Source of the DNA: Sclerodactyla briareus
Taxonomy: Eukaryota; Echinodermata; Holothuroidea; Dendrochirotida; Sclerodactylidae
Assembly (NCBI GenBank): GCA_026419785.1
Contig: JAODTK010000510.1
Location: forward strand, 62,001 to 126,000
Reading direction: 5' to 3'
DNA length: 64,000 nucleotides
Below the pieces are notes generated by a model. It was not told where the DNA came from, did not search any database, and saw nothing but the letters and a program-made list of their open reading frames with translations. Positions 1 to 64,000 of the stretch are shown here, in pieces; position 1 is the first letter of the stretch; the number at the start of each line of letters is the position of its first letter. Made by a program: the position numbers and the translations under genes.

Positions 1-2789
1 TCACTGCAAAGCGAGAGAGGCTGAATCCATCATGCGGCAGTTTTGTGTAAGTACTCACTCGTAATCAGCCCTTCGCTGGATAATTATTCCACCCTGATTA
101 GTTCCTGCGAAACTGTTCTGACATCGGCTAAGGTAAACGTCCGATCGAACTACCCAGGTTATAATACACATAACAACCCTTCATGACAAATATGAAGTAT
201 TTACATCGTCTCGCTACATAGTTAGTGTGCACAGTAGTACGTGCACGAACCTGCGAAGGTTTTTCGGCCAGGGAGCTGTAGAAGATAGGAGTAATGGACA
301 AAGCGAGGAGACAAAGGGGTCGGCAGAGGTTAGGGCTCTAACAGTTGCACACGTCTTGGGGTACTGCATTGAGAGAGAGCGCCTCTCTCCTGCCATCTGG
401 GGCAGCTCGTTGTACTAGAAAAAAGGTAGCTGGTATGATCGTATTACTGGCAGTTGTTGAATTCGGGAGAGTTTCATCGGGTTGTATGCATTTGATTTGA
501 TGCTACGGTTCAGGGAATGTCCACAAGAGGGATCATCGAGGAGACCGGTCGTATTGACGTGATAGAGCAGCGGTGATAACTCGCCTTCACATCTCGACTA
601 GTGCTCAAAAGGTATCGAGGCAGGGGTTCAACAAATCACAACCTGCTAGGGGACGCCAATTTGGTCTTCGATTGAAAAGACATCAGTGAACGCCAGGACC
701 CCGATTCTTTTCGGAACCTGGAGGAGGCGGAAGTCAAGTTCAACATGACTGCACATCCGATCGACAAAAAAAAAAATCATTGCAAAATCCCGTGACAAAC
801 CCAGTAAACCCGGAAAGTCTTCTGGCATACAGAAGGACCAAGACCGCCGTCAGTCACCCTAGTCTAGTCAAGTACAGTCACCTAGAAAAAAAACGTCCGG
901 TCAATGGTGGAATTGGTCCCGGAAATGTTTAATTTCAAGGCCATAATGATACAACTCTGCCATTCTCCCGCACTCCGAGGGAAAAGAAGGGACGATACGG
1001 TTGCTGTCGACAGTTGATAACGTGCGCAAGGGCGTGGTGGTGGTTGAGCGGTTTGAGACTTAGGACGATGCCGCCTCATGATTGTGTGCGGGTGCATTCA
1101 ACGAAAAGAGACGCCGGGCACTTAGTGCCAATTATTTTCTGGCGTTTAGGTCTTCGTATTGTTGATGGGATTATTGAGGATAGGGCCGATTGTTACCCTC
1201 AGTCTACGGCGATAACGATGTAGATACGATTACGCGTGGATAGCGTTGTTGTGCTCACAGCTATTCAGACTGTATTGGAAATAATAGGAATCATCTTGGT
1301 TACGTACATGACAACCCCATGAGGCCGGATGTAAGGCATTGAGATTTTCGCACATATCGTTGCACAGTAATCGCGCTCACGAGCTTTCCAGACCTTGACC
1401 TTTGTCGACCTTTGACGACCATGGACGCGACCCCAACCAACAGAGTTTACCCACCCCAGTCTTCACACAGGAACTCCTCATGCCAAGTATAGCTACCTAC
1501 ATCGGTGCATCGCTACATCGCTGACGAGGAAGCGTAAATACACAGACTCATACACCCACACATTCACTCTGCGGGCTGCGCAGATCGTTTACCTCACAAA
1601 AGAATGGAAAAGTAATATCGGTACTTCTCAAACAAATCGAAATGCCAGTGGATGTATCAGTGAACTGATGGAGATTAAATCACGCTCCTCGAGTACAGTG
1701 GGTCATCCTAATAACTACATGGACTATTAATGCCCTCAGTGTCTGTCAATTATTGGGATGTGTTCACTTGCTATTAAGGTGGTTGATTGAGTGACCAGTT
1801 GGACTGAGCAGTCCCTCATAATACTGCACTGACGCTGCAAATCTGTGGTTGTTGTAGTTTTTTCACTGTATTTGTTCACTCATGGGAGGAAAATACATTG
1901 GTTATGCTAAAAAGAGAACTCCGTAACGTTCACGCAAAGTTTTGAATCTATATAATGTAAGTCTTACATTAATTTTACACTGTCACTTTTATTTAGTTTT
2001 TCGATTTTTACCTCCAAACTAAGTAAAATCTGTTCTAAAATTTACATGACTATATATTTTTTTCTGTTCTTCGAGAGTTTCCGCAGTAGTCACAACTGGG
2101 TCATTCATTTTGATACTAAAGTTCTGGACCAGACCATCTGCGACTTTCCACGAGTGGATAATACTGATGAAGATATGTGTAAAATATATTCCTGATAAGA
2201 AATAGAAGCAGCATCTTTCGAGAGGTCGTGACGTCATCATGTCACCAGAATTTCGGTGAATGTATACAATAATGGAATCGGAAGACGGACGAGTGTGGCT
2301 GTGTTACATGCTGCTCTGTTTATTCTGTAGAAAATACATATTGATATGAGCACACATATCACAATGTAATAAGCGTGTTTCTTCCTGTTCTTCATAAATA
2401 GATGTGATTAGACAAAAATAACTTCCTTATCAGTTGAGTGAAAAATAGGCTACCTATTATTGGAATATATTACAATATCTCCTGTATATGAACAATCTTT
2501 ATGTGTTTGGAAAATGTACACATGTAATAGACATTAATGAAAAAAACAAACAATGAATGACGGTGAAACAATCCCGAAACAACTCTTTTGGACGATTACA
2601 CTTGACTTAGACCTATAAAAATTACTTGTAACGATAAAATAAACTGCGTGCGTGCTCAGTATATACTTGTATGTGAGGTCAGTTGACAATTTGTTTACTG
2701 AAATATAACGTAGGTAAATATATAGTGGCGAAATTCTTCGTAAATGAATTGTCGATACTAAATAGGAAAAATAAGTGCAATCTAGCAAT
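1..2789. other. No recognisable gene
   Basis: Only short open frames (under about 75 codons) occur, on both strands, without a recognisable domain or a convincing splice context. The DNA turns AT-rich after about 1.85 kb. Nothing here can be assigned. Confidence 0.6.
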
Positions 2790-2973
2790 GATGTGGCAAA
2801 ATTGAATCATATTGCATGCATGATCGAATGGCATGCTCAATGTTGTGGCAAGATTGGATCACATTGCATGCATGATCGAATGGCATGCTCAATGTTGTGG
2901 CAAGATTGGATCACATTGCATGCATGATCGAATGGCATGCTCAATGTTGTGGCAAGATTGGATCACATTGCAA
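2790..2973. repeat. 52-bp tandem repeat, about 3.5 copies
   Basis: A unit containing TGATCGAATGGCATGCTCAA recurs at 2821, 2873 and 2925, a period of 52 bp. The first copy is the most diverged and the inner copies are nearly identical. Each unit carries GCATGC palindromes (GCATGCATG, GGCATGC). It is a minisatellite with no coding role visible. Confidence 0.93.
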
Positions 2974-3083
2974 GCATATACCGTCTGCTGAACTGAGTAG
3001 TAGTGAGTTTATCTTTGCCTTTGTCGAAGCTCGAAATAACAAATATTAGGAATGTCACTTCACACAGTGATAACCCACATGTA

Positions 3084-3190
3084 AACACACAGAAGACGCT
3101 CACCTACCATGCTTATAACAAAACGTATTGTATCTGACCATCAGTTGAGTGCATGTTCGACGAATGTCCTAGTTAAATCGATTAACTAGA
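3084..3190 (+). repeat. Dispersed repeat, copy 1
   Basis: This segment matches 7338-7474 in the same orientation. Shared blocks include ACACAGAA.ACGC, CCTACCATGC, GACCATCAGTTGAGTG, TTCGACG.ATGTCCTAGT and AAATCGATTAACTAGACA. Copy 2 carries an extra ~15 bp in the middle. The element type is unknown. No terminal repeats or coding capacity were seen. Confidence 0.8.
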
Positions 3191-6100
3191 CATTAAACAA
3201 TGTGAGAGTTCCCACACAAATGGCATAAGCGCTCCCCACACCCCCCTTAATGATCATGGTACACTAAAAGCCCATTGCGATGATTACCAAGTATATCATG
3301 TGAGAAATTCTCACCGTAAATGCGGAAATATTGCAACGATTGCTCTGGAACCATATGTTGCTATGGAGGGATTAAAATCTGGCAAAACTGTAATTGGCGT
3401 TCTCGACCACAATTTCTACAATTGCGTAGGTAATCACAACCGCAAAATAAAGACAAAAATACAGGAGTCATCGTGAAGTGTCTCACTCAAGACCACTGAC
3501 CTGTAATTAACTGGACTGTAATGAAGTAACGGGAAGTGGGGTCGCCGCCATTTTGTGACACCCAAATTGACCTCCAGAGACCTTGTTTAAATTGACTTAG
3601 TAATTCGAAAAAAAAGTGTCGCGAAAATTTGATACTTTTGGCCAACACATTATTCACTTGCACAGTAGCAGCTGTGAGATTATCATTGACTTTGGGGGTA
3701 GTGTTGTCAAACAATGTATGCAGGGATGAGGTCTTGCGTGGTTAGACGTCAATACATTTTGTTAAATGTGAATGTATTGTTACTGTAACTAGTGACTGAA
3801 ATGCCAGTCAGCCAAACTTTGTGTTGTTAATGACCACTTCAAGTAAATAAGTAATGAATAGGCCTAGCCTCTAGTTAGATATGGTGACCAGGGTGTAGCA
3901 AGGTAGTTATGAGAAATCTGAGTGCCGGGCCTTCTGAATCGTGATGTTCTGTCAGATTAGTCACGGGATACGATAGCACCGACGCGCAGCGGGTCATGGC
4001 GGGGCCCAGGTCCAAACAGAGGGGCATATTGACGATGGGGTGTCCTTATAATGGGCCTTAACATCATGGACCCCTATATTTGTGCATTAGACAGTATATC
4101 CATGACTTTTTTTTTTTTAGTGCCGGCGGCATGGCTCCGATTCTGCTCGAGTGCCGGGTGCACTACCCGAGTGCCGGGTACCCCGCCCGGCGCCGCCCGG
4201 CGTAGTACATCCCGTGCTGGTGACAGACCTAGGCTACAGCCTGGAGACAGTATTGTCACTGTGTTTTCTATATATAGTCTTAGCTTAAAAGAAAACAAAT
4301 ATGTTGTTTCAGCTGGTAGGCCTAATGGCCTATGTTGTTCTTGGCGCAAAGGTAGTAGGCTATAGTAAAGCTATCAGAGCATAATTTGGCATGAAACCAA
4401 GCGTCCAGCTTATTAATGTGTTACCTGGATACATGACTCATGAGATTATTTATTGTTTAGGGATTAGGCAGAGGGGTGGTGTTGGAGTAAGATTTCACAG
4501 ATGTGATCCCAATTCTAGTATAGTTACCCAGACCTAAAAACCTACCGTAACCCCTAACCCTCAATAACCTTGACCCCTTGTGTGGTTAAATATTGTCCTG
4601 TTCTGTGGATGTGTCACTGTATCAAAGACGAAGACGGACAAAGGTTGCTACATGATGTTATATAGGCCTGCCTACATAAATCCAGAAATCAAGAATTGAA
4701 ATTTGATTTCGAAGGCTTTCATGGATCCATTTCTGCAATGGGTTAACAAGGTTCCCAATCCGACAGTTCAGCTATAGGGGCTATAATTTCGCACGCAATG
4801 GGATTTTTTTACCTAGTCTCATATATAATCCAGTATAGGTTGCAACACTGTTTCTGTAAATTTTTCTGTAAACATGTTTTATACTAAAAAGTTTACATAT
4901 TCATAAAAATTTGTGCCTCCCAGCTGATGAAAGTAGAACGCTTTTCTTGTGAACTTCACGACACAACAGTATACTGTCTGAGTTCACAGGAGTCCGGTCC
5001 AGCAAATCAATTTATATCAAGGGACCGAAACTGGAAGGTGTTCAAAATATAGCAAACTCAAAATCAAGCAAAGATATGAGAAAGATTACATGATTATGAG
5101 AATGTTCTCGTGGTACATTTGCAAAGCTTGAACATTATTCTCAATCTCTATCTCCTTTCCAGTCCCTGGGGTTATTCTCTCTCACTCCTCTCATCCACCA
5201 GGATATCCAGGTAGCGACTGATTCAGCTAGTTATGTCGCAGGGTCAGCAGGAGGGTGAGCCTTGCTTGGACAATGTTTTTATTACAGGGCTTGCCTTAAC
5301 AATTTTGGCTCCTCTCGCCAGCCAGAACATTTCAAGTTTCAGTAGTCTGCGGCTGGTGTCAATAGCCCTACAATAGTGTGTGTATTAGTGTTTCTTGGGT
5401 ACCTCAAGTGTTCAAACACGCCAAGCGGCTACAGAACAGGTGTGTTTCACTCGCCCAGAGCTGTTTTCACTAGCATTCGGCTAGCGGGCGAGTGTTTTTT
5501 TCCAGCCCGATTATCACTGGATTGAGCTGAAGCTACCCTATTCTCAGGTGTTAGGATAATATTCATTTTATTGTTCCAACTGGACCATCCTGGGGTATGA
5601 GTACTTATAAGAAGTGCGGCACTGGACAACGGAAAGATGATGAGTTTGTGGGGCCCATGGGTCTAGGGTAGCAGAGGGCCCTTGGCTGCTGCTGCCGTAA
5701 TCAACCGAATTTGTGTCATTTAGCCAGTTATCAGCTGATTGTGGCAATTCTACAGAGAGCGAATTCAATGATATTCTAGAGGCGCTATGTTGCTATAAAA
5801 TGTATGGTACCAGAGAGCCTATCAAGTTCCAGTGCATACTTCATATTTACATTAACTTACAGAAATAGTTCATTGTCACGTTTAGAATTCTTTCATTTGG
5901 CTCTTCTGCATACAGTATATTTGGTGCATGTATTATAATCTGCCCAGCATTCTCTCTCAGTCAGTAACATCCCCCTGGCCTCCTGGAACACCCACCTTGG
6001 CGCTAACCGCCAATCCTTAGTGTAATAACCCATTTTTGTTATGATGAGTAATGATAGACAAACCGTGGGTTGTTCTGAATGCTCATTGGCTAACGACTAA

Positions 6101-7337
6101 CCATTTAACCACTTTCCCCCCACTCCGAAAATAAAGTTTTCATGGAATTGCATTGTCTCAAATTTGAGATGGCATACCCGATGTATCATGTAGAGGATCA
6201 CTCGCACAATCATGCAGTCTTGGTTTATTCAGTTTCGAATACAAATCTGAGTTTTCAACAAGAAACAGAACCGAAGCTAACAGCTCTACCAAATGTTGAA
6301 GCTGTTCATGTGACTAGAAATGGGCATTAGCCAAGGGTAAAAAAATAGCCAACTATAAAAAGGTAACACAACCCCTAAAAACTCATCCTCTAAGTCTAAC
6401 CTACGGAAAGTGAAACACAACAGTGACAAATAAAACACCCCAATCACCGCTGCAGACTCATTGAAACTGCGGCACTATCCACTCAACTTGATCAGCACGC
6501 AGCAGTGATTCTCAAGCTATATAGAATCAAATTGCCTCGCGAAATGATTTAGCCCAAATCCAGGCCCTGCCCTACATGAAACTCTCATTACCCTATGCGC
6601 TGGCCTCGGTTCATGTCTACAGTAAAGATGTGTGCCGAACGTGAGGGCTATGAGTATGATCATTAACGTTAGGCTATTAACAATAAACTATTGACAACAG
6701 TACGGTACAGCCGTATTGATGCCTGCTTTTCTCGAGCGTCATGTCTTTTAATCCCGGTTTTCGCACTTTTATGCCAAGCAAGTTCGCGCAATTGATTTTT
6801 AGATTAATGTTAATTGTTGAGGTGAAGTTTAAAATAAAAAATGTCGGTATCAAACTGCCTTCGATTGTTCCGTCGACCTTTTCGGTCAGGAAACACAGTA
6901 AGGCCTTTCGTAACGTACGCCGCCCAAACTACAACAAATAGTGCAACGTTATCTTAGCAGACGACATGTTCGTTTTTTCTAATGTGAGGTATGCTGATTG
7001 CTCAATCATGTAAGAGCAAATGCGTTTAAGTCTTCAGTATAACAGCTGATCTGACAATTTGATGGAATGTCTCAGCTGTTTATTCAAACAGTAGACTTCT
7101 GATTATTTTCACAGAGTTCGTACCGTATTATAGATAGTATTGAGGTATCCTGAGATCTGAATTCAGCGCATCCTGCAGGGAAAATAAATTGCAGCGGAAG
7201 GTCATAAAATGGCTGCTTTGCCTACTTCACCTAAAGTATAGCGGATTAGTGTTACGCCTCCAGTCCAGTTAATTTATAGGTCAGTGCTCAAGACTCGGGC
7301 ATATGGCATATCTGGCCGGATGAAAATTCGCAGTTAC
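3191..7337. other. No recognisable gene; a GC-rich patch at 4.1-4.2 kb
   Basis: No open frame here shows a known domain. At 4116-4206 a GC-rich patch contains several copies of GAGTGCCGGGT and CGCCCGGCG just after a T11 run. It gives overlapping open frames on both strands (4051-4365 plus, 4074-4349 minus) that look compositional. At 5568-5768 minus is an unassigned 66-codon frame. At 5449-5494 a short inverted repeat CTCGCCC/GGGCGAG is present. Confidence 0.5.
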
Positions 7338-7474
7338 TTTGTAAGCACACAGAAAACGCCTACCTACCATGCCTACAAGAACGCGCGTTTGGCTTTATAA
7401 CATATGTTTGTATGTGACCATCAGTTGAGTGTACATTCGACGGATGTCCTAGTAAATCGATTAACTAGACAACA
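7338..7474 (+). repeat. Dispersed repeat, copy 2
   Basis: Second, diverged copy of the repeat at 3084-3190, about 4.25 kb away in direct orientation. The strongest shared block is GACCATCAGTTGAGTG followed by the AAATCGATTAACTAGACA core. The two copies differ by substitutions and a short insertion, so the duplication is not recent. Confidence 0.8.
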
Positions 7475-8825
7475 TTATTACACTTGTGCGAAGTCCACAC
7501 GAAGTGTCTCTAAGTTGAATTTCCTGCCTGATGATCATTTCCACTTGAAGACCATGCATGATACAAGTATTATCACAGTGAAGAACATGTCCTGAGGCGT
7601 ACCCTGTAGTGAGGTACCCATGGGTGCACTCTGAAAACTGCTGTGTACAAACTGGACGATTTGTTTTAACCAGTCCGAGAAATAATTCGATCAGGATAGT
7701 AAGTTAGTACCCAGACTAGTAAAACAATTTGCCGAGGTGGGGTTTGGCCGGGTGGTGTTTGTACCCAACCGTTTTTAGATTAGGTGTAGGGATCAAGTAA
7801 TGAACTACACAACAAAACGATTCCGTTTGTGTTAAGTGGGGCTCATACTAATTGCAGGTATTAACCCATTCTTATTTCGACTGATAACCAGTGATAGCAA
7901 TGGCCGAATGAATAAAAACGATGTCATAAAACACAAGAATACCCTTATAGGGCCTACTGTTAGAATTGTTCACAAAGATTCTGAGGCATTTAACCGTTTG
8001 ATGATTCAGAATTTAGTGAGAAGGTGAAAAGTCACAAAACAGGTTTCCTTGGACTTTTTGTTTGCAAGAACATCGTACATATAACCCAGTCATACCAGGC
8101 GTTGACAATTGAACAATTGCACGAAATAAGTTCAAGACTTTGTGACTCCGGAAATTACACTTTTCAAATGGCACGGTGAAATATTAATAGTTTCTATAGA
8201 ATATCTCCCACAGAGCAAGTTATTGTCCTCGTCCATGGGTTGCTATATATTCGGCGCCCCTATTCCTCATCATACAGTGTCAGCCCTACTGAAAAGCATC
8301 TTCTCTCACAAAACTACGATTTCTACCATCTCACCACACACCACATCTACATCTATGGAATCCTAGCTCCCGACTGTCATTCTGTATTGTTGGATTGTCG
8401 GGGCTGGGACATCTACCGTGCTCACTTAGGCTAAGGAGGTAGATCATAAGAACGCACACACCCTGTTTGTTAATAGGCCTATGTATATCTACCCCCTGTC
8501 AAGATGGATAGACTTGATAAAAGGACTCGCTACTACCATGACGTCACACGGTTTACGGAAATTTTTCTTACTTACCCGATGTATCTAACGACGCTTTAAA
8601 GGTAATCGTATTCCGTTTCCTCTCCCCACAATTATTTTCTTTTCTTGTCGGCTCGTCGCTCCCAGATACGTCGAAAATCGTCGGGAGGTTGTTGGCTGCT
8701 AATGTTCCAAGCCACTCATCGATTCGCCGAGGACGCACGCCATTGTGTTTCCCGCCGTAGTCACAACTGACAAACGCAGTAAGCCGTTTTTGGTGGCAGC
8801 AGTCGCCTTGCGTCGATTCCTGTGA
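7475..8825. other. No recognisable gene; 3' flank of the receptor gene
   Basis: Small open frames at 7836-8027, 8142-8366 and 8240-8434 (plus) show no domain. For the minus-strand receptor ending at 8826 this stretch is the 3' flank and may hold its 3' UTR. I did not identify a certain polyadenylation signal. Confidence 0.5.
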
Positions 8826-9560
8826 TCATTGCCCGGTCGCTAGGGTGTATTCGAACCGCCCTCCTGTGCTTTCCTGTACTGAATGTCCCGTGATCAGAGT
8901 GCATCGCCTGATCCTTGTCCGAGTTTTGCAACGACTGCACGCAATTATGTGTAAAAACATCCGTCGAAATTTTCTGTTCAGAATCCGTAGATATGGGTTT
9001 GCTGCCGGGAGTTAGAAAAGACATCATTGAAGTAACGCCCATAGCTAGAAGAGCGTTCGAAGTGGGGTTGTGTGAAACGACAAGATAAACGATACAATAG
9101 GGGGTCACACACGAAATAAAAATCCCATTACAATGAACAGTGTTAACGCGCCCTTCTTCTCCTTGCGCATGCTCGTAAACTTTTGAGCACGACTCGAGAA
9201 GACGCCATTAACTGTGTTCCTCTGGAAAGTGTGCTGGTCTACTGATGCCACTTCCATAGCCGTTACTCTCCTGGACTGTTTTCTAGCAACGACGAAGATC
9301 CTAAAGTAGCAGTAGGCAAGGACGGCGAAAGGTACAAGAAACGCGAGTGTCAGGTTGAAATACTCAAAGCCATGGCTGACCTCGGGCCTCCAATCAACGA
9401 CGCAGGTGCAAGTCCATGGTATGAATATGTATTTGGACCAACCAATACGGGCAGAAATAGCGATCAGTGAAGACATGCTCCATATGCATAGGAGTAGAAC
9501 AGCGGCACGTATGGTAGTCACAATGGTGGCATACTTCAATGGCTTCAAGATGGCAATTAC
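8826..9560 (-). CDS. Class A GPCR, last exon (ICL2 to C-terminal tail), frame broken by missing bases
   Basis: Seven-transmembrane receptor of the rhodopsin family, acting in the plasma membrane to couple a ligand to G proteins; the ligand is unknown. The exon follows a polypyrimidine tract and CAG acceptor (9561). It gives, in order: AILKPLKY of intracellular loop 2; TM4 (AAVLLLCIWSMSSLIAIS); an ECL2 with cysteines (CTC); TM5 (FLVPFAVLAYCYF); a basic ICL3; TM6 (RKEKKGALTLFIVMG, then ISCVTPY in another frame); and TM7 ending KPI..YGF.NRKFRR plus a Cys-containing helix-8 tail. The corrected frame stops at TGA 8828-8826. Four frame changes are needed: at the DRY junction, in the T-run near 9115, and near 8993 and 8982. 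Each is explained by one missing base. The CWxP tryptophan reads as Val. The ECL2/TM5 style recalls GPR161/amine-like orphan receptors, but the subfamily is not certain. Confidence 0.8.
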
Positions 9561-12118
9561 CTGGACCAAGAAGGAAAGATCTTAGACGAATAATACGTGC
9601 GTCTGTTTTAAAATGAGATGAAATACCTTCACAACAGTGCAATTGGAAACCGACCATAATGTATTGTTCGTAGTCATATTGCTATTGCCAATTTGCTCAT
9701 CACTAATTATAAACTGATCACTTCTGGGAAGTGTCACTGCGATCCACACTGACGTGAGGAAAACGAGAATGTACAGGTACTGTACATTCAAACCCTTCGT
9801 GATCTGTGGAATAAAACAACGTGACGTTCTTGCTATTTGGTCTTATGTTTAACTTTCTTACCCTGTCGAGCTATCGCTTCGGGCTTCGTTAAGGGTGGTC
9901 CACGTATACATAACCCGGTATAGTGAAAACCCTTCACTTTCTCCCGTGCTACGACTGAAATAACAAGTGACGTGTTAGATTATAAGGCTGCTGCAAAGGT
10001 GTCGAGAAAACGGTCAAAGAAAATAAGGTTCGTTTAATTAACGACAGGGATGAGAAACGTCCAACTCGTTGGTTGTTATATCTAGCAGCACTGTATTAAT
10101 AGTGATATTATTATCGCATGTTCTGGAAACGAACCTAAAGTGATGTCCAAGCCTAATTTGAGAGTTCAGTTGGTAATCGATTCGACACTGACCACCACCA
10201 TCGTCCGCCACTACGATAGCGAAAACCACGCAAATTAATGTCGGACAGACCAAGGTGGGTGTTTTTCACGCGATATGTCATACGATCATGTCAAATGACC
10301 AGAGACCTCGTGTAGGGACAGCTGGGGTACCATTTATAGACGTATTCTAATGATAACTTGTTTCATAATTTTTTCAGATGATGTTGATGTGCTTTCAAAT
10401 CCATTTCCAGTTTATTGGTCAGTAGAGTCCGGTTTCAGCAAAAGTGAACTCCCAAATATCGAGCGCAATTTGCCCTTTTCAGATTTGTTCCTTTAAATCG
10501 GGTTGAGATACTCAAAATAGGTTGAAGGTCCCCCACTTGAACATTTAGGTGCCTTTTCCTTCTTTTTGACGTGTGGAAGGGAAAATGGCTTTAGGCATGA
10601 CCAAAGACATACTAGCTCGATAATAGCTGTTCCCGCTACCTGATATTTGCATTTTGAGAAGCGAAGAGTACCACTCCATTCCGACATCCACCCTGATACG
10701 ACCAATCATCGCCAGAGGCCTCACTATAGGTGGCGACATCAAACCAAACAGCTCGCAGAAATCGATTACTGTCATGATCATTAGATGAATCCGCCCTTGC
10801 AAACATCGTCGAACGTTTGGGAGGGAAAAAGGAGGTGTTATCGCGTCTCTAATGGAGATGTATACAGTATCCGGTATTTTTAGTCCAAGGACTCGCCAGC
10901 CATTTGTTCTTGTGCGTGTGATTGGTTTGTTTGATGGAAGGACAAGGCAGAGCGAATGTGATTATCTCTAAGATACGACTTCCTGGCTATTATCTCTAAT
11001 TCGCGTAGGGATGTATGGGTTTCTTACTGAATGAGATCGAATGATTGAGCAAAATCGACATGGATGTGACCTTGTCGAATCGAGGGAGAGTTCAGTGGAG
11101 CAGTTGTAGGAGGTTATTTGATAGTTACTTTGATCAATTAACGTAACCTAATTACAATGTTATTCACGCAAGGGATATTCTAGAATTATGTTATCGTTGA
11201 ATAAGCTTGTGAAAGAAATAATGTCACACAAGCAAGGTTAGTCACGATTCGTCATTTCATGGTCACATGGTAATTGGGGGTCTGCCCCCCCCTTGCGTAC
11301 GCCACAGATTCGGGACCTCTGCTCACATCACTAGGACTTGCTCGATCGGTGCTATGTACCCATGCGCTGTGCTAATCGAGTCCAATGTGTGTAGTCTGCC
11401 ATTAACATGAGACTTGAATCTTGCCGTCGAACGGACATTTTTACAAGATCATTGTAAGACTGTTAGGTGAAAATGGTGACGTTTTATGCTCATTTTTAGG
11501 CCTAGAATTATGTTAGAAGGACTCCACAACCGTGCAATGTTGGCCCAAGCTTTGAAGCCCTGCACGTCCCTAATTTGCAATTGTATGAAATATTTGTGGC
11601 ATCTAACGATTCGTTACGTCAATTGGATGACACTCGTCGAGCGACATCGTCTCATTAAAAAAAAGCCTTGTATAAGTAATAACCATCTTGTAACAAATAC
11701 CGGTATACATCTGAATATGACCTCGTTGTTGCGTTGGGTCAGACAAACCTATAAATAAACTCAAGCCTCATATTGACCTAAACAAGCGGGCCCAAATTTT
11801 CTCCTAGGATACATAGCTGGTTAGGCTTCGCAAGAAGTGAACTGATGATCAGTAGTTTATTAATTGAGATTAGCTTCACGACACCGGGCATGTTTTTCTG
11901 ATCGATCCGTTTTCGATCAAATTGCGACCGTATAGTAACCCGTTTCTAGAGTGAGGTGTATTTTTTCTTTGTTTATCCCTGCCACTGTTGACGACCGGAC
12001 CCCTCCTGATTGATAGTCCGGTTTTCTAACTATTTGATCATGCGAACGGCCCGATCGAACTCGTTTGAGCACATGTAGTACAATCTAACATATAGTGCAC
12101 GATGGAAAGGGTTCATAC
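9561..12118 (-). other. Intron of the GPCR gene
   Basis: The intron runs from the donor AG|GTATGA (12119/12118) to the acceptor TTCTTGGTCCAG|G (9561/9560), interrupting the Arg codon of the DRY motif, a site where introns are known in class A receptors. Open frames inside it (9582-9791, 10038-10253, 10493-10802, all minus) have no homologue that I recognise. The first begins with a signal-peptide-like stretch and three N-x-T sites and is discussed in the findings. Confidence 0.7.
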
Positions 12119-12354
12119 CTGTCGAGGGAGACTGCTCCAAGTGTCATCACACTCGCACTTCCGAGCATCGTATGTAAGACACCAATGGTAATACACAGGC
12201 CATTCCCGAACCGCCACGAGGCGCCGAAGATAGACGTCATCACAGCAAAAGGTAGAATGACCGAACCTCTTAGCAGATCAGCGACGGCCAGAGACGCGAT
12301 GCTCATACCGGTCACCGTCGCGATACTTTTCGTTCGATAAACGACGTAGCACAC
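12119..12354 (-). CDS. Class A GPCR, internal exon (ICL1, TM2, ECL1, TM3 to DR of DRY)
   Basis: This 236-nt exon starts in phase 0 after TTTATTTTCCAACAG and ends at the donor AG|GTATGA, leaving two bases of the Arg codon. It encodes the end of TM1/ICL1 (VCYVVYRTKS), TM2 with the sodium-site motif LAVADLL, an ECL1 with W-x-F-G, the conserved TM3 cysteine (GNGLC), TM3 (TMLGSASVMTLGAVSL) and Asp-Arg of DRY. The exon frame is intact. It joins the exon at 9560-8826 about 2.56 kb downstream on the same strand, but the join AG|GTAATTGCC gives Arg then TAA instead of R-Y-I-A, as if one base were missing. An upstream exon with the N-terminus and TM1 is expected above 12.36 kb and was not found. Confidence 0.88.
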
Positions 12355-12626
12355 CTGTTGGAAAATAAACAAATCATGACGTTTTATGATTCCTTGATGG
12401 ACAGGTATAAGTATGTTTCTTAAAAATTGGTAGTATAACAAATATCGTTTGAGAAGATATTAAATGAAATGAAAATGTCAATGCAATCCGTTGTCGATAC
12501 AAGATATCGTAATATTTATACACTCTAAAAAGCCTAGTCCCTTGACCAGAAATCGAATCAAATGGGCACGTACCAGAATTCTGGTCAATTTTTAATAGAT
12601 TTGTTCAGTTAGAACAGAAAATAATT
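12355..12626. other. Probable upstream intron of the GPCR; 14-bp palindrome
   Basis: This follows the acceptor of the TM2/TM3 exon on the minus strand. It contains a perfect palindrome ACCAGAATTCTGGT near 12572-12585. The half-site motif TTGACCAG also recurs in the tandem repeat next to it. No coding sequence was seen. Confidence 0.45.
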
Positions 12627-12862
12627 AGTTTTGGATCGAAATCTGAGAAACAAATTGACCAGATAGCCTCGACCTACTGTTATCTCTTAGCGTCAGTCTG
12701 TAAAAGCGTTTAGAATCGACTACGTCAACGAACCCTTTTTTGGCAGTTTTGAATCAAAATCTGAGAAAAAAATTGACCAGATAGCCTCGACCTACTGTTA
12801 TCTCTTAGCTTCAGTCTGTAAAAGCGTTTAGAATCGACTACGTCAACGAACCCTTTTTTGGC
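12627..12862. repeat. 118-bp direct tandem duplication, 2 copies
   Basis: CTGAGAAA..AAATTGACCAG recurs at 12643 and 12761 (period 118). The rest of the unit (CCTCGACCTACTGTTATCTC, CGTTTAGAATCGACTACGTC, AACCCTTTTTTGGCA) is nearly identical in both copies. Few differences mean that the duplication is young compared with other repeats in the window. Confidence 0.95.
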
Positions 12863-14639
12863 ACGCGGAATTAGAGTCACTGAAGGCTACACAGGAGCAG
12901 AGAAAGAGGACTTCACCACAGACAAACCTCACTGCATTTGACCTCGGCCACCTGCTCAGCAGGCACAAGAGCAGGATGACATCTTTTCACTCTTTCCTAT
13001 TATTGCGGATGGGTTTTTACCTCTGAGCACTTTGTTGAGGGATCAGTATTATGTATTACTGGAAGTTAATCACAGTTAACCATCGACAGAGCCATGGCAT
13101 AGTTGCGTAGGAAGAACGGAAAATGCCTAATTCGACGTGCACAAAGAAAATGAATACGATAGACGTCTCCCATATTCCATTTCACCAATCTCGAAGTCGC
13201 TTGATTTCAACATATGTTGAAAACTCTATGCAATCCTTGATTGGTAATATTGTAATTAGATGCTGATTGAGCTGATATGGTAGCCTATACTTGCATATGC
13301 ATGAGTGATTCAATAAGGTAATCAGAGTTGAATGGATTGAAACTAATTGAGCGTAGGACTGCATCGCTAGCCGATTTTCCGTGAGTGCAAATTATACACG
13401 AGTGGCAGCTCGTAGCTAGGGATTGGAGCAAAAACTTCCCAACGTTGAGGGATCGAGTGGGAAAGTGATGTAAGACTATATTGGTCTGCCTTATTATTGA
13501 GAAACTATGTGTGAATTCACGCAAATGGGAACCCTGTTTCTTTACCTGGAACATAAAAAAATGACATGTTTGGATTTTAGAGCACTACAGAAGACATGAG
13601 AAATTGTTTGAACAATCCGAAACAATAATGTAAATGTGAATGCGTGCATTTGCATCAGGACTATAGAACCGACTACGCCCATATGACGAACTTTGTCAAA
13701 GTCAGTAGTAGGTACGTATAATATTATCAAGAATATGTTAATAGCATATTGACGTATACAGTGTAATAAATAGTGTTTTTTGTCCAATATTATTATGTTT
13801 ATACAACATATATTGCCTATCAGTACGACTGTGAATACGGGGTTGATGCAGCGGCATCTCAATAGGTAAGGGAGTTCGGACACCCGCGAACATGTGTGGT
13901 TAAACATGGGCCGGGCAAAATATCCTGTTCTCGCAGGGAGAAACAATTATTCCGCATGGCCAAACGGCATTCCTTGGGCCTTTTTTCCTTTCTTGGTACT
14001 TAGAAGAAGATTTAGCCCAGAAGAGGTAAATTCTAGCAAATTCTACGAAGTTCCCCAGAATGCTCCCGTACTGCACGTACTTACTCACCCCTCCTCCCAT
14101 GTGAACGAGGTCCTTAATTCACTCGCTACTCGATTTGCGAAGAAAACAGGCTCGATTGTAGAACAACAAGAAAGAGCGCCGCCAGTCGCTCTACTCGTCT
14201 CACGTACACTGTATGATAAATTATCGCCGCGCCGTGGTCTGTAGGCACTATTGGCTTAACGTAAATTCTGATGATAGTTATACGAGGGCGATAGATATCA
14301 CAACGGTTTGTATTTGTTGAGTGCAACTACTCATTGTTTTGTGAAACTATCGTTACCCACATTTCATGTGATTTCTAACGTGAATAGTTTTACCGGGTGC
14401 GTAAAACTTTATTCAAACAGAGGCTCAATATATCAACTCTTCAAAATAGCAACACAACCGTCTACCTGCACTGCTACAGCTAATTCATACTACAATATAT
14501 CTATGATTGTCAGTCAGGCAAGTAACACACTTTCAATCGACGTTCGTTAATTTATACTAAATTATGCTGAAAATACTTGCAACTGTACTTAAAGTTTTGA
14601 TTGCTGAAGGCTAAGCTGGAGGATACTCCCGGGTCAAGA
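12863..14639. other. No recognisable gene
   Basis: The largest frames are 13542-13946 minus (134 codons, hydrophobic) and 13894-14244 plus (116 codons). They overlap in opposite directions and neither shows a domain. The minus frame was examined as a possible TM1 exon of the receptor and rejected. Otherwise the sequence is AT-rich intergenic or intronic DNA. Confidence 0.45.
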
Positions 14640-14965
14640 AGCGAAAGCCTGTTCATAGTTACGGTGATGAGACTTTAAAAGGTCATAGGGGTACATCGGC
14701 ATTTCAACCGTGCGCTAAAAGTTTTTAGAACGTTTTTTTCGAAACTTTCTTCGAATTACACCGTTCCAGCAGGAACCCTTGCAGATCACCCTACATATTT
14801 AACAACAATACATAATAATACATGGATTGAATTGGTTGCTTTGTGAAATTTTGAAAAGAAAAAGTCGTAACGGGAATCTTCTCCATGCCCTGAACTCTTT
14901 AGTGGTGAGCATGCGCGCTCACCTGCTTACGTCAGTCGTGAACTGGCTTGTACTCTTATTATTCT
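14640..14965 (+). repeat. Diverged dispersed repeat, copy 1
   Basis: Several blocks are shared in the same order with 43150-43495: AAGGTCA.AGGGG, AGAAC, TTTA.CAACAATA, GGAT.GAATTGGTTGC, GTGGTGAGCATG.GC and GAACTGGCTT. The copies are strongly diverged with indels. The family is unknown. The frame at 14827-15075 lies within it and is probably incidental. Confidence 0.6.
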
Positions 14966-16844
14966 ATCACGCAGCTCTTGCTTCCAGGGCCAACGAAGAT
15001 GGTGATTTTGACCAGCTATTCAACCTGATACTGCAGCTGTTAACATGTTTCCTACTTCAAAATAGTGCGATATAAGATGAATTGAGGATTTTCTGTTCCA
15101 ACTTTGGATTTTGAAAACCCCATTCCCCAAGCGATGTAATGGTGTTCGAGATGATTTGCTAATTACAAGAAATTCAACAAGAATATGCAGTATGCAGTGC
15201 ACGTGTCGATCGGAGTGTTTCTACCGAATATTATACATTGCAATTATATGAATCAACAGAAAAATCAGTAACTCTCAAGATCTACTTCCAAACGTTTACA
15301 GTTTCGGCTATTGAGCTCGAGAAGTAATTTTGAAACGTATTGGACTGTACAATAACCGGCAGGCCACAACCTTGGTTCAGAGAAAGTACACGCATCCATT
15401 GAATAATAACTTGATAATTGCGGTAATCAACGGTTGATGCCTTGAAAGAATCGATCGATCCGTTTTATATGCGATGCAAATTATATACAGGATGGGAGTT
15501 GCCAGCTAGCAATAGGACGCAATGGAATTGTGTACCATAGGCCCACCCTTAATATTTTGGACGAGTAGCAGTAATATATATATAATTCTTTTCAGCGTGA
15601 TGAATAAAATCTAACTATTAAACAAAATGACACTGGGGCAACTAGGTGAAAATTCTTCTCATCAAGGCATGCCGATTAGCTCGCAGTGAATCTCAATATG
15701 ACTATGAAACATATGATTAGATGACCACAGCTCTGAGGTGGAAAAATGGGCAAATGTTTACGCTACTGCTCCACACAAGGACACGTTAACCCAGCATTAA
15801 CGTTCCCCCGACTAGTGTGATTGAGCTGCATCCCATACCCCGCTTTTGCTCAGTTATTATTTTTGTCATTGGAAAGCCGAGGCTCCCTCTTTGATGCCAG
15901 TCGTGCTCGCTGATTGATTAAGATGTTTCACGGCAGCTTACTTTCATTGTTTCGTATATTTCCCATTCTTGTCTGAAGAGAACTTCTGTAGCTGTTATCA
16001 GTTGTAATTGTTCACCCAGTAAAATGTCGTGGTGGAAGTGCCACCAAAATGCAGGCATAAACCCTCGTCACCTGGTGGCGATTTACCACAAAGAAAAAAA
16101 AGGAAACAAGTAGCCGAGACACATTTCTGCGAACAAAGTCCGGCCCTAACTGATCATCAGTAGGTGGGAGCTGTTCATAGTTATCATGCTCAGAGAAATT
16201 ATCGCGATTAGTAGGTACATAGTTTTCCCTGATCGATCAGTGAACAAAAGTGATTGCGCACTTGGTTGCAAACGAATCAAATTACCAAGGAGCAAGATAT
16301 GAAATTACCGCATATTGCCCAAGATCGTCAGTACCATGATCAATACCATGAATGTGGTTTGGTAGGCTAGGTACCGAGCAGAAGGGACATCGTGCAGCAG
16401 CGGATCCGTGGAGTTCATAGTTTTGGATGCTCAATCGACATTTTCTAGAATGTTTGTCCGCCAGTAAAAAGCTTCATCACTAACTCTAAGTGATCAGATA
16501 TCAGCACCAGCGATGCTACGACGAAGATCAAGGCTCTTTACTATCCTACGTTCCGCCTTCCCGTAGGCCTACAAATCGGACTAACAATTTCCTTATATTG
16601 TCGATAACCAGTTACCAAGCCAGGCTTCGAAAATATGTACTTGCTCTACCCAGTGCGCCTGTCGAAATTGTCGAACTAATCAAATCAAAACGTATTTCCT
16701 TCATGATAATCGTCCTTGCACTGAATGTAAAAAACCAAGAGTTGTCATCGTAAGAGAAAAATAATGCAACTGAATAATAGGTAGTCCACACTCCGCAAAT
16801 ATTGATGTGTATAATACACCTACGAATGAATATTTTGACGATAT
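14966..16844. other. No recognisable gene
   Basis: No open frame over about 90 codons and no domain or repeat was recognised. A lysine-poor 87-codon frame at 16490-16753 plus is unassigned. Confidence 0.5.
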
Positions 16845-17417
16845 TTATATTGCGATAACGGCGGGGTTACCACACTGACGGAGAGAATCCATTCTTATGA
16901 GATGAAGACAAAGTAAAAAGACATTTAACAAAGAGGACAGCCAACAGTAACGCCTTACCATATAACATGAATCATTTAGGCCGACGCGCATGCCTATACG
17001 GTACGTATCGATCTCTCCATGCTCCAGTGGACGAGGAAAAGAACGTTTGGGTCTATGCCTGAAGACAGAGAGAGAATTGACTAGATTCAACTGCAGCGCG
17101 GATTCCGACAGGCGAGCGAGCGTACTCAAATTACCGAATATGAGCGGATGGCCCCACCAATCAGGCTCTTCCTCCGTTCGCTCGGTACAGCTGCATGCTG
17201 ATAGGAACATCGATAGAAAGAAGCGGGCACGGCTCGCCGAGGTCGTGTGTACAACTCCAACGTTTCGTGGATGGATTGTCGAATGTGACGCAGACCTGTA
17301 TGCGTACGCTGTTCGGGAAATTCGGTTACATTGAATGGTGAGCATGACAGCATGGAATACATGTGTCAATTTCGCGTAGCCTCCCAACTTGAAGTTGTTA
17401 TAAACAGAAGAAGCCAC
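16845..17417 (-). other. Unassigned region open in three frames, longest 190 codons
   Basis: The minus-strand frame of 190 codons begins with GTG, not ATG. It is overlapped by a 114-codon plus frame (16990-17334) and a 78-codon minus frame (17126-17362). The core at about 17.0-17.3 kb is more GC- and CpG-rich than its flanks, which raises the chance of open frames. No family is recognised and no splice sites clearly frame an exon. A real exon is possible but not supported, and I would not call a gene without transcript evidence. Confidence 0.25.
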
Positions 17418-17757
17418 AGTGAATGGTCAACGGCGAATTCAGGGAATTACATTCGCACGATTGATCGCATCAGTGCCGCATGAGATAGCCGTCCTTAGTA
17501 CTGGGGTTGAAACTGAAAGTATAACAAAAATGCCCAAATCAACAAAATGCAATAGGCTCAAATATACAAATCAGGAAGATGAAGAAAATCCGAGATACAT
17601 ACGTAAAATACTCAGCGAGTGCCTGTTCAACTGACAAATGGAAGGACCAAAAATAAATAATGTTAATACTAGCCAACGGAACAAAAGAGTTGTTCATCTT
17701 TGCGTCGAAAAGAATACAACTTGTTATCGGAAAACCAATCGAAGACTTCCAACAAAG
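17418..17757. other. No recognisable gene
   Basis: Short frames only (17419-17634 plus, 71 codons, lysine/glutamate rich at its end). No domain was recognised. Confidence 0.45.
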
Positions 17758-17782
17758 TAGGATTAGGGTTAGGGTTGGGATT
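17758..17782 (+). repeat. Short interstitial telomere-like repeat
   Basis: GGATTAGGGTTAGGGTTGGG contains two perfect TTAGGG units and a degenerate third. It lies directly before the AT microsatellite. TTAGGG is the usual telomere unit of deuterostomes. The tract is short and could be chance or a repair scar. Confidence 0.7.
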
Positions 17783-17818
17783 ATCTATATATCTATATAT
17801 ATTATATATATATATATC

Positions 17819-17852
<34 letters not shown>

Positions 17853-17873
17853 ATATTATATATATATATATAT

Positions 17874-17907
<34 letters not shown>

Positions 17908-17911
17908 ATAT
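17783..17911. repeat. (AT)n microsatellite
   Basis: About 130 bp of almost pure AT/TA dinucleotides with occasional phase breaks (TATATTATATA) and a few C interruptions at the start. The two open frames across it (Ile/Tyr alternation) are compositional. Confidence 0.98.
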
Positions 17912-20002
17912 CTTGGCGCTGCTAACATGTTCAGCTGAAGAAACCTTTCACCCGTATTGAGCGAGCTGTTGCAAATCGAAGTTGAAAGGAAGCTGTTTCC
18001 CCAATCAGGCTTTTTAGCAGTAAAGTATTCTATGCTTTCACCCAGGAATCTGGTAACCTATCAGTTTCGAAGTTCAGGTCCATGTACTGTGCAGTACAGT
18101 ACACACCACCATATACACCCCATGCACCCATTCTGGTGCTGTGGGCCTATATAGACTCTCCTAGCTACATCCAGTCGGGTTTCGTTTTAACGAGTCGAAA
18201 TTTGGTTAGCTATCATCCCCCACACAGACTGGGTATGCAGTAGATCGAGATCAGTGCAAATGACAAGCCACATCTCACATTTACCCAGTCAGCACCTGGG
18301 CGGAAAGACTTAGTGAGATGTAGCGCTCTGTCCACAGATAAACCCCTCTACAGACACACCCAAACCCGAAATGACTGGATCACAAGTCCTAACCACGCTA
18401 CCACGTCATGAAGATGATAAAGAATAATCTCAATTATTCAAGTGAATGCCCTTTTCCGTTTTGGTCAGAAAGTCCAAAAAGAGTATTCACTGCGGGTCTA
18501 TCATGGAACTATTATATCAACTGGAGAGATTGTGAACTCGTTTCATGCTCATTTTTTTGGAGGTGGGGGGGGGGGGGCTTTCAATGAACACGAAACGTGT
18601 TGGTGCTGCACTATAACATGGTAAACACCAAATCCACGTTCATCATTTGTTGCGTCCCCATGGAAGCGAGCATTGTATGAATCTCTTTTCCAAAAGGTAA
18701 CCACCTTTGAGCATGGCACACACCCATAGGTTTTCGTAGGCCTGTCATGAGAAATTTTTAGCATGACCTTTGACTCAACTATGATTCAGCCAGGCTGATT
18801 CCGTGACAGAATAACCGTGATGAAATGTTAGACGATTGTTGATCTCCAGAGTCGCATTTTTGTATTTCAGGGTCTTCACGGAGAAGGTAAATTTATAATC
18901 AGAAAAATAAACACTAAGGTCTGAAAGACGGAGTTGCCTGAGGTGTGATCTATCTCGTACGAATGACCATGCTGCGTGGATTGATCCCACTTTACATTCT
19001 GAGCAATCACTCGTGAATGAGAAAATAGGAGCTGAGATTCACAGGACGTTTCAGGAGAATTTGACAGACAGACGTGAGTATCTGAAAGGTCACAACTACC
19101 TTTCTCTTCAGTTGTTTATGTTTTTTGCCCGAGAGATGAGGAATGGAATGACTTCTCTCCTACCATGACCAGTGTGTCTGGCGGTGCGAATCATAGTATA
19201 CTAGAAATAGATGTTATGCTGGCCTGGCCACACACGAGTATCAGTAACTTCTCAAAAAAGATGATAAACTCACACTAAAAACGAATTACGATGTGGAAAT
19301 GTTGAAGTCGATGAGAAGTGTTGGCACCTATGTCTCCACACGCATGTATGGTGTCGTTCGCGAATGTATCAACGTTCCATCAGTGGTTTTCCTTGTCTCC
19401 TGTGTCTCTCTTCTGCGGCCTCTCTAGTCTTCGAGTAAAAAGAGAGAGGACTACTTTTCGATATTTGTCATGTACCTTGTTAGTTTCATGGCACAAGAAG
19501 TAAATACAGCTAATCGTCTATTTATGCATGACAATTCACTGCTATTTCTCAACGCAAATTACTGTTCTCTTATTGCGAGAGTTAATTGATGCTAACTTCT
19601 GATTGTTCTAGTTACTCCAAGCTCCACAAACCTAAATTCAAACGCTTCACAAGCTACAGAATATTCATTGTTTTCAATTCACTGCTTTCATAAGCACCGA
19701 GGGCGTGCGAGACTCCCCCCTTTTCCTAATGAAGTGTTTAATATAATGTCCCTTCTATCGTTTTCTCATGGTCTCTCCATCTCTTCATGAGTGGCCGAGA
19801 GTACCTTCAACCTTTATAAACTAGAATAAGGAATCACATGATTTGTACCCGTTGCCTTCTCGCTAGGCAGTTTGCAAGATCGACCATGGCCTGTAAAAAC
19901 GATGAGTAGCCAATGTGCATGTTGCACATTGAGGTTCGGGGGAATAATCTTATCCCGAGTACTTCCGCTTTTGGGATTGCTGCTGGCATTAAAGAACAAT
20001 AG
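17912..20002. other. No recognisable gene
   Basis: Unassigned DNA with short frames. A G-run at about 18562-18577 gives a poly-Gly/poly-Pro shadow on the two strands. No domain, tRNA or terminal repeat was recognised. Confidence 0.45.
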
Positions 20003-20388
20003 GAGCTTTAGATTTCACGAAGGCAACGGCAACGGCAACGTATGACGCAATGAAAAACCTACTTCGCATGCGACAACCTCACCAACTGCCGTACAACGTC
20101 GAGCCACGACGGGAGTCACCATTTTCACGTTGTCCCTAGGACGTGAACGTGAACCCAGCGCGCGGCATCATTCAACAGGCTGAACAATGGAATTCGGGAA
20201 TTTTACCGCTAAAATAATCGAACGCGCGATCGTAAAACGCGCGCATCTACATCACGCAACTGGCACATTGACACGTGCGCGAAATCTAAAGCGCCCTTCC
20301 TGCAGGACGGCGACGTGGTCTACATACAACGTGGAAAACATTACGTCATACGTTGCCGTTGCCGTCGCCGTTGTGAAATCTAAAGCTC
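20003..20388. mobile_element. MITE-like DNA transposon, 386 bp, 45-bp terminal inverted repeats
   Basis: The left end GAGCTTTAGATTTCAC is followed by GGCAACGGCAACGGCAACG and TATGACG. The right end is the reverse complement of the same structure, with about 42 of 45 positions matching. The flanking 4-bp ATAG at 19999-20002 and 20389-20392 is a candidate target-site duplication. The inside has no transposase; a 78-codon frame at 20187-20423 runs out through the right end. This is a non-autonomous element, presumably moved by a transposase encoded elsewhere. The superfamily is not assigned because a 4-bp TSD fits several. Confidence 0.9.
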
Positions 20389-21379
20389 ATAGTATCCTGT
20401 TTGCACAGTTTACGGGACCATGAATATGTTCGTGCCTTTGCTCGGCAAGCATATAAAGAGAAAATCCGTCTGTACTATTGTAACGGTAACGTTGAATGCA
20501 GGTTTCTTTTTCAGCGAAGTTTAATCAATCGGGCCTCCGGTCGAAGGGCCACTATGACATAATAATCCCCAACACCAATCGACCATCACCATATTTAGGA
20601 TCAATGCTTAACTCTACCATTTACCTACATCGTTCGAGAAAATTATGAAATGCTAAGATGTTGGTAGGAAATGGGTGCTGTTATTATAGTGTTGCGGAGT
20701 TCAGCCAATCGTCTGATGTTATAGGTTTGAGGTTATATGTTGTAGGAGGAGGCTACATGTTAGTCACTACGTAGTATAGCACTATGTTTCGAGGGTAGGT
20801 CAAGCGGAAATAGAGCGATGGTAATTATGATAGACATCCAACACCATTGCTACCGTCAGTAAACAGTACATCGATGTAACAATCTCAAAAAAGGCAAACA
20901 AATCTGCCATTTTATGACAGTTTTTTCTTCAAGAAATTAACATCCTAAGAAAGAAAAAGCAAATGTATTCAACAATCACTTCTCGTGAGAATAAATACCA
21001 CTGGATGTCTAATGTGCAGTGCCTTTTCCGAGGCTGAAGCGATACTCCTCTGAGTAGTAACATTAACGATGACAATTGACCAAAACCATGGACAATCTTT
21101 AACCCGAATCCATTCACCTCGCGTTTGTATCAGCTCCATCGGAGATCATGACGCCTCGATCCTCCCTTACACAGCAAGTTCGTATCTTTCAAAAAGTGAA
21201 GATTCCATACTTATTGATGATACTCAAGGGGAGTCTTTTAAGTGTTGTAACAGCCGGCAACAATATTTTCATCCAAAAGACCGAGACGTCGTGTATTCGC
21301 CGATATCAAAGTAACTACTAGCCAAAACTTTTCTCTGAAAATACCCAATCCACACGAAAATAACTGCGTTCCTGTAGTC
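20389..21379. other. No recognisable gene
   Basis: Short frames only (20929-21117 minus, 21069-21314 plus). No motif was recognised. Confidence 0.45.
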
Positions 21380-22110
21380 CTCATGAGACAGCTTTGTTTG
21401 CGGAAATGAGTCTACTACAGTTTGGTTGTTCTACTCAACGCAGGTTCGAATGTGTGCTAAGTATGTATTGAGTTCTCAATACCTGTCCCGTTAGTCCTTC
21501 TACTTTCCACAGCTGTCCTGCAGCATTCAGACCCTATATTACGGGTGCGGAAGGGAACCTACTGTAGTTCGGTCCCTCTACTTGACGCATGTGCGAATGT
21601 TGTAGGTATGTGGTGGCAGTGGGGTCTCACTGCCTGTCCCTTCAGTCCTCCACTTATCACAGGCCTTGTATCATAAATCGCAGGTACGGAAAGACCTACT
21701 GTAGTTTTGCCCTCTATTAATTTGAATGCAGGTGTGTTGCGATGCTAGATGTTCGGCGCAGTGTGGTCCTGATATCTGTCCCTTGGTTCCCTCTACTTAT
21801 AACAGGTCTGCAGTTGCCTTCAGACTACATGTCGCAGGTGCAGAAGGGGGTCTACTGCGGAGTCTTGTTCATTGTTCCTTTTGTACCTGTGTTAGCTAGG
21901 AATGAAGCAGGATTTCAGGCAACGGCAGTTAGTCAGGTCTACTTATCGCAGGTGCAAGTGTGGAAGGGGTGTGTATTACAGTTTAGTTTGGTCCCTCTAT
22001 TTGGAGCAGGTGCGACTTTTGCAGTGCGGTGTTACCTCTCTGTCGCTGATACATGGTAGGTGCGAAATCCTGACGACCAATCGCATGTGCAGATGGCAGC
22101 TATATGCGTG
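21380..22110. repeat. Decayed satellite, period about 125-155 bp, about 5 copies
   Basis: A block reading CTACTGTAGTTCGGTCCCTCTAC recurs in diverged form at about 21413, 21559, 21698, 21852 and 21975. It is accompanied each time by a TGTCCC..AGTCC block and a TCGCAGGTGCGGAA-like block. The spacing varies because of indels. The 105-codon frame at 21742-22059 follows from the repeat and is not a gene call. Confidence 0.75.
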
Positions 22111-25100
22111 ACACGTCCACAGTATGTAATATGGTCTCACCGCCGACAGGTGCGATTTGCATCTAAATATGTGGCACGTTCTCAGCTCTTTCCAGACTCA
22201 CCGCAAAAAACTTACCGATGGGAATTGCTAAAAGTGACAATATGATATAATAATAATAACAATAATTTTTCACATCTATATAGCGCTTCATACAAGTATT
22301 TCTGGATGATCAATATCTTAGAAGGAATTATTTGAGATATTCCAGAAGAACGACGTCTTGGAGTGTTTCGTACTTGTTTAGAAGACGTGAGCTCCATGTC
22401 CTGTACGAAGTATTGGGCAAGATGCTAGCTGGGGGGTGAAGTTGAGCTGATGAACGGGGAGTAACACCGGTAGAGGCCTGTTCGGGAGTAACGAGGTCAC
22501 AGATGTAGTGTGTTGCCAAGCCATTTCTAGCTTCGTAAGTAAGAAGAATCTCAACTCAATCTCTAGTCACGGGCAACCAGGGGAGGGATTGCAGAACTAA
22601 TAGATTGGTTTATTAACAGTATATTAGTATTGCAGCAACATGTGCTGTGACAAGATGTCTAACTTGTTTCGACGCCAAAAACAAGCTTCGGGGAAATCTG
22701 CCGCCGTCCTTGTTGGCGGATCGAACGCGAGTATAAGCTGTGTCGGCACCGAGCATGCTCATTCCTTTCAGCATTGTGCGGTTGGTAATGATAATGTTGG
22801 TAATGAGTATTTCTCGAGGCTCGTATGAGGCCTAATAGAAGCTAACCTTGCGCTAGTGTCGTGTGTTATGTGGTTTCACTTACATAGAGGGTTACTAATT
22901 CCAAGATAGAAATATCCATTTCAGTAGGGTGACATCCGCAGTGGCGTCATGTTATGTGAGACTATGGATCGAATCTCACGAATTATGATATCATAGGAAT
23001 GGAGGGTTATATTTAGTGAATACCTTTACCGAGATTGATTCCGACATGCGCCTGTCGTATCTTTCTTCGCATAGAATAACAATATATTAGCTAGGCTATA
23101 CTATTCCTCCGTCGTTACATTCGATATTCGGTGAATCCAATTCGTCCAATAACCTCAGGCAAACTAGAAATGAAGGCTTTTATCTCCGTGCCAACCAGGG
23201 TCCTCCCGGAAATTCTCAATATGATATCAGCAATTCGACACAACAACCGATACAACTGCGGATATAGCCTGAGGGATGGCATATACGAAGGATGTTTTTG
23301 TGGAGCCCGGGACCGTTTCGAACAGATAGTAAAAAGGAAGCATAACCTGGGATTTCCGTGAATGTTGTATAGAGGATAATATCATTCTTGATATCTCATA
23401 TCACAACACTGCTCGGTGCTCCTTTCGTGCATGCGTCCGTCGACTTGGTTGCCGATCCTGGTCCTGAAGCAGATCAAACAGTTTCGTGTTCATTAACAGA
23501 CTTACAAACACATTTTTCCTGTTTGTGTTTGACCATTTTTACTGGGTATAAGCCATGGACCGATTGTGTGTACCTCAGAGAGAGAATTTTCACTTCATAG
23601 ACGCGCAAGCAATCATCACGTAGGTATAACAACCACTAACCTTCCAGTAACCGAGTAGCGTAATGTTAGCAGCAACTGCCATTTGTGAAATCATAAACTG
23701 CTAGTATCAGTATCACCACCTAATAATTAGTTAAATTTTCCACAATAATCACCAAAAGCAATAAAGCATTCATATCACGCATGCCTTTAGTAATATAATT
23801 GGCCAATAGTGTCAAGGTTGTAGAATCAGTCAGCTCATTTTAGTGGGCTTGCTTGCTTATAGTTTGAACCAGAAGTAGAAGCTCATCGTATTGTTGGAGT
23901 TATTATCAACGTTCCCATCTACTCTACAGAGTTTACTGAAATCTTTTATATTATCACCATATATTAAGATTATTAACTGAACATATTTCTCGCATAATCC
24001 GGACCTAACTTATCAATGAGAAAAAGTAGGTTTTTTTTGTTTTGGTGCCTGTATATTACCCCAACGTGACTATCCCATGTTTCCCGATCAATTGCGTTGT
24101 TATAAACTATGTTGCTTGTTGTTACAGCAACCGTCCTGTCCCTCCATCGCACGCTATCCTCATAAATCAGGCCATAACACGGAGTAGTTGCCATAGAGGA
24201 TAGGAACCTATAAACAACAGGATCAAATAGTTTTGATTCGAGTTTAGACGAAAGTTAGGATCAGGTTCCGCGTCATCGAAACCGAATTAGTTGTCCGGGT
24301 GCGCATCGCGGCCCTATAGTCTGCGCAGTTAGTAGGTATTGACGTGAGTTATCACTTGTGAAGAGCCAGGACACCGACTTACCGTGACTGCCTTGCAGTA
24401 ATTACCGTTCATGATCTGATCATGTTTTTATCTCATGTAAAATAATGAATGTTTTTTAGCGACCAGTGATATTGGCCGGGCTACGAGCACCGGGTAGAAT
24501 TCTTTCTTCTTGTGTCCACTTATGACGCGTTCGATCACTATCCTTCCATATATATTTGTAGTTTTGTTGATGTCATAGTGCCGGAATTTAACAAAAGATT
24601 CGTATTGGTATCAACGTAGACTGTAACGGAAAGATCAAAGGAACTGACTATAAGACCCAACGGTGAGATGCTGCTATGACGCACCCGGACGATTCGATGT
24701 CCCGAGGGAGATTGGTTCAATTCTGTTAGTTCTATATCCCAATTTTCAAATTCGGAGCAGTAACTTTCGAATTTCGAGAAGCCTTACAAAGTTTGTACGT
24801 TATATGTTTAGACTACCTGGCTACTGGATTCCAAAACGTATATTCGGTCCTCAAAAGCACTACCCATGATACCACTACTTGCCACTACTTGCCACTGACC
24901 GTACAGAAATCAGTGTAACTTATCCCTGTTCCTATGAACTATGCCTTTTTTGCCTCATAATAGAGTTTTGACGTATTCGAACTCTTCCTTGAGGTAATTT
25001 GAGGGCGGTGTGGTGGTAGGATCGTCTGCAGTTTCCCAGAGTTTCACTGGTTCGAAGTCGATGTTCGACAATGATTACCGACTATCATCCGACTCCTCCC

Positions 25101-26514
25101 TCGTGTAGGAAACGTGGAAAGGCCGTTAAATAGCGATCCCGTGAACAGGGAGACTCGCCTCTACTGAAATGAACACGTTCGCAATTCAGGGGAATCCTAA
25201 CACTAGCATACCATATTGGTAGTTTCATAGCATTGCAACGCTCACTTACGTTGAGTTGATTGCTATTAATATTCGATTGTACTGTCTACTTCAAATTCTC
25301 CAAGGATTCTAATTGCCGGAGCTTTGGGTGTGAGTGGTCAGCGTTCATTGACCTCACTATAGGATACGAGAGATACGATTACATTCTTGCGATGCTCGTT
25401 GTAAAATGCTGATTGCGGATATGACTGGCCTCGAAACAACGGAGATAATACAGCGGTTAGTAGAAAATCGCAGAAACGAGGAGGTGGCAGAAAAAGCATT
25501 GAAACGTAAATCATTTTCTGATACCTGGCGATAAATTGACGGTATCGAGCGTTCAGGTTGGTGAACGTCTAATAAACCTTTCTGTTGTAGATGGAAAAAA
25601 AAAATTGGAATGAGGTCGTAAAGGAATTCCGGGACATCATAGGAAATGGATACTGACGGTCTCTCATTCCTATTGAAATACAAAACAATGGGGACTTACA
25701 GCGCCTAGGTATCAATATGTAGTTATGAGTGACCAAAACCATTTGAAACATAATCTAAACAAACCACGAGCAAGAAGAATGTCCTCTATTCAGCCACGTT
25801 ATTACGCTCTAGGATGTCAACCGTTAGTACCACGTAGATTGGAGTTAGGCCAAGGGTTTAGGCTAGCAGACAGGGAATAATTTACAGTTGCTTAAAAAAA
25901 AACACGTTGAGAGAAATCACGAAACAGATTGGTGAACGGAATACAACTAACACGAATGATAACATATTACCGAGATAGCAGAACCCACATTAATGCTTTA
26001 TAGTTAATACCATGTGCGGTTTGGTGCTCTAGCGGAGAGGTGCTGCTACAAGGGCCTTTCCCTGTCCAGTGATTATCTATTGCAATGAACCAGTTTGGGG
26101 ATCCGTTGTTATTACCTTCAGGGAAATTAAAAGGCTAGGCGCCAACAGATCACTAGCACGAAGTAGGCCGATGAAGATCTTATCGTTGGGGCGCGTTGTA
26201 CCCTCAAAGAAAGTTCTATCGGGTTAGAAGTATAATGGCCTGGAAGGGTCAATGGCTGTGGAATTACAGCAGACATTACCGGTTTGGACAATTAACAGCA
26301 TGCAATAGTTGCCAGCGGCTCGTGTTCATAACAATACATCCTGTTTACCTCACACATCAGTCATGATGGAGGTGGTTAGCTAAGTCGGTTAAATTCAGTT
26401 GTTAAGAAGATGGGCCCCAGCTTGAGACGATTAATGATATAGACAACGATATGAATATTATTAGCACTTTTTGAGCACAAAACAATCTACGAGATAATCA
26501 AGAAGGGAGACAAC
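22111..26514. other. No recognisable gene; a TAATAATAACAATAAT / TATAGCGCTT patch at 22.24 kb
   Basis: At 22246-22295 an ATAATAATAACAATAA run followed by CATCTATATAGCGCTTCATAC resembles a dispersed repeat common in marine invertebrate genomes. That is recall, not shown here. The rest has only short frames (for example 23131-23361 plus, 25357-25683 minus) without domains. A small duplication CCACTACTTG occurs at about 24873. Confidence 0.45.
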
Positions 26515-26765
26515 TCGTGCAGTGGCGGCGGAACGGGGGGGGGGGGTTAAAAAACAGGGGGGGGGGGGGTTGTCACAGGGCCGGGGGGCGGGCATCGGCC
26601 CCAATGAAAGTTGAGGGGGAAATGCATGTAAGCCCACCCCCCCAATATTTAATCAAGGCCCCAAAACGTGCATCTGCCCATTTTTCAATACTTTGTCACC
26701 CAAAACCGGTCTTCGGCCACGTGAAAAGTGGAAGCAGTGGGAACGAGTTTCAGTCGATACGAGGG
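26515..26765. repeat. G-run-rich dispersed repeat
   Basis: Starts CAGTGGCGGCGGAACGGGG. It contains runs of 12-14 G at about 26536 and 26565 and a further G run near 26583, then CCCACCCCCCCAATATT and a tail with ACCGGTCTTCGGCC. Abrupt composition change from the flanks marks it as an inserted repeat. The 83-codon plus frame is a by-product. The family is unknown. Confidence 0.5.
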
Positions 26766-28207
26766 TAGAAAACAATGGGATGGTGGGATGGATGGAGGTG
26801 GTTGGAGTACAAAAAGGGTGAGATGGGAGTGATGTGGAAGCAGGGCGAAACATGTGGGAGGCGTAGGGGGGAACATTGCAGCCAGAGCATTCACACGTAT
26901 GATAAGATCATCTGTAGCATGCCTCACGAAAATCGAATACAATGTTGTACAGATTTACGGGGCAATTGAGAAATGTAGGCTTGAAGCCCATATTTTACTG
27001 CTAGGTATTCGCAGCATAAAACACAGGGAAAGGGGTTTGGGAAACCCATTGCCGCTCATATAGTCTCCACACATTGGCCGCCGCGCCTAACTCGTGACGT
27101 GTCTCGGTACCCCACTGAAACTTATTTAGCAAAATTATGAAAAGTGTTTTCACCTTACTATTGCACTTTGGAGCCAACATTGAGAAGGGAATGTCCGCAT
27201 TATTCAGCAAACTAATCTGAACTTGGGTGCGAGAAGGGATGTGTGCTGGTATGCCGTTCTACACTTAGCACCCGCTCTGCTCGTGCAATGATTCTACCAA
27301 TCCGAACATAATTACCGGGATGCTATCAAAATCGTGCTAGTGGGTGTCTGGTTTCATTGGCACCTTGTATGAGCAGAATACACAATAAAAAAACTACGTA
27401 CGTTACAACTGCGAATAGATAACGCATTCTTCCTAATAGAGGCATATTGCGCGATTGCTGAACTGTGGCATGCGTTTAATTCGCAAATCATTGATTCGCA
27501 AAACTAGACAAATACAGAATGATATGCATATATGTCCAAGGCGCATTACAAAAACAAAATGATTCGGGGAAGAGCATCTACACAATCGAGTAAGAATACC
27601 TCATTGACTGAGGCTATGGATACATTTTTTGGTCGTCTGATCGTTGGAGACGATCTAAATCAGACCTTCCGTATGGATATAACGCTTCTATTAGGACAGA
27701 ACATCACGAAATGGTCGGAGCGCTTTTTGAAGACAAAAACATTTGTTAGACTGAAAACAGTAATAGCAAATATCCTCTCTGATTGTGCGTCACTATCAGA
27801 TATAATACTTTATGATAAACTGTCCCTGTGATAAACACCTTAATTAGATTGCAATCGACCCATCGATGTGAATAATGACCAGTGAGTGGCCACCAATGAC
27901 AATCTCTATTGGCAATTTACTTAATGAGCTGCAGTCGAGATATTATTGAAATCGATAAGCATTGTGTAACTATATTTCCTGAGGTCCCTCTCAAGTCTCT
28001 ATATGGATATCATAGAATAATTTCGATGAATCAAATCAAGACGATACGCGTAGGAAATGAAGGGGAATATAGGTTGGGAACGAAAGGAATGTCTTCAGAT
28101 GCGACTACGATTATCGCTACAACTGTGGAAGCGGTATTTTTCGTTATTCGAGGTGCAATAATCTCGGAGGTTTCTTCATCCCGAATGTTGCTATTCGGAT
28201 TGGACAG
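26766..28207. other. No recognised gene; unassigned frames
   Basis: A 99-codon plus frame at 27532-27831 is the best-looking candidate (mixed composition, ATG start) but shows no domain. The 389-codon plus frame starting at 27909 is open only because it runs into the minisatellite. The part before 28208 has no recognised motif. Confidence 0.4.
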
Positions 28208-29370
28208 TACAAAACGGAGACCGGAACCGCGGATATCCGGAGCCGCGGAGGCTGGAGCCGAGGAGCCCGCTCCTGAGGCCACAATGCTTGGGGACACTGA
28301 GGTCCGGAGCCAGAACCCGGAGTGCGGAACCCGGAGCCGCGGAGGCCGGAACCGGGGAGTCGCGGAGGCCGGAACTGCAGGGGCCGGAGCCGCGGAGGCC
28401 GGAACCGGGGAGTCGCGGAGGCCGGAACTGCAGGGGCCGGAGCCGCGGAGGCCGGAACTGCAGGGGCCGGAGCCGCGGAGGCCGGAACTGCAGGGGCCGG
28501 AGCCGCGGAGGCCGGAACCGCGGAGTCGCGGAGGCCGGAACCGCGGAGTCGCGGAGGCCGGAACTGCAGGGGCCGGAGCCGCGGAGGCCGGAACTGCAGG
28601 GGCCGGAGCCGCGGAGGCCGGAACTGCAGGGGCCGGAGCCGCGGAGGCTGGAGCCGAGGAGCCCGCTCCTGAGGCCACAATGCCTGGGGCCATGAGGTCC
28701 GGAGGCCAGACCCCGGAGTTGCGGAACCCGGAGCCGCGGAGGCCGGAACCGCGGAGTCGCGGAGGCCGGAACTGCAGGGGCCGGAGCCGCGGAGGCCGGA
28801 ACTGCAGGGGCCGGAGCCGCGGAGGCCGGAACTGCAGGGGCCGGAGCCGCGGAGGCCGGAACCGGGGAGTCGCGGAGGCCGGAACTGCAGGGGCCGGAGC
28901 CGCGGAGGCCGGAACCGCGGAGTCGCGGAGGCCGGAACCGCGGAGTCGCGGAGGCCGGAACTGCAGGGGCCGGAGCCGCGGAGGCCGGAACTGCAGGGGC
29001 CGGAGCCGCGGAGGACGGAATCGCAGAGGCCGGAGCCGCGGAGGCTGGAGCCGAGGAGCCCGCAGCTGCGGCAACTGAGGCCACAATGCCTGGGGCCAGG
29101 AGGTCCGGAGGCAAGAACCGCGGAGTCGCGAACCGCGGGGGGCCGGAACCGCAGAGGCCGGAGCCGCGGAAGTCTGGGGCCGCGGAGCCATGAGCCGCGG
29201 AAACCTGAGCCACGAAGCCATGAACCATGGAGCCCAGAATCGCGGATGCCGGAAAGCGAGCCGCGGAGGACGGAATCGCAGAGGCCGGAGCCACGGGGGC
29301 CGGAGACGCGGAGGACTGAGCCGCGAGCCATGAAACCCGGTGTCGCGAAGCCACGAGGTGCGGAGCGTCA
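28208..29370. repeat. GC-rich minisatellite with ~396-bp higher-order repeat
   Basis: The array is built from a 30-bp unit (GCCGGAACTGCAGGGGCCGG followed by AGCCGCGGAG) and a 23-bp variant (GCCGGAACCGCGGAGTCGCG plus GAG). A marker block, GCTGGAGCCGAGGAGCCCGC then CTGAGGCCACAATGC, recurs at 28251, 28647 and 29044, so the short units are organised in ~396-bp higher-order copies: two full and one decayed. The sequence is CpG-dense and rich in CCGCGG. It lacks stop codons in most frames, giving open frames of 389 codons (plus) and 446, 395 and 462 codons (minus). The 23-bp unit changes frame each time, which argues against selection for one protein. Confidence 0.95.
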
Positions 29371-29959
29371 ACCGTTTCGAAAAATTGTGGAAGAAGATGT
29401 GGACTGCAATTTACTATCTGAGCGGAGCCGCTACCATTGGTTAGCGCGTAGCGCCCCCACTTTTTCGGCTTGTTATACCTCATTAAATTGCCGGAATGAC
29501 ACTTGCCGGGACCCCAATTGGCCAAAAAAAAAAATCGGGATGTCAATTTCAGTAGAAAACATGTTTGAGACGTTGACACTTTTAACCAAATTGTTCAAAC
29601 AATGCTGCCCAACACTATCCACCAGTGGATTCTTTTTCTCAAGATTTTCAGAGACATCTGAGGAGAGTCAGTATCCCAGCAGAAATTAGGGCATTTAGCC
29701 AGCTTTAGCGCGACCTGTCCCAATCATATAAAAACGTTTTATGAATACAGAACAGCAGTCTGGCCCCCTGAAACCTCCAGGAATGCTATGCAGGTGCGAG
29801 AACACGTTCTCGTTCGACCATCCGTGATGTCGCCCGATTGAGGATGAATTCCTGGCACCTTTCCCGGCCAACGGTAGCTTCAAGACCTTCTCGGGAGCTG
29901 TGGTCATTCGGGCAGGATTGAAAAAACCTCTTCGCTTCACAATTTTCAAAGCAAACTGC
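29371..29959. other. Spacer between minisatellite and helicase relic
   Basis: The plus frame 29246-29689 leaves the minisatellite and continues for about 100 unassigned codons. The segment 29740-29959 could be more of the helicase retrocopy (its unconserved N-terminal part) because no boundary is visible, but no homology can be claimed by eye. Confidence 0.4.
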
Positions 29960-30676
<717 letters not shown>

Positions 30677-31009
30677 ACTGGGAGAAGATTATGGATCATT
30701 TTTCGACAAATGTCAGCATAAATTTATGTCGATATTGAGTTCAACTCAATGCCCTTATAGAGGGTATGTGGCCGGACTACTGAAAGCATCTTAACACCAT
30801 CACTTTTTCCCCTGTAGTGGGGGTGGGGGGGGGGGGCTTCAGCTGATTATCGGAGATACCGGGAGCTGATGATGTGACACTGATTGGACTAGCGAGGGAC
30901 GGGGTGGGGGTTGAGCTAAAATCGAACATTCTTCGGACACGGTTTATTTGGCGTACTGATATGAATCACAATAGCTTCGTCACTTGAAGTTTTTTGGTTT
31001 CTTCGTATA
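30677..31009. other. No gene; G-run at 30.82 kb
   Basis: Contains GTGGGGGTGGGGGGGGGGGG around 30817-30836. No coding signal was seen after the helicase relic. Confidence 0.5.
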
Positions 31010-31172
31010 TGTTACACCCCTTTTCTCCTCTTATCCTACTCCTTTCCCCCCCGTTCGCTTTTTCTCTCTCTTCTCCCTTTCCCTCTTGCTCTCTCTCAAA
31101 CCTTTTCTTTTTCCTCGTGCTTTTCTCCCCCTTTTACCTTCCTTCCCCTTCTTTTTTCTCCCCATTCTCTTA
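31010..31172 (+). repeat. Polypyrimidine tract, about 160 nt
   Basis: Nearly unbroken C/T on the plus strand (CTCTCTTCTCCC and similar), followed at 31174-31210 by CCCGGGGGGCGTACGCC and ACCCCCCCCGGATACGCGCC, an inverted G/C-run pair. Overlapping open frames on both strands (30984-31262, 30994-31230, 31031-31234) are compositional. Confidence 0.85.
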
Positions 31173-31449
31173 CCCGGGGGGCGTACGCCTAAATACCCCC
31201 CCCGGATACGCGCCTGTTCAGTACTCGTGAGCACCAGGACATTTAATGGTAATGGTTGTTAATGACGCGCATCCGCAGTTATGAACTGTTAATTGACAAT
31301 CGAGTGAAATTGCGATCTATATTGGGATAATTGGGATGAAGGGTTTATTGTCGTTTCAACTGTGCCGCCTCCGGGGGGATACTGAATGACAATCGGGTAA
31401 ATTGTGAGATTTAACGGAGACAATTAAACGATGACAACTGCAGTTTTAG

Positions 31450-31770
31450 TTGAGTCCAATACTTAGGAAAACAACAGGAAGAGAGCCACAAAGGTGTAAA
31501 TTTACAAACAAAGTGGTCGAAGCCAAGCCACTTTCAGGAATGCAAGAAAGTAAGAGAACACTTGTGTTACTGAGAGAGGAGGAGAGAGGTATTGATGTGG
31601 GTTTATACCAAGGGTCGGACTTCGAGCCGATCTTATTTGTTACGCTTATTGACGAGTTATCAGAGAGGGTGGAGAGGAAATGCATTATGGGTACTTCTCT
31701 CGCTGATGCCTTACCCCTGATGGAGCTTCACAGTACGAGCAACAACAAAGTGCCAAAAATGGTTACGAGG
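31450..31770 (+). pseudogene. Reverse transcriptase fragment of a non-LTR element (RTE-like)
   Basis: The frame contains GLYQGSDFEPILFVTLIDEL, which matches the conserved HQGSVLSPLLF block of LINE reverse transcriptases. After ~25 residues comes SLADALPLM in the place of the catalytic YADDLVLM. The preceding residues (QESKRTLVLLREEERGIDVG) fit the strand before that block. The catalytic Asp pair is degenerate and the fragment is about 100 codons, so it is a dead relic. Clade placement is by recall of RTE/BovB-like spacing and remains uncertain. Confidence 0.65.
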
Positions 31771-34700
31771 GAATGACGAAGAGGGGCCTGATACCAAGAA
31801 GCCAATACCAAGAAGAATGAAGTTTAGTCAGCAGCAAAGAAAAGGACAAGAGCTGTCATCCACGTTGAAAGAAAGAAGAAGAAAATACACCACCACCTGA
31901 AGCAAGTAGCCGAGGTAAAATACCACGGCTTATGCTGAGTGAAAACGGCTGTTCTGAGGCCGCACATAAGGGCCAATAGAGAAGCATTTAGACATTACTG
32001 ATAAACAAGTGGGAGATTCGGACTACCTTGATTGCTGGATACGTAGCGGACGTTAATCACTGAACGTGTCGGAGAGGCGAGTCCTCTGACTCTCGATTAT
32101 AGCTGTTGCACGGTGTCCTGAAGGCAATGGCGTGTAACAGATGTGCTCCAAACTAGTACACGAGAGGGGGATGGGTGAATAGTTTGTTAGGAAGATTTTC
32201 AAAGGTTGTCACGTGTTTAAATCGACTTTGTATTCTAAAGGATTCACCCCGTTATGTCCACAAGACAAATTTGTGCAAAAGCGATTGGCGTAATCGGTAC
32301 ACTCGAATTGGCTGATGCGGTCTGGAGGTTTCCGGCTATAAGTGTAACTAATAGGACAGTATAAAGTGTCCAGTCATATTGACATTACTATTGCCTTACT
32401 GGTAGGCGTTGGCGTGGGGCACAAATGTGTGTTACGTCATTCCCCAGATTCAGCTCGACTCTCGGAGCTCTGATTGGAGCGAGAGAGAGGAGACAGACGG
32501 AGAGAGACATGACAGTCAGCTCTCTGATCGCTCGATACCTATCTCAAAAATGTCAGTTACCTGCTTAATTCCCCGTTTCTTAGGTCTCTGGAGAGTCGGT
32601 AGGTAGCTATACACAAGGAATGAGCATTGTCTCGATCTGGCGTGTTGTATACAGATTGTGCTCAGCTCATTAATGCATGATGAAATGCGAACCAAATAGA
32701 CTTTAATATTCAAAGGCAACACTAGCAAGAGAACGAAAGCCGCATAACGGATTGAGGTATTTAAATATTGTAACCAGAAAAGCTTTGACAACGGTAAGAA
32801 TGAGCTCAATTCATCGTGAGGATTCTAATTAATCTCCAAGGTACAGAATTTGTATTATAGTAATCTATGAGTTTAGAATCGACAGGCTTCCAGATTATAT
32901 ATGATGAAGCTTAAAGTAAACCTATTACTCCTAAGAACAGCCTGCAACGTATATGAAAGATGCAGTTGCAGTTTTAGCAGTGATATTGGTAGAAGAGATA
33001 TAAGTGTTAAGCATTGAGGCAATTCATGTTAGGTAACAAGGTATGGAGGTGGTGGTTGTTTTATTAGCAGATTATTTTCCTTTTTCATTTCAATTCAGGT
33101 AAAGTCAATCCCCTACTTAGTCTCTTGCGACGAGGAGTGATTCTGTGAGTACATTCTAGAGCAGGCCTCCTCAACTGATTTTTGGACGTGCCAACTAAGA
33201 GGTCTTTCTCTAAGAAAGCGCCAACCGTAGGTTTGGCGCCAGGGGATAGTACAAGAAAACCTGACAGGCTCCCCGCTGGGCAGAAACTGGCATTTCCCAC
33301 GCCTCGAAGCAGTGAGCAACGTCTCTGAAATCGAATAATTCTGATTTTTCATTTCAAGAAGCGTTCTTGAAGGAGCCCAATCAATGCATTTTTTCTTTTC
33401 AGGCTGTCGGTGAAGGCACTCCCCAACTACAATATGACATCAACAATGTTCTTGTTTCACACAGCATTCAGCATGATTGGGGCCCATATAAAGAAATTTG
33501 GAATCGCTCCGGAATGCTGGAGATCGAACAAAAATTTCCGATTCTCCTCCTTTCTTTTCTCGGTGAAGTTGTAGATGCCATGATGACAAATATGAACACA
33601 TGCACACTTTGTAACGACTGAATTACGACAGCCGACTCAAACAAGCTCGGTGGAACTATTGTTTTCAGCCTGACGCTGCAAAATATAGTACGCTGATATA
33701 ATCGCAGGAGGGAGCCATCTCAATTTCGCTAGCCACAGGTTGAGCGATGTGTTAGGAGGAATATGGTTCAGTGGGTTTCGCACATGTGTTTTAAGGGCAC
33801 GGTTTATGCGCAGGTTTCATATATTTTACAGCTTGGTTTATTTTGGTCAATAGAGAATTTGAAGAATAAATCGTTCTCTGTGAGACACATTTCCTGTATT
33901 TTATCTTCAATTTTTACATTTTCCATGCCAGCCCGCCGCGCGAATTCGGATGCCAAAGCGCACAAGTGGCTCGTGCGCCGTCAGTTATAAGAAATATATA
34001 AGGATTCATAGGAAATATTGAAATGAACGTTGATAGATGACATTGTCATATGACGAATTTGATATTTTCTCACTGGATTACGTGAATGCGTTCCTCACCA
34101 TCATAATTAACTTAATTATGTAAAACTTTAATGACATGATATATAGGACATTATTTTCTAATGATGTAGTGTATTCAGGTATAAGAGGAAACAACAGAGA
34201 GAAGGAAATTCATCATCGGTTGTGCGAATACTTCATTTTTATTGCCTAATTTATAGTTCGTATATATGCACGAAGCCTGTTCAGTTAAACCGTGGTTGAG
34301 GCTCAACCTCGGGTCAGGTAACACCGATTTCGAGGTTAAGAAGTCCCTATGCACAAAAGGCCGTGAGTGTAGGTTAGATTAAAACTTTGTTAACTATAAC
34401 CCCGAGCTATACGCAAAACCAGAGTTTTAGAAACTATTGACCTCGGTTAAACTCTAGTTACCCCTTGGCCATTTCACTTTCAACTTAGTTCCCGGGACTC
34501 GCCCGCGCCGTACAGCCATGTCTGTAGGAAATGTTAATTGTCAATTTGTCGATAGCAGAACTACTAACTAGTTTATAGTTATACGCCCCATGTTAAAAAA
34601 AATACAGGGGAAAGAGTTGGTGAATTTGGGACGTGCATGGACGAGAATTATTATTCTGGATTATTCTGAATTGACCGTACGGAACTATGCGATCATCGAA

Positions 34701-36712
34701 CGAGCTGACTGCTGAGAGACACATTTCCTATCGGAGCCAGAGGGCTTTACGTTGGTTACGTTACAGGTAATTCAGCGTCATGGGTGAATGGCTGGTCGAG
34801 GCGTAAGCTGCTATTGATCGCTTTCATTTCACCCTGGCAGCTACAGTTTAACACTATTTTTAGGAATTGTTTTGAGTTCAAAGGTTACAGATTTTGTCCA
34901 AAAGCAGAATACCACCAGACGCGATGTAACCACAAATTACAACTGCATTTTCGGTTGAGCCTAGCTGCGGAATAGAAAATTACATTCGCAAATTGGGGAA
35001 AAAAGGAGAATAAAAAACCGGAAGGAGAGGAGAACGTAACTAAGTCGACCACTCTTGTGAATTCTTCTCAATTGAACGATTCGAAAAACAGTGTTATTCA
35101 ATTCGACTATATGTTGTCCTCAACACGGTCTAAACTACCTCTCTCGTAGGTCTGTGTAAACTATTATTTTGCGCTAATTTACACAGTTTACTGTGGACTG
35201 GCTCCGTGTATATCAACTACTAGACTCTTAAGATAACACCGGATGGGTTAGTAAAATTCGCCCGACGTTAAGTAATAGTTCGAAGCTCCATTCAGCCTTG
35301 GAAGATTCGAGAAAAAAGCATCAATGATATTGAAAATGGATGCCATCTTTCGATACCTAACTACAAGAAAAACAATAGTCAAAATTACAGCATAGATATT
35401 TCTAGTCTGGAGGAAAAAAGTGACAGTCCGCGAAATTCCAAAGAAGCCAGTATATGTTAGCATTTGCATCTGCATTTGAATTCCACTCAATATTGTACTG
35501 GTGTCACAAAATGGCTCCGGACTCATGCATGATACTACGTGCACGTTCAGACGTTCCCGTCTGCCAAACGACGGTCAGAGAGTCCTTACTACTGAAGGAT
35601 TTTCTTTTCTAGCAATGCTCCGAGCCATTGCGATGTCTACTCCTATAACGAGGATGTATAAATAGACTGCACATTTACTAGTGCCTTCGTGTTGGCGATT
35701 AAATAACCACAATGAGCTGTTAGTCAATCTCGGTATACCTACGCATATCATCGGAATGAAGACCGTGAGGAAATGAATACCTATTTACAGGCTACCAGTT
35801 AAGCTAGCATGCTAGTTAGCTAGCTCAACTCGGGTTGGGGAATGCTGTACCACACGATATTCTTTTTTATGACTGGTTTTCGGCTGTTCGCAAACACGTT
35901 GTAAATATATTTATCATATAAATAGTGTTGCAGTGTGGAGCAGAGGAACGCTGGAGAATAGTGCAGATCGACACAGCGCTTATCAAACGTCACAACTACA
36001 TGTATATATGCGCGGCCTATCCCACTCGTAACTTACAGTAACTACCTGTACAGATCGTAGTGCTACATCAATTGTACGGGCTTTTCAACTCCACTATATT
36101 TTGGAATGTTATTCACCATATGTGTGAACATACCAAGGATTTCCTTCTGACATTTTCCTATCATGTGAGATTTTTTTTTTTCTCAACCCGATGTTTTTTA
36201 CAACAACCGATCCAGCTTCCGATGTCTAGTGTGGAGACTTGGCAACAAGGACAGATTGACAGCTCGCAAGATGTTCTTTCGTGAACGAATCCTACATCCT
36301 ACGCCTGCACCATTCTTACCTTAGCGAGTTGAATACAGCCTCATTGATTGGTAAAACTAGCAGTGACTGCACTCAGGACGCCATATTGCAGTTCTTGATT
36401 TTGTCTTGTCATCTGCTTCCCAGTCGATTGTTATATCCCCGTGATATGATTAGGTGGAACGTTGACTTCCGTAAATAAATATTGAACTGTTTCGCTGCCG
36501 TCTACACGCTGCTTAGATTACCATGTGTTGTTGCTATCAGTCCAAGGCGAACAGGTGGATTCAACAGCATCACCTATCAAACACTTATTCTGGTGCTGGA
36601 CTTTAATAGTTTTTTTCTTCTCTTTTTGAGATGGCTGCATTCCGACCAGTCGGATCAGCCAGTCCGTGATCGTGAAACTTGCTCCGAATTAGGTAAAATG
36701 CTCGCTCAAATT
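31771..36712. other. No recognisable gene
   Basis: 31.78-31.95 kb is purine-rich and may be the decayed continuation of the RT relic. At 33140-33300 a segment starting AGAGCAGGCCTCCTCAACT resembles the ends of hAT-type non-autonomous elements, but no matching opposite end was found. Between 33.4 and 36.7 kb only short frames occur (33367-33621, 33763-33990, 35248-35544 minus, 36060-36284, 36482-36847), none with a domain. Confidence 0.45.
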
Positions 36713-36745
36713 ATTATTATTTTATTATTATTATTATTATTCTCT
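36713..36745 (-). repeat. (TAA)n 3' tail of the CR1-type LINE
   Basis: TTATTATTATTTTATTATTATTATTATTATT on the plus strand reads as TAA repeats on the strand of the element, placed directly after its C-terminal coding region. Short microsatellite tails instead of poly-A are typical of CR1/L2-like LINEs. Confidence 0.8.
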
Positions 36746-38879
36746 TACTTTGCCATTGTTGGAAGTATGTTACATTACCTGGATTCACCTGGATGGCCCC
36801 CCTCGTCGTCTGGTTTCAGGAGGTCTTCTGAAGATAATGGCTCTTAGGGATAGGAGGTCTAATGACCCTTGAAGATCCCGCACTCAGCTATTTCTGTTCT
36901 TGAAAATATTCAGGGTTTGGGCTGTGACTGCTTCCTGCGGCAGTTGTATTCCAAGTTACCATACATACAGAAATCATGGGCGTTCCGTATTACTTCCAAA
37001 TGCACTGTTGATGGTCTTATTTTCAGTGAATGTCCTCTAGTCCGACTCTCTGTTTCTCCTATGATTTCAGCAAAGTCATCCACATTGTTGCTTATATCCT
37101 TCTTGTGTTTATATTGGTACTGTAATTCAGATCTGTGGCGTGAAGTGGCGTTGTTCTATTGTCATCAACCTCAAATCTTTCAATCTCGCTTCGTACGACT
37201 TATTTCTCTGCCTATGGATGATTTTGTCATTCTCCTTTGCACTACTTCTAATAACTCAATGCCTTTCTTCATCTGGTCTCCAGGCGGGTACACAATAATC
37301 CAATGGGGCGGTTTGGCCTCACAAGGATTCAGCACTACCTTAGAGTCTAAGTTGGTGAAATTCTGTTTTATAATTCCCATCACTCTATTCGCTTTTTTTA
37401 GCAGATTCGCCACTGTCCTACTAAATTGCATAGTTTGTATTCACAATATTCCCAAACCCTTCCCTTCCTCTGTTCTCACTAATTCCTTTCCGTCCATGTA
37501 ATAGTCGTAACTTCGGGTTCCCATATCCAAAATGCATCACTGACCATTTTCCAACATTTAATTTCATTTGCCATTTCTCTTCACCGTAATGAGTAGATGC
37601 ATATCCTCCTGCAGTTGTTGCTGATCGTACATATTTGTTATAGTGTGCACCACTTCGTATCATCTGCAAATTTACTAAGTTCTTACTTAACCTCAATGTC
37701 TTATCGTTCATGAACTATTGAAACAACCGGACCCAGCAATGCCCCTTGTACCACTGATTGTTACCTTTCTCCATTCAAATACTTTCCCATTTCGAACAAC
37801 CCTCGCTGGCCGATCCTTTTAGCCACCTCTCGATCCATGTTAATATCAGTCCATTTATTCCATTTGCTTTCAGTTTTGCAACTAACCTCCGTGTGTGGTA
37901 CAGTGTCCGAACGCTTTTTGTAGTCAGTATATTACTCCACAGATGTTCCTTCATCTATTATCTTTGTTAACGGTCCCAGTGAACCCACTATTTGATAGGC
38001 AATACGTCCTCTTCTGAACCCTATGCAGATAATCACGGAGTTGGTGTTTGCATAGTAACCAGACAAGACGAGCCAGACATGTTGTGTGCTATTATCATGT
38101 GTTTTGTATTCCCGATGATCCGTCTGACATCTCTCAAAAGCATTTCCATTACTTTTCCCAGGTACAGATGTCAAGTTCACAGCGGTAGTTGACACATCTG
38201 AGCAATCTCCTTTCTTGAAGAGAGGTGCTATGTTTGCTCTTTTCCATTCTTTGGAATCTCCTGACGTTCTTATGGATTCTCAAAAATATTATCAGGTTTC
38301 CTCATCTTCCCTCGCCCTTTCTTCATTAGCTGGTTTGATGTTATCTTGTCCAGCAGCTTTCCCTTTCTTTATTTCCTGTATTTTCTTGGGGACCATCTCT
38401 TCATTTATGTCTAAGTTTCCAATATTTACCAACCCTCCCTTGGGAAGAATATTTTCTGATCCGGTTATTTTTTCTTCTTCACGTGTAAGCACTTCAGAGA
38501 AGAACTTGCCCTGAGAGCCTCTGCTGTTTCCAAATCATCCATTGACCCTTCTCCGTTTTCATCCTTTATTGGGCTTACTTTTTCTCTGACTTTTTGTTTA
38601 GATCGTACATGAGTAGAAATGTTTGGGTCGTCTTTAATTTTCTGCCAGCCTTTCCTTTCGAATCCTTCTTTCTTTTTATTTGGCGTCTCCACCTGGTTTT
38701 GCAGTGATTTAAAGTCTCCCAGCCCGTTGGTTCTTTGTCTCTTGTAGTCTTTCCAGGTCTTTCGTTTTTTCACCCCCCTCCCCTAATTCGGGCAGTGCGC
38801 TGTTGGGTTTTCGGGCCCGACCTGAAATATTAACAGTATCTTTTTTCGGGACGAATCACGACGCCCCCTATATCTAATC

Positions 38880-39475
38880 GGGCCCCCTACGCCCATGCTT
38901 CTCTTTGCCAGTTCATAAACCTTTGTGCCTGCTCTTCTTGTCCCCTTGTAATCATTGTTCGTCCATAGAATGTGCTCTGTAATCTTCTGAAACCAAATAT
39001 TGTCCTGCACTGTGCAAAAACTCCTTGAATTTGGTGGTCTCCTCCCATTCCCTTCCAGTTAATGTCGGGGTAATTGAAATCCCCGTGCCACATAACTCAC
39101 TGAACTGGCCACCTTTTCCATGGTGTGATCCGGTCTTCTCATCTTCCGGTTTCTACTTGGACTGCTGTATACTGCTCCGAAAATAATTTGCTTCTCTTCC
39201 ATATCGTTTGCACCACAGCGATTCCTTAAACTGCCTCCGCTCTCCCTCTCTCTGCATATTGTCTCATTTTAATAAATTGCTACAACACCACCAGTTCTAT
39301 TCATTCTGTCCTGTCTTAAACACTTGAAACCTGTAATCGCTACTTCTCCTTCCGCTAATTTATTGTTAAACCAAGTTTCTGTCATCAATCACCATATCCA
39401 AGTGTTCAACACAGACATAACTCTGTAAAAGTCTATTTTTGCAACTAGGCTCCTGGCTTAACAACATACATTTTA
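38880..39475 (-). pseudogene. APE-type endonuclease domain of the CR1-like LINE
   Basis: NARSLVAKIDFYR marks the start of the domain. LMTETWFNNKL carries the catalytic glutamate (TETW), RQDRMNRTGGVVAIY is the DR..GGV block, and GDFNYPDINW is the GDFN catalytic block (about 39088-39059). The domain nicks target DNA for target-primed reverse transcription in intact elements. Stops and frame changes (after GGVVAIY and before GDFN) break it here. All key residues listed are still readable. Confidence 0.85.
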
Positions 39476-40255
39476 AATTCAAGTTTTTGATTACATGACT
39501 ATTTACATTCTGGTGTTCACTCTGTTCTGTTCCTTATTCCCCCCATTCCAAAGGTTCTATTTTTGTTGCGATGGTATGTCTCATAACTTATGACAAGCTT
39601 CCCTTGATTAAAATCTCAGATCGGTTTCACCCTTCCATCGCATTTTCATCTCTTTCTCTGAGCTTTCCCTCCGTTCGCTGTTGATATATAGGTCCGGCCG
39701 TAGCTTAGACTTATTGTACTGTGCATGTCAGTGTCTCTCAGTGCTTTGCCCTCTCGGTAACCTTGCCCTTGGCCCCTCTCGGGTTCTTCATCTCTACACT
39801 TACATACCTTTTGTCTTTCAGTTTATTTACTTGGGTTATGTCACGGGGAGGGAAATTGTAAACTTCTGCGCAAGTCTTCAACTTTCCCAGCAGTTCTCCT
39901 GTGTGTCGCCATCCTTCTTCAGTTATTAAGAACCACTCTATTTTTCCTCCTTTCCCTCTGAGCCTTCGCTTCCTTTCTGGATTTCCTCATTTCTCCCTGA
40001 TGTTGTCGACATTGCTGACAGTTGCTCTCTCATGTCTCCGAGTTGTACTGCACACTGTTTTTTTTATCTCTTTGGTCCCTTGTACTTCATAATCCACTGC
40101 TTTGTCATTACAGTTTCTACAGAACAATGAATTTTTCTCCAACTGTCGCAATAGTAGAAAGTACATTCCTTTGGTACATTTGCACATGCTATATGGTACC
40201 ATATGACAGTATTCCATTGTAAGCTTCATCCTTGTCTCCCACATCCTTTCTACAC

Positions 40256-42445
40256 ATCAGCACATTTATTCGATCTTGGCATATAGACAACTGGCCGTAC
40301 CTCGGAATCCTACCCGATTCTGGGAGGTGCTAGGACCGCTCCTGAAGATGTGGCCACTCGAGGATCGCTTTGTTTGACCAGCTGCTCAGGTTGTGCTTCC
40401 CTGGAATTCTCAGCAGGTGACCATCCAGGTTGGAGCTCACTGCACCAATAAGCGCACTGATCACGACTGGGACCACCTCTGCCTTCACATACCCACAGCC
40501 TTTGAATTTCCAACTTCAGGTCTGGGTACTTCATGGTATTCTCTGTTCATTACTTGCGATATGTCCTGTCAGCTGGATGCCACTCTATTAACGATACTGT
40601 CTGGTCTTCTTGGCTGTGATGACCTATCTTTCCTCACCTTGAAGTCCTAGAGTATTTTGGTTGTTTTCCTATTTCCAGTACTGCGTCTGGTTTTTGAGCC
40701 ATCGGTGTGTAGCCCTAGTATATGTGTATTGTCATATGACCAGTGTAAGCTGCTGCTACGCTGTGTGTCTCCTCAGATACTCTGACCGGCTAGCTTCGAC
40801 AGCCGATATGAGGTGGTTTACTGTCCTCATCTGCCACTCTGCACAACCGGCCCTTGCTGTCAGTCGACACTCTCATGATACGAATTTGGTGGTTATTCGT
40901 ATTGACTATTCAGTGCCTGGTCTTGTGCCGTGTGATGCCCGCCTCTGTTTTCGATTCAGGCCCTTAGCCTGACACCAACCTGCATGCCCTTATCTGTGGG
41001 TAACGTCCTCCACTTGCCGAGGATATTGCCCGTGCATGGGCTTGTCTTCCATTTCTTCTCATATTTATGTTTCCATTTTGATTTCCATTCAACCTTTCCT
41101 TTTCCTTCTCGGTGGGTTCCCGGATTGACATGCTGCTTCCCCTTAAGGGTCTTCCTCCTTAAAATCCAGGTACTCGATGAGCCCCGCAACGTCCCTCACT
41201 TATCGTGCCCTCCGCTTCATTGAGAACCCTGCTACCCCTCCGCCTCGGTAGAGAAGTCTGTGGCTGTCCCGCTCTCGATGGAGCCCCCCCTTGAATATTG
41301 AGGAGTTTGCTCGAGTTTTTCGGTCGACTCGCCATCTCGCTTTGTGTCCAGTCCAATATCCTGCAGTGTAGCTCAGTACCGGCATGACGCATATGCATTC
41401 ATGCTTTGGATTTTTTTTGCTCGTTTAGCTTGGTCTTCCGGACCTGGCGCACTCTTTTGGTGTAGGTCTTGGAGCATAAGCCTTCACTTTGCTCTTGGAG
41501 GTTCTCCATGCTCTGTAGGATACCAAGGTACTTGTACCCTTCGTTTCACGTCGACGTCATATTCTGCCGATTTTCAGCACGAGCCCTTGTGTATCCGCCC
41601 TCCCTCTATGGGCGATCAGTCGCCCGCACTTCTCGAGGCCGAACCGCATTCCGATATCCTCTCTGAGATCTGGAACTTAGTGGATCATTGAGTCGATGTC
41701 CTGCTCCTTCTCCCATAGAGCCTGGTCACCCTGCTACAGCAGTGATGGAATTGGTGTGACCTTGACTCAGAGTGTCGCCTCGTTGTGATTTCTCAGTATG
41801 TGGCTGAGGGTGTTGAGTGCCACACGAACCTAGCGTGACAATGCGTCCCCTTGGAAGATCCCACTCTTAATTGGATCTGGGCCAGTTGTTTTGCCCGCTT
41901 GCTGGAGGTTAGTGGACTCCATTTCGCATGGTACTGGGATCAAATTCATACCGTCTGGTCTATCTTGTCATTTTCATCGTCTATTATCCATGAGTGTGGT
42001 ACGGAGTCCGTAGGCCCTTCTGGATAGTCGACCACGCTACTGCTAGCCTTCGTTGGCGGCGAAGTTTTTCTCGAAGTCCTTGCTCACGGCCTTGTTAATG
42101 ATGAGCTGGTCTTGTGGTTCCCCTACTCTCTGGCCTAACTCCTTTCTTTTTCCTCAGCGAGCAATGTTATGCTAGTCCTGGTGAACCTGATCTGGTCAGC
42201 CAGAGTGCCAGACAGCAACTTCAGTGGTCGGGAGGCATGTGATTGGCCCTGAATTTTTGCTGGTGAGGGGTCTTTGTTGGGGTCCTTCTGGATCAGGCAT
42301 GTCCTTCCAATCGTCAACCTGTAGGTGTGTCGACTGGGTGTCCCACAAGTTGCTGCAACTGTGTCGTTATTCTGTGGTGGAGGGTGGTCATTTTCTTCAC
42401 CAGAAGGCCTGTACCTGGTCTGGTCCGAGGGACTTCCAGTTCGAC
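40256..42445 (-). mobile_element. Second decayed LINE: polyprotein relic, R2/NeSL-like type
   Basis: Minus-strand translation in shifting frames gives LGPDQVQAFW, GPITCLP, DQLIINKAVSKDF, QDIDSMI, IGMRFGLEKCGRL (about 41.65-41.60 kb), YKYLGILQ, INTYA/YSAGILDWTQ-like blocks (GILDWTQ region about 41.35 kb), RGLISVE-like decay, KPMHGQYL and, at the end, KYPDLKLEIQRLW followed by a VVPVVISALIGAV block. This order matches a family of invertebrate and fish non-LTR polyproteins with a C-terminal restriction-like nuclease region. The catalytic DD box before QDIDSMI is lost. The 5' part is missing at a TAA microsatellite (42454-42485). The 3' end abuts the PHD start of the CR1-type element. The clade is an inference. 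Confidence 0.75.
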
Positions 42446-42448
42446 ATA

Positions 42449-42450
<2 letters not shown>

Positions 42451-42479
<29 letters not shown>

Positions 42480-42486
42480 CATTATA
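42451..42486. repeat. (ATT)n microsatellite
   Basis: CATATTATTATT... repeated about ten times, ending ATCATTATAG. It sits at the 5'-truncated edge of the second LINE on the minus strand. Poly-Ile/Tyr frames across it are artefacts. Confidence 0.95.
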
Positions 42487-43149
42487 GAAAAAATATCTTG
42501 TCATCACAAATATGGGTACTAGTAGATCACAACTTGTGGTAGTCTTTACCACCTTAAACCGCAGGCGAATAACTGACCTCGTCTCACGAAAGGATCAGTA
42601 CGATTGGGTATGGTTAGACATGGTAATGCCATTTGGGGAATACCTGATATCAATTCCCCCAACCCCAGCCTATTTATATAGGTCTCGAGAACCTGTCATG
42701 TAGATCGGCATGTAATTCTACACCTAAATGTTTTCGAAAACATGCCCACACGAGCACACGAACGAGGTACTCGGTCGCAATTTCGCGAACAAAGGTAGAA
42801 GAAATTTGTCTCGTATTCAAGGTCCACGTACGTGACTACAATTGGGGCATTCTTTAGCGTGCAGTTACACGTAGCTGAAATTCGAGTTTGCATATTAACT
42901 GCTACTGGCGTGTGCTTAGCTCGGCAGTGACTCACGTGAGCTGTAGACAGAACTGCATCGGTCTGAATAGGTCAATAGCCAATAAAAAAGTCCAGAGACA
43001 GAGATAGTTGCTGGCTCATGCAATACGTCATGATTGGGTTGTTCCATCTCGGTTCGATGCTAGATGAAGTGAATCGATTATGCCTTGCCGTCTCGTAGCC
43101 GTTAGGTTGTTTCCCTTTGTTCCGAATCAGCGAATTTGTAAGGAATAGG
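42487..43149. other. No recognisable gene
   Basis: Short frames only (42512-42703 plus, 42696-42935 minus). No motif was recognised. Confidence 0.45.
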
Positions 43150-43495
43150 CCAGTTCGGAGTTACAGTTAATGAGATTATAATGATACTGTGTCAAAGGTC
43201 ACAGGGGAATGACCACGGTTCGACGCTGAACGTACAGTGTGCAGAACAATCTTTCGATACTCCCCTGCCGAAAATTAGAATCCTTCCCCATCACAAAAAC
43301 TTCAACTCCCATATTTATCAACAATAACATTCGAAAAACATGGGATGAATTGGTTGCGTTTTCCAATAGTGGTGACAATTAAAATGAGCCGTAAAGATAT
43401 TGCGATGGGGTAATCTGACCGAATCTCATCTATTCCCCCACTGTTTCTGTGGTGAGCATGTGCACTTAGAGCTACGAACTGGCTTATTGACGAAA
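43150..43495 (+). repeat. Diverged dispersed repeat, copy 2
   Basis: Counterpart of 14640-14965 in the same orientation. The clearest shared stretch is the CAACAATA..GGATGAATTGGTTGCG block and GTGGTGAGCATG, with GAACTGGCTT at the end. No coding capacity was seen. Confidence 0.6.
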
Positions 43496-44164
43496 CATTT
43501 TCACGGGGGTTAATGTATATACCAGTTACAAAAACTCATCGGATACAAACGAAATACCTCAGATGCAATTCGGTGCAATGTAGCTCACCTCAAAAGTCCT
43601 CAGTTGACCGATAGTGGTTGATTGCAGAGTGTGCCATAAGAAAAGCTGAAAATAACTATGGTGTGTCTATGCTGAGATCTGAAGTTGACCTTCGACTACT
43701 TTCGTCTTCTCGCATCCTGGCCGGAGAACGTTCGAGGAATTATATATAAAAAAATTATTGCAAAAAGAAAAAACAAAAACAATGCCGGTCTCAAAATATC
43801 CAGTTGGCCTCACAACGTTAGAACCCCCATGAACATCTTCATTGATGTACTCAAGCGCCATAAAGGGCATTTGATGGAGGATAGTTGGTGTTCAGGGAAG
43901 ACTACACTATTAGCTCAACCAGGTGTCCTCTGCCCTCTTGAATACGTCTTCACTTACCAGACCAGCAATGTTGGGGGGGGGGGGGGAGGTGTTCTATTTA
44001 CGCAGGGTCCTCGGAAAGTAGGAACCCCCAGCGGCATTGACACGACAGACCACGTTTTTGAAAGACTGACATTTGAGTCCAAACTGCACTCCATATAGGG
44101 GGTAAACGTGACAGGGGCGAGGGGGTGACCCGAGAGACTATATTCAAATTTATAGGGTTTTGTT
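43496..44164. other. No recognised gene; 15-G run at 43.97 kb
   Basis: A 137-codon plus frame at 43685-44098 crosses a G15 run (43973-43987). No domain was found in it or in the opposite frame. This stretch lies where the 3' half of the 2A-LINE should be, so it could be unrelated DNA joined by a deletion. Confidence 0.45.
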
Positions 44165-44979
44165 TTGTCCCAACCACACTGGTGAGATGGGACGGTAGTT
44201 TTCCTAGTTAGTAGGTAGTTTTCTATGAATAGGAGTGAAATTTGCCTTCTTAAAATCATCGGGGAAAATTCTGTGTCGAATGACTGTTGGAATAAGGATA
44301 CAAGTACCGGAGTGATTTCCTTGGAACAATTTTGAGTAACCTAACAGGAATTTGATCTGGGCCAGTAGCCTTTCTCTCCTGAAGTTAGGAGAGAAGTTTG
44401 CAGACGCCATTAGGGCGTGACAGTTAGTACAGCAGGGATGGGTAGGCGGATACACCCTTGTTGGGAATGGAGTGACCACTGTGGTCACGATTGGTGAACA
44501 CAGAGGCAACGTAATCATTTAGTAAGGTTGCCTTTGCCTTGGCATCACTAACATTGTTTCCCTGGTGTTTTAGGGATGAAATGCCATATTGGTCTTTCCT
44601 TTGACTTTTGACAAACTTGAACAGATTCTTCTTGTTAGCTATGTCGGACTCTTGATTGTCGAACAACTTATTTACATAGTTCCAATAGGAATCCTTAATC
44701 AGTTTGTCAAGGAGTTTACAATAGTGTGTATACTGTGGGACGTCACGAGGTCTTCTACCCTCTTTCAGTAAGGAATCGAACAGCCGACGTCGCTTAGCAA
44801 TATGTTTTTTTAGGAAAACCAGTAATCCATGCGGTAAAACTATTTTCAGAAATATACTTAGAGGGGATAAACATGGCTTGGGCTTTCAGGAGGAAAGACT
44901 GAATGGAGAGAAAGTTTTCATCAACAGACTTTGTATGGGCCTCAGCACAGTAGATGCGAGCAAACTCAGTTGCAGCCAG

Positions 44980-45612
44980 TTTTAGGCCCGTTGTGCCACC
45001 TTTGTTCCATTGGTAGATTTTCCGGGGGGGGGGGGGGTCTTGTTAATTGGAATGGAACAGAGAATGTCAGCAAGGATGATGTTATGGTTATTCACTGTGC
45101 TTTTCCCGAGAATAGTCGTGATAGTAGTAACAGAGTCGGGCTTGTTTGTCAGGAGAAGGTCAAGAGTGGAATCGCCACGAGTAGGGATAGTAACCATTTG
45201 GTCAAGTGCGAAGTCGGCAGTTAGTTCAGTCAGTTTGCCACAGGATTCGGGGTGGGCAGCTCTGGGTTTATTAGAAAGGGATGACCAGTCTATGTCTTTC
45301 AAATTGAAATCTCCACAGAGGTACATAGGGGTATCAACGCCCTTTTTTGGGGGAACAGAATCAATACTCTGTCTTAGATTGTCAATGTCGTGGGCGGAAG
45401 AACCTGGTGGCCTATAGTAGACTCCAAATATAAGGGATATGTTATGAGAGGCAGATATGTGGGCCTATTTGATCTCACAGATAGAGTCACTATCGATTTC
45501 AGTGGCTATAGTTTCACAGCCAAGGACGATATCAGGGCTATAATTTCAAGCAGGGTGTGAAATCGCGCCCGCTTGTTAGCAGAAACAAGACTGTTGAAGT
45601 TTATTATAGTAG
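44980..45612 (-). pseudogene. APE-type endonuclease domain of the 2A-LINE
   Basis: The domain begins with INFNSLVSANKRARFHTLLE and a CET block (45.6-45.5 kb; the usual TETW is changed). It continues through VYYRPPGSS, DNLRQSIDSVPPKKG, LCGDFNLKDIDW (GDFN catalytic block near 45310), FALDQMVTIPTRGDSTLDLLL and NNHNIILADI in place of the usual SDH motif (HN instead of DH). The loss of SDH and the G-run insertion make it inactive. The 114-codon open frame 45326-44982 is the largest intact piece. Confidence 0.85.
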
Positions 45613-45864
45613 CATAAATTTTGTGCTTGATAGAGGGAGGAGTATTTCTTTTCTTTTGCCTAGGGTGGTGTTTGGCCCTGGTGGATTTGGAGTTGATGGT
45701 ACGCGGTCAGTGGTTCTGTCGTTAATCTCAAGAGGAGGGGGGAAGTGGGGAGAGGGCCGCAGTAAGTAGAGGCAGTATCGAGAGTGACCAGGGAAAGGTG
45801 AGAAGGTCAAATGAGTTAGATAAGTCCAAGGACTGGTTGAAAAATGGGGGTGTTATATTTGGAG

Positions 45865-46032
45865 CATCGCAAAGATGACAAATCCAAGCGAAACTTTTGT
45901 TAAGGTCGGTGTGGGCATCATAGGAGATGTCGCTCATATCAGAGCAGGATGAATGGAGTAATTTCCACAAGAATCACAGTCGATACTTTTTTCTGACCAT
46001 GAACAGTTTCTGCCACACCAACCACATGGCCA
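45865..46032 (-). pseudogene. PHD-type zinc finger after the 2A-like motif
   Basis: Cysteine pattern C-G-W-C-G-R-N-C ... C-D-S-C ... W-K-L-L-H-S-S-C ... W-I-C-H-L-C fits the C4-H-C3 spacing of a PHD finger, a known component of the N-terminal region of invertebrate CR1-like elements. One frame change, between CDSC and WKLLHSSC (about 45965), splits it across two open frames. The role in the element is presumably nucleic-acid or chromatin binding and is not known. Confidence 0.85.
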
Positions 46033-46038
46033 GTATTG

Positions 46039-46062
46039 AGGGCCTGGATTTAGTTCTACATC
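46039..46062 (-). other. 2A-like translational recoding motif DVELNPGP
   Basis: GAT GTA GAA CTA AAT CCA GGC CCT on the minus strand encodes the exact D-V-E-x-N-P-G-P consensus, preceded by a hydrophobic stretch (PLILLTVHFLSANLQSS). In this class the ribosome fails to form the Gly-Pro bond, releasing the upstream peptide and continuing with Pro. 2A-like motifs are documented in CR1 and related LINEs of sea urchins and other invertebrates. The motif lies 50-57 codons after the first ATG, directly before the PHD finger, as in those elements. The motif itself is intact although the rest of the element is broken. Confidence 0.9.
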
Positions 46063-46132
46063 GCTAGATTGGAGGTTGGCAGATAAGAAATGGACAGTTA
46101 ATAATATGAGGGGGGAGTATTTACTAAGATCC

Positions 46133-46240
46133 CTAAATAGGGTAGCATGAAAATGCATGCATATATTCTTCCCTGGTATTGAAGTACTAAATAGGGTAAC
46201 ATGAAAATGCATGCATATATTCTTCCCTGGTACGACTTCA
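46133..46240. repeat. 54-bp tandem duplication at the 2A-ORF start
   Basis: CTAAATAGGGTAGCATGAAA and CTAAATAGGGTAACATGAAA start at 46133 and 46187, a period of 54 bp. The unit includes AATGCATGCATATATTCTTC. It equals 18 codons and keeps the frame, duplicating the start codon (ATG at 46212 and 46158) and the peptide PGKNICMHFH.TLF. Confidence 0.93.
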
Positions 46241-46251
46241 AGTACACTGCA

Positions 46252-48879
46252 CTAAGCAGTTTTACTGTAACATACTACAGTTCTGTTCAAGAACTAGCCA
46301 CAACCTAGTCACATTAGGGGAATTTGTCTGCGATATTTGTGCCTCGGAGAGTTTCTGTACGAGGAAGTTTGACGAAGTCGCCAGCTGCGTGCATGCAGTT
46401 AGTCGCTTTCTCGCGACTAGCTGGGTACGGTTGCACTGACATACACAGTCACCGAAGCGTATTGACTTACACCTCAAGATCCATCTAAGCTAATTGTTAC
46501 AAACACGGATAGCATCCCAAGTGTAATGTTCCAATCTTTCTGCTCAGAAAAAGATTACCCTTTGAACCCAAGTCACAAGGATGTGAAACAGGTTTAAGAA
46601 TCTCTCCGCTGAATTTGATGAGTAAAAATCTTCTACTGATTTCGAGAGGACTCTGCCGGTTTGACTGGGGAGTACATTCGACTGTGCTGATAACAACGAC
46701 CGTGACTGTAACATAACTGGAAGGGTATAAATTGACCGCAATGTCACGAGGATGGAGTTGTCTCTAATCTGCGGGACGATGCCCGTCTCTGACCAAGAAT
46801 TGCCTCAATGGATAAGGCTCTAAGCATAGGTCCTGATTCTATCGATTCTTTACAATACGCCCAGCCAATCTGGGAACATCTTATTGAAGGCTTGATTTAT
46901 TCTTGGGTCACAAATACATGTTCCTGCTTCCCGGGTAATCTTAGAGGGGTCTCATACGTGGAGAATTGATTCATCGATTTCCATGGTCTCGTTTTCATGT
47001 CTGTCCACCAGCTCAAGGATACTTTCCGAGGAGCCCGAGGGTGATGAACGCTCTGAAAACAATTGTGTGAAATCTACATAGAAATGTGAACCAACACGTT
47101 CCACGTCACCCATAGCCAGTAACGAATGATAAATACTTATACAGCACACGTGATGAACCATGCATCACTAACTACTGATGTGTAGTGCACTATCAAATCC
47201 CCCCCCCCTGTGTGAAGAAAGAAATATGAATTATAGAGTAAACAACGGATTAAAGGTTTGAGAGCTCTCATCAGTTATTACTGATGGGTCTATGGAAATC
47301 GGTTGCCTACGTCATATGTGGATAATTCCTGTGTTAAATCATAAATGCCTTAGCATGGCTTGAATACAAATTATGTAAAAATAATTGGAATTTTACTGCA
47401 AACAGGTCTGGAAATTACACATATGGCTACTTGGATCTCTCTACATTCGGGCACTGAATGCGGTTAGTACACTCAAACTGTATAATACACTGTATGATAT
47501 AATGATTTAGGAAGTTTCCCGACTAAGAATTCCAAATATAATTCACCCAATTGATCGTGTTCTGAAAGCCCGTAAAGTTACGTTCATAATTGCGCTATGC
47601 ACCCGTATTATCTACAACCGATCTTGGCAAAATAATTCACTCCCACCGACAGTCGGAAACAAATACCGTCCAACAAAGATCATACTGATACATATTGCAT
47701 AACGTCAGCAGAATAATCTTTTTTACACTGTGATGAACAATTCGCTCATATAAAATGTTTCCCTTTAATGGATAGAAAATCAGTTCACTATATACGATAA
47801 CGTCCCTTTCCCCCAAAGATTGTTTCCACTAATATAATGTACGTGTATATCTGTGTAACGACCAATAAAACATTTAATGACCGATAGCGGTCGAGAACAC
47901 CATTATCTCGAGATTCGTTTTAATGGTTGACGATGTGGCATTTTCAATATGTACTACATTATTCTGCAAATCAGGGTTGTCATCGATCGAAATATCTCCA
48001 TATCCTACACCCCGTTACAAAAATTAATCATCAGTGGTTCTTCGATTAAGTCGGAGACAACTGTTAGTACAATCCCCCCAGGCTAACTCGAAGGTCGAGC
48101 GTACGACGAAAACAATTTCGTTGCAACAGACTTGTTTTGGGACGGAAATAGAAACATTTATTAGGTGCCCACCAAGGTTGTTTTCAAGTGAGCAGACTGC
48201 AAAGAATATCGGGCGGTGTAGGGTTACTTCTCGGAATTGCAGAGGTGTGCCGTAACAATGTATAGATGTACTCAAACGCACTGACAAATTTTTGTGTTTT
48301 GTTTCATGATAGGGGCATTCTTCCATCTTGTCCCACTGAATATCAAAGTTTCGAGTAATCATTTTTAACAAAGTGGTTTATTGCAATATTAGCGATAACG
48401 AGCCAGGGTACGGTATAGTGTCACGTACGGGGTATTGCAATTTCAGCTACATATTCAAAATTGGAGTTGAACAAGGGACAAGGGGAGTTTTAACCAACAG
48501 TTATTTTCCCATATTTTTAACAACCTTGTACTTAACATAAGAAAATGGTCCCGTTCGTGACATTCCAGCATATCAATCACAGACAAAAGAAGCCATCCAC
48601 ACTGGTTAAAATATGCTGTCAGATGAACTACGGGTATTGGTTGCCATATTTATCGTGTATGCCCAGGAATATTGTGAGACGTATGAGGAGGATATCTTCT
48701 AAACCAATTTTCAGTGATGTCGATAAGAGAAATATCGTGATCAGACCAACAGACCACATGCTCGAATATTGGAACATTTGAGCAGATAACAGATATACTG
48801 ATATCTCAATTACAGTTAAGAAGCCAGTTAAGTGAGCCCGGCGATGCAAAAGAATGCGTTTAAAAAGCATAAAGATGAG
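46252..48879. other. No recognised gene; possible decayed coding on the minus strand at 46.9-47.2 kb
   Basis: A minus frame at 47161-46952 ends in an acidic, serine-rich stretch. It is followed after a stop by a readable segment (REAGTCICDPRINQAFNKMF), which looks like decayed coding but matches nothing I know. At 46785-46860 a tRNA-like scrap (TCAATGGATAAGGCTCTAAG) lacks a T arm. Frames at 48024-48371 minus and 48545-48781 plus are unassigned. Confidence 0.4.
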
Positions 48880-49255
48880 TACTTGTTAAAAAGTCGGAGG
48901 TGAAAACACTATAAAATATCGGTAGCTCAATTAATAAAACATTCTCATCTAACCAACAAGAAGAGTTGGAAAACTTTACTACGTTGTTTACAGTCGCAAT
49001 GTGGACACCATCATCCCCAGAGTTCAAGGTACGGGAACACTGTAGAATGGGACCCGGTCGTACGCCGGGTCACCGCCCGCAACAAGAGGCGAATTACTGG
49101 GAGCATTTTCACCGCTGTACCTTCTTATATGTACGCTCACAGAAACAGATTTTATATCATAGAGTTATGTGAAATGAGCGCTACATAATTACAAAATTTC
49201 TGTACTGAGTATGAGCTGGATCATTTCCATTGGATGTGGTTGAGCTTCGAATAAC
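48880..49255 (+). repeat. Local diverged repeat, copy A
   Basis: Contains two modules: GTAGCTCAATTAATAAAACA with TCTCATCTAACCAACAAGAA, and GTGGACACCATCATCCCCAG with CACCGCTGTACCTTCTTAT, GCTCACAGAAACAGATTTTA and GAGTATGAGCTGGATCATTT. The first module recurs at 49365-49495 and the second at 49785-50050. Confidence 0.8.
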
Positions 49256-49784
49256 TAACAGACGACATACTCGAATGATCGAGCAAGTTGAGAGACATGT
49301 GAAATGATACCTAAAATCGTTAAGGGGCGAGTTAAGAATATGACATGCCAAAAGGTGAACGAACGAGGGTAAAATATTGAGTAGCTCACTGAGTAAAATA
49401 TTCTCATCTAACTAACAAGAAACGTTATACATTTTTACCCCGTAAAAGCGCAAACAGGTACTGAGAGATGGGAACACACTTTGGGTGAGGTTTGGATGCG
49501 TTAAATAGTAATGGCATGACGCAATATACGTTTGTTTGCTAATTGCCTATACATGTACCTGTTCCAATAGTTTGCAACCAGGGGGTAATTGTTAGTGTAG
49601 TAAGGTCCTGCTGTAAGACTGAACTTCGTTATACATACCTGCGACTTCAGTCTTATTCTGGAGTGGAATTGGCTATGGAGTGTCCGAAGGAGTTCCGGAG
49701 AAAAAAAAAACTCGGTAGTCTCATACGAAACTATTGACGGATATTCGAAAGACAGCTGCTATAGGAATATTGATGGAGTACCAC
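49256..49784 (+). repeat. Local diverged repeat, copy B (first module) and spacer
   Basis: 49365-49495 repeats GAGTAGCTCACTGAGTAAAA and TCTCATCTAACTAACAAGAA and then CGTAAAAGCGCAAAC, aligned to copy A. The remainder has no recognised feature; a 64-codon frame at 49543-49737 is unassigned. Confidence 0.65.
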
Positions 49785-50055
49785 GATGTTTATAGTCGCA
49801 CTGTCTGACTGTGGACACCATCATCCCCAATGTTCAAAATAGGGGAACACTGTCGTCTCCGCCCGCAAGAAGGCTTGCTTGGAACATTTGTACCGCTGTA
49901 CCTTTCTATGATCCGCTCACAGAAATAGATTTTATATTGAAAAGTTAATATTGAGCTATGTAAAATAAACATCCCATAATTTACAAGTGAATTTTCTGTA
50001 TTCTGTACTGGATATGAGCTGGATCTTTTCATTGGATTGGGTGGAGTAATCATGT
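49785..50055 (+). repeat. Local diverged repeat, copy C (second module)
   Basis: Repeats GTGGACACCATCATCCCCAA, GGGGAACACTGT, TACCGCTGTACCTTTCTATG, GCTCACAGAAATAGATTTTA and GATATGAGCTGGATCTTTTC from copy A, about 0.8 kb further along in the same orientation. Divergence is moderate with indels. Confidence 0.8.
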
Positions 50056-51335
50056 TGATAAGGCTTTCATACTTTGACCTCTGTGGACTTCAGATGACCT
50101 TTGACAAAACACCAATCCAATGGGGATTATGTATTCATTATGAGGACCCCGTACCTATCTATACTGATGGGGCCAAGTTATTGTAGTCTACTAACGAGCC
50201 AATCGTCGTGAACACACACACACGCGCGCTCGCATATATCGTACCAGTGCTTCACGTCATCGTGTTCCCCTAGGACTTCCCGATGGACTACCTCACTGCC
50301 TAGTACATTCGCAAGCCACTTCACCTAATATGTATGGAAATATCCTCTTATCACTTTATGCATTCCGCTCCATATGGCAAGGCGCCAATCCCCCTTCGTG
50401 TTTAGATGTTTGAGCGTTATCACTGAAACTGTTTTGAGATCCCGTTCACATATGCTCTCTCATTCTCAACTGAATTTTGTTCTGTAACGCAATGTGTAGT
50501 GTTGCTATGATGCACATACATAACACTAGGCAAATCGTTCAGGGACAACTACAGAGTACATTATAAAGTAGGCCATTACTATTAGCTGGGAAAACTGAAT
50601 GCTTCAGTCGAAACTGAAGTTTGACAGATGATTGCTGTAGAATGTTGAGTTATTTAACCCGATAGAATAATGGAATATAGAACATAACTATCTGTGTTGC
50701 TCAACTGTGATGTCATGTGTTATTGGGATATATAGAATGATTCGCGCTAATTCCTTTACCTAATGACCAAACTTCGAAGCTCAATAACTCCACATAGGAA
50801 CCAGTATTTAAGTATATTTTTACATCTCTCACAATAAAACCTCTACTGTAGCCAAGATTTCAGTTGTCCTTTAACTCCACAACTGACTTATACATAGTTC
50901 ATTGATTATGAGCTAGGGGAAAAATATCGCCTGGTTACTGATGTAACAAGACTCAGTGGCCAGCACTGACAAGGTTATTACATTGGTAGCTTTGGACAAT
51001 CACGGGAATATAGCCGCGTCCAGCAGCACTACGGAAATATCCCTCCGGTTTTCGGTAGGAACTCGCAACCTCCTGATCAACGAAGCCTCATCGACTGAGC
51101 TGATTTGCCCCAGCAAGATGGGTTGCCAATGCCTCCCAATACCACGCATGATGAAGAAATCATTCCGACTACCTGGATAACTAGTTCAATTATGCCTAAC
51201 GATTTAACGACCATGCAGGGACAACAAGAGGGTTGACATGATAGGGTGGATACAACAAAAGGCATTATTAACACGTATCCAGTTACCCTCACTATTCATA
51301 CAAGTAGTTGTGTATGTGGCAACATATCATCTGAT
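50056..51335. other. No recognisable gene; short (CA)n at 50.21 kb
   Basis: ACACACACACGCGCGCTCGC occurs around 50213-50232. Frames at 50956-51180 plus and 51077-51292 minus overlap and have no domain. Confidence 0.45.
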
Positions 51336-51985
51336 GGGCCAGTATATACATGCTATTATTTTTGCAAACATATTTGACATCTGAGGTAGAAATTATTATG
51401 CTGAGAGATCGGTTATACAGACGGAACAAGATGATTTACAAACTATTTTGATCGCACTATGTTTACAGCCTAGTAAGACTCAAAACAAATAGTGCAGATG
51501 TAAAAAATCATTCCCACTTCAGCTAATGGGAGAAATTCAGAACAGTTGTGAAGGTGCGGTTGTTATTTTGTACGTACTTGATCGGATGCCTCTCTATCCA
51601 TCGAAGATATATTCTATTGCAGTTGGTTGTGGCGTGTAATGCCTGAGACGAGGTTGTATATTTCTGCTGGAGCCGAAAGAACTGCATCAAACTACAAATT
51701 CACATGGGATTTTGAAACATGGTTGGAATGTAATAAAATAGCTACATAACATCGATATTTGCCACTGCAGGCGCGTGGCCGGCTGGATGGGACGACATGT
51801 ACAGTATGCGCGCGAAGGTAGTTTTTGTTCGACAGCTTCGCAAGGAACAGATTGAGTGGCTTAGTATTAGCTTTTTGGGGTAATACGATATGTAGCAATA
51901 GTCTGCTGTACTGGCGAAAACGATCATGAGTAGGATTTGTGTCACATTTGTCCAAGATTTCACTATGGAGAGGTCACGCAAATGA
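51336..51985 (+). repeat. 649-bp tandem duplication, copy 1
   Basis: Begins near GTATATACATGCTATTATTT. CTGAGGTAGAAATTATTATG occurs at 51381 and again at 52030, a period of 649 bp. The copy runs through TACGTACTTGATCGGATGCC, ACATAACATCGATATTTGCC and TTAGTATTAGCTTTTTGGGG to GGTCACGCAAATGATAGG. Confidence 0.9.
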
Positions 51986-53555
51986 TAGGTCCGTATACAT
52001 CCTACTATTTTCGCAAACATATTCGACATCTGAGGTAGAAATTATTATGCGGAGAGATCGGTTATACAGACGGAACAAGATGATTTACAAAATAGTTTGA
52101 TCCCACTATGCTCACAGCCTATTAAGACTCAAAACTTTATTATATAAATACATATTAGAGTATTGTAGCTTAGTATGGGGCGAATGCAGCGCCACCTATG
52201 CCCTCATACTTACGCGGTTACAATAGTCCGCCGCTGGAATAATTCTCCATGCCACTTTCAATGATAGGTCTGAAGTCCTATTTCGCACTCTAAACTGGTC
52301 CTCTCTTGAACAAGTCTGAGCTATAAAAGTTTGGTGATGGTGTACAAAATATTGAATGGGCTAGCACCCCAGTACCTTAGGGATATGTTTTGGTTCATTG
52401 GCGATGTACGTGGTCACTCCCTGCGGTCCACCACCCAATACAACTTGTTTCTGGAGGGTGGGAAAACCCCAGTTCGACATCAAGTCGTTCTCCTTTACGT
52501 GTTTTATAGATTTATAATTGTTTTTGTAAACGTTTCTACGTCCATCTATGTTCCTTAATTTTCTTTTACAATTCACTATTGTCTTTTTACAAGGGCCTCG
52601 TGTGAGATTAGCGTCACCGCTAACCGAGTTCTTACCCTTCAATGTTCAAATAAATAAGAACGATGAGGGCAGACGTAAAAAAGATTCCCACTTCCGCTAA
52701 TGGGAGATATATAGAACAGTTAGCAGTTAAAGTGCGGTCACTATTTTGTACGTACTTGATCGGATGCCGCTCTATCCATCGAAGATGTATTCTATTGCAG
52801 TTGGTCTTGGTGTGTAACGCCTGAACGAGGTTGTATTTTTTGTGTTCATATCAGAACTGGTCATTAGTAACTACATATCCTCGGCAAGAATCTGTTATTA
52901 CACCGTCTGGAGAGAACAAAAAAACACATGACTTCTCTCTCTCCCTCTTTTTTTATTTTTGAACACCTCAGTTCAATATATATTAGCTTGAGACAAAAAT
53001 GGCAATGTATAACATTCTCTATGTAACCGCATGACCATATTGATGATCACACAGGAATGTTTCTCTGGCTTTTCCATGTAGAACTGGTCGTTGTAAGCAA
53101 CAATTCCACTGTTTTCTTTTTTGATGTCTCAGTTAAATGGGAAGTCAAAATTAGAAATAGCCATCTTTCTCGCCGAGGTATTGATTGAATTCTCTCACAG
53201 CCGGCCTGAAAAATCTAGCATCATCGCGTTTGAGCTGAAAAAAAATGCAACAACTGCAAATTTACATGAGATTGTGAAACTTGATTGGGATTAATAAATT
53301 ACTACATAACATCGATTTCTGCCACTGCAGGGGCGTGACTGAATAGGACGACATCTACAGGAAACGCGCCAAGGTCGTTTTTGCTGGTCAGCTCTGTAAG
53401 GAACAGACGGAGTGGTTTAGGATTAGCTTTTTGGGGAAATACGATTTGTTGCAATTCCCTGCATGCTGCACTGGCGTGAGAAGATCATGTGGAGGATTTG
53501 TATAAACATTTTCCCAAAATTTCACTATGGAGAGGCCCACGCAAATGCCCAGAAT
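51986..53555 (+). repeat. 649-bp tandem duplication, copy 2, split by two insertions
   Basis: Matches copy 1 from 51986 to about 52133, then from about 52664 to 52842 and from about 53245 to 53555. The first interruption is a LINE 3' end. The second (about 400 bp, 52843-53244) has no terminal repeats that I can see and is unassigned. The order shows that duplication came first and the insertions later. Confidence 0.85.
52134..52663 (+). mobile_element. 5'-truncated LINE, RT C-terminal end and 3' UTR
   Basis: The translation gives KYILEYCSLVWGECSATYAL, LTRLQ, LFRTLNWSSLEQ, VYKILNGLAPQYLRDMFWF and GHSLRSTTQYNLFLEGGKTP, the characteristic block after the RT domain of jockey/CR1-like LINEs (usual form YCxxVWG, LQ.RAARII, LNW, MYKILNGLAP.YL). 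Frame changes and a stop inside make it inactive. It ends near a TTCAAATAAATAA tail. Its boundaries are fixed by comparison with the uninterrupted copy 1 of the 649-bp duplication. Confidence 0.88.
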
Positions 53556-54359
53556 AAGCTATTTCTTGTCAGGATTATGCCCTCATTGACACTCCAGAAT
53601 TCAACTTCAACAAGTCCATTGTATGATCTGTTTATCTTTATAATATAAAACTAAATATCGCGATTGTGTGTGTGTTTGTGTGCAGCCCGCCAGAAGATTA
53701 AGTTTCTATTTGATGAAAAAATACGGAAAATTTTCAATACGGACAAATACGGACAATTTTCACTAGGTATCTCCCACAATCATATTTTCAAGCCGTCCGA
53801 ATTCCACTAATAGTTTTACTTTGTATGAGAAAGTAAGAGATATGACAAGTCTGGTGTACTTTTTCTTATCAAGCGCACTTGACGTTAAGTACTGCCGTAT
53901 TCATCTTAGCTGGTTAATATTTCCATTCTCAGTCTAGGTGATGTACTGAATTCGTGTAATCGTATCGAATACGCAGAGCGTGATGCGCACTGCGCAATGC
54001 GTGGTGAAACCGCTGAGTGTTTAGTTTCTTTCATGTGGGCATATTTGTGAGCTTATCGCCTTCCGTAATAAAAAAATATACACAATTCTTTCCAGGACTC
54101 GGCACGACAATGGGGACGATGGGAGCCCAGGGCAGGGGTCGCAAGAAGGACATTTCCCCCAATATTTGAAATATCGTTAATTTGTTGACACAATAACTTT
54201 TCGGGGAAGAACAGTGTCCACAATTATTTTAGTGACTCATTGCTCATATATACAAGTAAATGAGGAGCAGTAGGGCTGTTCACCTCGAGTCTGAATGTGT
54301 TAAAGCTCATTACAGTCCATGTTTATGAACTTGACCACATAGACCCATTATAGCGAGAA
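53556..54359. other. No recognisable gene
   Basis: AT-rich DNA with a short GTGTGTGTGTTTGTGTG tract at 53665 and a small direct repeat AATACGGACA near 53737-53756. No coding signal was seen. Confidence 0.5.
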
Positions 54360-55560
54360 ACACGCGATCATGTTTGCCTTTTCGAATAGCGAAACCTCGT
54401 TGGAGAGCCCTGTATATGTTTAGTATTGTGTACAACATGTTCATGCAAGCTTACCTCCTCCTGTAGAAGGTCTTGTGTATCTATCCCGCGACTACCGTAG
54501 TGTCGTTGAGGCGCCTGTGAATACCTGTGATCGCAGTTGTCTCCACCTCGACCTGGCCTCCACCGCCTTCTGCGATTCAGCAAAGGTCAGGCCGGTCTAC
54601 TCCTTGATGTTGTCTTTCCATCCGTTTCTCCGCCTTCCACGTCTGTGGGTTCCTATAACATGTTTATCCTTAAAGTATATTTTTTGCTAGACCTGCTAGT
54701 CACATGGACTGTATACGAGATGCCCAAGATTTTTTCCGTAGAAACTCATCTCCATGGCCAGAGGATTCTTTTCTTCTTGTCAGTGTCCGAATTTTCACAG
54801 GCGTAAAGGAACGAATATTGTATGAGACGAGGGACTGCATGAGATGAATTTGAGAAAACATGATATCTCAGTTCTTCCAGGTAGTTTCGACGTCTGGGTT
54901 GATTGTTCTTGTTAACGTATGCGCATAGCAATCTTTTTAACCAGTATCGAGATAGGGAGAAGGAGGTCTTCTAGCTTATAGGGTCGAGCGATAAGTCTCA
55001 TGTTTTGTCCTGTTGAAGTTGATATCAGAATTAGGGACTTAGTCGTTGTTTGTCATCAGCTCAGTTTCCTCCATGGCAGAGATCTCCAGGGTTCACCAGG
55101 CTCACCAGTAATTTTCCGGTTTTATCTGCAGGTCAGCAATGTCTTGAGTTGGTGAAGTCGAGCGTTGGTGATGTTCCTTCCTACGATGGATCCTGTGCCT
55201 TCGTAATCTCTCATGATCAATAATCCTTTCTAGGCAGATGTTGAAGAGGATGAGTGACAACAGGGCGAGCAGGCAACATTGTCGCACGCCGACTGTTATT
55301 CGAATCCAACTGTTGTTTGACTTGAAGGCTGTGCTTGTAGACTTGTCATACATTTGTTAGAGTTCTCGAGGTGACGGAAGGATTGCGGTAATTCACCTGA
55401 TTCGTAATTGTCGACTGCGTCTCGTTTGGCATATGACGCACCTTCGGGCGGATGATCCTGGCCATTGTGGGTCCTGTTGGCTAACGGGACCCTGTGAGTG
55501 AGCCCGCCGCCCATGCTGACGGAGACGCTCGCGTAGCTCATTGTTATGACACATATTCAG
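54360..55560 (-). mobile_element. Decayed LINE, RT domain to C-terminus (endonuclease-RT type)
   Basis: Minus-strand order: MYDKSTSTAFKSNNSWIRIT, then VGVRQCCLLALLSLILFNI (usual GVRQGCLLSPLLFNI block, 55.29-55.22 kb), LERIIDHERL, a decayed catalytic box (LQDIADLQ), FLYACENSDTDKKKRIL (usual FLYGCETWTLT), ILGISYTVHVTSRS, then RRRRWRPGRGGDNC at the C-terminus. This is the standard order of 'endonuclease-reverse transcriptase' LINEs of invertebrates. The catalytic YADD is not readable and stops are frequent. Upstream domains are absent (5' truncated near 55.55 kb). Confidence 0.82.
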
Positions 55561-57054
55561 AGAATGAACCAGGCCCAGCCTAGGCTCACTTGTTTGCCAG
55601 TAGGAAAAAGCGGATCGATGCGACTAGGTGCCTTTCAAAATATGCTCCCATGAGTGACTGGTGATAGAGTGAGTGAGTAGCGAGTCCGAATTCCCATGTT
55701 GAACAGTGCACTACACGCACATGTACAAGAAATCGATAACACATAACGACACGACGTGGTGAAATGATGAACAACATGTTAATCGTAAAATATGAATATG
55801 GCAATAGAATCATACCCGTAACGAAAAACAAATTCCTTCATCCCCCCTTTTAAGCGATAATGAATACTCGAGCTTGTCACAAAATGTATATATATATATT
55901 TGTATAGCCGTCCTCCAAAAACATGAATATGAATAACACAATCACACTTATACTATAGTCAATTGCCGAAATAATGACGAGTGACCTACCGTCGAAATAA
56001 CAACATTCTGGATCTTAGCAATTAGGCCCGTTATCGCGTTGATCACAGTGTGTTTACAAAAAGTGTTCTCAATCTTCGCAGCCTCCTTCAAATGGATATC
56101 CGTTACATCAGGCTCTTACGAGATACAGTTTTTGTTTCCGAGATATTTGTGACTTTTCATTTCTAAGACCCACCATTTTAAATCAACAACAAGTATTTGC
56201 TCGGCCTTTTTTAGATTAAACTACAACTTTCTTGGATGAAGGCTTTGGGAAATTAACACAGAGTATTGTTGCAGAGACGTGACAATTGACAGCGGACAAC
56301 TCTGCGTACGTCGAGATGTTTGACGATGTCCAAAACATCGTTTCCAAGATAAAGCGGCATACTGCATAAAATGTGAACGTCAATCGTGACAGTCTTGATA
56401 CATTTGGAATGTACTCTCCGTCTCCGAACAAATTTCAATGTGTGAAGAAGAGCAACGATTCTAAGGAAAGACAAATAGTAAAAGTTAGGATACGCAACGA
56501 ACCAATATTTGTTGATGCTAGATTAAGTCACTTCCATTTTTGGCGAGGGGCAGTGATATAATTCAGGAGAGAGGAGAAGACTGTCCATAAACACGTCACA
56601 GAACTGCGAGAAGGAGGCGAATGGAATTCGAATACAGAATACAAGGGACGACCAGTTTATTAAAAGTTGGTAGTCGAAGCAGGCGGAGAGTGGCGGTTGG
56701 TTGTGTGTGCAAAATGCTTTGGCGGAGGCCCAAAGCAGTTGTTGTCGCATCAATATAATAGCAAGATTCCGGTTAGAGCTCAATTAAAAGTGCAAAATTG
56801 ACCAGACTCCTTCCTGCTATCAACTGTGTAGAACAGGTAATTGCCTCTATGATGCCGTGCCTATTATTAGAAGCTTCTTACCACTGGGGAAGAAAAAGTT
56901 GTCCGGATTCCCTGCGTAAGATCACTGCTGCACATTCCGGGGCAATCGAACATAAATTCGGGCATTATTTTCACACGTTTCTTGAGCTATATCTGTCCAC
57001 GTACATTTTGCATGATCTTTGCGGAAACTTGTTTTGGCACTCACGAGGAGCAGT
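55561..57054. other. No recognisable gene
   Basis: Short frames (55586-55831 minus, 56253-56474 minus, 56523-56783 minus, 56798-57073 plus) without domains. Confidence 0.45.
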
Positions 57055-57190
57055 TCTCAATAATACGATTTAGTGATTACTTTCGATTTGAATGATTTAT
57101 AGCTGAACGAGGCGTGCGAGGGACAGTGATCAATGATACGATTCAGTAATTATCTTTGATTAAGAGACTTGAACCTCTTCGAGGCGTGTA
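57055..57190. repeat. Diverged ~73-bp tandem duplication
   Basis: CAATAATACGATTTAGTGATTAC at about 57058 and CAATGATACGATTCAGTAATTAT at about 57131, each followed by a GAACGAGGCGTG / TTCGAGGCGTG block. Two copies with many substitutions. Confidence 0.6.
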
Positions 57191-60100
57191 TGCAAGCAAA
57201 CCTGAGAATTAATTAGCCTATTGGTGTCAATTTTTCCTTAATATCATGTACTCCCATAACTAGTGCTTTTGAAGTAAACGTACTCGACTATTGTGGGTGA
57301 TATGTCAAAGTTTACTGGTGACACGACTGCACGAAGTTTGCAGCTTCTTGCATCATGTACTGTCACTGCCGTATATTAATGCGAAAAAAGGTCTGAAATT
57401 GACATATATTCACCTCCTCTTGAACACACATTTGGGAACACTAATATCAGCACCTTGCCATAAATCATGAACGTACATCCAAATCACCTCATGCAGTCAT
57501 AATGTCAATATAGATCCCTACACATTACGCTTGCTGAGTGAATTTTTTTTTTCCTCTGTTCACGTCATAAGCACACGCTAACGTATCACTCGTAATCGTA
57601 ACGCGGAACATCTCTCAGTATATTATTTTTTTCCGCAAAAAAGAGAATGAACGTGCTCTACCAACCTTCACACATTCCATTACTTACATAAACGCTGAAT
57701 CCGAAACGCCACCAAGGGCTGCATTTCTCGGTTTAAAAACATAAATTGAGATCACTGACTCGATCAATTAGCATTTCGCAGACATCATCTCGACGAACAC
57801 AAACACTTGTGGAAATCTGCGGAATTCCTTCGCCTGGCAAGCTACAAAGTATCATTTCCTCAATTCGCGTACGCCGCACTGCTGGGAAATACAGTTCCAC
57901 TACGACGTATACGTCATAGTACCGTAATGCCCGCGCCTCCGCTGCACGACATCCAACTGGGCCCAGTCCCAACTTAGAGTGAATGTAGATCGAAGAATCA
58001 TCGCACCTACACTTATGAATATTGGATAGAACATACCTGGAACGTCACTGAGTATTAATATGCAGTTTACTTTATCATGACTCATGTTTGCCCTATGTGA
58101 TTACAATGAATATACACTTTCGCATTGACTTTGAATTGAGCAGGTATTTTTCTTTCCAGGTCATGTTCTAAAGACAATTGCGTATAGTCGTTTGTCCTCA
58201 TTTCCCACTGTCTCATCAAACTGAAATTCAGTTGTTGTGGATGGATTTTCTTCTGTTTGGCACTGACCATCGACGTAGACTAGGAACTGCATATTAAACG
58301 TAACAGAAATGCAACACTTACGTATGCCCTTGACAAGGGTGGAACTAGTCCCGGACCAGCCATCTCCGCTCAGGCAAACTTAAACGTATAACCGATACGA
58401 AACTTATATTGTGATAACTAGAGAAACGTTGTATTACGTCTCATAGCGTACTGCCATGATTAGCGGGTTTACGCTAATAATTAGGCGACTGTGTAGGTTG
58501 GTGGGTGGTTTCCATAGGCACCCACTCATACCTGGAATTGAACATTTTGGGTCCAGTATGCATTGCTCTTGATATCATCAGCGTCTACCTTTTTTGTGGC
58601 ACCCACTCATTACATGGAATAAACCTTACGGTGGTCGACTACTTTATCACATGGTCTTACAACAAACAGTGATCACACGATTCGCAACAACCCTCACTTC
58701 GTCCGAGACCCCGAAAATGACATCGTGACAGCGGAAAGTAAGATCGATGAGGCGCTTTAGAGGATCGATGATCGATAGTGAACCGTGGTCTTAACTAGCT
58801 GCAAACTCTGGCCATGATAATGTCTATGAGCGATTGACTCTAACTTATATGAAGACAAAATGAGGGACCAGGACCATGCAGATTTGCTGAGTTCGTCATG
58901 CGCATGTCCGAAAGCGAAGCTTCCTCAAACCCATGCAATTTAATTCGGCTAAAACGCCCTCGATTGCATTAAGTAAGGATATCTTAATGATTTGTCATCA
59001 GAGTACAATGTTCACGTAGAAGCAACTCCTCATAAATATGTTGGGAATGTTAAAACAACTCATATATTGTTCATGAAATTGAGACAAGTTAGCTTCATTA
59101 GCAGTTGAAATGAGAATGTTTACATTTTCAGAGGGCTACTCACGACTACCCCTTTCTGCTGGATTGTCCATAGATTTTTTTCATTCAATGTCGTGCGTCT
59201 GAGCAGTGTTCGGAATTGTCCGGCTGGAAATTGTCATTTCGCGCGCGTTCCACCAGTGGTTCCAGCAGTTTCCCGAAAGCCTATGGATAACTTTGTCGCC
59301 TAGTTAATTTGTAACACAAAGGTTTGCAGCTGTGAGAGCAAGACACCAATGAAGCAACTGGTATCGGATTATTTGTTAAAGATGGAAAGATACATGTGGA
59401 ATAACAAGGCTCATAGTGCATACCATGCAGGCAGATGGACCATACCCCCACCCCCAACCAACTCAGAATGTCCCAGTCCAAAAAAAAATTGGAAAGAAAA
59501 ATCTTTTCTAATAGAAGAATGAACCCCAAAAGCGGGAAACCGTGGAGAATGAAGGTGAAAAGATTGAGGAATGGGACCAGCAACATCATTATCATGGGAG
59601 TTCAAAAGACTACGCTAAGGCACTTTCTATTGGATAGAGTACCGATTGGCAACACTGTTGCCAAACGCAGTCAAGTCTTCCTCTTTGGCAAAGTTAGCTG
59701 CCAGTTATCGAAACGTCTGCAAGTAGTAGATTTTTATCTAACCCAGCTTCCCATGCAATGTTACCTCACCTTCGGCCTAATGCTTCTGTGTGTGGTGACT
59801 CAACTCGGTATAAAAGAGGGGTGAAAGAGATTTTCACTAGTTCTAGTCGGATAAGAATGGAAGCTACTATTCGATGCAAAATACAAACTGGAACTGTCCT
59901 GAAAGAAAGGCGTGAAACTAGAAAACGAAACGGTTCGTCCAGCAAACGTGATTTCACCCGACCCCTCTCTTAATAAGTCATGGGTCCCCCTCAATATTCG
60001 AGAAGATCATCAGGCTTAAGACGTTTGTTACAAGAACAATAATAGATTGGCATGAGAGCCATCAAGTGAGTTGCAATTCATTGATAGAATTTATTTCTTT

Positions 60101-60689
60101 GTAAAAATGATTGAGGTGAGAAGGACAAACGATGCCCCATATCAGACAAAAAAAAATTAGTTGATGTGTGTAAACGTACTCAAGTCCAATTTTACCATTT
60201 AACAAGTCGTAAAAATGCATGACTGTTTTGTTGAATTGGAACTATTTGATTGCCATTTTTTTGAGAAGTTGAGATACCAATGTCACGAGGATATCATGGT
60301 AACAATATGATGGAAACGTTAGTAACTTGTAGGGTCTACAATAGGAGCATGGGAACTTCAGAACTGGACGGGGAATAACGTGGCACTCGTTCCAAACATT
60401 TCCCTGGATCATCCGTACCGCTCACATCCCACCGAACATATATATGACTCCCCCTACTCCACTACTCTGCTAACTCGTAGTCCAACACACCTACCCCTGA
60501 CAGTGTACACTCACACGGGGCTCCCGCCTAATTACCGATTTAAACCTGGTCTACATAGTTAAACAGGGGGCCACATCTAACCTTTTCTGCTGCTATAACA
60601 GCTGGTGGGATACAAACAGAGCCAGTAATACCGAAATATTCGTAGGGCTGGCGAACTATTGGAACTTATGGTACTCTCACACAGTCAAT
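57191..60689. other. No recognised gene; weak exon candidates at 57.7-58.3 kb
   Basis: On the minus strand, a 92-codon stretch ending with a stop near 57733 follows a CAG acceptor-like site. The neighbouring frame 58270-58082 is also open. These are unassigned. Plus frames at 59435-59824 (129 codons, basic) and 59758-59973 overlap minus frames and show no domain. A short (CACCC)-like patch occurs at 59445. Confidence 0.35.
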
Positions 60690-61110
60690 AAGTCCCGTAT
60701 TTCGTCCAGAATGGTACATACGGGATGTTGGACGATTCGGGACAGTTCTGGACGATACGGGATATTATTGCGGTGGTAATTCGGGAGCAAGTGATGTGTG
60801 AAAAGGTGTAGATTTTGTGAACATTGTCCAGAAGAACCGTCGCGTGATTTAGTTAGGACCTCTCGGGAAAATTCGGACAGGACTGTTCGGGACTATTCGG
60901 TACTATTCTCGAATATTCGGGCCAAATCGTGGCCATTCGGGAACTATATTATTCCCGAATAGCCCCGGCGGCGTCCAAATAGTCCAGTGTATCAGTCCCC
61001 GATCGCCTCGTAATAGTCCCGCATCCTGCCCGCATGGCCCCGTATACTCTCGGACTGCCCCGTACACTAACGGAAAGTACGGTACAATCGGATATTTTAC
61101 TATACGAGCC
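60690..61110. repeat. Inverted field of CGGGA/TATTCGGG motifs around a hairpin
   Basis: From 60.69 to 60.95 kb, CGGGA-type motifs read on the plus strand (TACGGGAT, ATTCGGGACAG, GGGACTATTCGG, GAATATTCGGGCC). From 60.95 to 61.11 kb the complements occur (CCCGAATAGCCCC, AATAGTCCCGCAT, GGCCCCGTATAC). The centre is a perfect hairpin ATTCGGGAA-CTATATTA-TTCCCGAAT near 60934-60959. No coding role was seen. Confidence 0.65.
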
Positions 61111-64000
61111 GATACGGGCCAGCTTTCGGTACCACTCCAGAATCGCCTGGAAAGTACCTCGAATAGTACTATGGTCTGAATACGCGACTATAATTGACTG
61201 TGACTAGCTTGTTCAAGCCGCATTGCAAAACGATCGCATGCATGTGCCCACGTAAAAGCGCTAGAGAAGCTGCCAGCCTTACACAATAATACATTTGGCA
61301 CACTTAAGAGAAATCTATTTAGGCTCCGTCGTTCTTGTGATATCGATGTTCCAGATACCAATCACGTGATACGTCTCGACTGAATAATCTGCGTTTCCCG
61401 CCAATAACCTCTAAATCTAAATTTCAACAAGATTAGGACAGTCGAGGGTTATTGCATTCGGCAAAGAGACTGGTGAACGAACATTATCCGTAGTATTGTG
61501 AAATGTTTTGGGTGTTGGTCTGATGCGCCCTGAGTTTGGGGTCAACGAAAAATTAAACACAGTTTGATTTCATGTGCATGTCTAAAAACAGTAATATGCA
61601 GGGAGTGATTAGACGTTACCATCAACGTCTGTGAAAAACCTACCAAAGTTATAGTAGTAGAGAGCATCGTGCTCTAATTAGAGCTACATCCTGCCAGACT
61701 GTCCTTCATTGTTCAGTACTGTTAGCACACAATAGCATTTGAGTTTCGCGGATTGAAAGCCCGAATCTATACAACGGAGAACTGAACTAAAGTGAAATAC
61801 ATCACAATGTGATGAATCGAAGCAGGAAATTGACCACCAATGACAGAGGAAATATAAGAAATAATCTGATAGGAGAAGCGGCAGAACTGTTGAAAATCGT
61901 GGTGCTTGTCGTAACATTCGTCAAGTCCCCTAATCAACACATGGGCGTTCCCACACTGTATGTCAAACATAACCTAACAGAACCAGTTCGAAAGAAGCAA
62001 CCTTCCGTCTCGTCCACTCCGTCGCTGTCTTGGTATAATCCACTGACCAGACAGGATTATTTTCTTGTTGGTTTCATGCAATTTACACCAGGGCAACTGA
62101 GGGTAAACGTCACTAGTGTTGTCGAGAAATTACTTTGTCTTTTTTCCAGTATCTGGTGGGGCAGAATTTCCGCACGTATTTGATAGCCTTCGGGGACATG
62201 GACACTCCTCTTAAATTTGCTGCCACGTACGACCTAGTTTACTTTATTGGTTGACATTGAAACAAAGTATCGATAGACGAGAATCGACCATACTATTATG
62301 GAACGATCAAACAGATCTTGTAGCAGTAAATTTCTGGTTATTGATTGATAGCTCTGAGAAAAGAATTCTGGAGAGATATATGCGAATATATATGGGAAGT
62401 CCGCATATGGTATAAATTATGACATTTCAAAATTTTAAAGTTACCGCTCACTAAATAGGTTTTTGCTATGCCATATATTACACATCGTACTGTTCTCCGA
62501 ATGATATCAATGTTTTCTAGTATGAGGCGTTGAACAGCAGATATGTTTTTTATGCATCACTTTTGGTGGCTCGTTTACACATGAAAAGTTGATACCTTAT
62601 TCACAACAATATTCACTCTGAGATAGTGTGCTCACAGTTTTTTTGTGCATTCCGCATGCTTGTTAGTTCATTGGTACATCTGAAATCTATACCAACAAAT
62701 TCCGCTGGGAAGAAAAATATACTAGTACCGAGTGGGTGCCACAGTTGGTAGAGGGACTTTAAAAATGGTACCTGTTGCCTCTCGCTGGACTCAACACAAG
62801 GGATTGGAGCAGGGACATACGAGGATTCGCAGCTGACAATAAGGTGCAGTACCCAGGTCTGTATCCTTTCTGGGCCTTGAATATGTTCGATCCTCTGCTC
62901 GGCAAGTACACCATACAAAAAATGTATATACCATATTTTGAACAGGTAAATATATTCAAACGTGTTTTTGACATCCCATTCACGAACAATTGCTATATAC
63001 ACAACAATTAGTCTTGTCGGAGTATTTCAAACAGCACTTGGAAAGTCAAGTCATTACAACAATCCAGGTTTATATCTTCTGGAACGGCTGAAGCTCAATT
63101 TTTTGCCTCTGCTTCTGATGGAGGTTGGTGTTGTTTGGTATTTGCCATGTTACTATTGTTGTCTCCTTGCCTATGGACGACTCCTATTGTTGAATGAATC
63201 TATCCTAAATTATCTTCGCCCGATCCTGCCAATTGAAATGGGATCTAATATTGTAAATCAACAAGCAAATGAAACAATTAACTTCTGTCTGATCTGATAC
63301 CTTATAGAATGGTGAATAGCGCTCTTCTGAATTTAAGTCATTCCTACTAAATAACAGTTAACCACTTTGCACAGCGTAAACTCTCCCATTGACAACTGTT
63401 CAACGTTTGCACTGTGTTGCTAGCTTGTACAAATCTTCCTTCCCTACTCAACTGTGTCTCGAGGTGTTGATTGTGCAATGTGGCATTTACGATGATGATT
63501 AATGATTGCCGAGTTTCTGTTCAGCATTCTATACGGAACCCTTTGCAGAATCTAATTTTAGTAATACTAGGGTAACAAAACCAGGCCCAGATTTTCCCCC
63601 AAAACATCGCTACTGACAACCCCGATTATTCGTCATTTAGGTGAACCTCTATATATCACTTCTAAATCGAAAAAGCATCATACGACGTCCACTAATCCTT
63701 TCCATTGCCCCATCGATCGGAGCTGCAGTGAATGTTGAAGAACACTTGGCATCATACCAGCTAATACATTGTACGTATTTTCAAGGCGCAGAACTCGAAA
63801 ACTTGGAACGTGGAATTACAGTGGTAAATAAGAGTAATGTCCTTCACCTAGATTTACTGTTTTTGTAACTGGCTAGGATTCACGGTAAAATGATTTTTGA
63901 TGGTCATCCTTGGGGAATGAAGAGCAAAAGTGATGAATGTGCAGAATACTGTGAAAATCTAAATATCTGCATGCGAAAATTATGTCATAGAGTCAAGGTA
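61111..64000. other. No recognised gene
   Basis: Frames at 61809-62183 plus (124 codons), 62613-63002 minus (129 codons) and 62962-63297 plus (111 codons) are the largest. They overlap others in opposite directions and carry no motif that I recognise. The interval 62760-62960 has a more coding-like codon look on both strands but cannot be assigned. Confidence 0.4.

Follow-up and report, generated by a model that had tools for sequence, protein, structure and literature searches.

A 2A-like octapeptide ahead of a PHD finger in a decayed APE-type LINE of Sclerodactyla briareus

2A-like (StopGo) sequences are very rare in cellular coding sequences (PMC12846837), and virus-like 2A sequences that recode translation in the APE-type LINEs of multicellular organisms are the subject named in the title of Odon et al. 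2013 (cited in PMC12846837). That such sequences occur in non-LTR retrotransposons is on record in the literature, PMC4981915 included; a preliminary description of the locus treated here had stated it for CR1-like elements. A second group of described elements is made up of LINEs that apparently have a single ORF and begin with a PHD finger. They are found in CR1 subgroup 6 and L2 subgroup 4; the suggestion was made that they may have reverted to an R2-like plan or may parasitise other elements (PMC4120745).

We examined a locus with features of both groups in a stretch of 64,000 nucleotides from the holothurian Sclerodactyla briareus (contig JAODTK010000510.1, positions 62,001 to 126,000), hereafter the window, within which all positions are counted. 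A 2A-like octapeptide, the order of the parts around it, the Cys/His pattern of a PHD finger, an endonuclease match and the damage to the copy were all observed directly (table 1). With a probability of roughly 0.8, the sequence represents what truncation and mutation have left of a PHD-first LINE with a single ORF, of CR1 or L2 lineage, whose ancestor would have used StopGo at NPG/P to release a leader. In the living ancestor, translation would probably have started a short way upstream of the hydrophobic leader, and at NPG/P the ribosome, obstructed by the nascent leader, would have failed to form the bond (StopGo). A short leader peptide would thus have been released, followed by a PHD-endonuclease-RT protein with an N-terminal proline. 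The skipping, the start site, the role of the leader and the lineage of this ancestor are what we infer from the relic.

Table 1. Parts of the LINE relic in reading direction, with positions in the window
Feature	Positions	Strand	Basis or remark
Direct-repeat copy 1, 46 nt	46187..46232	-	98% identical to copy 2
Direct-repeat copy 2	46133..46178	-	54-nt spacing from copy 1
In-frame ATG 1, candidate start	46210..46212	-	57 codons to G of NPG
In-frame ATG 2, candidate start	46156..46158	-	39 codons to G of NPG
Hydrophobic stretch LILLTVHFLSA	46078..46110	-	mean Kyte-Doolittle 2.16, 11 residues
2A-like octapeptide DVELNPGP	46039..46062	-	pattern search, codon reading
PHD finger C4HC3, first to last Cys, two frames	45869..46026	-	Cys/His pattern and Pygopus/MLL match
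APE-type endonuclease, broken	45063..45604	-	PF14529 at 45425-45081; GDFN at 45314
Open stretch taken as endonuclease-RT linker	44424..44885	-	by eye; no Pfam family above cut-off
RT start, several frames, lost after NYRPIS	44183..44372	-	by eye

The exact octapeptide reported in the preliminary description was confirmed by codon reading and by pattern search. On the minus strand, D-V-E-L-N-P-G-P is spelled by the codons from 46062 to 46039; the frame that contains them runs open between 46251 and 45934, and its 105 codons comprise the leader, the motif and the first half of the PHD finger. DVELNPGP fits the expanded StopGo core (D/G/C/N)(V/I)ExNPGP (PMC12846837). A degenerate DNA pattern for it, corresponding to D[V/I/M]ExNPGP because RTN permits Met too, matched once in the 64-kb window and in none of 100 dinucleotide-preserving shuffles. 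Even with up to two mismatches, DVELNPGP was still the sole match in the window, and 8 of the 100 shuffles then gave at least one. Base composition leads one to expect about 6e-5 such octapeptides over the six frames of the window. Because of this expectation and the empty shuffles, a chance origin was rejected, and DVELNPGP is not a chance occurrence. To see in it an accidental match within non-coding 5' sequence, one could point out that the start codons of the upstream frame are candidates only and that the region contains a tandem duplication; yet the motif is also in frame with the first PHD cysteine, which follows four residues after it, and so we consider such an accident extremely improbable.

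Ahead of the motif lies the hydrophobic stretch that had been claimed there, and just 5' of this leader is a direct repeat. Its 54-nt spacing equals 18 codons, so the repeat is in frame, and a 33-nt part of it had no other occurrence in the window at up to three mismatches. Regarding a separate ORF1 farther upstream, the observation is that the frame is closed beyond 46251. Both in-frame ATGs are one codon duplicated, 54 nt apart. The leader of about 57 residues given in the preliminary description stands insofar as a Met is found 57 codons before the end of NPG, but this length is weakened because it counts both copies of a nearly exact duplication of an 18-codon unit; from the second Met it is 39. 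In some apparently single-ORF, PHD-first LINEs the sequence 5' of the PHD finger is highly repetitive, and the 46-nt duplication therefore fits this kind of element (PMC4120745).

Whether the ancestral motif would have skipped depends on more than the octapeptide, since activity is governed by residues ahead of the core (PMC4981915; PNAS 2026; a 2024 paper). The named upstream classes are an L-rich type ending in (A/S/C)G, DLTxE/DLTxDG and PAPRLV; sequences with Asp at p12 strongly prefer Gly just before it, and the Asp-core classes end in Gly (PNAS 2026). The hexapeptide preceding DVELNPGP in the relic is ANLQSS, with Ser directly before Asp, and a comparison by eye with the text of these classes matched it to none of them. 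In the sea urchin leader SpNLR2A6, R11A and changes of L13 and L14 substantially cut skipping, while changes of L16 had little or no effect (PMC4981915); at the positions numbered in this way the relic has Q11, N13, A14 and L16. Moreover, sequences bearing the motif are not all active (2024 paper), and the rarity of StopGo in cellular coding sequences (PMC12846837) also counts against a skipping ancestor. Going by these residues, an intact octapeptide need not equal an active 2A. It might then be that the locus preserves a real LINE N-terminus of a lineage whose 2A was already weak or inactive, the leader having mostly stayed fused to the PHD protein. The non-canonical ANLQSS with its Ser at p11, the Q, N and A at sites where changes reduce SpNLR2A6 activity (PMC4981915), and the inactivity of some motif-bearing sequences (2024 paper) all point that way. 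However, 28% of the surveyed viral StopGo sequences likewise fall outside the classes (PNAS 2026), and in a decayed copy the upstream residues may differ from the ancestral ones. We regard a weak or inactive ancestral 2A as rather unlikely, and an ancestor that would have released its leader as the better account; the upstream residues by themselves do not decide between the two.

A PHD finger had been claimed directly after the motif, and it is present by its Cys/His pattern, though split by a frameshift: C-x2-C-x12-C-x2-C lies in the frame of the motif and H-x2-C ... W-I-C-x2-C in another. When the pieces were joined with X and compared with solved chains, 14 distinct sequences matched at E up to 10, of which 13 were Pygopus or MLL PHD fingers (best E 0.0015) and one was unrelated. 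The matches included 3zpv (E 0.0015), 2vpb (E 0.058) and 3lqh (E 0.084), which are top matches for the PHD fingers of various LINE subgroups (PMC4120745). By subgroup, the top match is 2vpb for L2_4 and 1wep for CR1_6 (PMC4120745), and 1wep was not among the solved-chain matches to the joined pieces. The first piece alone, with the motif, gave nine matches (two Pygopus at E 0.19 and seven unrelated), and the second piece alone matched no solved chain. In Pfam no form of the query matched a PHD family, the hits being a sub-threshold C1_2 and other weak families. Thus the PHD assignment consists of the Cys/His pattern and a moderate match, the latter conditional on joining the pieces. The split also bears on the idea that selection kept the motif in an exapted host gene. 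Leader, motif and half of the PHD finger do share an open frame of 105 codons, but that frame stops inside the PHD finger, the remaining zinc ligands lie in another frame, and the survival of a 24-nt motif in one copy would require no selection. Exaptation is very hard to credit.

The whole order claimed in the preliminary description, that is, motif, PHD finger, APE endonuclease and RT start, was recovered, the endonuclease by Pfam (PF14529, E 1.6e-11) and the RT start by eye. The ends of the endonuclease and its N-terminal part were placed by eye. Against solved structures the endonuclease gave nothing meaningful: a single match at E 0.021, presumably to a leptospiral protein, going by its name, and two matches (best E 0.056) when the N-terminal pieces were joined to it with X. 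From the Glu of CET (45515) to the Asp of GDFN (45311) there are 68 residues, against about 102 for what we take to be the corresponding separation in the human L1 endonuclease, and because of this difference an internal deletion in the endonuclease is likely. In the RT start, KATGPDQIP, ANFTPI and NYRPIS are what we take to be LINE RT motifs; Pfam gave no match for this part, and a NYRP-type pattern had its sole match in the window at 44200. Beyond 44183, a six-frame text search with seven RT/endonuclease patterns found a FADD-type motif only at 37670, in another LINE relic. The RT core of the copy is lost, or is beyond recognition by those patterns. Over the three minus-strand frames, six frame changes, one of them at a poly-C run, and four in-frame stops were counted by eye, and with this damage the copy is unable to make the protein. 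It had rightly been called dead.

The label "CR1-type LINE" held in part. That the locus goes back to an APE-type LINE stands, but CR1 membership is unproven, since PHD-first elements occur in CR1 as well as in L2 and the RT core that would tell the two apart is missing. Further copies and relatives were sought in several ways. In a blastn search of 44101-46300 against the window, no second copy was among the matches listed: besides the query there were 25, none longer than 24 nt. The listing did not include the known 46-nt duplication within the query. In viral contigs, 18 stretches fit the peptide pattern of the endonuclease and none was confirmed as a relative. The octapeptide followed by four residues and CxxC, searched as DNA, had no match in viral or in genome contigs, which as non-animal collections carry little weight.

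Several other features were recorded in the window. A second dead APE-type LINE relic, read by eye, lies at 36900-39400 on the minus strand, with TETW at 39382, GDFN at 39084, FADD at 37670 and an RT motif like ANIAPLFKKGD within 38279-37932. It adjoins an (ATT)n tract (36710-36741), and Pfam matched none of three ORF pieces from this relic. Partly over this relic, at 36001-42000, the plus strand is skewed in three 2-kb steps (GC -0.11 to -0.25, AT -0.21 to -0.31). Within a GC-rich tandem array at 28215-29325, with periods of 15 nt and 397 nt, several reading frames of either strand are open and encode low-complexity repeats in which Pro, Arg, Glu, Gly or Ala are abundant. About 600 bases past the array, at 29922-30544 on the plus strand, two overlapping frames carry helicase fragments of the DEAD/DEAH-box kind (PF00270 at E 3.2e-10 and, below the cut-off, at E 0.00016), which are RecQ-like by eye. 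Rhodopsin-family GPCR fragments were found on the minus strand at 9105-9581 and 12085-12459 (PF00001, E 4.6e-15 and 3e-18); they span the adjoining parts 85-213 and 5-84 of the 260-position profile and are perhaps exons of one gene. Three direct-repeat pairs of 79-92% identity at 51345-53547 are possibly unclassified transposable elements. By their content, the receptor and helicase fragments together with the LINE relics are suggestive of an animal genome. The whole window contained no tRNA and no Rfam family at the gathering score.

The preliminary description also stated, in the context of CR1-like elements, that the released leader can act as a signal sequence. The experiments apparently meant do not show this: they concern sea urchin NLR proteins, in which the unskipped fusion enters the exocytic pathway and the protein downstream stays in the cytoplasm once skipping has occurred (PMC4981915). 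One could speculate that in single-ORF, PHD-first LINEs a released hydrophobic leader replaces the missing ORF1 product, variable skipping splitting the PHD-endonuclease-RT protein between membranes and cytoplasm. We consider this improbable and mention it as a speculation. Should the host carry intact copies, a comparison of their leaders would tell whether the unusual upstream residues reflect decay or a genuinely low-efficiency 2A, and would bear on how one-ORF LINEs do without an ORF1 protein.

A claim of novelty was considered and rejected, as both 2A in non-LTR retrotransposons and PHD-first, single-ORF LINEs (PMC4120745) have already been described. In the literature covered, to which subscription papers contributed little, we found no paper joining a PHD-first LINE with 2A, and we do not claim that this combination is unpublished.

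The locus is a fossil of a known 2A-bearing LINE system, not a new one; being one dead copy, it is a further case of a known arrangement. The 2A of L1Tc of Trypanosoma cruzi (Heras et al. 2006, as cited in later papers) likewise lies in a non-LTR retrotransposon, but in a different host. L1Tc belongs to another LINE lineage. Sea urchin NLR leaders are alike in that an N-terminal hydrophobic leader ends in D(V/I)ExNPGP; in contrast to the relic, they belong to cellular proteins and not to LINEs, and their export signal works when skipping fails (PMC4981915). To judge by the title of Odon et al. 2013 (MBE), APE-type LINEs with a virus-like 2A are treated there, and the relic, an APE-type LINE with DxExNPGP ahead of its endonuclease, would be of that kind; it differs in being dead and in its unusual upstream residues. 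Finally, the LINEs of CR1 subgroup 6 and L2 subgroup 4 resemble the relic in their N-terminal PHD finger, endonuclease and RT, and in their repetitive 5' region, whereas NPGP is absent from the main text that describes them and an RT would be needed to fix the subgroup of the relic (PMC4120745).
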